Below, in pieces: positions 1-49,372 of a DNA stretch of 49,372 bases. The stretch's first letter is position 1. Every line of letters begins with the position of its first letter. The translations under genes and the position numbers were made by a program. The notes beneath the pieces are model-generated. The model did not search any database. It was given only the letters and a program-made list of their open reading frames with translations, and was not told the origin of the DNA. Source of the DNA: Acidobacteriota bacterium (GTDB taxonomy: Bacteria; Acidobacteriota; Aminicenantia; Aminicenantales; Aminicenantaceae); assembly GCA_030669585.1 (NCBI GenBank), contig DAOVDI010000006.1, forward strand, positions 1 through 49,372, read 5' to 3'.

Positions 1-8
1 TCCCCTTT

Positions 9-41
9 AAGGCTGCTTTTCTCTTTGGAGAAGGCAGCCTT
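9..41. terminator. Strong hairpin downstream of nikR (candidate terminator)
   Basis: AAGGCTGC (9-16) / GCAGCCTT (34-41) perfect 8-bp stem, continued by TTTCTC/GGAGAAG-type pairing inside; lies just after the minus-strand nikR stop. No clear U-tract. Confidence 0.5.
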
Positions 42-71
42 CTCTATATTTATACTACAAGCTTATTCTGT

Positions 72-491
72 CTAGTCTAGCTCCGATCCAGTAGTCGTCT
101 GAAGCAACTTTCCATCCTTGACGCTTCTTGTGCTGAGAAGTTTATCCGCTATGGCTTTGATATTCCGGCTTTTCCCTCTAAGGATGATAACCTCTAGGCA
201 GTTGTGATAATCCAAGTGAATATGTGTCGATGAAACAATAGTATCAATATATTGATGCTGAATATTATTGAGGGTTTCGGTGAGCTCTCTTATATCATGA
301 CTGTAGACAAGCCCGAGGATTCCTATGGTTTCTTTTTCCGGATCCTTCCATTCTTTCTGGACCAGGCGTTCCCTGATCAGAGTTCTAAAAGCCTCTGAAC
401 GGCTTTTGTACCCGGCAGATTCAATGAGCTGGTCAAATTTCTTTAAAAGATCTGCCTCTATGGAAACCCCGAATCGAACTACTTTGCCCAT
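72..491 (-). CDS. nikR: NikR-like nickel-responsive ribbon-helix-helix regulator
   Basis: N-terminal RHH (VVRFGVSIEADLLKKFDQLI..SRSEAFRTLIRERL) and the C-terminal metal-binding pattern NIQHQY..STHIHLDYHNCLEVIILRG; SD-like AAAGGA upstream. Confidence 0.9.
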   Translation of the reverse strand: MGKVVRFGVSIEADLLKKFDQLIESAGYKSRSEAFRTLIRERLVQKEWKDPEKETIGILGLVYSHDIRELTETLNNIQHQYIDTIVSSTHIHLDYHNCLEVIILRGKSRNIKAIADKLLSTRSVKDGKLLQTTTGSELD

Positions 492-540
492 TATATTATC
501 CTTTTCATGTATTTTATAATATTTTTGTTTATAAGGTAAA

Positions 541-1010
541 ATGATATTTAACTCAACAAACTCAATGAGCTCAAAGAGCTGGATTCCCGTTCCCGATCGG
601 AGTCGGGGACAAGCTTACACGGGAATGACGAAGGGGCGAACGCACTTATTAAGTCGTTAGAAAGAAAAGCACTTGAATCCTTGAACCCTAGAATCCTTTT
701 TTTCAACGTATCGTCGAATTTTATGAATAATTCAGATTCGCCTGGATGATTCACGGGTCGATATGCACGGCGTGGCGCATGAAGCCGTATTCATATACTG
801 CGAATGCGTCGCAACAAAGCAGATCGGCCTGCCCGTAGGGTAAAAAGATAGAAAGAGAGGATTCGAGGATTTTAGGGTTCGAGTGTTTTTATTGTGTCCC
901 GTTGAATTTAGTGCCTGGACTATTTACGAGTCGAGGTTGATGCATCTGCAAGAGGCTGTTCGTGAAGCCGTATTAATATACTGCGAACGGACGGCAACGC
1001 AGCAGATGGG
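541..1010. repeat. Mosaic intergenic repeat cluster, copy A
   Basis: Reverse complement shares long near-identical stretches with 40745-40945 (about 88 nt with about 2 mismatches) and with 17592-17650 and 17864-17885; also contains an internal degenerate duplicate (about 770-830 vs about 955-1005). Confidence 0.85.
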
Positions 1011-1111
1011 ATAAGATCGGCTTGTAAATTGTTCAGGTTAAGGAAACCTTTTGGGATGATTATACGTCTATATATATGAAATGAAGAAAACAAATAAATA
1101 GGAGATATAAA

Positions 1112-1294
1112 ATGAAATTCAGAACAAGAGTGGCCATATTCATGGTAGCAGTATTTGTCACAATGGTGGGTTTTAGTTTAATTGCATCCCCTGCCATCGA
1201 AATGATAAAAGTAGGGAAGGATGCAGGTTACGAGATGATCTCGAACTATCTAGCGAAAGCTGACGCGCAGCAATCCAGATACATAAATGGATAA
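1112..1294 (+). CDS. Small membrane/secreted protein of unknown function (60 aa)
   Basis: ATG preceded by AGGAG with good spacing; basic N-terminus followed by a hydrophobic segment (VAIFMVAVFVTMVGFSLIASPA). Confidence 0.5.
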   Translation: MKFRTRVAIFMVAVFVTMVGFSLIASPAIEMIKVGKDAGYEMISNYLAKADAQQSRYING

Positions 1295-1335
1295 TCTATT
1301 GCGAGAAAGAAGTTTGAGCACATTAAACAAGCTTC

Positions 1336-1384
1336 GGGATTGGTTGACCATAGACTTCGAGAGAGTTCTCCCTCAACCAATCCC
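1336..1384. terminator. Long perfect inverted repeat downstream of the small ORF (terminator or structured RNA)
   Basis: GGGATTGGTTGA (1336-1347) / TCAACCAATCCC (1373-1384), 12-bp perfect stem; no U-run follows. Confidence 0.45.
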
Positions 1385-1590
1385 CACACTCAATTCTTTA
1401 CCGCTTTATTTTTACTCCCGCCAAAAATTAAATCTATTCTGATTTTTTGATTCTTTAACTCCTCAAAAAAGCAATTTTGCCTGCTGGATGCAGACGATAT
1501 TTTTATCTGAACATACCCCCTTTATATTCACCCGTAAAGTCTATAAGATCGATCCTTTCCTCTGCCCAAAGTGTTATGGCAGAATGAAGA

Positions 1591-3462
1591 TCATATTTTT
1601 TTTGCAGCGATCAGCATGATATCCTGAAGGCGCAGGATGCTTCCGTCCATATCTTCCAGAATCCCTTCCCGCAGCAGCATGTTTTCCAGGAGTTGATTTG
1701 CTAATTTATTCAGTTCCCCGGATTTGGGAGATGCTTTATGGATCCGAACCATCTCTTTGATCAGATTATTTTTCTGGTTGATCTCAATGATGCGCTTGGT
1801 GAAGGCGTAGTCTTTGTTGGACATTTTTATAACTTTTTCCATCTGGATGGATGGACCGCCCGCCCTGTGGACAAGGATGCACGGGCTGTCGACCAACCGT
1901 TTGGAAAGCCTGACATCTTCCACCCTTTCGCCGTAAACCTTCTTGAGATAAGCGACGAAATCATTCAAATCTTTTATCAGGTCCGTATCCTTTTCTTCTG
2001 TTTCTTTATCATCCAGCTTTATGTCCGCTCCTTCAGCGATCTTGAAGGATTTGCCTTTAAATTCTCTGAGATGTTCGATGACAAACTCATCCAGCGGATC
2101 GACGAGGAAAAGGACCTCGAGGTCTTTCTTCTTAAAAGCCTCAAGAGCCGGACTTTTCTCCAGAGAATCAAGCTCATGCCCGGTGGTGTAATAGATCTCT
2201 TTCTGGTCTTTTTCCATGCGTGAAATATATTCATTAAGATCTATGAGCTTATCTTTGGATTCTTTGGAGGAATAGAAAAGAAGAAGGGGGGCGATTTTCG
2301 AGCGATTGTCAAAATCAGTGATAACCCCTTCTTTCAGATTCCTGTGGAATTTTTCCCAGAGACTAAGATATTCTTCTCTGTCTATTTTTTTAATGGATTC
2401 CAATTTCTCAAAGATCTTTTTGAGGATATGTTTTCTAATCTTATCGATCTTGATGTTGTTCTGAATGGTCTCCCGGGAAATATTGAGAGGGATATCCTCG
2501 GAGTCAATAACGCCGACAAGGAATCTCATGTATTCGGGCATAATATCCTTGTTTCCCTTCTGGATCAGTACTTTTTGAGAATACAGGTCGATCCCGGGCT
2601 CGGTTTTAATGAATCCCAGGGCTTCCAAAGATGTTTTAGGGACAAAGATCACAGCATGAAACTGCACCGGTGCATCCGAGGAAAGGTGTAGATAGGTTTC
2701 CGGTTCTTCCTTTGTATGATTGATAAATTGGTAAAAATGGTTGTAGTCTTCTTTTTTAAGAGATGCCTTTGGCTGAGTCCAGATGGCTTCCGTGCTTTCG
2801 ATCTTATCTCCTTCCACATAGATGGGGAAGGGGAGAAATTTTGAATGTGTGTCTATGATATTTTTTATCGTAAACTTGTCCAGGAGATCTTTCTCGTGCT
2901 CTTTTTTCAGTATAAGCTCGATGCGTGTCCCTCTGGTCTTTTTAACTGTTTCTTCCAGGGTGAAATTTTTATCGCCTTTAGATGTCCAGAGATAAGCCGT
3001 GCTTTTTTTTCGAGAAGACCTGGTGATGATGCGGATTTCCCGGGCAACCATGAAGCTGGAATAAAAACCTACGCCGAACTGTCCGATAAGCGACATCTGG
3101 TCTTTACTGTCGGATTTTGATAATTTTTTAAGAAACTGGGCCGCTCCGGAATGGGCGATCGTTCCGATATTATCGATCAGCTCTTTCCGTGTCATTCCGA
3201 TACCGGTGTCTTCGATAATAAGTTTTTTCTGAGTTTGATTGAAGGAGATGTTGATCCTAAGATCCAGGTCTTTATTATCCATGTCTTTTTCGGTCAGGAG
3301 TTGAAAATGGACCTTATTGAGGGCATCTACAGCATTAGATATCAATTCTCTTAGAAAAACCTCTCTGTTTTTATAGAGTGAATAGACAAGGATATCCAGA
3401 AGCTGTTTGACCTCTGTTTGAAATTCGTGCTTTTCCTTTTTCTCTTTTATTTCTTCAGACAT
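1591..3462 (-). CDS. htpG: HSP90-family chaperone HtpG
   Basis: Translation has EFQTEVKQLLDILVYSLYKNREVFLRELISNAVDAL, DTGIGMT, GQFGVGFYSSFMVA; likely start MSEEIKEK at 3462 rather than the ORF start at 3525. Confidence 0.96.
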   Translation of the reverse strand: MSEEIKEKKEKHEFQTEVKQLLDILVYSLYKNREVFLRELISNAVDALNKVHFQLLTEKDMDNKDLDLRINISFNQTQKKLIIEDTGIGMTRKELIDNIGTIAHSGAAQFLKKLSKSDSKDQMSLIGQFGVGFYSSFMVAREIRIITRSSRKKSTAYLWTSKGDKNFTLEETVKKTRGTRIELILKKEHEKDLLDKFTIKNIIDTHSKFLPFPIYVEGDKIESTEAIWTQPKASLKKEDYNHFYQFINHTKEEPETYLHLSSDAPVQFHAVIFVPKTSLEALGFIKTEPGIDLYSQKVLIQKGNKDIMPEYMRFLVGVIDSEDIPLNISRETIQNNIKIDKIRKHILKKIFEKLESIKKIDREEYLSLWEKFHRNLKEGVITDFDNRSKIAPLLLFYSSKESKDKLIDLNEYISRMEKDQKEIYYTTGHELDSLEKSPALEAFKKKDLEVLFLVDPLDEFVIEHLREFKGKSFKIAEGADIKLDDKETEEKDTDLIKDLNDFVAYLKKVYGERVEDVRLSKRLVDSPCILVHRAGGPSIQMEKVIKMSNKDYAFTKRIIEINQKNNLIKEMVRIHKASPKSGELNKLANQLLENMLLREGILEDMDGSILRLQDIMLIAAKKI

Positions 3463-3463
3463 A

Positions 3464-5071
3464 TCAATATATCTCCTTGTTGATATCAAGAATAAATTGG
3501 TTTTTTTCAGAGCGGCTTTCTCCAACGCTTGTGATATAGATCGCCGGTCGATCTACAACCGGGCATTTATTCTCACAGATACCGCAACCGGTGCAGGCTT
3601 CTATATCGATAAAAGGCGCCTTTGGCCTTTTTATTGTGCCGTCAGGAAGATGGGTCTCGACTTCGATCATCTGGATCGCCTTGGGCGACACAGGGCAGTG
3701 TTCTTCGCACACAATGCAGGAATTTCCGAATTTGTAGGGAAGGCACCGGTTCTTATCGATCCAGGCAGTTCCGATTTTGATCTGGTTCTTTTCTTCGATT
3801 GTAAGTTCCCGGATCGCGCCTGTTGGGCAGACCTGGGTGCAAAGGGAACAATAGTAATCACAGTAGCCTATCTTGGGAACCAGCATGGGAGTCCAGAGGC
3901 CCTCGGGTCCTGCTTCTGTACGGGCCGGCTGGATTGCGTTTGTCGGACAGACCTTCATACATTCGCCGCATTTCACGCATTTCTGAAGAAATTCCTTCTC
4001 AGGAAGCGCTCCGGGGGGGCGGATCAATTTTTCTGAAGCCCTTGAGCGGAGCGGAGATATACGAAAAAATGGAATGGCGATCAATCCCAAAAAAGAGGAT
4101 AAAAGGACTTTCCGTCTGGAGAGGTTAATAGATTCCAGGTGTTCCGGATTAAGGGCGGGATGGAAACCAATCGCCCCTGTCGGGCATATTGCGCTGCAGG
4201 TGAAGCAGTAAACACATTCAGAACTTTTCCAGTCTTCTTCCGGATAAGGATTGGCCTGTGTTTCGCATTGGATGGTACATAGGTTGCATTTAATGCATTT
4301 GTCCATATCGATCCTGAGCTTCAGAATGTTCCATCTGGAAAGAAGGCCGAGAAATGCGCCAAGGGGACAGAGATACCGGCACCAGAATCTTTCACGGGCT
4401 AAATTCAGAAGGATAACCCCCAGAAAAATCATCCCAAGGAAAAATCCCTGGATAAAAATGCTGTTAATATCTATAGTTTCAAAAAACTGGACAAGTCCGT
4501 CTCCGATGGATGACAGATGTGCCGAGTAAACCAGACCGATAACATTGGAGAAGAGGTGGTTTGCGGCCGGCATTATGCCGGTGATAAAGGAACGGTAAAG
4601 CAAAGAGAAGGGATCCAAAAGACCGGCCACATTCAAGCTGAAGAGAGAACCGGCCAGAGTAAAAAGCAGGATGTAATATTTCCAGGCCGTATGGTTATCT
4701 TTTTGTTTTTTTGGCCTGAGGAGTTTTGACTTTTTAAAAACAAAAGAGAAAAATTGCTGGATGGTTCCCATGGGGCAGATCCATCCGCAGGCGACCCGGC
4801 CGATAATAAATGTGACAACGATCGTAATCGCCGCCATGCTAAATGACAGAAAAAGCGTGTGTGAAGCAAGTAGTGTTGTCAGTGCGAGGAGAGGATTAAA
4901 ATGGAAAAATATCTCGACATTCCCGATATAATCCTCCCCGGGAAATCTTGTCTGGAACAAGAGATAGAAGAAAAGAAATAGAAAAACAGTCTGGGATAGA
5001 ATTCTCAGGTATTGGATGAGCCGGTATTTTTTAGACTGTTCTTTTTTCAATCTTAAGCTTCTCCTGATCAA
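3464..5071 (-). CDS. Polytopic 4Fe-4S polyferredoxin (NapH/NosR-like membrane half fused to a NapG-like multi-cluster half)
   Basis: TM helices, GRVACGWICPMG and RFWCRYLCPLGA motifs, several CxxCxxCxxxC-type clusters; internal LSRRKVLLSSFLG segment resembles a twin-arginine anchor. Confidence 0.88.
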   Translation of the reverse strand: MIRRSLRLKKEQSKKYRLIQYLRILSQTVFLFLFFYLLFQTRFPGEDYIGNVEIFFHFNPLLALTTLLASHTLFLSFSMAAITIVVTFIIGRVACGWICPMGTIQQFFSFVFKKSKLLRPKKQKDNHTAWKYYILLFTLAGSLFSLNVAGLLDPFSLLYRSFITGIMPAANHLFSNVIGLVYSAHLSSIGDGLVQFFETIDINSIFIQGFFLGMIFLGVILLNLARERFWCRYLCPLGAFLGLLSRWNILKLRIDMDKCIKCNLCTIQCETQANPYPEEDWKSSECVYCFTCSAICPTGAIGFHPALNPEHLESINLSRRKVLLSSFLGLIAIPFFRISPLRSRASEKLIRPPGALPEKEFLQKCVKCGECMKVCPTNAIQPARTEAGPEGLWTPMLVPKIGYCDYYCSLCTQVCPTGAIRELTIEEKNQIKIGTAWIDKNRCLPYKFGNSCIVCEEHCPVSPKAIQMIEVETHLPDGTIKRPKAPFIDIEACTGCGICENKCPVVDRPAIYITSVGESRSEKNQFILDINKEIY

Positions 5072-5915
5072 ATTCGCCGAATCCCCTTTCGCGTGCCAGC
5101 TGAAGATACCGCATCTTCTCTGGCTCGATGTCCAAGTAGCTCACCCCCATGGAATCGACAGCAACATAATCGACGCCCGCGACCACGGTCTTATGGATCC
5201 TGACATCAGACAGTCTTCCCCCCTGAGGCCCGTTTCTCCAAAGGACCCGGTAGGCATCCAGTACGGTCAGCACAGGCTTAAAAAAGGCGGCCAGGTCGAT
5301 TACGGCAGCATCAAGATTTTGATGAAGCTGATTCCGGTTGCCGCCCAGGCAGCCCAGCCAGTTTTTCATACCCAGAGTGACTCTTGACAGGCTGTGATTT
5401 TTAGTGGCAGGGATATTGATGATCTTGTCGGTTTCGAGGAAATCTGTAAAAACTTCCCAGTTTTTAAGCCATTCTCCATGAAGATCGACTTTTTTAAGCT
5501 TGTGTTGACTGCAGAAAGGGACCTTAGCTCCGGCCTCTTTGGCTGCTTTTGCTATTCCAGACCGGACATATGTCCGCCTGGCCGGATTGCAGGGATTGTC
5601 CATGACTTTAACTTCTTTGGCTCCGGCATTAAAGCAAAGTTCCACAAGGGTTTTTACTATTTCAGGATTGGTGCAAGCGCCCTGTTCCGGTTTGCGGTCC
5701 CAGCCGATATTTGGTTTGAGTACGACTTTATCGCCTTTTGAAACGAAGCGATTGATCCCTCCGACTGCAGAAACAGCTTCTTTTGCCAGTTGTGCCGGCG
5801 ATTCACCCTGGATAACAGCCAGGTCAGGTAGGGATGTTTGGGCAAACAATCCCGGCCTGATATTAAATAGAAGACTTCCTACAGTTACATCTTTTAAAAA
5901 TTTTCTTCTTTTCAT
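5031..5915 (-). CDS. DUF362-family protein with N-terminal Tat-like signal
   Basis: MKRRKFLKDVTVGSLLF signal; KGDKVVLKPNIGWDRKPEQGACTNPEIV and GAKEVKVMDNPCNPARRTY typical of DUF362; 41-nt overlap with the downstream polyferredoxin ORF. Confidence 0.85.
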   Translation of the reverse strand: MKRRKFLKDVTVGSLLFNIRPGLFAQTSLPDLAVIQGESPAQLAKEAVSAVGGINRFVSKGDKVVLKPNIGWDRKPEQGACTNPEIVKTLVELCFNAGAKEVKVMDNPCNPARRTYVRSGIAKAAKEAGAKVPFCSQHKLKKVDLHGEWLKNWEVFTDFLETDKIINIPATKNHSLSRVTLGMKNWLGCLGGNRNQLHQNLDAAVIDLAAFFKPVLTVLDAYRVLWRNGPQGGRLSDVRIHKTVVAGVDYVAVDSMGVSYLDIEPEKMRYLQLARERGFGEFDQEKLKIEKRTV

Positions 5916-5920
5916 CGATA

Positions 5921-7105
5921 TTACCTCTTTCCAAGCGAAGTAATGTAAGTAATAATTCCGTTATAAATACCCTGTGCCACATGTTCACGGTATTGGGGTG
6001 TTTTGAGCCTGGATTCCTCCCGGCTGTTGCTGAGGTGGGATATTTCAATGAGTATGGACGGCATCTCTCCGCCGATGAGAACCCAGAAAGGGCCTCCCCG
6101 AACATTAAGGTTTCTAACTTTATTGTATTTTTTTGACAATTGTCTGACCAATTGAGTCTGCACATTTGTCGCCAGGTCCTTGGATTCCATGATCTTACTG
6201 TTTTTAACGATTTTTGTGATGATATCCTTCATATTGCCGATATTTTTTGTTGAAGTGGCATTTTCCCGGGCGGCGATTCTGGTAATATTAGGATCTGTCG
6301 TAAAATTGAGGAAAAAAGTCTGGACCCCGGAAAAGCTTCTGCTTGGATTGGCATTGGCATGGACTGAAATAAACATGTCCGCCTGTTTCTGGTTGGCAAT
6401 TACAGTTCTATTTTCCGGCGGGATGTAAATGTCGGTTTCGCGGGTCAAGACTACCTCAAAATCGCTGTTCTTATTCAGCAGCTTTTTCAATCTCATGCAT
6501 ACATCCAGAACGATGTCTTTTTCATAAGTTCCGCTGCGTCCGATACATCCCGGATCCGACCCTCCGTGACCCGGGTCGATAACGATCCTTTTTATTCCCA
6601 GCCCAAGTTGACGGGCCAGACTGTATCCTGACTTCGAGGGTTGCGCAGGCTTTGGCGACTCTTGTGAAGACAATTTGGATTTAGCTGCTGGCCGGTCCTT
6701 TTTTGAATAAATATCTATTACGATCCGGAAGGGATCAAAAAGATGCCAGACACGATAGTGCTTGATTTTTTGAAAATTGAGATCCACAACGACCCTGACT
6801 GTTGTTTTTGTCTTCTGGGCAATGCGTATCTGGCGGATATAGCCATTGTTTACGATCGTGCTCTTATTATGAAGAAGAGGATTAAGCTTTGACTGATAGA
6901 TATCGACATATATCCGGTCCGGTAGGATAAGCTTGTTATATGTATATTCTCTAAGTTTTCCGATATCAATAACGATCCGGGTATAGGCGGGGTGTGTGTA
7001 AGACCGGAGGTTATAGATCTCAACGCGTGAGTCGGCATGAAGAGAATGAAAAGAAAGCAGGAGAAAAAAAAAGGTCAGAACGTACAGTCGATGAAGAAAA
7101 TTCAT
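5921..7105 (-). CDS. N-acetylmuramoyl-L-alanine amidase (AMIN + Amidase_3)
   Basis: IVIDPGHGGSDPGCIGRSGTYEKDIVLDV, FISVHANANPSRSFSGVQTFFLN, GGEMPSILIEISHLSN; AMIN-like N-terminus; start MNFLHRLYVLTFF at 7105 with signal peptide. Confidence 0.93.
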   Translation of the reverse strand: MNFLHRLYVLTFFFLLLSFHSLHADSRVEIYNLRSYTHPAYTRIVIDIGKLREYTYNKLILPDRIYVDIYQSKLNPLLHNKSTIVNNGYIRQIRIAQKTKTTVRVVVDLNFQKIKHYRVWHLFDPFRIVIDIYSKKDRPAAKSKLSSQESPKPAQPSKSGYSLARQLGLGIKRIVIDPGHGGSDPGCIGRSGTYEKDIVLDVCMRLKKLLNKNSDFEVVLTRETDIYIPPENRTVIANQKQADMFISVHANANPSRSFSGVQTFFLNFTTDPNITRIAARENATSTKNIGNMKDIITKIVKNSKIMESKDLATNVQTQLVRQLSKKYNKVRNLNVRGGPFWVLIGGEMPSILIEISHLSNSREESRLKTPQYREHVAQGIYNGIITYITSLGKR

Positions 7106-7107
7106 GG

Positions 7108-8310
7108 TTAGGCTCCGTATTTCTTCAGTTTTCCGGCGTGGGCAAGAAGAAGCGGCATAACATGGATCGCATGGAAGCGTCCCAAATACCCGAAACAACA
7201 GGCTCTTTCTGAAAAATGATCGACTGGGTCTCCCTGTGCTGTCCGGGCATGAATGAGGATCGGATTAGGGTGCCAGGAATGACCTTTCATGAAACTGGGT
7301 GTGGAATGATCCGAAGTGACAGCCAGAACATCGGGATTCAGATCAAGAAAACGCGGGATGTATGTATCGGTTTTTTCAATTACGGCGACTTTTGCGCTGA
7401 AGTTCCCATCCTCTCCCGCAGAGTCTGTTTTTTTGACATGAACATAAAAGAAATCGTAATCGTTGTAGTGCTCTTCCAGTGTTGTAACAAGGTCCTCCTG
7501 CGAGGTTCCGGCGTCCAGAATGTCCATTCCGACAAGTTTTGCCAAGCCCTTGTACATTGGATAATTGGCGATTGCAGCAGCCTTTAAATGATAAAGCTCC
7601 TGCATAGTAGGGATGGAAGGATGTTTGGAAAATCCCCTTAACATAACGGTATTGGCATTTGTGTTATCACGGAGAAGATCGGTGACCTTGTCTGTGAAAG
7701 CGTTGATGATCCTGGCCGACTCTTCGGCTTCCGGAACCTTGGCTTGGCTGTAGACCACAGGCTTGTTTTCTTTCTGTGGATCAGCGTCCGTCAGAGAGTC
7801 CATAAGTCCATGCTTACTAAATTTGACGACAAACCGGTGTTCCTTGCCTGGGTAAACAACAGTTTGAGCCCCCATCACGGATTGGATAGAGTTATTGATC
7901 TTCTGGCAAAGTTTTTCATTTTCATTGGTAGGGATCCGGCCTGCTCTCCGGTCTATTATGAGTCCGTCTTTGAGAGTGGCAAAATTTCCCCGGGCGACCA
8001 TATCGTTTTTTCCGACGTTAACACCGACACCCAGGGCTTCCAGAATCCCTCTGCCCAGAAGATAAAATAAGGGATCATAACCGAAAAGAGACATGTGTGC
8101 AGGTCCGCTTCCCGGGGTAATACCCATGGAAACAGGGTCTGTCAGTCCGCAAGAGCTATTGGCTGCCAGTTGATCGAGGTTTGGTGTTTTGGCGGCCTCA
8201 AGCTCGGTTTGTCCGTCTACACGAAGTCCTCCAAGGCCGTCTAAGACCAGGAGAACGATCTTGGAATCCGTCTGTATACTCAGTTCTTTAACTATTTTTT
8301 CCATGTTCAC
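7108..8310 (-). CDS. apgM: Archaeal-type cofactor-independent phosphoglycerate mutase
   Basis: VLLVLDGLGGLRVDGQTELEAAKTPNLDQLAANSSCGLTDPVSMGITPGSGPAHMSLFGYDP; AVTSDHSTPSFMKGHSWHPNPILIH. Confidence 0.93.
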   Translation of the reverse strand: MNMEKIVKELSIQTDSKIVLLVLDGLGGLRVDGQTELEAAKTPNLDQLAANSSCGLTDPVSMGITPGSGPAHMSLFGYDPLFYLLGRGILEALGVGVNVGKNDMVARGNFATLKDGLIIDRRAGRIPTNENEKLCQKINNSIQSVMGAQTVVYPGKEHRFVVKFSKHGLMDSLTDADPQKENKPVVYSQAKVPEAEESARIINAFTDKVTDLLRDNTNANTVMLRGFSKHPSIPTMQELYHLKAAAIANYPMYKGLAKLVGMDILDAGTSQEDLVTTLEEHYNDYDFFYVHVKKTDSAGEDGNFSAKVAVIEKTDTYIPRFLDLNPDVLAVTSDHSTPSFMKGHSWHPNPILIHARTAQGDPVDHFSERACCFGYLGRFHAIHVMPLLLAHAGKLKKYGA

Positions 8311-8373
8311 TTCATTGGTAACTATAGGAAATTTGTCATTTCAAGTCAATTGTAGATGTTTTTTTCATATGTG

Positions 8374-8402
8374 TTGTGACCGCTTCTTTCTTCTGATAAA
8401 AT
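8374..8402 (+). promoter_or_regulatory. Candidate sigma70-type promoter of guaA (leaderless configuration)
   Basis: TTGTGA (8374-8379) - 17 nt - TAAAAT (8397-8402); guaA ATG at 8409 lies where the +1 would be expected; no SD upstream. Confidence 0.5.
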
Positions 8403-8408
8403 CGGTAC

Positions 8409-9941
8409 ATGGATAAGGTTTATGTGCTCGATTTTGGATCTCAATATACCCAGCTCATTGCACGAAAAGTCCGGGAACTTGGGGTTTTTTCAGAAATACT
8501 TCCTTACGATATCCCTATATCACGGTTGAGAGAAAAAGATCCTGCGGCTGTCCTGCTTTCCGGAGGACCTCAAAGCGTTTATGGGAAAAATGCTCCACAA
8601 ATCTCTAAAAAGATCTTTGATCTTGGCGTTCCTGTTCTCGGGATCTGCTATGGCTTGCAGTTGATGAGCCATATTCTTGGCGGCAATGTCGTTCCCTCAA
8701 AAAGAAGGGAATACGGATCTGCTTTTTTGAAGGTGGTGAACAGAAAAGGGCTTTTATCCGGGATTCGTGATGCCGGTCAGGTCTGGATGAGCCATGGGGA
8801 CAAGGTCAAGGAAGTCCCTGCGGGATTTGTTATCACCGGCACTACGCGCAATTGCAAAACAGCAGTGATCGAAGACAGAGAGCGAAGATTTTTCGGGGTC
8901 CAGTTTCATCCCGAAGTCATTCATACCGAACAGGGGAAAAAAGTCTTGGCCAATTTTCTTTTTGATCTTACTGGATTGAAGCCCACCTGGAATATGGGTT
9001 CTTTCATCGAGAAAAAAACCAGGGAGATACGCAATATCGTCGGCCGAAAAAAAGTTTTATGCGGCCTCAGCGGGGGAGTCGATTCTCTTGTGACATCTCT
9101 CCTGATACATCGGGCCATTAAGAATAATCTTTATTGTGTTTTTGTCGATAACGGTCTTTTGCGAAAAGGGCAGTATCAGGAGTTGATGGACAAATTAAGG
9201 AAAAAGTTTTTTCTCAATGTTGTTGGGGTCGATGCTGCCGACAGGTTTTTAAACAGACTGAAGAGGGTGACATCACCTGAGCGGAAGCGGAAGATCATCG
9301 GGGAAGAATTTATCCGTATTTTTGAGGAAGAATCAAAGAAGATCGGGCATGTTGAATTATTGGCACAGGGGACGATCTATCCGGATGTGATCGAGAGCAA
9401 TCCTGTTAAAGGGCCTTCATCCAAGATCAAGTCTCATCATAATGTCGGAGGATTACCAGAGGATTTTAATTTTAAGATTATCGAACCTCTAAGAGAACTG
9501 TTCAAAGATGAGGTGAGGCGGCTGGCAGAAGAACTAGGGATGGAAAAGGATTTTATCATGCAGCATCCTTTTCCTGGCCCGGGTCTCGCTGTAAGAATCG
9601 TAGGGGAGGTTACAAATGAACGCCTGCGAATTATACGGGATGCGGATGATATTCTTCTTCAGGAAATACGAAGGGCCAGGGTTTACAATAAATTATGGCA
9701 GGCCTTTACCGTTCTGCTTCCTGTGCGTTCTGTCGGTGTGATGGGGGACCGTCGCACGTATCAAAAAGTATGTGTGCTCCGGCTTGTTCAAAGCGTCGAT
9801 GGAATGACGGCGGGCTGGTATCCTGCTGATACAAAACTGCTTTCCCGAATATCCAACCGTATTGTGAATGAGGTTGCAGGCATTAACCGGGTTGTCTATG
9901 ATATAACCACTAAACCGCCCGGAACAATTGAATGGGAATAA
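8409..9941 (+). CDS. guaA: GMP synthase (glutamine-hydrolysing)
   Basis: VYVLDFGSQYTQLIARKVRELGVFSE, GICYGLQLM, LCGLSGGVDSLV, HHNVGGLPEDFNFKIIEPLRELFKDEVR, DITTKPPGTIEWE. Confidence 0.98.
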   Translation: MDKVYVLDFGSQYTQLIARKVRELGVFSEILPYDIPISRLREKDPAAVLLSGGPQSVYGKNAPQISKKIFDLGVPVLGICYGLQLMSHILGGNVVPSKRREYGSAFLKVVNRKGLLSGIRDAGQVWMSHGDKVKEVPAGFVITGTTRNCKTAVIEDRERRFFGVQFHPEVIHTEQGKKVLANFLFDLTGLKPTWNMGSFIEKKTREIRNIVGRKKVLCGLSGGVDSLVTSLLIHRAIKNNLYCVFVDNGLLRKGQYQELMDKLRKKFFLNVVGVDAADRFLNRLKRVTSPERKRKIIGEEFIRIFEEESKKIGHVELLAQGTIYPDVIESNPVKGPSSKIKSHHNVGGLPEDFNFKIIEPLRELFKDEVRRLAEELGMEKDFIMQHPFPGPGLAVRIVGEVTNERLRIIRDADDILLQEIRRARVYNKLWQAFTVLLPVRSVGVMGDRRTYQKVCVLRLVQSVDGMTAGWYPADTKLLSRISNRIVNEVAGINRVVYDITTKPPGTIEWE

Positions 9942-9963
9942 TGCTGCAGCGAAAAGTAATATA

Positions 9964-12900
9964 ATGGGATCAACATTCATCCACCTTCATAACCACTCGG
10001 AGTTCAGCATTCTTGACGGCGCTTTTAAAACGGCTGATCTGGTCGAGGCTGCATATAACCTTAAAATGCCGGCAGTTGCATTGACCGATCACGGAAATAT
10101 ATTTGGAGCTGTCAAATTTTGTCAACAGGCCGAAAAGCGGGGTATCAAACCGATTATCGGATGCGAAGTGTATGTTGCGCCCGAAAGCCGGAAAGACAAA
10201 AAACATGTCCCCTCAAAACCAAGGCATTTTCATCTGGTTCTGCTGGTTCAAAATGAAACCGGATACCATAATTTAAGCAAGCTGATCACAAAAAGCTATC
10301 TTGAAGGTTTTTATTATCGTCCCAGGATCGATAAGGAGATCCTGGCTGAATACAGTGAAGGCCTTATCGGGTTATCAGCCTGCTTGAATGGGGAAATCAG
10401 TTATTATCTTGGCATTGGACTCGTAGAGAAAGCAGAGGATGTGGCCCTGGAATATGCGTCTCTCCTGCCTGATGACCGGTTTTACATAGAACTCCAAGAC
10501 CATGGACTGCCCCAGCAAAAAGAGATCAGGCCCCTTTTAGTCCAATTGGCGGGAAAATTAAGCCTACCCCTGGTTGTTACCAATGATGTCCATTACCTGA
10601 AAAAAGAGGATGCTGAAAGTCATGATATATTACTCTGTATCCAGACCAATAAGAAGGCCACGGATCAGAATAGGATTCGTTTCGATACACAGGAATTTTA
10701 TTTTAAGACATCAGAAGAAATGGCGGAGCTTTTTCCAGATGTACCCGATGCGATCAACAATACTGTCAAAATTGCAGCTCAATGTGATTTTAAGTTTCCA
10801 TCCTCCGGTTATTTTCTTCCAAACTTTAAGCCTCCTGAAAAAGTGCCCCTGGACGAATATTTCGAAAAAGTTGCCAGAGAGGGATTTCAGGATTTTGTGG
10901 AAAAACTGAAGGACAGGATCAACAAAGGAGAGCTTCCACCTCTTGAGAAATATGAGGAAAGACTTGAGAGAGAGATCAAACTGGTCAAACAGATGGGGTT
11001 TGAGGGTTATTTTTTGATCGTATGGGATCTGATTCGTGCGGCCCGTGCTGATAACATTCCTGTCGGTCCAGGACGTGGATCTGCTGCGGGCAGCCTTCTT
11101 GCGTTCTGCCTCGGTATTACCGCTATTGATCCTCTTGAATACGGTCTGCTGTTCGAGAGATTCTTGAATCCCGAGCGGATCAGCCTTCCGGATATAGACA
11201 TTGATTTTTGCGGGAGACGAAGGGAAGAAGTGATCCATTATGTGACACAGAAATATGGCCGTCAGAATGTATGCCAGATCATTACCTTTGGTACCATGGC
11301 TGCGCGGGGATCTGTCAGGGATGTGGGAAGGGTGCTTGAAATTCCTCTTCCCGAAGTGGATAAGATCGCCAAGATGATCCCATTCAGTCCGGAAGCTACT
11401 ATAGCGGGTGCGCTCAAAACAGTTCCCCAATTAAAAGAGATAAGGGATCGTAATACCAAGATCGCAAATCTTCTTTCAATTGCGCAAAAACTTGAAGGGC
11501 AGGTTCGCCATCCCTCCACCCATGCGGCAGGAATCGTGATAACCCCTAAACCATTGGTGGAGTTCCTCCCACTCTATCAATCCGCCAAGGGTGAGATCAC
11601 GACACAATTTCCAATGCAGGATGTCGAATCCATCGGTCTGTTAAAGATGGATTTATTAGGCCTGAGAAATCTGACTGTTATACATGATGCGCTGGAACTG
11701 ATAAAGCAGGATAAAGGCGAAGAGATCGATATTAAAAACATTCCTTTGGATGATAAGGATACATTTACACTCTTTCAGGCAGGAAATACAGATGGTGTTT
11801 TTCAGTTTGAGAGCTCGGGGATGAAGGACCTTCTTCGTAAATTCAAACCTGAAAGTTATCGCGACCTGATTGCTTTAAATGCTCTCTATAGGCCCGGGCC
11901 TCTAAAGAGCGGTATGACGGATGAATTTGTCAAATGCAAGCATCATCCGGAGCGTATCAAGTACGAATTCCCGGAAATGGAGCCGATTCTGAAAGAGACT
12001 ATGGGTATGATCGTCTATCAGGAACAGGTCATGCGGATCGCCACAGATCTGGCGGGTTTTTCTATGGCAGAGGCTGACATCCTTAGAAAAGCCATGGGAA
12101 AAAAAGATACAAAAGTTATGAAAGCGCAGCAGAAGAATTTTGTCACAGGAGCCAGATCCAAAGGGCTCAGCGCTTCCAAGGCTAACAAAATATTTGATCA
12201 GATTAAATATTTTGCAGGTTATGGTTTTAACAAATCCCACAGCGCAGCCTATGCTTATCTGGCATATCAGACCGCCTATCTCAAAACACATTATCCCGCT
12301 AACTTTTTTGCCGCACTCCTGACATCGGAAGCGGAGAGAGGGGCGACAAACCAGGTTGTGAAATATATTAATGAGTGCAGACAGATGAAGATCGAGATTC
12401 TTCCCCCGGACATCAACAAAAGCGAATTTAATTTTATTGTGGAAGGCGAAAAAATTCGCTTTGGCCTCTCCGCTGTTAAAAATGTGGGTGAAAATGCGAT
12501 CCTTTCCATTCTCAGAGCGAGAAAGAAGCGAGGAGAAATCCTTTCCCCGTTTGAGATTTTTAAGGATGTTGATTCCAAAACGGTCAACCGAAAAGTCATC
12601 GAAAGCCTGATTAAAGCCGGCGCCTTAGATTCCATGGGTTGGAAACGATCACAATTATTCCATCTTGTTGATCAGATACTCGATTATTCTCACGAAATCC
12701 AGAAGATCCGGGCATCCAAACAGACTCTTCTTTTTGAAGAAAGTCATATAGCTGTACCTAAGATCTCTACAGAGGTAAAAAGTATGAGTGAGTGGGATGA
12801 ATCCCTGATGCTCACTTATGAAAAAGATGCCTTGGGGTTTTATATCACGGGCCATCCTCTGATGCAGTTCGGCGACCGCTTGAACAGCCTTACCTCTCAT

Positions 12901-13437
12901 AAGCTTGTCGACCTGGACGAGGAACGGGATTTTAATAAAGAGATCAGGGTTGCAGGGATCATCACAACTCTCAAACAGATGAAGACAAGAAAAAACGAGG
13001 GAATGGCTACCTTTTTTCTTGAAGATTTAAGCGGACAAATCGAGGTAGTTGTATTCCCGGATGCGTACAGAACCTATTATAACAACCTGAATGAGGATTT
13101 TATGGTCTGGGTCAAAGGGAAATTCCTTGGCGAAGGAGACAGCCGGAGGATTCACCTGCTGCATATCATGCCATTGGCGGAAGCATTCCGGAAACAGGCC
13201 AAACGTATGGTCTTGAAAATATATCTTCCGGGGATCGAGAAATCGGTTTTTGAGGCTTTAAAGGAAATTCTCCAGAAGCACGAAGGAGAGTGTCCGGTCT
13301 TCTTTGAGCTGGAAACGCCGCATGCCAGTCGTGTCACCATGAGGTCTCTTGAGACCCAGGGAGTCGATCCATCTGAGAAACTGATCAAAACCATCGAGGA
13401 ATTACTCGGAGAAAATACGGTGCAGATCGATTACTAA
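9964..13437 (+). CDS. dnaE: DNA polymerase III alpha subunit
   Basis: FIHLHNHSEFSILDGAFKTADLVEAA, VGPGRGSAAGSLLAFCLGITAIDPLEYGLLFERFLNPERISLPDIDIDF, GVFQFESSGM, FNKSHSAAYAYLAYQTAYLK. Likely start ATG 9964. Confidence 0.98.
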   Translation: MGSTFIHLHNHSEFSILDGAFKTADLVEAAYNLKMPAVALTDHGNIFGAVKFCQQAEKRGIKPIIGCEVYVAPESRKDKKHVPSKPRHFHLVLLVQNETGYHNLSKLITKSYLEGFYYRPRIDKEILAEYSEGLIGLSACLNGEISYYLGIGLVEKAEDVALEYASLLPDDRFYIELQDHGLPQQKEIRPLLVQLAGKLSLPLVVTNDVHYLKKEDAESHDILLCIQTNKKATDQNRIRFDTQEFYFKTSEEMAELFPDVPDAINNTVKIAAQCDFKFPSSGYFLPNFKPPEKVPLDEYFEKVAREGFQDFVEKLKDRINKGELPPLEKYEERLEREIKLVKQMGFEGYFLIVWDLIRAARADNIPVGPGRGSAAGSLLAFCLGITAIDPLEYGLLFERFLNPERISLPDIDIDFCGRRREEVIHYVTQKYGRQNVCQIITFGTMAARGSVRDVGRVLEIPLPEVDKIAKMIPFSPEATIAGALKTVPQLKEIRDRNTKIANLLSIAQKLEGQVRHPSTHAAGIVITPKPLVEFLPLYQSAKGEITTQFPMQDVESIGLLKMDLLGLRNLTVIHDALELIKQDKGEEIDIKNIPLDDKDTFTLFQAGNTDGVFQFESSGMKDLLRKFKPESYRDLIALNALYRPGPLKSGMTDEFVKCKHHPERIKYEFPEMEPILKETMGMIVYQEQVMRIATDLAGFSMAEADILRKAMGKKDTKVMKAQQKNFVTGARSKGLSASKANKIFDQIKYFAGYGFNKSHSAAYAYLAYQTAYLKTHYPANFFAALLTSEAERGATNQVVKYINECRQMKIEILPPDINKSEFNFIVEGEKIRFGLSAVKNVGENAILSILRARKKRGEILSPFEIFKDVDSKTVNRKVIESLIKAGALDSMGWKRSQLFHLVDQILDYSHEIQKIRASKQTLLFEESHIAVPKISTEVKSMSEWDESLMLTYEKDALGFYITGHPLMQFGDRLNSLTSHKLVDLDEERDFNKEIRVAGIITTLKQMKTRKNEGMATFFLEDLSGQIEVVVFPDAYRTYYNNLNEDFMVWVKGKFLGEGDSRRIHLLHIMPLAEAFRKQAKRMVLKIYLPGIEKSVFEALKEILQKHEGECPVFFELETPHASRVTMRSLETQGVDPSEKLIKTIEELLGENTVQIDY

Positions 13438-13525
13438 TATCATCAAGCATGGAAGTTTTGCAAAAATTCTTATTTATTTCATACACATAAAGGAAAGAGT
13501 TCGTTATAATTCAGGTCGGTTCCCA

Positions 13526-14065
13526 ATGATTAAAATAATTGCCGTTGAAGAAAGTCCTTCCATCAGGAATATTTTGGGAATGACTTTTCCTTCCCCGGAA
13601 TTTGAATTTCATGTCCTGAGCAGCGGACAGGAATTGATGGCCTGGCTGTCCCGTTTTGACCCGGATGTGATCTTTTTAAATATATCCCGCCTTGATGAGG
13701 ATGGAATTGGGATCGTCCAGGACTTGAATTCCCATGAAGGTTACCAGGACATCCCTCTTTTTCTTTTTGTCGGGGCGTTCGACAATGTTGATGAGGACCG
13801 GTTAAAAGAACTGGATTTTATGGGACTTATTCGGGAACCTTTTGACTCAAATGACCTGAGGGACCTGGTTCTCTCCTTGACGAATAAAGAATTTCTTCCT
13901 GGCACACTGCCGGAAGAACCTGTTTCAGAAGCTTCTATTGAATGGAAAGATGAGCTTATTGAGAAAGTGCGTTTTGTGGTGAAAACGCAGTTTGAAAAGA
14001 ACGAAGACGCCATTGCAGAGAGGGTGATAGAAAAAGTCTTGAGAGAACTCAAGTACGAAGAATAG
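13526..14065 (+). CDS. Receiver-domain-like protein (degenerate pseudo-receiver) with C-terminal helix
   Basis: Receiver-like fold pattern IIAVEESPSIRNIL..PDVIFLNISRLDEDG..IREPFDSNDL; phosphoacceptor Asp position reads Asn. Confidence 0.75.
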   Translation: MIKIIAVEESPSIRNILGMTFPSPEFEFHVLSSGQELMAWLSRFDPDVIFLNISRLDEDGIGIVQDLNSHEGYQDIPLFLFVGAFDNVDEDRLKELDFMGLIREPFDSNDLRDLVLSLTNKEFLPGTLPEEPVSEASIEWKDELIEKVRFVVKTQFEKNEDAIAERVIEKVLRELKYEE

Positions 14066-14073
14066 AGGGAACA

Positions 14074-14838
14074 ATGCTTTTAGCCATTGATATCGGTAAT
14101 ACTAATATTGCAATTGGGCTGTTTAACAAAAATAAATTGGTTGAACATTGGTGGATCAGATCAGAGGGGGACAAGACAAGTGATGAATATTCTGTTTTAA
14201 TTCTTGAACTTTTGTCCTTGGCCGATTTGGACAAAAGCAAGATAACCGGTGTCATTATTTCAAGTGTCGTTCCTCCTTTAACACCAGTTTTCCAGTCGTT
14301 CAGCCGCAGTCTTTTTCTAAAAAAACCCATGATTGTCGGCCCGGGTCTTAAAACGGGAATGTCCATTCTTTATGAAAACCCACAGGAGGTGGGGGCGGAC
14401 AGGATAGTTGCTTCAATCTCTGCTTATGATAAATTTGCCGGGCCTGTGATCATCTGCGATTTTGGTACGGCAACAACTTTTGATGTGGTCTCCGGGCAAG
14501 GAGAATACCTGGGCGGGGCTATTGCCCCGGGCATCAAGATCTCAGCAGAAGCTCTATACATCAAGACAGCAAAGCTTCCCCATGTTGAGATCAGAAAGCC
14601 TGATAAGGCCATTGGGCGTACTACTGTAACCAGCATCCAGTCTGGCCTGTATTTCGGATATATTGGGCTTGTAACAAACATCATCCACGAGATTGTAAAG
14701 GAGCTCGGGGGCCAGGCGACAGTAGTTTCAACGGGAGGGTTCGCAGGAAAAGTTTTTCAGGACATCGATGTTATAGATCACTATGAACCCCATCTTGTTC
14801 TTGAGGGCTTGCGGATCCTGTATGATAGGAATATCTGA
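14074..14838 (+). CDS. coaX: Type III pantothenate kinase
   Basis: MLLAIDIGNTNIAIGLF, ISSVVPPLTPVF, NPQEVGADRIV, ICDFGTATTFDVV, GGAIAPGIKIS. Confidence 0.96.
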   Translation: MLLAIDIGNTNIAIGLFNKNKLVEHWWIRSEGDKTSDEYSVLILELLSLADLDKSKITGVIISSVVPPLTPVFQSFSRSLFLKKPMIVGPGLKTGMSILYENPQEVGADRIVASISAYDKFAGPVIICDFGTATTFDVVSGQGEYLGGAIAPGIKISAEALYIKTAKLPHVEIRKPDKAIGRTTVTSIQSGLYFGYIGLVTNIIHEIVKELGGQATVVSTGGFAGKVFQDIDVIDHYEPHLVLEGLRILYDRNI

Positions 14839-14892
14839 TTTTCTCTATATCGGCAAGCCTTTCGGCAACTTTGCCTGGTTCAAAGCAAGTCA

Positions 14893-15534
14893 ATGTGTAA
14901 AAATACAGATCAAAGAAATCAATACTATCAAATAGTTACCAGGACCTTTCTCAACAGGCGGGGCGCGCCATTTTTTTTGTCCTCCAGGGAGATCGACATG
15001 ATCAGGTCCTGGGAGAGCCGGGGAGTTCCACTGCGGGTTGTCTTAGAGGGGATTAAAAATTTTTTTGAAAAACCCGTATCCGGTCCCGGAAGAAAGAAGA
15101 AGGCAGCCTCACTTGTTCTATGTGATTCTTTTGTCCAGAAGGCTTTTCTCATGTCCAGAACGCGGAAAATCGGCCGTGAACAAAAGATCATAAGCAGAGA
15201 TGATAAAAAATCAGCAACGATGGATCTTGTTCGGTATTTTTTACAATCACTTCCAGAGGAAATGAGTTTTTTACAGGGAGATTTTCATTTTGCACTGCAG
15301 ATCTTAGAGAAAAAGTATCCGGATGAAGAGAAGCTTGAAAAATTGGACCGGACAGTTGATGAAAAATTGATCAACAATGCGTCTGAAAGCCTTGTTAAAA
15401 GGATCAGGAGTGAGGTTCTTTCTGAGTACTTAAATAGCGGGAAGGAGGAGATCAATAGAATCATTGAGATCAAACTGTCCAGGTTTATAAGAGAAAGATT
15501 CCAAATACCGCATTTGTCTCTTTTTTATTATTGA
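14893..15534 (+). CDS. Conserved-looking hypothetical protein (213 aa)
   Basis: Complete ORF between coaX and rnr on the same strand; segment LSSREIDMIRSWESRGVPLRVVLEGI; no family recognised. Confidence 0.7.
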   Translation: MCKNTDQRNQYYQIVTRTFLNRRGAPFFLSSREIDMIRSWESRGVPLRVVLEGIKNFFEKPVSGPGRKKKAASLVLCDSFVQKAFLMSRTRKIGREQKIISRDDKKSATMDLVRYFLQSLPEEMSFLQGDFHFALQILEKKYPDEEKLEKLDRTVDEKLINNASESLVKRIRSEVLSEYLNSGKEEINRIIEIKLSRFIRERFQIPHLSLFYY

Positions 15535-15541
15535 TCATTAT

Positions 15542-17581
15542 ATGAGTCGTCCCATTATTGAGCTGCTTTTAAAACACCGGAATGGTCTGAGTCAGACTAG
15601 AATTGCCCGGGAACTCAGATTATTGCCTGCAGACAGCAAACGTCTGAAAGATAGACTGGTCCGGCTGGAGAATCGGGGCGTTATCATGAAACTGCGAAAA
15701 AAATATTTTGCGGTTCCCAGTTCAAAGTTTGTCCGGGGCGCCTATTCTCCATCCCGCAGAGGGTATGGTTTTATTGTTCCACAGGATGAGTTTCTTGAGG
15801 ACATCTTTATTCCATCCCGCTATTCTGGAGGTGCGCTCCGTGGCGATATTGTTGAAGTCTTTGTAAAAAGAGGTCGAAAAGGCAGGTCTGAAGGAAAAGT
15901 CACAAAAATTCTTAAGAAAAAAAGGAGTTTCCTGCTGGGAATATATCATAAAAAGAACCAGAGGGAAGATTTCACGCCTCTCGAACCCGATTTTCAGGAA
16001 GAAATTCTGCTGCCTTGTGAACAAAAAATTCGTCCGGATTCGGGGATGGTTGTAGCCATCAGCCGGGATTCCCATCACATTGAAAAGGTTTATGGATTTC
16101 CTGAAGATCCCGGAGTGGATACTAACGTCATCATTGATAAATATGGGCTGAGATCGGATTTTTCTTCCCATGCACAAAAGGAAGCTGAGAACATTCCTAT
16201 GTCTTTTCCCGAACATGAAATAAAAGACAGGGTTGACTACAGAGATTGGACGACTGTGACCATTGACGGCCTGGATGCTAAAGATTTTGATGATGCGGTC
16301 AGTATAAAAAAAACTGGTGATGGCCATTACTGTCTGGGTGTTCATATTGCTGATGTGTCCTATTATGTTCAGCCAAATACAGACATTGATCAGGAAGCTT
16401 TTTTGAGAGGGACGAGTGTTTATTTTCCTGATTCGGTCCTTCCGATGATCCCAGAAAAATTGTCTAATGTCATTTGCAGCCTTAGGCCAGGAGAGGAAAA
16501 GCTTACAGTATCTGTGCTTATGGAATTCGGCCAGGAGGGCGATCTTATCAAGTCGGATATTAATCTCTCTGTGATAAAAACGAAGGAGAGGCTGACATAT
16601 GATACGGTTTTCAGGATCTTAGAGGGGGAAGAAGAAAAGATCAAGCGCCACTCATCTCTTGTGCCTGATCTAAGGCTTATGGCTGAGCTGGCCTCTTTGC
16701 TGGGCGAGGCGAGAAGAAAAAATGGAAGTCTGGATTTTAACCTGGATGAACCTGAATTGGTTTATGAAAAGGAAACATTGGTGAGGATCGTTCCATCTGA
16801 ACATAATGAGGCACATCGGATCATAGAGGAATTTATGGTTGCGGCCAATGTGGCTGTTGCTGAATTCCTGAGCAGCGAGGATCGTCCTATGATATTTCGG
16901 GTCCATCCTCAGCCTGTTCGGGAAAAGATAGCAGGGCTGAAGAAAAAACTCTCTTTTTTCAATCTTACACTTCCCAACCCGGAAAGATTGACATCCCTGG
17001 ATCTGCAGCAGATTCTGCAGAACATAGATGGGAAGGCCTTTGATAAATATATTATTAAGCAGATTTTAAGAAGCCTGGAACTTGCGGTTTATTCTGATCA
17101 AAACAGGGGGCATTATGGCCTTGCCAAACTTAAGTATACGCATTTTACATCCCCGATCAGACGGTATCCGGATCTGATCGTTCACCGGATCTTAAAAAGA
17201 GCCTGCAATGAAGAAAAAGAGGATGATGTTCCGTTGGGCACAGTGGCAAAACACTGCAGTGAGCAGGAAAGAAAAGCTGAAGAAGCGGAAAGAGATCTTT
17301 TAGATTGGAGAATACATCGATATTTGAGAACAAAATTGGGGGAAACGCTAAAAGGGGTTGTTGTCGAGTTTTTGAGGTCTGGCCTGATCATCCAACTCGA
17401 GGATTATTTTGTGGAAGGCTTTGTCTCCTTTCTTGATCTGGGAGGAGATTATTTTTATAAAAAATCCGAAAGTGTTCTTGTTGGAAAAAGAACAGGGAAA
17501 AAGTTTTTTCTGGGGGAAAGCGTAGATGTTCTGCTGGCCTCGGTCGACACGGTTAAACGAAGGATCGGTCTTTCATTTTAA
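15542..17581 (+). CDS. rnr: Ribonuclease R
   Basis: RGYGFIVPQDEFLEDIFIPSRYSGGALRGDIVEV, TIDGLDAKDFDDAVSIKK, HIADVSYYV, YTHFTSPIRRYPDLIVHRIL, C-terminal S1. Confidence 0.96.
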   Translation: MSRPIIELLLKHRNGLSQTRIARELRLLPADSKRLKDRLVRLENRGVIMKLRKKYFAVPSSKFVRGAYSPSRRGYGFIVPQDEFLEDIFIPSRYSGGALRGDIVEVFVKRGRKGRSEGKVTKILKKKRSFLLGIYHKKNQREDFTPLEPDFQEEILLPCEQKIRPDSGMVVAISRDSHHIEKVYGFPEDPGVDTNVIIDKYGLRSDFSSHAQKEAENIPMSFPEHEIKDRVDYRDWTTVTIDGLDAKDFDDAVSIKKTGDGHYCLGVHIADVSYYVQPNTDIDQEAFLRGTSVYFPDSVLPMIPEKLSNVICSLRPGEEKLTVSVLMEFGQEGDLIKSDINLSVIKTKERLTYDTVFRILEGEEEKIKRHSSLVPDLRLMAELASLLGEARRKNGSLDFNLDEPELVYEKETLVRIVPSEHNEAHRIIEEFMVAANVAVAEFLSSEDRPMIFRVHPQPVREKIAGLKKKLSFFNLTLPNPERLTSLDLQQILQNIDGKAFDKYIIKQILRSLELAVYSDQNRGHYGLAKLKYTHFTSPIRRYPDLIVHRILKRACNEEKEDDVPLGTVAKHCSEQERKAEEAERDLLDWRIHRYLRTKLGETLKGVVVEFLRSGLIIQLEDYFVEGFVSFLDLGGDYFYKKSESVLVGKRTGKKFFLGESVDVLLASVDTVKRRIGLSF

Positions 17582-17584
17582 CCG

Positions 17585-17905
17585 GGCTAACCTGAATGAT
17601 TCATGAAATTCGACGACACGTTGAAAAAAAGGGTTCAAGGATTCAAGTGAAAGAATAAGAGGCCAATGGCCAATGCAAAAGAGGCCCAAAGACGGCTTCG
17701 CCCAAAGCTATTTTAATTACTTTTCTTGCATTAACCGTTTCTTGCTTTTCTCGCAGGCGAGTTTGCGAGCCAAACACAACGAACTCAAAGAACCCAATAA
17801 ACTCAACAAACTCTTCTTGACTTCGACGACTTCTATGGACTTCTATAGACTGTTTTTCTTTGACTCGACCCGTGAATAATCCAGGGAACCTGCTTTATTC
17901 ATAAA
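17585..17905. repeat. Mosaic intergenic repeat cluster, copy B
   Basis: ATTCATGAAATTCGACGACACGTTGAAAAAAAGGGTTCAAGGATTCAAGTGAAAGAATAAGAGGCC matches copies A (reverse complement) and C; also the TCGACCCGTGAATAATCCAGG and ACTCAACAAACTC modules shared with copy A. Confidence 0.8.
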
Positions 17906-17971
17906 AACGATTCTTTTGGATTCGACTGAAATATGCTATTCTAAAAATCTTGATAAGAGAGGAAACGGACA

Positions 17972-19060
17972 TTGAAAGCACCAGCATTTGATGCAGTTAT
18001 AGATTATTCTGCCGGGAAATCCGCGGCAAAAACCATCCTGTCTGTTAAAAACGAAAAGTATCCGGTCAAGATGGAGTATTATTCTTATCAACCGGATAAA
18101 GAAACCGGCCGTTTTTATGTTCACTTCAAATTGTCGAAATCAGTTGATCTCAAATGGAATGACCCTTTTTTTATTTTAAGATCAGACAAGGGAGATCCCT
18201 TGGGCGAAGGGAGGATCCTCTACCCCCATCTGGAGAAAATAACTCCAAGGAAAGAGAAAAAAAGAGTGGGTTTTCTTTTGGGCCTTTTAGAGGGAAACAG
18301 GGAAGTCATTATATCCCTGACCAAAAAAGCGGGGGTCCATGGTATTTCAGGAGAAGAGATCCTTGAATTGATTTCCCTCTCAACAGAGAACCTGTCCGGT
18401 ATCAGTCAGGAATTGGAATCTTCAGGAATAATCCGCATCCTTTCATTTTCCCCTCTGTGCCTCCTGTCACAGGAGAATTTTGATATTCTTTGCGAAAAAA
18501 TACAGACTTTTCTTTCGAAGTATCATGAAAAGAACCCCGGTGAATCCGGGGTGCCGCGGAAAAAAATTCAAAAAAGGTTCGATCTTCATCCAAGGGTTCT
18601 GGCTTTGGCGTTGACAAGTCTTGCCCGCAGTCAAAAGATAAGAGATACAGGAGGGATCGTCGCCCTTTCCAATTTTAAACAGATACTTACATCCAATGAG
18701 GAAGAGATGCTTGTCAAATTGGAGAAACTATATTTGGAAGGAGGGTTTCAGTCCGAATCTCTTGAAAGTCTTCGGCGAAAGTTCAATATTCCTACCGTTC
18801 AAATGGACAAATTGATATCTCTCCTTGTTGCCCGAAAAAAAATCATACAGTCGGAAGAGGGATATCTCCTTCATGAATCCTGGCTGGAAGATGTTATCCA
18901 GATGATTCGGTCTTTTCCTAAAGAGGAATTAACAGTTGCTGATTTTAAGAAAATGACCGGTCTTTCCCGGAAATATGCAATTCCCCTATTGGAGTTAATG
19001 GACCAGAAGAATGTAACAAAGCGTAAAGGGGCTGTGCGGGAGATTTTGGCCAAAGATTAA
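17972..19060 (+). CDS. SelB-like C-terminal region protein (domain III remnant + winged helices) without the elongation-factor GTPase
   Basis: WNDPFFILRSDKGDPLGEGRILYPH resembles the end of SelB domain III; YHEKNPGESGVPRKKIQKRF and the C-terminal LTVADFKKMTGLSRKYAIPLLELMDQKNVTKRKGAVREIL match SelB winged-helix hallmarks. TTG start with AGAGAGG-type SD; no G1-G5 motifs. Confidence 0.8.
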   Translation: MKAPAFDAVIDYSAGKSAAKTILSVKNEKYPVKMEYYSYQPDKETGRFYVHFKLSKSVDLKWNDPFFILRSDKGDPLGEGRILYPHLEKITPRKEKKRVGFLLGLLEGNREVIISLTKKAGVHGISGEEILELISLSTENLSGISQELESSGIIRILSFSPLCLLSQENFDILCEKIQTFLSKYHEKNPGESGVPRKKIQKRFDLHPRVLALALTSLARSQKIRDTGGIVALSNFKQILTSNEEEMLVKLEKLYLEGGFQSESLESLRRKFNIPTVQMDKLISLLVARKKIIQSEEGYLLHESWLEDVIQMIRSFPKEELTVADFKKMTGLSRKYAIPLLELMDQKNVTKRKGAVREILAKD

Positions 19061-19101
19061 ACACATAAAATCGAATTAGGACAGGTCGAGAACGGAGAGA
19101 A

Positions 19102-21285
19102 TTATCTTTTTCTTCTTCTTTTGGTTGCTTTTTTCTCTGCTTGTTCCTTTTTGGATTTGGTTAAGGCGGTTTTGAGTTTTGCTGCAAACATTCCGGTTTT
19201 AGGCTCTTCCTTCTGGACAAAGGCTTTATAGTCTGCTTTCTTTTCTTCGGATTTTGTCTCTGTAAATTCTTTCTTATCCACGGTCTTTATTGCGAAGAGG
19301 GCTTCCATCTCGGACTCTTCCAGTTTGATCTGTTCTTCTCTGATCTTCTTAACGCCCTTCCTTCGTTTTGGACCTCGTTCGCTCTCCAGCTTGACCTTGC
19401 GTCCTTTTTTCTTGCCCTCTTTTGGCTTTTTGGGTTTTATGATTTCCAGGGCAGGCGCTTTAATTTTTTCTTTCTCTTTTACAATCTCTGGGGCAGCCGC
19501 AGATATTTCTTCCGCCTTGACAGCGATTTTTCTTATAACGGCTTTTTTCTCGGCAGAAGGAGCAGCAGCTTCAACGATCTGCAGCTTTCCTTCTTCCGCT
19601 TCGGTTCCAGGAAAATCACCCTCTATGGTGCCGATTTCAGGCAGCCTGCTTTTTGGACTCAGGGTTTTTTTCTTTTTTTCTTTTTCGTCGAAAGGCGTTT
19701 TAAGGCCTTCATCAGGAATAATATCCTCCTCTTCGGCAGGAGCCGTTTCCTGATAGATATAAACCCCTTTCTTTTTTTCGGAAGGCATGAATTCGGAGGA
19801 ATTACGAAATATATATTCGACATCTTCATAAAAGGTTCGTTTAAGCAAATCTACAAGATGAAAGGCTCGTAGAGAATGGAGGAACAGCTCGTTCCCTTCG
19901 TAACCGAAATTTTTCATCACAAGAAGAAGCAGCTCTTTTAAGTCCAATTTTTTTCGCTGCTTGTAGAATGTGAAAAGCTGTTTCAGAGTTTCCTTTTCAA
20001 GAAAGATGATTTTGTTCGTGGAACAGTATGAAAAATCTGTCTCATCGTGAACTTTAAATTCATCTTTTACGGGATCATATGTGACTTTTGGCACTTCGAG
20101 CTTCTTCTTGATCGTCTTTAATGAAAAGAAAAATTTGGATGGGCCTGTTCTTTTTAGCGTCAGACTTGCCCCTTGGGGAACATTATTGCTTTCATAGAAT
20201 TCTTTAAGTCCGATAAAAGCCAGGGATGTCGGATAATAATAAACAGTATATTCTTTTTTCGAATCAGAATTCTTGAATATATATTCTCGAATATGGGACA
20301 ATTCTCTGTTCATGTTTTTCGGAACAACCACTCCCCCTGACAGGATCTCTCTCCATGAAAGATAAAGCTTAAGTGGAAAACCTTCATAGGGGGATGTTTC
20401 TGGTTTAATTCCATCTTCAAATGAGGGCACTTTTGCTTTTTTTGCATTGAGTGGCAGGTCTTTTATAAAAGAATCAATGAGTTCCTTTAAGTGCCATTTC
20501 CCACGGTCTTCAGGAGAGACAAGAATGAATCTTTTTTTCTGCTTACTCAAAGCATGGTTCTGACTGATCCAGTAAATCTCATAAAGGTCCGAATCAGGGC
20601 TGATCCCAAAAGCTTGAGATATTATCTCGGACGAGGAGCAGGATTTTTTTGTTTCACTTAATTTAGTCTGGAGGGAATTCATGATCTCATCAGAGATTAT
20701 TAATCGATTTTTTTTCAATTGCCAGAATTCATTCCAGTTGAAGAAGTCCTTTGATCTTGTGAGTTCATGGACCAGGTTTTTTTCCAGTGACTTCAGGTCT
20801 TTTTCCGGCATGGGGAGTTCATGAAGTCTCGGGTCATCTTCTTTTTCAAGGACTTTTGCGTTTACACATTGATTGTCTTGATTTGAAGGCAGAAGAACCT
20901 GGGTCTTAGTTTTTTTCATATATTCTATGTGTTTTCTAAACGTTCCTCCCCCGGAATAATCAACCTCTAGCATTTCATATTGAAAAGCTTCGTATTTAAT
21001 TATATTGACGACTTTTAGAACAACAGCTCCATGAAAGGGCTCAACTCCTTTACTGCTAATCAAAAGGGGCTCATCATAGGGCTTATATATGAGATCTCCG
21101 ATCTCATAGCGACAGCGGGAATCATAAATTTTAACTTCCTGATTCATCTGGCTGGAATTCTTTTCAAAGGCCAGTCTTGTTGCTAATTCCTGATGTGAGA
21201 CCGGTGTTTTGTTTTTTCCAAAGATTCCCTTAATAAATTGAAGGTCGTCTTTTGTGATTGTTGTATTTTCGTTCTCTTTTTCCAT
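19102..21285 (-). CDS. Large uncharacterised protein with Lys/Glu/Ala-rich C-terminal region and basic tail
   Basis: Single 727-codon ORF; globular N-terminal ~520 aa (GDLIYKPYDEPLLISSKG..FHGAVVLKVVN), low-complexity charged C-terminus ending TKSKKEQAEKKATKRRRKR. No family recognised. Confidence 0.75.
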   Translation of the reverse strand: MEKENENTTITKDDLQFIKGIFGKNKTPVSHQELATRLAFEKNSSQMNQEVKIYDSRCRYEIGDLIYKPYDEPLLISSKGVEPFHGAVVLKVVNIIKYEAFQYEMLEVDYSGGGTFRKHIEYMKKTKTQVLLPSNQDNQCVNAKVLEKEDDPRLHELPMPEKDLKSLEKNLVHELTRSKDFFNWNEFWQLKKNRLIISDEIMNSLQTKLSETKKSCSSSEIISQAFGISPDSDLYEIYWISQNHALSKQKKRFILVSPEDRGKWHLKELIDSFIKDLPLNAKKAKVPSFEDGIKPETSPYEGFPLKLYLSWREILSGGVVVPKNMNRELSHIREYIFKNSDSKKEYTVYYYPTSLAFIGLKEFYESNNVPQGASLTLKRTGPSKFFFSLKTIKKKLEVPKVTYDPVKDEFKVHDETDFSYCSTNKIIFLEKETLKQLFTFYKQRKKLDLKELLLLVMKNFGYEGNELFLHSLRAFHLVDLLKRTFYEDVEYIFRNSSEFMPSEKKKGVYIYQETAPAEEEDIIPDEGLKTPFDEKEKKKKTLSPKSRLPEIGTIEGDFPGTEAEEGKLQIVEAAAPSAEKKAVIRKIAVKAEEISAAAPEIVKEKEKIKAPALEIIKPKKPKEGKKKGRKVKLESERGPKRRKGVKKIREEQIKLEESEMEALFAIKTVDKKEFTETKSEEKKADYKAFVQKEEPKTGMFAAKLKTALTKSKKEQAEKKATKRRRKR

Positions 21286-21338
21286 TTTATTTATTTTCTA
21301 ATAATAGCATAATAGCTTTCTGAACATGAAGTCTATTT

Positions 21339-22295
21339 TCAGCTCCTGGCAGCTCTGATGATCCTGGTGCCAGAACGGTTTATGAGCGCCGATTTAAGGT
21401 GGCTGGCGGATGTGATAAGAACTTCTGTGCCACCTGCTTTGATATACTCAATGGAAGCCTGAATCTTGGGGCCCATGGATCCCGGGGGGAATTGTCCTTC
21501 CTCCAAGTACTGTTCCGCCTCTTCAACGGTCATTATGCTCAAGGGGGTTTCATCTGATGTCCCGAAGTTCAAACTTACTCTGGGCACATTGGTCAGGATA
21601 ATGAATAGATCACATCTGACTTCCCGGGCAATAAGGCTGGAGGCGAAATCTTTGTCAATAACAGCTTCCACTCCCTGAAAAAGCCCGTTGCCGTTGATTA
21701 TGACAGGAATGCCTCCTCCCCCTGCGGCAATGACGATCTTTCCTGAGTGGACCAGATCCCTGATGATCCTCTTCGGGATCACATCTATAGGCTTTGGGGA
21801 AGGTACGACTTTACGGTAGCCGCGTCCTGCATCTTCGATCATAGTCCATTTTTTTTCTCTTATAAGCATTTGCGCTCTGTATTTTGAGTAAAAAGGACCA
21901 ATAGGTTTGCTGGGATTGTCAAAAGCCGGATCCTCCCGGTCTACGACGACCTCAGAAATCAAAGTGGCCACGTCATTATCCAGGGAGTTTTTTCGAAGCT
22001 CGTTGAGGACAGCTTTTTCCAGCATAAATCCTATGCTGCCTTCTGTCATGGCATCACACATTTCAAGGGAGAAAGGCGGGACCTTATTAATGGATTCCTC
22101 CATTTGAATCAGAAGATTTCCCACCTGCGGGCCGTTTCCGTGGACTATGATCAGGTCAAACCCTTTTTTTACAACATGGATCATCAATTGGGCTGCTTTC
22201 TTGGCATTCTTTTTCTGTTCGGACTGCAGCCCTCTCTGGTTCTTGGGTAGTAAGGCATTTCCGCCAAAAGCGATCAGTGCGATCTTTTTTTTCAT
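21339..22295 (-). CDS. arcC: Carbamate kinase
   Basis: IALIAFGGNALL, IVHGNGPQVGNLLIQME, VVPSPKPIDVIPKRIIRDLVHSGKIVIAAGGGGIPVI, PPGSMGPKIQASIEYIKAGG. Confidence 0.95.
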   Translation of the reverse strand: MKKKIALIAFGGNALLPKNQRGLQSEQKKNAKKAAQLMIHVVKKGFDLIIVHGNGPQVGNLLIQMEESINKVPPFSLEMCDAMTEGSIGFMLEKAVLNELRKNSLDNDVATLISEVVVDREDPAFDNPSKPIGPFYSKYRAQMLIREKKWTMIEDAGRGYRKVVPSPKPIDVIPKRIIRDLVHSGKIVIAAGGGGIPVIINGNGLFQGVEAVIDKDFASSLIAREVRCDLFIILTNVPRVSLNFGTSDETPLSIMTVEEAEQYLEEGQFPPGSMGPKIQASIEYIKAGGTEVLITSASHLKSALINRSGTRIIRAARS

Positions 22296-23599
22296 TGGAA
22301 TTTTTTAAGGACCTCTCTAAGATCCGGTGTTCCGATTTCCTCCAGATCATATGTCACACGCAGGATTTTCTTGTTCGTTTTCAGCAGGCGGGGGAGATCG
22401 ATCGGAGTAGCTCCGATCACAATATCACACTCCACTTTATTGATGGTTTCTGCCAGTTCGTCCATCTGGGCCTTGCCGTATCCCATGGCCGGAAGAACTC
22501 TATCCAGATGGCTGAATTTCTTAAAAGTAGATTTTATACTTCCCACGGCATAAGGCCTGGGATCTACAATTTTTAAGGCACCGTATTTTTCAGCAGCAAT
22601 GATCCCTGCTCCATAGGGCATCTCCCCATGAGTAAGGGTTGGGCCGTCTTCGATGACCAAAACGGTCTTTCCGGCGATATCCTGTCCTTCAGAAACAGTG
22701 ATAGGAGAATTGGCCCGGATGACGGTTGCCCCTGGATTGAAGCTTAGAATATTTTTCATCACAAGGTCGATATTTTCCTGCTTGGCAGTGCCCATCTTAT
22801 TGATAACAAGAACATCGGCTCTACGGAAATTTAGTTCGCCCGGAAAATATTTCAATTCATGGCCTGGTCTGTGAGGATCTACAACCACGATTTCCAGGTC
22901 AGCTTTGTAAAAGGAAGTATCATTATTCCCCCCATCCCAGAGTATGATATCTGCTTCTTTTTCTGCTTCTTCCAGAATGGCGGCATAATCCACACCGGCA
23001 TAGACGATGATTCCCTCGTTGATATGAGGCTCGTACTCCTCCATTTCTTCGATTGTGCACTCATGTTTGATCATATCCTGGTAGGTTGCGAATCTCTGAA
23101 CCTTCTGTTTTTCGAGATCGCCATAAGGCATGGGATGCCGGATAACAACAACCTTTTTCCCCTGTTTTTTTAACAGAAGAGCGATCTTTCGGCTGGTCTG
23201 ACTTTTACCACAGCCGGTCCTTACAGCACAGACAGAAACAAGGGGGCGTTTGCTTTTGATCATAGTGTCATTAGGGCCAAGGAGCATGAAGGAGGCTCCG
23301 GCAGCCATAACGATTGATGACTTATGCATGACATCTTCATGAAAGATATCACTGTAAGCGAAAATAACATCATCCACATTTTGCTCTTTTATCAGAGAAG
23401 GCAGTTCCTCTTCAGCATGGATAGGAATACCGTCGGGATAGAGGGAGCCTGCTAATGCAGCAGGATATTTCCTGTCTTCAATATCCGGGATTTGGGTGGC
23501 TGTAAAAGCAACGACTTCATAACTGCTATTATCTCTGAAGTAAACATTAAAATTATGAAAATCTCTTCCTGCAGCGCCCATAATGACAACTTTCTTCAT
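22292..23599 (-). CDS. Cyclic 2,3-diphosphoglycerate synthetase-like GTPase/ATPase
   Basis: KVVIMGAAGRDFHNFNVYFR, VCAVRTGCGKSQTSRKI (P-loop-like), VVDPHRPGHELKYFPGELNFRRADVLVINKMGTA; ATGA-type coupling to arcC. Confidence 0.85.
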   Translation of the reverse strand: MKKVVIMGAAGRDFHNFNVYFRDNSSYEVVAFTATQIPDIEDRKYPAALAGSLYPDGIPIHAEEELPSLIKEQNVDDVIFAYSDIFHEDVMHKSSIVMAAGASFMLLGPNDTMIKSKRPLVSVCAVRTGCGKSQTSRKIALLLKKQGKKVVVIRHPMPYGDLEKQKVQRFATYQDMIKHECTIEEMEEYEPHINEGIIVYAGVDYAAILEEAEKEADIILWDGGNNDTSFYKADLEIVVVDPHRPGHELKYFPGELNFRRADVLVINKMGTAKQENIDLVMKNILSFNPGATVIRANSPITVSEGQDIAGKTVLVIEDGPTLTHGEMPYGAGIIAAEKYGALKIVDPRPYAVGSIKSTFKKFSHLDRVLPAMGYGKAQMDELAETINKVECDIVIGATPIDLPRLLKTNKKILRVTYDLEEIGTPDLREVLKKFQ

Positions 23600-23779
23600 T
23601 GATACGACTCCTTTACATAAATTTCTCCTGAAAAACGCTTAGTATAATACAGGGTCTGGAATTATGCAATATTCTGAATACGGGAGTAGGCATTTAAATG
23701 TCCTATCATTACCAGATTAATTTCATCTTTTATTGACAGTAAAGGCTTAAATCGTTAATATACATAGGCTTGAAAATGT

Positions 23780-23854
23780 AGGCGCGTAGCTCAGTGGGAG
23801 AGTGCTTCCTTGACGCGGAAGAAGTCGAGGGTTCGATCCCCTCCGCGCCTACCA
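23780..23854 (+). tRNA. tRNA-Val (anticodon GAC), CCA encoded
   Basis: Cloverleaf read by hand: acceptor AGGCGCG/CGCGCCT, D-stem GCTC/GAGT, anticodon stem CTTCC/GGAAG with loop TTGACGC, T-stem GAGGG-TTCGATC-CCCTC, 3' ACCA. Confidence 0.95.
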
Positions 23855-23929
23855 TTTTTATTTGGAGATCGTATTTAACCTGAATAAAGCAGGTTAACTG
23901 GAATGTGAATTGTATAGTATAGAAAATCA

Positions 23930-25849
23930 ATGGACATGATTAGGATCAAACTGGAGAAGTCTGTTTTATCCGTAAAGAAGGGTACGGTTCTGTCTGAATT
24001 GATTTCCCGCGACGGAGGAGAAGTCTCTCCGGTCTTCGCTGAAGTTAATGATGAGATCGTTGCGCCGGGCCATATTCTGGAGCAGGATTCCGAGGTGACA
24101 TGGCTTTATCCTGATTCTCGTGAGACCCTGGATATCCTGCGCCATTCTACAGCGCATCTTCTTGCCCAGGCTGTGCTTGACCTGTTTCCCGGGACTCAGA
24201 CCGGTATAGGGCCTGCGGTTGAAAATGGTTTTTATTATGATTTTCTCAGAGAAACACCTTTTACTAACGACGATCTTGTAATAATAGAAAAGAAGATGCA
24301 GGAACTGGCAGCAAAGGATTTCGTCATAAAAAAGGAGGATTACCCTAAAGAAGATGCCCGGAAGTTGTTCCAGGACTTGAAACACGATCTTAAGGATGAA
24401 CTGATTCAGGAAAAAGGCGGAGATACGGTTTCCTGTTATCGCCAGGGTGATTTCATCGATTTTTGTCTGGGGCCCCATGTTCCGTCGACCGGAATGATCA
24501 AGCATTTCAGGATTCTCTCTGTTTCTGGCGCCTACTGGAAAGGAGAGGAAAAGGGAAAGCAGATGCAAAGGATCTACGGCACGGTGTTTTTCAGTAAAGA
24601 CGAGCTTGACAAACATCTGGCCTTGATCGAGGAGGCAAAAAAGAGAGATCACCGAAAACTTGGACCGGAGCTGGATCTGTTCAGCTTTCATGAAGATCTG
24701 GGGGCTGGTCTGATCCTCTGGCATGCTAAAGGAGGAGCGATCAGGTATGCTATTGAAGATTACTGGCGTGAAGAGCATTTTAAAGCTGGGTATGAAATGC
24801 TTTTTTCTCCCCATATTGCAAAATTGGATGTCTGGAAGCGTAGCGGGCATACGGAGTTTTATGACGCAATGTATCCCCCTTTCGAGACCGACGAGATCCA
24901 GTATCAGCTCAAACCCATGAATTGTCCCTTTCATATCATGGTCTATAACTCCAGGCAGCGAAGTTACAGAGATCTTCCGCTTAGATGGGCGGAACTGGGA
25001 ACGGTTTACCGTTATGAGCGAAGCGGAGTCCTTCACGGTCTGATGAGGGCTCGAGGTTTCACTCAGGATGATGCCCACATATTCTGTCGTCCCGACCAGC
25101 TTGAGGAGGAGATCAAAAACACCATAGCTTTGGCCCTGCGTATGTTAAACACGTTTGGATTCAAGGAATTTGATGTCTTTCTATCGACCCGTCCGGCAAA
25201 ATATGTTGGCGCTCTGGAAGACTGGGACAAAGCGACAAAAGCACTTGAAGATGCCTTAAAAAATGTCGGACTGGAATTCCGTGTAGACCCCGGAGAAGGT
25301 GTTTTTTATGGGCCGAAAATTGACATCAAGATCAGGGATGCGCTCCAGAGATCCTGGCAGTGTACGACCATCCAATTGGATTTCAATCTATCTGAAAGGT
25401 TCAATATCCATTATGTCGGGGAGGACGGGAAGTATCATAGACCCTTTATGATACACCGTGCCCTTCTTGGTTCTTTGGAAAGATTTTTTGGTATCTTGAT
25501 CGAGCATTATAACGGGAATTTTCCATTGTGGATGGCGCCTGTCCAGGTGATGATCATTCCTATTGCTGATCGTCATAATGAATATGCCGCCAAGCTCAAT
25601 GACATCTTTAAGGAAAAAGGAATAAGATCTGAGATCGATTCACGCAGAGAAAAGATGGGATATAAAATCAGGCATGCAGAATCCAATAAGATACCGCTGA
25701 TTCTCATTGTCGGCGACAAGGAGATATCCAGCAACACTGCTTCGCTCAGGGTTCACACTATTGGTGATATTGGTCGGATCGAGATCGATGATTTTCTTGA
25801 AAAAGTCACAGATTTCATTCAAAATAGATATTTAAGCGTAGAATTCTAA
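23930..25849 (+). CDS. thrS: Threonyl-tRNA synthetase
   Basis: TGS domain, HSTAHLLAQAVLDLFP, MNCPFHIMVYNSRQRSYRDLPLRWAELGTVYRYERSGVLHGLMRARGFTQDDAHIFCRPDQ. Confidence 0.98.
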   Translation: MDMIRIKLEKSVLSVKKGTVLSELISRDGGEVSPVFAEVNDEIVAPGHILEQDSEVTWLYPDSRETLDILRHSTAHLLAQAVLDLFPGTQTGIGPAVENGFYYDFLRETPFTNDDLVIIEKKMQELAAKDFVIKKEDYPKEDARKLFQDLKHDLKDELIQEKGGDTVSCYRQGDFIDFCLGPHVPSTGMIKHFRILSVSGAYWKGEEKGKQMQRIYGTVFFSKDELDKHLALIEEAKKRDHRKLGPELDLFSFHEDLGAGLILWHAKGGAIRYAIEDYWREEHFKAGYEMLFSPHIAKLDVWKRSGHTEFYDAMYPPFETDEIQYQLKPMNCPFHIMVYNSRQRSYRDLPLRWAELGTVYRYERSGVLHGLMRARGFTQDDAHIFCRPDQLEEEIKNTIALALRMLNTFGFKEFDVFLSTRPAKYVGALEDWDKATKALEDALKNVGLEFRVDPGEGVFYGPKIDIKIRDALQRSWQCTTIQLDFNLSERFNIHYVGEDGKYHRPFMIHRALLGSLERFFGILIEHYNGNFPLWMAPVQVMIIPIADRHNEYAAKLNDIFKEKGIRSEIDSRREKMGYKIRHAESNKIPLILIVGDKEISSNTASLRVHTIGDIGRIEIDDFLEKVTDFIQNRYLSVEF

Positions 25850-25860
25850 GGAGGCTCATT

Positions 25861-26490
25861 ATCAGAAGACGCACATATTATCCCGGGAAGAGGAAGCAGA
25901 AGCCAAACAGGATCAACGAAATGATAAGAGTAGAAGAGGTAAGAATCATTGATGATGAGAAGAAGCAGCTGGGGATCATGCCCACTTCTGAGGCTTTGGC
26001 CTTGGCAAAGGACAGGGGATATGATCTTGTTGAGGTGGCGCCACAGGCTGAGCCTCCAGTCTGCCGGATCATGGACTACGGCAAGTACCTGTATGAAATT
26101 CATAAAAAAGCACATGAAGCAAAAAAGCATCAAAAACAGATTCAGGTCAAGGAAATTAAATTCCGGCCGAAAATCAGTATACACGATTATAATTTTAAAA
26201 TGCGGCATGTTCAGAGATTTCTTAATGACGGAAATAAAGTCAAAATCACGGTTATGCTCCGTGGAAGAGAAAAAGCAAAACCTGAATTGGCTAGATTGAT
26301 TCTGGATAGAGTTTTTGAAGATACCAAAGATATCGGGCGCCAAGACGGAAGTATCCGCACTCAAAGCTGGGCCATTTCTGCCCTGTTGAGTCCTACGAAG
26401 TCAGGAGGAAAAGATGCCAAAACAAAAGACACACAAAGGAGCCCAAAAGAGGTTCAAAGTAACAGCAAAAAAGAAGATCGTTCGGAGTAA
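25861..26490 (+). CDS. infC: Translation initiation factor IF-3 (non-AUG start, AUC at 25861 or AUU at 25858)
   Basis: [75 protein letters not shown]; homology-like sequence starts upstream of ATG 25921 and no NTG codon is available; AGGAGG at 25849-25854. Confidence 0.9.
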
Positions 26491-26614
26491 AGCATATAAA
26501 AGCCATATTCTCACAAAAAAGTCAGCAAAAAGAAAAAGGGAATTGGGCAAAGCCGGTATTATTAGTGACGCAGATCGGAGCAGGGTCAAAAAGATGCTGC
26601 CATACGACTTTTAG
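26414..26614 (+). CDS. rpmI: 50S ribosomal protein L35
   Basis: [54 protein letters not shown] upstream; gene order infC-rpmI-rplT. Confidence 0.97.
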
Positions 26615-26706
26615 ATTTTTTGTCCAAGCGTTTATTGGGAATATTTTATGCTGATTGTGAAGTATAGATATATTCTTCCATGGGATTTTAGCAGAAGGAG
26701 ATAACG

Positions 26707-27063
26707 ATGCCACGAGTTACAAGAGGAATAAGAAGGCGCAAAAGAAGATCAAAGATCTTAAAACTCGCGAAAGGATTTTGGGGAGCGAGAGGACATAATT
26801 ATAAGACAGCCAAGGAGGCTGTTGAAAAATCTCTCCAGTATTCCTATAGGGATAGAAGAACCAAAAAAAGAGATTTCAGACGGCTCTGGATCATCAGGAT
26901 CAAAGCGGCAGCCCAAAGCAACGGGCTTTCCTACAGCCGCTTTATTCACGGCTTGAAAAAAATGAACATCGAGCTCGACCGGAAGATACTGGCCGATATC
27001 GCTGTCAATTCACCTCAAACTTTCATGCAGTTAGTACAGAAAGTCAAGAAAGAGAGCGCTTGA
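26707..27063 (+). CDS. rplT: 50S ribosomal protein L20
   Basis: [65 protein letters not shown]. Confidence 0.98.
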
Positions 27064-27081
27064 TCGACTCTATATAGTCAG

Positions 27082-28116
27082 ATGAAGGATCTAAAAAGTA
27101 AGATAGAACAGTATCGAAAAGAATTTGAAGAAGCGGTATCCGAGGTCCGTGATAGTGCTGCGCTTCAAAAACTCCGGAATCTTTATTTAAGCCGGAAAAA
27201 AGGCTATGTGGCCGGTCTTATGGATCAGCTCAAAACTCTGCCAAATGAAGCAAAGCGTGATGCAGGCCAGTTGATCAATACGTTCAAAGATCATATCCAG
27301 GCCGAGCTTCAGAAGCTTCAAGATACATTTCAGAAGCAAAAAAAGTATGTTAAAGCTGTGGACCTCACTCTTCCCGGCACAAAGTGCTACTGGGGCGCCC
27401 CTCATCCTTTGAGAGTATTTCAGGAAAAAATGGAAGATATTTTTTTACGAATGGGGTTTTCTATCGAGGATGGTCCAGAGATAGAGACGGATTATTACAA
27501 TTTTGAGGCACTGAACTTTCCTCCCCACCATCCGGCACGGGATGATTGGGACACACTTTATATCAATGATGACCTGCTGCTCAGGACGCACACCTCTCCC
27601 GTTCAGATACGGGTGATGGAAAAGAAAAAACCTCCTATCAGGATCATCATTCCCGGAAAAGTTTTCCGAAAAGAAACTCCTGATCCAACCCACGCTCCTA
27701 TGTTTTTTCAAATGGAAGGACTGGTCGTTGATCTGGGCATCACATTTGCCGATCTAAAAGGTACCCTGGACTTTTTTCTGAAAGCCATGTTTCATAACAA
27801 GATCAAGATCCGCTTCAGGCCAAGTTTTTTCCCCTTTACGGAACCCTCTGCTGAAGTGGATATCAGCTGTACAGTTTGTAATGGAAAGAAAGACGATTGC
27901 CGGGTGTGTGGAGGTACCGGTTGGGTAGAAATTTTGGGAGCGGGAATGGTCGACCCCCAGGTTTTAAAGAATGTTAATATCGACCCAGAAAAATATTCCG
28001 GTTTTGCCTTCGGGATGGGGATAGACCGGACGGCGATGTTTGAGTATCAAATTCCGGACATGAGATTATTTTATGAGAATGATCTGAGATTCATACGAGA
28101 GTTTTCAAGAAAATGA
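27082..28116 (+). CDS. pheS: Phenylalanyl-tRNA synthetase alpha subunit
   Basis: HPLRVFQEKMEDIFLRMGFSIEDGPEIETDYYNFEALNFPPHHPARDDWDT, FGMGIDRTAMFEYQIPDMRLFYENDLRFI. Confidence 0.98.
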   Translation: MKDLKSKIEQYRKEFEEAVSEVRDSAALQKLRNLYLSRKKGYVAGLMDQLKTLPNEAKRDAGQLINTFKDHIQAELQKLQDTFQKQKKYVKAVDLTLPGTKCYWGAPHPLRVFQEKMEDIFLRMGFSIEDGPEIETDYYNFEALNFPPHHPARDDWDTLYINDDLLLRTHTSPVQIRVMEKKKPPIRIIIPGKVFRKETPDPTHAPMFFQMEGLVVDLGITFADLKGTLDFFLKAMFHNKIKIRFRPSFFPFTEPSAEVDISCTVCNGKKDDCRVCGGTGWVEILGAGMVDPQVLKNVNIDPEKYSGFAFGMGIDRTAMFEYQIPDMRLFYENDLRFIREFSRK

Positions 28117-30161
28117 AAATAAGCGTGAACTGGTTAAAGAACTATATCGAACTGGATTTGTCCACCTCTGAGCTTATAGACAGTATGGAGAGCATCGGTC
28201 TTATGGTGGAAAGCTGGGAAGAAAAGGATGATGATCTCATCGTGGACCTGGAAACATATGCCAATCGACCGGACACCCTGGGACACCTGGGTATTGCCCG
28301 AGAACTTTCTGTTAAACTCGATCTTCCTTTAAAAGAACAGAGTTGGCCGATATCAGAGATTGGCATTGAGACATCGGATCTGATCGACATTCATATCTCG
28401 GACGAAAATCTTTGTCCCCGTTATACCGGGATCATCGTAAAGGATATCCAGATCGGCCCTTCTCCGGATTGGCTAAGGCGGAGGATCAAGGCGATAGGCC
28501 TGAATCCAATTAATAATGTCGTGGATGTCAGTAATTATGTACTTTTCTCCACGGCCCAGCCTATTCATACATTCGATCTTGCCAAATTGGAGGGAGGAGA
28601 AATTATTGTCCGAGAGGCGTTCAAAGGAGAGCGATTAATAAGCCTGGAGGGAAATGATATATCCCTGACTCCGGAGATGCTTGTTATCGCGGACAAAAAG
28701 AAACCGGTTGCTCTGGCTGGAATCATTGGGGGCGAAGAGACAGCCGTTTCTGACTCAACCACGGATATTTTCATTGAGAGTGCGTGTTTTGATCCTGTTT
28801 CCATAAGAAAAACAGCGAAAAAAATCGGGGTTCAAACAGATGCATCCTATCGATTTGAAAGGGGCGCGGATATATCCTTCCTACCGCAGGCAGCCATGAT
28901 GACGGCTTCCCTTTTGGCCCAGTTCGGAGGAAAGACAACCAAGAGTCTCGTTGATGTCTTCCCAAACCCGAAAAACGAAAAATCAGTGGTTCTTCGCCAC
29001 CACAGGATCAAAGAACTTCTTGGGTTAGATATCGAGGAAGAGTTCATTACAAGAACAATTGCCATGTTGGGATTTAGTATTGATCAGCAGCAACAGAAGA
29101 TCTGGCAGATAAAAGTCCCTTCTTTCAGGATTGATATAGAACGGGAGGCGGATATCATTGAAGAAATCGCCAGGTTCTATGGATATGACAAAATTCCTTT
29201 AACTCTTCCTCCTTTGAAAGAACTGGAGCCGGGAATGGATCAGGAGCGGGTCCGTATCAATGAGCTTCGGCAAATGATGTTACATTCCGGGTATGACGAG
29301 GTTGTGAATTTCAGTTTTAATGATCCGGCAAAAGAAATGGTTTTAAAAAGTGGAAAAGTCCCTATCCCAATCCGAAATCCGATTTCCACGGTGACTTCTC
29401 TCTTGCGGACCACCCTGATCGGTGGACTTTTGGAAAATGTTGCTTGGAATATAAACAGAGGCGCTGATAGAGTGCATATTTTTGAAGTGGGAAAGACTTA
29501 TTTCAGTCAGGGAGACAACACTCATGAAGAACAAACTCTTGCATTTGTAACAACAGGTTTTGTTGGATTTGAGCACTGGCAGAAGAAAAGAAAGAAGGCG
29601 GATTTTTTTCACTTGAAAGGGACATGTGAAGCGTTGATGTCGCAGCTAGGTTATGAGTCCTTTTCATTTAAGACAAAGGAAGTGGGCTTTTTTGAGGAGG
29701 AACAAGCACTATTATTACATTTAAAAGGAGAGAAAGTCGGTTGTCTCGGCATGATCAAAAGAGAGATTCTTGATGCCTATTCTATAAAAAGAACGGTTTG
29801 GGCTGCCGAGTTGAATCTAAGTAACCTTTTTCAGAAACAGCATCAAACATTTCATTTTTCGCCAATTGGACGATTCCCCAGTGTGAGCCGTGATGTGTCC
29901 TTTATCGTTGATCAGGATGTTCGCTATCAGGATATCAAGCAGACTGTGGAAAAACTGTCAATTCCTTTTTTAGAGTCATTTTATCTGCAAGACAGGTTTA
30001 TGGGTTCCCCTGTTCCTAAAGGAAAAGTGAGTCTTTCATTTCGATTTATTTTTCGTCATCCAGGTAAGACTCTTCTTGCAGAAGAAGCAGATTCATACCA
30101 GACGCAGATCATCAATGCTTTAAAAACCGGTTTTCATTTTCTTTTGAGGGAGGAAGAGTAA
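28113..30161 (+). CDS. pheT: Phenylalanyl-tRNA synthetase beta subunit
   Basis: MKISVNWLKNYIELDL, RPDTLGHLGIARELSV, INNVVDVSNYVLF; overlaps the pheS stop (ATGA). Confidence 0.98.
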   Translation: MKISVNWLKNYIELDLSTSELIDSMESIGLMVESWEEKDDDLIVDLETYANRPDTLGHLGIARELSVKLDLPLKEQSWPISEIGIETSDLIDIHISDENLCPRYTGIIVKDIQIGPSPDWLRRRIKAIGLNPINNVVDVSNYVLFSTAQPIHTFDLAKLEGGEIIVREAFKGERLISLEGNDISLTPEMLVIADKKKPVALAGIIGGEETAVSDSTTDIFIESACFDPVSIRKTAKKIGVQTDASYRFERGADISFLPQAAMMTASLLAQFGGKTTKSLVDVFPNPKNEKSVVLRHHRIKELLGLDIEEEFITRTIAMLGFSIDQQQQKIWQIKVPSFRIDIEREADIIEEIARFYGYDKIPLTLPPLKELEPGMDQERVRINELRQMMLHSGYDEVVNFSFNDPAKEMVLKSGKVPIPIRNPISTVTSLLRTTLIGGLLENVAWNINRGADRVHIFEVGKTYFSQGDNTHEEQTLAFVTTGFVGFEHWQKKRKKADFFHLKGTCEALMSQLGYESFSFKTKEVGFFEEEQALLLHLKGEKVGCLGMIKREILDAYSIKRTVWAAELNLSNLFQKQHQTFHFSPIGRFPSVSRDVSFIVDQDVRYQDIKQTVEKLSIPFLESFYLQDRFMGSPVPKGKVSLSFRFIFRHPGKTLLAEEADSYQTQIINALKTGFHFLLREEE

Positions 30162-30162
30162 A

Positions 30163-30423
30163 TTGACAAGTGAAATTGAAAGAATTAAGATTCTAGAGGC
30201 GAAAATATCTCATGTTGTCGACTACATCAATAAGATTTTGTCGGAAAACGAGAAACTAAAGCAGCAGGCCAAAGAACTCAGAACAGAAAAAAAAGAATTC
30301 GAAGAAAAGCTGGGGAAGGCCCACAAGCTTGATGAAAATTTAAAAAAATATCACAAAGAAAGAGAGGTTATAAAAGAAAAAATTGAAACTATTATCAGTC
30401 AAATAGACCAGTTGGGAATATGA
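30163..30423 (+). CDS. Short coiled-coil protein (ZapB-like by position and composition)
   Basis: 86 aa, almost entirely predicted coiled coil (ERIKILEAKISHVVDYINKILSENEKLKQQAKELRTEKKEFEEKL), TTG start, directly upstream of zapA. Confidence 0.65.
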   Translation: MTSEIERIKILEAKISHVVDYINKILSENEKLKQQAKELRTEKKEFEEKLGKAHKLDENLKKYHKEREVIKEKIETIISQIDQLGI

Positions 30424-30749
30424 AAGAAAGAATTATTGAAATCGAAGTTTATGGACAGAAATATAAAATAAAGGTCAAAGGGGAAGAAGATGAAAAATAC
30501 ATAAGCCATCTTACTTCTTATCTTGATCAGAAAATGCGAGAAGTTGCTATAAAATCAAAATCTGCAGATACTGTGAAGATTGCAGTTTTAGCAGCAATGA
30601 ATATCGCAGATGAATATTTGGTTTGTCAAAAGAGGTTGGATCAACTTAATGAAGTATTGAGGCATATGGAGAATGAAATAGAAAGCATAGAAAATCATCT
30701 TCTCAAAAAAGGATTTACAGACAAGCATATTGAAGAGGCAATGAAATAG
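30420..30749 (+). CDS. zapA: Cell division protein ZapA
   Basis: IIEIEVYGQKYKIKVKGEEDEKYISHLTSYLDQKMREVA..SADTVKIAVLAAMNIADEYL. Confidence 0.9.
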   Translation: MKERIIEIEVYGQKYKIKVKGEEDEKYISHLTSYLDQKMREVAIKSKSADTVKIAVLAAMNIADEYLVCQKRLDQLNEVLRHMENEIESIENHLLKKGFTDKHIEEAMK

Positions 30750-30852
30750 ATTGATTAATTCAGTATATCGAATACAAAAAAGCCGTTCAAAAGTTTGGTT
30801 TGCGGAAAGTTGCCAGAGAGTGAAAAACTGAGATCCTTCCGACTTTAATCTC

Positions 30853-30884
30853 CTTTGACACTCCGAACTAGGAGGTGTTCAAAG
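30853..30884 (+). promoter_or_regulatory. SD-sequestering hairpin in the rny leader
   Basis: CTTTGACACTCC-GAACTA-GGAGGTGTTCAAAG folds with about 12-13 bp and two single-nt bulges, burying GGAGG (30871-30875) and ending at the likely GTG start (30884). Confidence 0.6.
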
Positions 30885-32446
30885 TGAATACAGCGTATTT
30901 ACTCTTAGCGTTTATATTAGGATTGTTAGCAACATCTGTTGTTTTTATCCTGGTCAAAAAGGCTTCAGGCGCACGCTCTGTTTTCAGAGCCCAGCATGAA
31001 GCCGAAGATATTATCAAGAAAGCCGAGGAAGATGCCGAAAAGACTAAAAGAGAGGCGTCTATTCTGGCAAAAGAAAAGTTCCTTAATCTCAAGTCAGATT
31101 TTGAAAGACAAACCCACGACAGAAGGCATAAGATCAATGAAACAGAGCGGAGACTTGTCAAAAAGGAAGAACATCTCGAGCGCCGGGTTGCCAATCTTGA
31201 GAGAAGGGAAAAAGATTATTCAGTAAAAGAAAATCAGCTTTATTCTAAAGAAAAGGAAGCAGCTAAAAAAAAGCAGGAATACCAAACGATAATCGAAAAA
31301 GAATTGAAGGAGCTGGAAAGAATAGCCGGCATATCACAGGAGGAAGCAAAAAAAGAGCTTCTTAAAAAAATTGAAGATGAAGCCAAGCTGGAAGCCGTAA
31401 AGGCGGTCCGGAAGATCGAAGAAGAAACACGAGAAAAAAGTCAGGCCATTGCCAAGGATATCATAAGCCAGGCGATTCAACGGTCTGCAGCGGAACATGT
31501 TGTGGAAACAACTGTTTCGGTGGTCGATCTTCCTTCCGACGACATGAAGGGCCGGATCATTGGAAGAGAGGGCCGCAATATTCGCGCTTTGGAACTGGCC
31601 ACTGGAGTCGATATTATTGTGGATGACACACCGGAAGCTGTCATCCTGTCCAGTTTTGATCCGATTCGCAGAGAGATGGCTCGGTTGGCAATTGAAAAAC
31701 TCGTTTTGGATGGCCGGATTCACCCTGCACGTATCGAGGAGGTTGTTGAAAACGTCAAGCGGGATCTGGAAGAGTCCATTAAACAAGAAGGAGAAACAGC
31801 TATTCTGGATCTCCGGGTCCAGGACATACATCCCGAGTTGGTCAAACTCTTGGGAAAGCTGAAATATAGAACAAGTTATGGGCAAAATGTCCTTCAGCAT
31901 TCCAAGGAGGTCGCTTTTCTTTCTGCATTGATGGCCAGAGAATTAGGACTAAATAGCAATGTTGCATTGAGAGCCGGACTGCTCCACGATATTGGAAAAG
32001 CGGTGGACAGGGAGTTCGAGGGGACGCATACGGAATTGAGTGTCGAATTGACACGAAAGTATGGAGAGAGCGAACAAGTCGTTCAGGCTATTGCGTCACA
32101 CCACCGGGATATAGATTTTCCATCCATTGAGGCAGTATTAGTCCAGTCTGCGGACACGTTATCTGCAGCCAGGCCTGGAGCCCGGCGTGAAATGCTTGAA
32201 ACTTATATCAAGAGACTGGAAAAGCTGGAAGGAATTGCGCATGATTTTGATGGTGTTGCTAAAGCCTTTGCTCTGCAGGCGGGAAGAGAGATCAGGGTCA
32301 TTGTGGAAAGCCAGAAAATCTCTGATGATAAGGCAGCGGTTATTGCAAAAGAAATCGCCCGGAAGATCAAAGATGAATTGGATTATCCCGGACAGATCAA
32401 GGTCACTGTCATTCGGGAAATGAGGTCTGTTGAATATGCCCGATAA
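30884..32446 (+). CDS. rny: Ribonuclease Y
   Basis: N-terminal TM, long coiled coil, KH (MKGRIIGREGRNIRALELATGVDIIVDDTPEAVILSSFDPIRREMAR) and HD domain (LRAGLLHDIGKAVD). ORF call 30875; GTG at 30884 has better SD spacing. Confidence 0.97.
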   Translation: MNTAYLLLAFILGLLATSVVFILVKKASGARSVFRAQHEAEDIIKKAEEDAEKTKREASILAKEKFLNLKSDFERQTHDRRHKINETERRLVKKEEHLERRVANLERREKDYSVKENQLYSKEKEAAKKKQEYQTIIEKELKELERIAGISQEEAKKELLKKIEDEAKLEAVKAVRKIEEETREKSQAIAKDIISQAIQRSAAEHVVETTVSVVDLPSDDMKGRIIGREGRNIRALELATGVDIIVDDTPEAVILSSFDPIRREMARLAIEKLVLDGRIHPARIEEVVENVKRDLEESIKQEGETAILDLRVQDIHPELVKLLGKLKYRTSYGQNVLQHSKEVAFLSALMARELGLNSNVALRAGLLHDIGKAVDREFEGTHTELSVELTRKYGESEQVVQAIASHHRDIDFPSIEAVLVQSADTLSAARPGARREMLETYIKRLEKLEGIAHDFDGVAKAFALQAGREIRVIVESQKISDDKAAVIAKEIARKIKDELDYPGQIKVTVIREMRSVEYAR

Positions 32447-33239
32447 AATCCGGGTTCTTTTTGTCGGGGATGTCATCGGCCGTCCAGGGAGAAGAGCCTT
32501 GAATCTTCATCTGCCGGCTCTTGTTGAAAAATATTCCCCATCGATCATTATTGGGAACGGGGAAAATGCCGCTGGCGGCATTGGGATAACGGAAGATGTA
32601 TGCCGGGAACTTTTTGGCAAGTTTGATGTGATCACATCCGGGAATCATATCTGGGACAAAAAAGAGGGTATCGAATGCCTGAAAAGGGAACCGCGATTAC
32701 TGCGTCCTGCCAATTATCCTGACAGGAATCCGGGAATGGGGGCCTATGTCTGTGAAGTTAATGGAGGGATAAAAGTTGGGGTTCTAAATCTTCAGGGGCG
32801 AGTATTTATGGAACCCCTGGAGTGTCCTTTCCGTGCAGCAGATGAATCTTTGGAAAACCTACGGATGCAGACAAATGTGATTATTGTTGATTTCCATGCG
32901 GAAGCGACATCAGAAAAGCAAGCCCTTGGCTGGTATCTTGATGGAAAAGTTTCTGCGGTTATCGGAACGCATACTCATGTTCAGACAGCGGATGAGAAGA
33001 TCCTCCCGGAAGGCACCGCATATTTGACAGATGCGGGGATGACAGGAGGATACAATTCCGTTATCGGGATTAAAAAGGAACAGGCAATCCAGAGATTTTT
33101 AACATCCAGGCCTCATCGGTTCGAGCCTGCAAAAGGCAGGTTGATCTTATCTGCAGTCTATCTGGAGATCGATATTCATTCCGGAAAGGCTCTGCGTATT
33201 AAAACTGAAAATCTCATAGGAAACAGCAGTGAAGAGTGA
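32436..33239 (+). CDS. YmdB/TIGR00282-type metallophosphoesterase
   Basis: IRVLFVGDVIGRPGRRALNLHLPALVEKYSPSIIIGNGENAAGGIGIT, DFHAEATSEKQALGWYLDGKVSAVIGTHTHVQTADE; follows rny. Confidence 0.93.
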   Translation: MPDKIRVLFVGDVIGRPGRRALNLHLPALVEKYSPSIIIGNGENAAGGIGITEDVCRELFGKFDVITSGNHIWDKKEGIECLKREPRLLRPANYPDRNPGMGAYVCEVNGGIKVGVLNLQGRVFMEPLECPFRAADESLENLRMQTNVIIVDFHAEATSEKQALGWYLDGKVSAVIGTHTHVQTADEKILPEGTAYLTDAGMTGGYNSVIGIKKEQAIQRFLTSRPHRFEPAKGRLILSAVYLEIDIHSGKALRIKTENLIGNSSEE

Positions 33240-34569
33240 TTCTCTCCTTCCGTCGGACAAGGTTTATTCCGTGTCTGAATTAACTCGTCTTATCAAGGCA
33301 CAACTGGAAAGCGCGTTTCCGATCGTCTGGGTTGAAGGGGAAATCTCCAATTTTTTCCGCCACTACTCCGGGCACCTTTACTTTACACTCAAAGATAAAA
33401 AGTGCCAGCTCCGGATGGTTATGTTCCGGTCCGATGCAGGCCGTGTTAAATTTGAACTTGAGGATGGGCTGCAGATCGTTTGCAGAGGCCGGATCAATGT
33501 CTATGAGCCCCGTGGAGAATACCAGCTTATGGCAGAATTCATTGAGCCTAAGGGAAAAGGGGCCTTGCAGCTGGCGTTTGAACAGCTCAAGGAGAAACTC
33601 AAAAAGGAAGGCCTCTTTGATAAAGAACGGAAAAAACCACTTCCCCTGTTATCTAAGATAGTAGGTGTAGTCACCTCTCCCCGGGGAGCTGCCATAATCG
33701 ATATCATCCGGACCCTGGAGCGGAGATTCGGCCGCACTCATATTGTTATTTATCCAGTCAAAGTTCAGGGGGAAGGAGCTTATAAAGAGATAGTGAAGGG
33801 AATCGATTTTCTTGGCCATCAGCCCGATGTTGATGTGCTTATTGTCGGACGTGGCGGAGGATCCATCGAGGATCTTTGGGCTTTTAATGAGGAGGAGGTT
33901 GCGCGTGCGATATTCCGGTGCCCGATTCCCGTTATCTCTGCGGTCGGTCATGAAGTGGATTTTACCATCGCCGATTTTGTTGCGGATGTCAGGGCATCCA
34001 CTCCCTCTGCGGCAGCGGAAATGGTCATTGATAAAGAACAATCTTTCATTGAGCGGACAGACAATTTAAAAAGACGATTGGGCCATCATTTGAAGTTTGC
34101 AGTACAGGTCAAAAAGCATGAGGTGTCGGCGCTGGTTCATAATCAAGCCTTTCAAGATTTTAGAGTCAGGCTTCTGAACCTGGAACAGAAAGTCGATGAT
34201 TGGGAGACAAGGGCATGGAATCATATAAGAAACCTCAGACAGCAGATCGCAGAAAATAAATCCACTGCAATGCGGTTGGAAGAAAAAATAGTTTATGTTA
34301 CCAAAAGCATGCTTCGGAACATGAAGGGCAGGTGGGAAAGGCTGTCTGTTGAGTTGAACGGCCTAAGCCCTTTAAACATTCTGAAAAAGGGATATTCTCT
34401 CTGCTGGAAAGAAGGCGAGATTCTCGTCAGAAAGATAGATGAGATCCAGAAAGAAGACAAGATCACGGTTTCATTTTTCAGGGGTGAGTTTACCTGTTTT
34501 GTCAGGAATGTTCATAAAAGCAGAACTATCGAATCCAGATTTATCGAAAAAGAAAAAAGGAGTTCTTAA
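33229..34569 (+). CDS. xseA: Exodeoxyribonuclease VII large subunit
   Basis: VSELTRLIKAQLESAFPIVWVEGEISNFFRHYSGHLYFTLKDKKCQLRMVMFR, VGRGGGSIEDLWAFNEEEVARAI, VGHEVDFTIADFVADVRASTPSAAAE. Confidence 0.97.
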   Translation: MKSDSLLPSDKVYSVSELTRLIKAQLESAFPIVWVEGEISNFFRHYSGHLYFTLKDKKCQLRMVMFRSDAGRVKFELEDGLQIVCRGRINVYEPRGEYQLMAEFIEPKGKGALQLAFEQLKEKLKKEGLFDKERKKPLPLLSKIVGVVTSPRGAAIIDIIRTLERRFGRTHIVIYPVKVQGEGAYKEIVKGIDFLGHQPDVDVLIVGRGGGSIEDLWAFNEEEVARAIFRCPIPVISAVGHEVDFTIADFVADVRASTPSAAAEMVIDKEQSFIERTDNLKRRLGHHLKFAVQVKKHEVSALVHNQAFQDFRVRLLNLEQKVDDWETRAWNHIRNLRQQIAENKSTAMRLEEKIVYVTKSMLRNMKGRWERLSVELNGLSPLNILKKGYSLCWKEGEILVRKIDEIQKEDKITVSFFRGEFTCFVRNVHKSRTIESRFIEKEKRSS

Positions 34570-34570
34570 A

Positions 34571-34864
34571 ATGGCCGAGCAGAGTTTTGAGAAAGCGCTG
34601 GAAGAATTGGAAAATATTGTTCTCAAACTGGAGGAAGGTGGATTAAAACTGAATGAATCTCTTGTGCTATTCGAAAAGGGTGTCAAGCTGGCCAGGTTCA
34701 TGCGGGAAGAACTTGACAAAGCCGAAAGAAAAATTGAGATCCTGCTAAAGGATGAAAAGGGCGAGATCAAGGCGGAAAAATTTGAAACACCTCCGGAAAA
34801 GGACGGATCCTCTGACAAGGAGAATGATTCCGGTCCGGACGATAATAATACGCTGCCTTTTTGA
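34571..34864 (+). CDS. xseB: Exodeoxyribonuclease VII small subunit
   Basis: MAEQSFEKALEELENIVLKLEEGGLKLNESLVLFEKGVKLARFMREELDKAERKIEIL; start at ATG 34571 rather than ORF start 34439. Confidence 0.95.
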   Translation: MAEQSFEKALEELENIVLKLEEGGLKLNESLVLFEKGVKLARFMREELDKAERKIEILLKDEKGEIKAEKFETPPEKDGSSDKENDSGPDDNNTLPF

Positions 34865-35748
34865 AACGAATGATCATAAAAGAGAGATTCAAGCAAAAAA
34901 AAGATGCCGTGGAGCTTGAGCTTGAGCGTATTCTGTCCAGGGGGAATTCTCTTCTTTTCCAGGCGATGAGGTATTCCGTACTATCTGCCGGGAAACGTTA
35001 CCGGCCCTTACTGATGCTTGCGAGTGGTGATTATTTCCATGTTGAAATGGAAAGAATTCTTCCTTTTGCCTGTGCTCTGGAGTTGATTCATAACTATTCC
35101 TTGGTCCACGATGATCTTCCCTGTATGGATAACGATGATTATCGCCGCGGCCGACCAGCTTGCCACAAAGTATATGGTGAGAATATTGCTCTGCTGACAG
35201 GAGACAGTCTGTTGTCTTTAGCATTTGAAGTTATGGCAGAGGCTCCGGATGGAAAAGATTTTTCCCAACATAAGAGCAAGGCCATCAGAGAAATAAGCCT
35301 TTATGCCGGAGTGGGGGGCATGATCGGTGGACAACTCCTGGATATAACTTACAACCCGGAAGAAATTTCAGAGGATCGATTAATGGAATTGATGATAAAA
35401 AAAACAGGGGGTCTGATCACCGCATCTGTTACGGTCGGGGGGATTCTTGGAGGAGCGTCTTCGCACCAGACAGGAGCGCTGCAGGCGTATGGAGAAAATG
35501 TGGGGCTTGCCTTTCAGATACGGGATGATATTCAGGATGCTGCTAAGGATTATCCTGATAACTCTCCTCCCAGGCCGAATTGTGTCCATTTTTTTGGCCC
35601 TGATAAAGCACGGGAGAAACTGGATAGTCATATCCGGGATGCATTAATAGCGCTTGAAACAGCTTCCATTGACTCAGAGGAATTACGGCACCTCGCAATA
35701 AGACTTTCTGTTCTGAAGGAAAAGATTGAAAATGAGCAAACTACTTGA
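34861..35748 (+). CDS. ispA: Polyprenyl (farnesyl/geranyl) diphosphate synthase
   Basis: SAGKRYRPLLMLA, LELIHNYSLVHDDLPCMDNDDYRRGRPACHKVYGENIALLTGDSLLSLAFE, FQIRDDIQDA. Confidence 0.95.
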   Translation: MKRMIIKERFKQKKDAVELELERILSRGNSLLFQAMRYSVLSAGKRYRPLLMLASGDYFHVEMERILPFACALELIHNYSLVHDDLPCMDNDDYRRGRPACHKVYGENIALLTGDSLLSLAFEVMAEAPDGKDFSQHKSKAIREISLYAGVGGMIGGQLLDITYNPEEISEDRLMELMIKKTGGLITASVTVGGILGGASSHQTGALQAYGENVGLAFQIRDDIQDAAKDYPDNSPPRPNCVHFFGPDKAREKLDSHIRDALIALETASIDSEELRHLAIRLSVLKEKIENEQTT

Positions 35749-37639
35749 TCGGATCAAAAACCCTCGGGATGTCAAAACCCTGTCGGTCAAAGAGCTCAAT
35801 CAACTTGCGACAGAAATAAGGGCGTTGATCATTGAGACTGTTTCAAGAACCGGCGGGCATCTTTCTTCGAATCTTGGTGTAGTCGAGATCACTCTGGCTC
35901 TTCATTATGTTTTTAATACCCCTGTGGACAAGATCATTTGGGACGTGGGGCATCAATGTTATACACATAAGATCGTGACAGGCCGAAAAGAGGAATTCAC
36001 AGGGTTACGTCAGCTTGAAGGGTTGAGCGGATTTCCGAGTGTAGAAGAAAGTGAGTTTGATGTTTTTAATACCGGCCATGCATCCACGGCATTATCTGCA
36101 GCGTTAGGAATGGCTGTCGCCAGAGACAGGACAAATAAAGATCATGAGGTCATTGCAGTCGTTGGAGACGGAAGCATGACAGCCGGAGTGGCCTGGGAGG
36201 CTTTAAATCAAATCGGCCACATCAGAAAGAAAGTGATTATCATCCTCAACTATAATGAGATGTCCATTTCTCCCAACGTTGGTGCGATCTCCCGTTATTT
36301 GGGTTATCTGGTATCAGGTCAGCACTACCTCAGGATGAAAGATCATGCAAAGACCATGTTCAAGGCGATCCCTGCTGTGGGATGGCCTATGATCAAGGTG
36401 GCACGTGCCGTTGAAGAAGCGATGAAAAAGACTTTTTTCCCTGGGCTGGTTTTTGAAGAACTGGGGATTCGGTATATTGGTCCTGTCCATGGGCACAGTT
36501 TAAAGTCACTGATCGAGGTCTTTGAAGATGCGAAAAAATTCGACGGACCCATATTGATCCTTTGTGTGACAAAAAAAGGCAGGGGATACAGACCGGCTCA
36601 AGCAAATCCTTCGTCCTTTCACAGCACATCCCCTTTTGAGATTTCTACAGGCGAACCGAAAAACAAGGATACACATCCCACTTATTCTTCCATTTTTGGC
36701 AAGACTGCGGTTAAGGTGGCAAAAGCGGATGAAAAAGTCGTTGCCATCACTGCGGCCATGCCTGCTGGAACGGGTCTGATCGAGTTCAGTAAAATTTTCC
36801 CCGACAGGTTTTACGATGTCGGAATTGCGGAACAGCATGCTGTTATATTCGCCTCAGGCATGGTTCTGGGAGGGTTCAAGCCGATTCTGGCCATTTATTC
36901 GACATTTCTTCAAAGAGCCTATGACCAGTTGTATCATGATGTCTGCCTGATGGATATCCCGATTGTTTTTGCTCTGGACAGGGCTGGCATTGTCCCGGAT
37001 GACGGGCCGACACATCAAGGCATCAATGATATCGTGTATCTCAGGCATTTGCCGAACATGATCGTAATGTCTCCCAAGGATGAGAATGAACTGCAGCACA
37101 TGATCCATTCCGCTCTCTCCTATGGCCATCCGGCTGCCATAAGATTTCCAAAGGGGAAAACTTCCGGTGTGCCTCTGGATGAAAAGCTGAAAGTTCTTCC
37201 CCTGGGAAAGGGTGAGGTTCTAAGGGAAGGGGAAAATGTGATTTTTGCTTTTGGAAATATGGTCGACTCAAGCATAAAGGCTGCAGAGAGGCTGGAGAAA
37301 GAAGGGATCAGCTTTGCAGTCGTTAATGCACGCTTTGCCAGTCCTCTTGATGAAAAACTGATTCTATGCTTCGCTCGGCCGGGAGGTGTTTTTGTGACTG
37401 CAGAAGAGGGGGTCATCGCAGGCGGTTTTGGCAGCGCTGTTCGAGAGGTTTTAGACAGGGAAAGGAAATTTGATCTTTACTTTAAACAAATAGGACTCCC
37501 GGTTGAGATCTATCCTGTGGCCAAAGTCGATCAAATCAAGAGGATGTATGATCTGGATTCGGACGGGATATATAAGCAGGTCAGACGGTTTTATGAAATA
37601 ACAGGCAATAATATTCAGAGGCGGAAGCGGAATAAATGA
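35726..37639 (+). CDS. dxs: 1-deoxy-D-xylulose-5-phosphate synthase
   Basis: SRTGGHLSSNLGVVEITLALHYVFNTPVDKIIWDVGHQCYTHKI, VIAVVGDGSMTAGVAWEALN, DRAGIVPDDGPTHQGINDIVYL. Confidence 0.98.
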   Translation: MKMSKLLDRIKNPRDVKTLSVKELNQLATEIRALIIETVSRTGGHLSSNLGVVEITLALHYVFNTPVDKIIWDVGHQCYTHKIVTGRKEEFTGLRQLEGLSGFPSVEESEFDVFNTGHASTALSAALGMAVARDRTNKDHEVIAVVGDGSMTAGVAWEALNQIGHIRKKVIIILNYNEMSISPNVGAISRYLGYLVSGQHYLRMKDHAKTMFKAIPAVGWPMIKVARAVEEAMKKTFFPGLVFEELGIRYIGPVHGHSLKSLIEVFEDAKKFDGPILILCVTKKGRGYRPAQANPSSFHSTSPFEISTGEPKNKDTHPTYSSIFGKTAVKVAKADEKVVAITAAMPAGTGLIEFSKIFPDRFYDVGIAEQHAVIFASGMVLGGFKPILAIYSTFLQRAYDQLYHDVCLMDIPIVFALDRAGIVPDDGPTHQGINDIVYLRHLPNMIVMSPKDENELQHMIHSALSYGHPAAIRFPKGKTSGVPLDEKLKVLPLGKGEVLREGENVIFAFGNMVDSSIKAAERLEKEGISFAVVNARFASPLDEKLILCFARPGGVFVTAEEGVIAGGFGSAVREVLDRERKFDLYFKQIGLPVEIYPVAKVDQIKRMYDLDSDGIYKQVRRFYEITGNNIQRRKRNK

Positions 37640-37646
37640 GGCTTGT

Positions 37647-38444
37647 ATGCTTTATAAGGAAAGAGCAGATAAAGTTTTAGTTAACCGCGGACTTGCGGAA
37701 AGCTGCCACAAAGCCCAGGCATTGATCCTTGCAGGAATGGTTTTTAACGGGGATATAAGGGTAGAAAAACCTGGACAGATGATAATGCCGGAGCAGGATT
37801 TGACCCTGAAAGAAAAACCGCCTTTTGTGAGCAGGGGAGGGCTAAAACTGGAAGAGGCCCTGAATGCTTTTAATTTGGTTGTTGAGGGAAAAGTAGCAGC
37901 GGATCTGGGTTCTTCAACCGGAGGTTTCACTGACTGTATGATCCAGAGAGGTGCCAAAAAAGTGTTTGCGTTGGATGTGGATACAAGACAGTTCGACTGG
38001 AGATTAAGCCAGAATCCTCGAATAACCCTGATAAAGAAAAATGTGCGCTATCTTGAGAAGTCAGATTTTTGTGAAGATCTGGATATTATCACTATGGATC
38101 TTTCTTTTATATCGGTTCTGACAGTCTTGCCTGCCGTCAGAAAGGTATTAAACAGAGGGGACCTGGTCTCATTGATCAAGCCCCAATTTGAAGTCGGCCG
38201 GCATCAGGTAGGAAAAAAAGGAATTGTAAGAGACCCTGTATTGCACCAGGATGTTTTGGAGAGGATTATAGATGAGGCCAGGCATCTTGGCTTCAGAGCA
38301 AAGGGAGTGATTAAAACATCCATCCGGGGACAAAAGGGGAACCAGGAATTTTTCATACTTTGGACACTGATGAATACGGACCCGGACACCCTGGATATTC
38401 AATCAATGATCAAGGAGGCTGTTTGGAGTGAGAAACATAAATAA
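37647..38444 (+). CDS. tlyA: TlyA-family rRNA (cytidine-2'-O)-methyltransferase
   Basis: S4 domain ERADKVLVNRGLAESCHKAQALILAGMV; FVSRGGLKLEEALNAF, AADLGSSTGGFTDCMIQRGAKKVFALDV, LIKPQFEVGR. Confidence 0.94.
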   Translation: MLYKERADKVLVNRGLAESCHKAQALILAGMVFNGDIRVEKPGQMIMPEQDLTLKEKPPFVSRGGLKLEEALNAFNLVVEGKVAADLGSSTGGFTDCMIQRGAKKVFALDVDTRQFDWRLSQNPRITLIKKNVRYLEKSDFCEDLDIITMDLSFISVLTVLPAVRKVLNRGDLVSLIKPQFEVGRHQVGKKGIVRDPVLHQDVLERIIDEARHLGFRAKGVIKTSIRGQKGNQEFFILWTLMNTDPDTLDIQSMIKEAVWSEKHK

Positions 38445-39273
38445 AATTGGGTTTGTCATCAAACCTCATGCCCCGGATATTGAAAAGATACTCAGTGACT
38501 TGATATCTTATTTTACGAAAAAAGGGAAAACTTGCCTGCTGGAAGAGGCAGCCGCCGAGATTCTCAAAAAACCCGAAGGATTCAAGAGAGATGACCTTAC
38601 CCATGAAGTCGATCTGGTTGTCGTTCTTGGGGGCGATGGGACTTTGCTGAGTATCGCGCACGAAGCCGCCCAACAAGATGTTCCAGTTCTTGGGGTCAAT
38701 CTTGGGAGCCTGGGATTTTTAACCGAGGTGCCGCTCAATGAGGTTTATTCTACTCTCGATACCTTTTTGTCAGGCAATGAGGAGATCGTCAGTCCGAGAC
38801 AGATGCTCGAAGTCCGGAGCAGGGATAAAACTTCTTACTGCTTGAATGATATTGTTATTAATAAAGGAGCCTTAGCGAGAATGATTCAGTGTGCCATCTG
38901 CATCGACGGGAAGAAGATCGCCAAAGTTCGCTCGGACGGTCTGATCATTTCGACTCCGACAGGCTCAACAGCCTATTCTTTGTCTGCCGGGGGTCCTATC
39001 ATCCATCCAAATATTCCCGCTATGGTCCTTGTCCCGATTTGTCCCCATGCTCTTAGTTTCCGGCCAATGGTTATTTCATCGCGATCAGAAGTTCAAATAC
39101 AGCTGTTGACGGAAAATGAAGAAGTCCATTTCACACTGGACGGGCAGCGCGGCGGATTGCTGGAAAAAGACGAACTTATCTTAACCCGAGTGAGCGATAT
39201 AAGATTATCCCTGATCTCTTCTCCCCAAAGAAACTATTTCGACCTGCTTTACAAAAAACTGGGTTGGGGATAA
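38428..39273 (+). CDS. nadK: NAD kinase
   Basis: LVVVLGGDGTLLSIAHEAAQQDVPVLGVNLGSLGFLTEV, SDGLIISTPTGSTAYSLSAGGPIIHP. Confidence 0.96.
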   Translation: MRNINKIGFVIKPHAPDIEKILSDLISYFTKKGKTCLLEEAAAEILKKPEGFKRDDLTHEVDLVVVLGGDGTLLSIAHEAAQQDVPVLGVNLGSLGFLTEVPLNEVYSTLDTFLSGNEEIVSPRQMLEVRSRDKTSYCLNDIVINKGALARMIQCAICIDGKKIAKVRSDGLIISTPTGSTAYSLSAGGPIIHPNIPAMVLVPICPHALSFRPMVISSRSEVQIQLLTENEEVHFTLDGQRGGLLEKDELILTRVSDIRLSLISSPQRNYFDLLYKKLGWG

Positions 39274-39355
39274 AATAGCAAATTGGACATGTTGGCCTTA
39301 CCTGAAGAATGGAGACATATTATAAATTTAGGTATTAATAAAGAAGGAGGATAAT

Positions 39356-39682
39356 TTGGCTGAAAATATTGTACATGTAACAGAAAATGATTTTGAAGGT
39401 GTTGTTATAAAATCGAATATTCCTGTCCTTGTGGATTTTTGGGCTGTCTGGTGCGGGCCTTGTCATATGATATTACAAGCACTGGAAAATATTGCGGATA
39501 GTTATAAGGATAAAATTAGAGTGGCCAGAATTAATGTTGATGAAAACAGGATTATTTCATCAAAATATGGGATTATGAGTATTCCCACCCTTCTTTTGTT
39601 TAAAAATGGAGAGATAAAGGAAACGATCATCGGTGTTTTTCCCCAACCGAAAATTGAAGAAAAAATCAAGACTTACCTGTGA
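39356..39682 (+). CDS. trxA: Thioredoxin
   Basis: VLVDFWAVWCGPCHMILQALENIA, MSIPTLLLFKNGEI; TTG start with AAGGAGG. Confidence 0.95.
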   Translation: MAENIVHVTENDFEGVVIKSNIPVLVDFWAVWCGPCHMILQALENIADSYKDKIRVARINVDENRIISSKYGIMSIPTLLLFKNGEIKETIIGVFPQPKIEEKIKTYL

Positions 39683-40605
39683 ACGAAACCTTTGATGTAA
39701 TTATTATTGGGGCCGGACCTGCAGGCTTATCAGCCTCTATCTATACAGGAAGAGCGCGATTAAAAACACTAGTCTTGGAGAAGGGAATGCCAGGCGGCCA
39801 AATTCTGACATCAGACTGGATCGAGAATTATCCGGGTTTTCCCAAAGGGATATCTCCATTCCAACTGATGGGCGAGTTTCGAAAGCAGGCAGAACACTTT
39901 GGAGCAGTTATCCGGACAGATGAAGTTAAGAGCATTAAAAAGCAGAATAATCTCTGGTTGCTGTCAGGATATCAGGAAACCAACCTCACAAGGGCTGTCA
40001 TAATCGCTACCGGCTCATATTATAGGAAGCTTGGTGTTGAAGGAGAGAACGAGTTAACAGGCAGGGGTGTTTCCTATTGTGCGATATGTGATGCGGCCTT
40101 CTTCAAAGACAAAAAGATCGCTGTTGTTGGAGGCAGCAATAATGCGCTGACAGAAGCCATTTTTCTTGCAAAATTTGGAAAGTCCATAAAAGTTATCCAC
40201 CGAAGAGATGAGCTTCGTGGGGAAAAAATCCTTCAGGAACGAATTATGTCCAATGATAGAATTGATGTTATTTGGAATTCGGTTGTCACGAAGATTAATG
40301 GAAAGGACAAATTGGAGGGTGTAATCCTCAGGAATGTAAAGGATGATTCAACTCATGAACTGAAAGTAGACGGGCTTTTTATTTCGATCGGAACCCATCC
40401 GAATTCCGAATTTTTAAATGACCTTGTAGAACTTGACCAGTTAGGATTTATTAAAGTCGATGATGGAATGAGGACCGATCAGGAAGGTATATTTGCCGCC
40501 GGAGATGTTACAAACGCCTGTCCGAAGCAGGTTGCCACTGCCTCGGGAAGCGGAGTTAATGCAGCGATATCGGTTAGTGAGTATTTACAAAACTTGGATT
40601 TATAA
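39679..40605 (+). CDS. trxB: Thioredoxin reductase
   Basis: DVIIIGAGPAGLSASIYTGRARLKTLVLEKGMPGGQI, GVSYCAICDAAFFKDKKIAVVGGSNNALTEAIFL, GIFAAGDVTNACPKQVATASGSG. Confidence 0.96.
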   Translation: MNETFDVIIIGAGPAGLSASIYTGRARLKTLVLEKGMPGGQILTSDWIENYPGFPKGISPFQLMGEFRKQAEHFGAVIRTDEVKSIKKQNNLWLLSGYQETNLTRAVIIATGSYYRKLGVEGENELTGRGVSYCAICDAAFFKDKKIAVVGGSNNALTEAIFLAKFGKSIKVIHRRDELRGEKILQERIMSNDRIDVIWNSVVTKINGKDKLEGVILRNVKDDSTHELKVDGLFISIGTHPNSEFLNDLVELDQLGFIKVDDGMRTDQEGIFAAGDVTNACPKQVATASGSGVNAAISVSEYLQNLDL

Positions 40606-40654
40606 ATTAGCCTGGATTATTCATAAAATTCGACGGCAACCCAAATCATTCGTC

Positions 40655-40674
40655 ATTCCCGTGGAAACGGGAAT
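40655..40674. repeat. ATTCCC-N8-GGGAAT palindrome
   Basis: ATTCCC gtggaaac GGGAAT read directly; cognate element in copy A is ATTCCCGT(583-590)...ACGGGAAT(619-626). Confidence 0.75.
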
Positions 40675-40888
40675 CCAGTTAAGATAAAGTTGCTTATTCT
40701 ATGGTCTTGCTCTTATTTTAGCCGTCGTATTTCCCCCTCCGGGCGAGCCGATCTGCTTTGTTGCGGCGCATTCGCAGTATATAAATACGGCTTCACGAAC
40801 AGCCTCTTGCAGATGCATCAACCTCGACTCGTAAATAGTCCAGTCACTAAATTCAGCGATACGTTGAAAAAAGGGTTCGAGGAATCAA

Positions 40889-40922
40889 GGCCTGCCTGTG
40901 CGTGACCGCACGCAGACAGGGG
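40889..40922. repeat. Imperfect palindrome CCTGCCTGTGCGTGACCGCACGCAGACAGG nested in the repeat core
   Basis: CCTGCCTGTGCG ... CGCACGCAGACAGG inverted repeat lying between two halves of a core that is contiguous in copies A and B. Confidence 0.7.
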
Positions 40923-41003
40923 TCAAGGATTCAAGTGAAAGAATAAGAGGCCAAAGAAGAAGAGCCCAAGGCTGAAAGCAGCTTCCCTCGGTGAGAATAC
41001 ATA

Positions 41004-41049
41004 GCCAGGACTGCGAGCTGAAATGGATTTCACAGCCCTGGCATTTTTT
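41004..41049 (+). terminator. Rho-independent terminator downstream of the trxA-trxB end of the plus-strand block
   Basis: GCCAGG-A-CTG ... CAG-C-CCTGGC stem with inner TGAAAT/ATTTCA pairing, followed by CATTTTTTG. Confidence 0.75.
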
Positions 41050-41075
41050 GTATCGTAGAGGGTTCTGGTCAGGTC

Positions 41076-41393
41076 CTATTTTTTTGATGTGGAAGACGTC
41101 CCGGTTGTGATGAGATCTTTAAACCGAAGGAATGTCTTTTCACCAATTCCTTTAACCTTCATGATTTCTTCGATCCTTTTGAAATTTCCGTTCTTTTTAC
41201 GAAAATCGATAATGCGCTGGGCGATTTTCGACCCGATGCTGGGCAGCTCTTGAAGTTCGACAAGAGTTGCGGAATTGATGTTGATTTTTTTTACTGCTGC
41301 TGAGTTTTCCGCTGCCTGAAGAGGGGTAAGGGCGCTGAATACAAGAAGAAACGCAAGGCTGAGAACCATGCCTCTGATAATAAAATATTTCAT
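41076..41393 (-). CDS. ComEA-like helix-hairpin-helix protein with signal peptide
   Basis: [60 protein letters not shown]. Confidence 0.93.
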
Positions 41394-41560
41394 TTTGACC
41401 TCCTTATTCTTTATATATGCAAAGATGAGGCCAAGATGTTATTTTATGTTAACTTTAATATAATCAGAAAGATAGATTCCTTTGCTCTTGTAAAAATGGA
41501 AATAGATGTAGACATCTTAAGTTTAAATTGCCTCTAGTGGTTTACCTTCCTTGAACAAGG

Positions 41561-42445
41561 TTAAGAACGGGGATGGCTTTTTTTATATGTATCTAAAAGA
41601 TGTTTGAGATCAAGATGTGTGTATTTTTGTGTTGTTGCCAGGCTTTCATGTCCTAGAAGCTCCTGGATAACACGAAGATCTGCGCCTCTGCTCAAGAGAT
41701 GGGAGGCAAAGGAATGCCGCAGAGAATGAGGACTGATTTTCCGTCTGAGCGCTGTCTGACTGAAATATGAGTCGACTATTCTCTGCACGGACCGTGATGT
41801 GATCCTGCCTCCCCGGACGTTCAAAAACACCGCTCTTTCGTCTATTTCTCCTTTGTGCATTGAAGACCTGATGCTGAGGTATGATTGAAGGCTCTCCTCT
41901 GCTGTTTTGCCAAAAGGCAGTATTCGTTCCTTTTTCCCTTTTCCTCTGACACGGATGAGCCGTTCGGGGAATTTTATATCTTCGATGTTTGATCCCACCA
42001 GTTCTCCCACTCTCAGCCCTGTTGCATAAAGAAGTTCAAGCATGGCTCTATCCCTAAGGTCCAGAGGCTTTTTCGAAATGGGCAGATCCAGGAATCTTTG
42101 CATTTCCTCTTCTGAGAGGAAGGAAGGAATATGTTTGTCTAGTTTCGGAGTGGACAGCAATATTGCGGGGTTATCCTCGATCCATCTTTGCTTCAGGCTG
42201 TATTGAAAAAAAGAGCGGATGGCTGCAAGTTTCCGGGCGATAGTTGATTTTTTCCACTGTTTTTCATAAAGAGTCGCAAGAAAACCTCTCAACACAATAT
42301 GATCGGTATTTACCAATCGGATTTGCTTTTTAGTTAGGTATTGTGCGAGCTGTGTTAGATCCCTTTTATAACTATCGATTGTGTGAGGAGAGGCATTTTT
42401 TTCGTGTTCCAAATAGGACAGGAATTGTTTCAGCTTTTTGTCCAT
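41561..42445 (-). CDS. xerC: Tyrosine recombinase XerC/XerD family
   Basis: LLYATGLRVGELVGSNIEDI, ISPHSLRHSFASHLLSRGADLRVIQELLGHESLATTQKYTHLD; R-K-HxxR-H-Y present. Confidence 0.92.
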   Translation of the reverse strand: MDKKLKQFLSYLEHEKNASPHTIDSYKRDLTQLAQYLTKKQIRLVNTDHIVLRGFLATLYEKQWKKSTIARKLAAIRSFFQYSLKQRWIEDNPAILLSTPKLDKHIPSFLSEEEMQRFLDLPISKKPLDLRDRAMLELLYATGLRVGELVGSNIEDIKFPERLIRVRGKGKKERILPFGKTAEESLQSYLSIRSSMHKGEIDERAVFLNVRGGRITSRSVQRIVDSYFSQTALRRKISPHSLRHSFASHLLSRGADLRVIQELLGHESLATTQKYTHLDLKHLLDTYKKSHPRS

Positions 42446-42516
42446 TGTAACGCCGTGTCAAGGATATGCGCTAAGATATTATACTGGAAAAGGTGTGTAT
42501 ATGGCGAGCAAGCGGT

Positions 42517-44757
42517 CTATTCTTGAGGTGTTAGATTGTCCACTTCTTCTTTGTAAGCACAGTTATCGCTGCTGCAGTAAAGAGTGGGATTTTCTTTATT
42601 CCGCTTTTTTTTGAGGATAAAATGCCTTCCGCATTCCGGGCAGGGTTGATCGACAGGCTCATCCCACGTGGCATATTTGCATTTTGGGAAATTGCTGCAG
42701 CCAAAAAAGATCTTTCCTTTTCGGGTTTTTTTCTGGATGATCGTTCCGCCGCAGCCTTCTTCCGGACAAGCAATACCTGTATTCTTGCTCTCTTTTTTTA
42801 TATATTTGCATTCTGGGTAGTTAGAACACGCGGTGAACGGTCCATATTTCCCATGGCGAAGGACGAGTTGAGATCCGCATTCCGGACATTTTTCATCGAG
42901 AGGAGTGGCTTTCTTTTTGGTTATACTCTGTTTGTACGTGCAGTCGGGATAACCGGTGCAGGCTTTGAAACGTCCGTAGCGGCCCTCTTTGATAACCAGC
43001 GGTTTTCCGCACTCCGGGCAGTTTTCCTCAGAAGGAATCCCTTTGGGCTTTATACTTTCTTCTTTCATGGCCTTGTCCAGGTTGTTTTTGAGAAGAGTGT
43101 AGCAAGATTTAAGATAAAGCTGCCAGTCCTGCTGTCCTTCGCTAATATGATCCAGGATTTCTTCAAAGCTGGCCGTAAACTCAAATTCCATCAGCTCAGG
43201 GAAGTTTTCTACCAAATAATCATTCACAAATAGGCCCAGCTCTGTCGGGATGAACTTTCCATGTTCCTTGATGACATAGGTGCGGCCCTGAATCGTTGCA
43301 ATGATGGGAGCATAGGTACTAGGCCGCCCTATTCCCCGTGCTTCCAGCTCTTTGACAAGGCTTCCTTCGGTATATCGGGGGGGGGGCTGTGTGAAATTTT
43401 GTTTGGATTCGATGTCGTGGAGCTTGAGTATTTCTCCCGCCTCAGCTTTGGGCAAGGTCTTATCTTTCTCGTCCGTTTTTTCTTCTTTATCCTGCTTTTG
43501 ATAAAGTTTGAGAAAGCCGTCGAATTTAATAACTTCCCCTTTTGCTTTGAACTGGTATTTTCCTGCACGGATATCAAAGCTGGTTTCCTCTATAAGGGCA
43601 GGACTCATCTGAGAAGCTATGAACCGGTTCCAGATCATTGTATACAGTCTGTAATCATCATTGTTAAGGAAAGGCTTAACCTGTTCAGGCGGTAGGTCGA
43701 AGGAAGTCGGACGGATGGCTTCATGGGCATCTTGTGTTTGTTTTTTATTCTTGTATACCCTGGGTTTTTCCGGGATATAGGCATCGCTGTAATTATTTTG
43801 GATGAAGTCTCTTGCTGAATTCATTGCGTCACTGGAAATCCGCACAGAATCCGTTCTCATGTATGTGATCAATCCCACATGGCCCCGGCCGCCGATCTCG
43901 AGGCCTTCGTAAAGGTGCTGTGCAAGGACCATGGTTTTTTTTACCGAGAATCGACGCAGGCGGAAAGCGTCCTGCTGGAGGGTGCTTGTGATATAGGGAG
44001 GAGGAGGGTTTTTAGTTTTTGCCTTGACAGCGATATCCTTGAGAGTAAATGGGAGAGAATTCAGGTCATTTACGATAGTGCCGGCCTGCTCCTTGTTCTC
44101 TACTTTTACTTTAATATCGGCGATCTTAACCAGATTTGCGGTAAAAACAGGAGGGTTGGATGCCTCCAGAGATGCAGTAATCGTCCAGTATTCTTCAGGA
44201 TTAAAATCTTTTATTTCTTTTTCCCGTTCGCAGATCAATCGGACTGCTATGGACTGGACACGGCCTGCACTTAATCCCCGCCCGACTTTTTTCCACAACA
44301 AAGGGCTGATCAGATACCCGACCAATCTGTCAAGGATCCTTCGGGCCTGCTGGGCTTTTATTTTATCCTGATCTATCTGTCCAAGATTCAGAAATGCATT
44401 CTGTACGGCTTTTTTTGTGATCTCATTGAACATCACACGGTGGATGTTCTGGTTGTATTTTTCCAGGATCTTAGAGAGGTGCCAACATATGGCTTCTCCT
44501 TCTCTGTCGGGATCAGCGGCAAGGAGCACGGACTCCATGTCTTTTGCCGACTGCTGCAATTCTGCAACCAATTTTTTGCGTTCAGGTATCAGGATGTATT
44601 CAGGTAAAAAATCATGTTCAATGTCAACACCCAGATTTTTTTTGGGGAGGTCACGGATGTGGCCCAATGACGCCATCACAAGATAGTCATTTCCGATATA
44701 GCGACTGAGAGTTTTTGCCTTGGCGGGGGATTCAACGATAACCAAATGTTTTGCCAT
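42517..44757 (-). CDS. topA: DNA topoisomerase I with four C-terminal zinc ribbons
   Basis: HLVIVESPAKAKTLSRYIGNDYLVMASLGHIRDLP, DPDREGEAICWHL, SAGRVQSIAVRLI, ITYMRTDS; four Cys4-type ribbons beginning CPECGKPLV, CPECGSQLV, CPEEGCGGTI, CPECGRHFI. Confidence 0.98.
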   Translation of the reverse strand: MAKHLVIVESPAKAKTLSRYIGNDYLVMASLGHIRDLPKKNLGVDIEHDFLPEYILIPERKKLVAELQQSAKDMESVLLAADPDREGEAICWHLSKILEKYNQNIHRVMFNEITKKAVQNAFLNLGQIDQDKIKAQQARRILDRLVGYLISPLLWKKVGRGLSAGRVQSIAVRLICEREKEIKDFNPEEYWTITASLEASNPPVFTANLVKIADIKVKVENKEQAGTIVNDLNSLPFTLKDIAVKAKTKNPPPPYITSTLQQDAFRLRRFSVKKTMVLAQHLYEGLEIGGRGHVGLITYMRTDSVRISSDAMNSARDFIQNNYSDAYIPEKPRVYKNKKQTQDAHEAIRPTSFDLPPEQVKPFLNNDDYRLYTMIWNRFIASQMSPALIEETSFDIRAGKYQFKAKGEVIKFDGFLKLYQKQDKEEKTDEKDKTLPKAEAGEILKLHDIESKQNFTQPPPRYTEGSLVKELEARGIGRPSTYAPIIATIQGRTYVIKEHGKFIPTELGLFVNDYLVENFPELMEFEFTASFEEILDHISEGQQDWQLYLKSCYTLLKNNLDKAMKEESIKPKGIPSEENCPECGKPLVIKEGRYGRFKACTGYPDCTYKQSITKKKATPLDEKCPECGSQLVLRHGKYGPFTACSNYPECKYIKKESKNTGIACPEEGCGGTIIQKKTRKGKIFFGCSNFPKCKYATWDEPVDQPCPECGRHFILKKKRNKENPTLYCSSDNCAYKEEVDNLTPQE

Positions 44758-45887
44758 TAAAGTTTCCTCTGATAAAATTTTCCAGGTGACTGATGGATCA
44801 TATCTTCAAGCTCCAGTTTTAACAGAACTGATAGCGCTTCAGGCACAGAAAGAGAACTGGCTGTAACAAGTTCATCGATATGGGTAATAGAATCCGTTTT
44901 CAGAAGATCATAGATGATTTTTTCCCGGGGTGAAAGGGAGGGGCCTATCTCCTTCATTTTGTGCTTTTTTTGTGAGAATTGTTCTTTATAGGGTTCCGGA
45001 AATTCTTCTACAACATCTTCCCAGGATGTGATGGCTTTTGCCCCGTTTTGGATCAGCCAATTCGTCCCCTGGCTGAGCTTTGATGTAATGTTTCCGGGCA
45101 CAGCCATTACTTCCCTGTTTTGATCCAGCGCCAGTCGTGCTGTTATCAGAGAGCCGCTTTTTAGTGTTGCTTCTAAAACGACCGATGCGAGTGAAAGTCC
45201 GCTGATAATCCTGTTTCTCATCGGAAAATGACGTCCAAGCGGGGGCCTGTCTTTTGAATACTCTGTCACTACAGCTCCTGTTTCTGTGATCTTATTAAAA
45301 AGCCTGCGGTTTTCCGGGGGGTATATGTTGTTTAATCCTGACCCTAACACAGCTATTGTTCTGCCTCCTTTAAGTGCTCCCCAGTGAGCGATCGAATCGA
45401 CTCCCCGGGCCATGCCGCTTACAATCACAAGGCCTTTTGAAGCCAGTTGGCTGGCCAAATTTTCAGCAACGGCTCTCCCGTAAGGGGTTGGTTTGCGGGC
45501 TCCAACCATGGATACGGAAGGTTTTTCCAGGGTTTCAACCCTTCCGGCACAGTACAAGACGAGTGGAGGGTTGAATGTTTCTCGCAAAAGAGCAGGATAT
45601 CTCTGATCCCTGAAAGAAAGCGGAGTATATCCTTTTTTTTTAAGCCAATCAATTTCTTTTTTTGCCTGATCAAGACTTTTTGAAGACAGTAAAACACCTA
45701 CTGTCTTTTTGTCAAGGCCAAGAGACAGCAAGTCTTTCCTTTCAGCGGATAAAACCTTTTTTATGGGAGAAAAATGATCGATGATCTTGCGAGTGGGTTC
45801 TAAATATTCCGACAGGACATTATTGACAGCGATCCAGTAAATGAGGTCTTCTTCCAAATCAGTCGTTTTGAACAGGGGGAATGGCAA
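44757..45887 (-). CDS. dprA: DNA processing protein DprA
   Basis: VSMVGARKPTPYGRAVAENLASQLASKGLVIVSGMARGVDSIAHWGALKGGRTIAVLGSGLNNIYPPENRRLF, MAVPGNITSKLSQGTNWLIQNGA. Confidence 0.96.
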   Translation of the reverse strand: MPFPLFKTTDLEEDLIYWIAVNNVLSEYLEPTRKIIDHFSPIKKVLSAERKDLLSLGLDKKTVGVLLSSKSLDQAKKEIDWLKKKGYTPLSFRDQRYPALLRETFNPPLVLYCAGRVETLEKPSVSMVGARKPTPYGRAVAENLASQLASKGLVIVSGMARGVDSIAHWGALKGGRTIAVLGSGLNNIYPPENRRLFNKITETGAVVTEYSKDRPPLGRHFPMRNRIISGLSLASVVLEATLKSGSLITARLALDQNREVMAVPGNITSKLSQGTNWLIQNGAKAITSWEDVVEEFPEPYKEQFSQKKHKMKEIGPSLSPREKIIYDLLKTDSITHIDELVTASSLSVPEALSVLLKLELEDMIHQSPGKFYQRKL

Positions 45888-46734
45888 AGATGGGGATATT
45901 ACTGTAAGAAAAGATCTTTTCTGTGATATTGCCTAGAAAAAAGCGTTCCAGTTTGCTGTGGGCGCTTGTAGAGATAACGATCATGTCATATTTGTGGGTC
46001 TCGGCATAGTCGACGATCCCGACGGATGCATTGACGGCTCTGTGCACATCTTCAGAGACTTTGATATCTTCGTGTTCTTTTTTCTTTCTTTTCTTCAATT
46101 GTTTGAGAATAGAGTCAAACATTTCTTCAATGACTCTTGGAGGAAATTCGTAGTCATGAAGCTCAAGGACGTAGAGAAGCGTCAGCGCGGAATCAAATCC
46201 TTTTGCCAGCTTCCATGCATAATCCTGCTCGATCTCTTCTTGGGGGGAGAAATCTGTAGGGACCAATATTTTTTTAAAACGGGGTTTTCCGCTTTTTTTC
46301 TTGGTAAGGAGTACGGGGACACGGGAATTTCTAAGTACCTGGTTGGCGATGCTTCCAATAAAAAGTTTTTCAATAGCGGATTGCCCCTTTCTTCCCATGA
46401 TGATAAGGTCGACCTCCTCCTCTTCCGCTGTTTGGATGATCATTTTTGATGCATTGCCTTCTTTTATAATGGTCTTGAATGAGATGTTTTTGGATTTTTT
46501 CAGTTGAGTCAGTTGTTGTTCTGCCCTTTTTTTAAAGGCAGCGACTTGCCTGGCAAGTTCTCCGCGAATAACCGAAGCAGTATCGTAAAGAGCAGGAGAA
46601 AAATCCGGAGCCACGTGCAGCGCGATCAATTCAGCATTGAATGTTTTTTTAAAAACTTGTGCATGAAGCAGAGCCTCCTGAGATTCTTCTGAAAAATCTG
46701 TTGCCCATAGAATTTTTTTCAGGAATTTTGACAT
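45859..46734 (-). CDS. Tandem universal stress protein (two UspA domains)
   Basis: ILWATDFSEESQEALLHA..VDLIIMGRKGQSAIEKLFIGSIANQVLRNSRVPVLL and ILVPTDFSPQ..YDMIVISTSAHSKLERFFLGNITEKIFSYSNIPIFAI. Confidence 0.93.
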   Translation of the reverse strand: MSKFLKKILWATDFSEESQEALLHAQVFKKTFNAELIALHVAPDFSPALYDTASVIRGELARQVAAFKKRAEQQLTQLKKSKNISFKTIIKEGNASKMIIQTAEEEEVDLIIMGRKGQSAIEKLFIGSIANQVLRNSRVPVLLTKKKSGKPRFKKILVPTDFSPQEEIEQDYAWKLAKGFDSALTLLYVLELHDYEFPPRVIEEMFDSILKQLKKRKKKEHEDIKVSEDVHRAVNASVGIVDYAETHKYDMIVISTSAHSKLERFFLGNITEKIFSYSNIPIFAIPPVQND

Positions 46735-46879
46735 TTTTTGCTCCTTTTCAAGCTTTACGATTCAAATATATTAAAAAAAAGCCCCTCAAGCAACATTTTT
46801 CTCTGTATTCTTATAACGTATGTTGAAATGATAGTTTCTCATCAAAAGAAAGAGATTTTCATATTTATGCCGTCATTTT

Positions 46880-47128
46880 TTACCTTTCAGACAAGCCAAG
46901 GTTACAAATTTCTATCTTCTTATTTCGGGAAGTTTGCCCAGCCACAATGGTCAAACAAGAGGTGGGAAGATGGAAATATTTTGCCAGGAGTTTAATGACT
47001 TCCTTATTGGCGTTCCCTTTATCCGGCGCTGCGTGAACCCAGGCTTTGTATTGAGAGTTGTCGAGCTTTTCGATCTTCTGCTGTTTGGATTTTGGCTGAA
47101 CTCTGACGTTAATAATCAAAGGATCCAT
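46880..47128 (-). CDS. DUF167/YggU-family protein
   Basis: INVRVQPKSKQQKIEKLDNSQYKAWVHAAPDKGNANKEVIKLLAKYFHLPTSCLTIVAGQTSRNKKIEI. Confidence 0.9.
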   Translation of the reverse strand: MDPLIINVRVQPKSKQQKIEKLDNSQYKAWVHAAPDKGNANKEVIKLLAKYFHLPTSCLTIVAGQTSRNKKIEICNLGLSER

Positions 47129-47439
47129 GTGTTTTGCCTCAGTATATGCTGGGCATAGAGGTCTAAGGATTTGATCAAGAATGTGTCTATGAACACGATC
47201 AGGATAATAAGGATCATAGGACTGATATCAAGACCTCCCATTTTATAAGGGGGGACATATCTGCGGATGGGTTTGAGCAGCGGTTCTGTCAGATTGTAGA
47301 GGATGATAACCAGGGGACGGAGTGAAGGGGCCGGGATCCAGGAAAAAACAGCACGTAAGATAAGGATCCACATATAGATCATCAAAAGAATATGAAGGAT
47401 CTTTGAGATCGCCAGAAGAAAGTTTGCGAGAAATATCAT
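47116..47439 (-). CDS. YggT-family membrane protein
   Basis: MIFLANFLLAISKILHILLMIYMWILILRAVFSWIPAPSLRPLVIILYNLTEPLLKPIRRYVPPYKMGGLDISPMILIILI; likely start at 47439. Confidence 0.9.
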   Translation of the reverse strand: MIFLANFLLAISKILHILLMIYMWILILRAVFSWIPAPSLRPLVIILYNLTEPLLKPIRRYVPPYKMGGLDISPMILIILIVFIDTFLIKSLDLYAQHILRQNTWIL

Positions 47440-47501
47440 TTTCCAAATATTAGCATGTTTTCCATCAGGAGGCAAAAACATTCAAGCCGGGTCCCATTGT
47501 C

Positions 47502-47530
47502 TTGACAGGGAAAATGGCCTCTTTTATAAT
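47502..47530 (+). promoter_or_regulatory. Perfect-consensus sigma70-type promoter
   Basis: TTGACA (47502-47507) - 17 nt - TATAAT (47525-47530), 28 nt upstream of the ATG at 47558. Confidence 0.85.
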
Positions 47531-47557
47531 CAATAAAATACTGATGAGGCCGCAAAT

Positions 47558-48781
47558 ATGAAAAAATCAATCCTGAAGGTTATCGTATTCTGTTTTACTG
47601 TAATTTTACTCCTTTCTTTTTCCCTAGTCGGGCAGGAGGTTGGGGTGAAGCTGAGGGTTGTCAGCGATCTGGCCAATGTTCGTATTAAGCCCGATATTGG
47701 AAGCGCCATTATTAAGCAGTTTCCAATGGGGACGATTCTTGAATCAAGCAGTAAAGAGAGAGAGTGGTATAAAATTCAATTTGAACTCGAGGAAGGCGAA
47801 CCTTTAACCGGATATGTTCATGAAAGCCTTGTTCAGTTGGTGGAGGGGGAACGTCCTCGAGAAGTTGTCCTCCAAGTAGAAGTGGTCAAGGCGGAAGAAC
47901 TGAAAACAGAAGAGATAAAAAAAGAAGAAAAGATTAAAGAACCCAAGAAGGAAAGAGGGGTGGAGCAGAAAGTGCTTCCCACGCCGCAATATCTGCTTGA
48001 TGATGATTCTGATGCAATACATGTTTCAGTTTTGCTATCTTTAGGGGGACATCTTGCCTCAATTGGAGATCTGAACGCAGGCGCCATAGGTCTTGGGAAT
48101 TATTACGAAGACCAGCTAGGTGTCACAGGGAGAGGAGCGGTTTCTGAGTTAAAGATGGTTTATCAGTTCGGTGCGGAGTTTTTGCTGCCGTTAAACCCCA
48201 AGCTTTCTTTTTTGATCGGTGCGGATTATCTTATTGGTGGTAAAGAAAGCCTCGTAGATTTTACTGCCGGGCCGGGCTTACAGTCCTTTACTACCCGCCC
48301 AAAGATCCAGGCATTACCGGTCAGGGTTGGCCTCGCGTATTTTCCGGTTTCTGGGTTGTATGCCAAAGCCGGTGTTGAATTCATCATCACCAACTGCCGT
48401 TATTTTTACCGCTTTATAAGCGACAACTTCTGGCAGCAGTGGGATGGGGACGCCAGTTCTCAGGGGTTGGGAATCACTGGTGGTATCGGGTATGTTTATC
48501 ATGTGAATTCGATAATAGGCGTCTTTGCTGAAGCCTCAGGCCGGTATGCGCATATTAAAGGTTTGGAAGGGACCGATCATTTCACGGATTCCAGCGGTTC
48601 GGACTCGACGGAAAACGGAAAGCTGTATATTTATCAGGGACATGTAACAGGAGATAAATCCTATTATCTTCTCTATGTTCGTGATAAAATACCTTCTGAG
48701 GGCGGAGTTTCGGATCCGATAGAAGCAACGCTAAATCTAAGTGGATTTTCTCTGAAAGTTGGGGTCAAGATCCGGTTCTGA
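47558..48781 (+). CDS. Secreted SH3-like domain protein with charged linker and C-terminal outer-membrane beta-barrel-like region
   Basis: Signal peptide; VVSDLANVRIKPDIGSAIIKQFPMGTILE..EWYKIQF..GYVHESLVQ (bacterial SH3); KE-rich linker; glycine/aromatic-rich strands ending FSLKVGVKIRF. Confidence 0.8.
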   Translation: MKKSILKVIVFCFTVILLLSFSLVGQEVGVKLRVVSDLANVRIKPDIGSAIIKQFPMGTILESSSKEREWYKIQFELEEGEPLTGYVHESLVQLVEGERPREVVLQVEVVKAEELKTEEIKKEEKIKEPKKERGVEQKVLPTPQYLLDDDSDAIHVSVLLSLGGHLASIGDLNAGAIGLGNYYEDQLGVTGRGAVSELKMVYQFGAEFLLPLNPKLSFLIGADYLIGGKESLVDFTAGPGLQSFTTRPKIQALPVRVGLAYFPVSGLYAKAGVEFIITNCRYFYRFISDNFWQQWDGDASSQGLGITGGIGYVYHVNSIIGVFAEASGRYAHIKGLEGTDHFTDSSGSDSTENGKLYIYQGHVTGDKSYYLLYVRDKIPSEGGVSDPIEATLNLSGFSLKVGVKIRF

Positions 48782-48798
48782 CCTGAAAGGAGTATTTA

Positions 48799-48999
48799 AT
48801 GCCAATTTATTTATATCGCTGCAAGAAATGCAGTAATCAATTTGAACTTTTAGTCGGAGTCACAGCAGATTCCAAAGAGTTGAAGTGTACAAAGTGTCAG
48901 AGCAGGGATATTGAAAAGCAGTTAGCGACTTTTACCGTCAATAAGGGAAGCTCATCAGGGTCCACCTGTTCCACTGGAACCTGCCCGACCTGTTATTAA
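48799..48999 (+). CDS. FmdB-family zinc ribbon protein
   Basis: MPIYLYRCKKCSNQFELLVGV..LKCTKCQSRDIEKQLATF; AAAGGAG upstream. Confidence 0.9.
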   Translation: MPIYLYRCKKCSNQFELLVGVTADSKELKCTKCQSRDIEKQLATFTVNKGSSSGSTCSTGTCPTCY

Positions 49000-49071
49000 G
49001 AAAATATAAAAATACATGTAATACTAACTCAAATGTAATTCAGAGTGAAAATATTTAACTCTGTATTAATT

Positions 49072-49372
49072 CTATTTCTTCTGAGGAGTTAGAGACCATT
49101 TGCCTTTTTCTTTATGATACAGGCCTGTATCCAATTTTTTATCATCACGATAGAGTATATAATCTACATACCACTCGCTTGGGCCTCTAATCCTCGAACT
49201 GGCTCCGATCAGATCTGCTGGTCTGTTTGCAACGCACAAAGTAAAAGGCAGCTTCTTATTGAATGGGTTCGGCATACAGGAGATCAAAAATATTCCTTCA
49301 CCTTCATATCTTTTCCCTCCAAATTCTATTGCATTTTCACGAAACCTCAACGGAATTCCGATTTTTAATTGT
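49072..49372 (-). CDS. C-terminal part of an uncharacterised protein, truncated by the window end
   Basis: The frame stays open upstream of the TTG at 49350 to the window edge (..QLKIGIPLRFRENAIEFGGKRYEGEG..), so the 92-aa ORF call is probably incomplete. Confidence 0.6.
   Translation of the reverse strand, partial: QLKIGIPLRFRENAIEFGGKRYEGEGIFLISCMPNPFNKKLPFTLCVANRPADLIGASSRIRGPSEWYVDYILYRDDKKLDTGLYHKEKGKWSLTPQKK

Follow-up and report, generated by a model that had tools for sequence, protein, structure and literature searches.

We found that a standalone protein derived from the translation factor SelB, hereafter SelBC, is encoded throughout the class Aminicenantia in genomes with and without selA, and that its sequence conservation is focused on the fourth winged helix (WH4), the one that binds the SECIS element in SelB. 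The reading towards which we lean, with a little better than even confidence, is that SelBC derives from SelB, binds hairpin RNA and has been repurposed for a task outside selenocysteine decoding, acting in trans on structured RNAs. The window analyzed, a stretch of 49,372 nucleotides, belongs as contig 117 to an 87.75%-complete assembly (2.48 Mb) of a member of the Aminicenantaceae. Here, the SelBC gene spans positions 17,972 to 19,060 of the forward strand and codes for 362 aa; it starts with TTG, and the purine-rich AGAGGA lies ~10 nt before this codon. Both the ORF and its C-terminal motif are as an earlier sequence-only reading described them.

SelBC contains the Pfam domains SelB-wing_2 (43.5 bits) and SelB-wing_3 (59.3 bits), found in 36/43 and 43/43 SelBC members, respectively, and no Pfam match to a GTPase domain occurs anywhere in the ORF. 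The NCBIfam selB model (TIGR00475, an equivalog) is matched at positions 323-575 of 581 only, and the score of 38.1 bits falls below the curated cut-off of 242.25 bits, in agreement with the earlier claim that the GTPase part is lacking. The best solved relative is the SelB of M. thermoacetica (1lva; phmmer E = 1e-18), a likeness far beyond chance.

An AlphaFold2 model built from an alignment of 55 sequences (mean pLDDT 87.7, pTM 0.73) begins with a beta-barrel and continues with four winged helices, and Foldseek fits it to 1lva (E = 1.7e-18) and, over the entire chain, to the full-length SelBs 5lzb and 4zu9. The barrel (residues 1-86, positions 17,972-18,229, strands E2-E84 of the model) matches domain III of EF-Tu and of SelB, so that the ORF does not start where SelB domain III ends, as had been proposed, but includes that domain. 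It is followed by WH1 (residues 92-166, 18,245-18,469), delimited by the model and the alignment with 1lva; WH2 (residues 167-236, 18,470-18,679), seen in the model and as SelB-wing_2; WH3 (residues 241-301, 18,692-18,874); and WH4 (residues 302-359, 18,875-19,048), covered by SelB-wing_3 and corresponding to the part of SelB that holds the SECIS-binding helix. The WH3-WH4 pair matches 1wsu, its SelB counterpart solved with SECIS, with rmsd 1.7-1.8 Å and TM (target) of 0.88-0.90, and the SelB winged helices recognized in the sequence-only reading are thus borne out by structure comparison. Given the domain III barrel and the whole-chain fit to 5lzb, what SelBC lacks is the G domain, with its P-loop, DxxG and NKxD motifs, together with domain II, and the model portrays a SelB without these two parts that has kept domain III.

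This architecture varies within the class. Many members of family f2, and genus g4 of family f1, lack domain III; these proteins (L071, L073, L074, L080-L082) are ~255-280 aa long and consist of winged helices only. In family f8 (L141:8002-9414, L143:177-1580, L144), ORFs of 470-497 aa carry ~120-200 extra N-terminal residues that do not resemble the order's SelB domain III.

In genomes that are mostly incomplete metagenome assemblies, orthologues of SelBC are present in 58/60 relatives and, in a class-wide sample, in 139/143 genomes and all 65 high-quality ones, a few weaker class matches possibly being full SelB. In the rest of the phylum, most of the listed matches are SelBs of full length (600-800 aa); the shorter ones that we inspected as candidate standalone tails proved to be fragments at contig edges (L146-L148) or a full SelB with a frameshift (L145). 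Plasmid records contain SelB-like partial matches only, and the annotated ones are all selB. About 20 relatives carry, in addition to SelBC, a separate complete SelB of ~640-670 aa, and the full SelBs of relatives that were fetched whole have a P-loop. In a tree of 59 proteins, the 34 standalone proteins and the 25 full SelBs fall on opposite sides of a branch with 100/99 support, and all full SelBs from within the class group together at 100/100. The members from the diverged family f9 lie on a long branch, and their orthology to SelBC is probable.

SelBC evolves under purifying selection, dN/dS being 0.11-0.38 in the 11 close pairs for which it could be computed. Moreover, no full-length SelB occupies the SelBC locus in any of ~44 syntenic relatives, and rnr or pgi lies directly upstream with no remnant of a GTPase between. 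That SelBC is a decaying pseudogene or an assembly artefact of a full-length selB, as the absence of the G and II domains and the non-ATG start might suggest, has a probability close to nil in the face of these data and of its class-wide occurrence as a standalone ORF. The related suggestion of a SelB in decay after loss of selenocysteine is likewise opposed by this distribution and selection regime, and by the fact that conservation within the protein is highest in the RNA-binding helix.

SelBC is not tied to selenocysteine. The gene selA is absent from its own genome (87.75% complete) and found above the cut-off in 23/60 relatives; among 29 high-quality genomes of the order, all of which carry SelBC, 14 have selA and 15 do not. 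None of 21 class and order genomes tested separately has selA above the cut-off, including all 14 sampled from other families of the class, several of which are 98-100% complete. The co-occurrence with selA that characterizes SelB is therefore not a property of SelBC. Concerning a possible GTPase partner, the other hits to the SelB model in the own genome are IF-2, LepA, TypA, three EF-Gs and two 40-aa fragments at contig ends, with no separate SelB GTPase ORF, an absence that is strong, if not absolute, at 87.75% completeness.

These observations bear on the proposal that SelBC still serves selenocysteine decoding, either as the SECIS-binding half of a split SelB or as a competitor that modulates SelB. 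The SECIS-binding domain is retained and a full SelB coexists in ~20 relatives; however, SelBC is universal in selA-less genomes and its own genome lacks a GTPase half. A split SelB, put forward in the sequence-only reading, is also at odds with the fact that the other hits are ordinary GTPases and that the SelBs of those ~20 relatives are complete. Finally, the WH4 of SelBC shares 0.45 identity with that of other acidobacterial SelBs and 0.28 with that of the full SelBs of its own class, as if SelBC had kept the ancestral form of WH4 while the SelB of the class changed. We therefore regard this proposal as very improbable, and selenocysteine decoding as a general function of SelBC is contradicted. 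The class full SelBs (L084-L097) have ATAILEY in place of IPLLEL in their diverged WH4 and a His for R356, a divergence that suggests a changed SECIS specificity.

Mean pairwise identity among SelBC proteins is 0.27 in domain III, 0.39 in WH1, 0.36 in WH2, 0.44 in WH3 and 0.65 in WH4, and WH4 identity is also 0.65 in the SelBCs of selA-less genomes. Among the regions compared, full SelBs are best conserved in domain III (0.66 in the class and 0.56 in other acidobacteria), and WH4 reaches 0.57 and 0.52, respectively. The order of conservation is thus reversed with respect to SelB, domain III being the most variable part of SelBC and WH4 the most constant. Across the order and other families of the class, R333 and K334 are present in 59/59 SelBCs, and R351 and R356 in 56/59. 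These four residues sit in the recognition helix and wing of WH4, the elements that bind SECIS in SelB, and the Arg333-Lys334 pair presumably contacts RNA as in SelB-SECIS structures.

This profile argues against two further readings. Winged helices commonly bind DNA, and some SelBC members weakly match MarR, GntR, Rpc34 or HTH models, so that SelBC could be a DNA-binding transcription factor made from SelB winged helices; we consider this improbable, as its most conserved residues are those of the RNA-binding helix and wing of WH4 that it has in common with true SelBs, and its best matches are all SelB. Quite improbable, too, would be a translation factor without GTPase activity that makes direct contact with the ribosome or tRNA: domain III and the four winged helices are arranged as in the ribosome-bound SelB 5lzb, yet domain III shows little conservation and several lineages lack it.

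In the window, SelBC is preceded by rnr, coding for RNase R (15,542-17,581, forward strand; NCBIfam TIGR02063, 656.7 bits), which is its immediate upstream neighbour in nearly all loci of the order. The arrangement conserved there is coaX-ORF213-rnr-SelBC, followed by a convergent gene for a 727-aa protein, carbamate kinase, a P-loop protein and thrS. ORF213 (14,893-15,534, forward strand), which lies between coaX and rnr in most of these loci, yields an all-helical AlphaFold2 model (pLDDT 84.8, pTM 0.52) and could be assigned neither to a Pfam or NCBIfam family nor, at E <= 0.001, to a fold in the PDB. Many relatives have rnr and SelBC overlapping or nearly touching, the rnr stop and SelBC start overlapping by exactly 4 nt in 17/42 loci. 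The 390-nt gap between the two genes in the window (17,582-17,971), whose size had been given correctly, is an inserted spacer. Its description as repeat-rich holds for dispersed repeats, which match 85 places in the genome, and not for internal ones, of which the spacer has none. These non-coding pieces (window 17,585-17,960 and ~40 other contigs) are combined in different orders, most of the 85 matches having 69-97% identity.

Such synteny would fit a protein that is translated together with rnr and works with RNase R as its adaptor or partner, bringing structured RNA to the exonuclease. However, four genomes of family f9 (G141, G194, G185 and G327), where the neighbours of SelBC differ from those of the rnr and pgi loci, keep SelBC without any RNase R match, and in G008 (L040, 91% complete) rnr is gone from the locus, SelBC directly follows ORF213, and there is a weak RNB hit only. 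Moreover, four other families of the class have pgi immediately before SelBC, overlapping it in f8, and in three of the four rnr precedes pgi; the adjacency to rnr in the order could have followed loss of pgi from the locus. Since SelBC is retained in these genomes, RNase R is a frequent neighbour and not an obligatory partner, nor does SelBC show the strict co-occurrence expected of an RNase R accessory factor; we hold the adaptor reading to be unlikely. In some bacteria rnr is followed by smpB, which the own genome did not show; a replacement of SmpB by SelBC was considered and rejected, as 54/60 relatives have smpB elsewhere.

Concerning the RNA that SelBC may recognize, sliding-window folding around the starts of coaX, ORF213, rnr and SelBC gave a mean z near 0 and no conserved hairpin, which leaves an autoregulatory hairpin without support and indicates that the target is probably encoded elsewhere. 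A weak folding dip follows the SelBC stop and is probably a terminator. Rfam identified a single tRNA in the window, and PADLOC gave no match to defence systems.

In the reading that we favour, that of a repurposed RNA-binding protein, a SelB paralogue or remnant would have shed its G domain and domain II no later than the last common ancestor of the class, and would since have been inherited vertically as a core gene. SelBC may still bind an RNA stem-loop as SelB binds SECIS, using WH4 with assistance from WH1-3. With neither GTP nor tRNA, it would be unable to decode, so that its targets are most likely one or a few structured RNAs on which it acts in trans. It could, for instance, regulate the translation or stability of mRNAs that carry hairpins, or serve structured RNA as a chaperone or adaptor. 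Domain III, released from tRNA binding, would be free to drift and has been lost in some lineages. A repurposed RNA-binding regulator was among the options of the sequence-only reading; the class-wide and selA-independent distribution and the conserved WH4 support its general direction, the regulatory role being putative. More tentatively, SelBC might be a class-wide, essential-like regulator of SelB origin that recognizes SECIS-like hairpins in RNAs with no link to selenocysteine, the WH4 of the full SelBs in the class having meanwhile changed; we regard this scenario as possible rather than probable.

Bacterial SelB (TIGR00475; 1lva, 1wsu, 2uwm, 2ply, 2pjp, 4zu9, 5lzb) has domain III, WH1-4 and the SECIS patch of WH4 in common with SelBC, which differs by the absence of the G domain and domain II, by a conservation focused in WH4 and not in domain III, and by its presence without selA. 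Isolated WH2-4 or WH3-4 fragments of SelB (1wsu, 2uwm) have the same fold, and their structures with bound SECIS RNA, solved in the absence of the GTPase, show that such a fragment can bind RNA alone; those are, however, laboratory constructs, whereas SelBC is a natural and vertically inherited gene. E. coli SelB reportedly targets an element resembling SECIS within the selAB leader. This provides a precedent for SelB winged helices controlling translation through a hairpin outside a selenoprotein coding region, although it involves full-length SelB with Sec-tRNA, and no SECIS-like leader was found in the SelBC operon.

The open-access papers searched, which leave out most subscription journals, contain no description of a GTPase-less SelB family, and what is new here would be a known set of domains in a standalone form and context. 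In SelBC, a translation factor appears to have been naturally reduced to its mRNA-recognition half and retained, and the protein may offer a defined system for asking which hairpins SelB-type winged helices read outside recoding. SelB winged helices serve as a marker of selenium metabolism (for example in PMC8586653), one that misleads in a class where they are universal and many genomes lack selA.

The 727-aa protein convergent with SelBC (19,102-21,285, reverse strand) has no Pfam or NCBIfam match; its gene is kept throughout the order and in families f10 and f12, and its C-terminal tail is rich in Lys and Glu.
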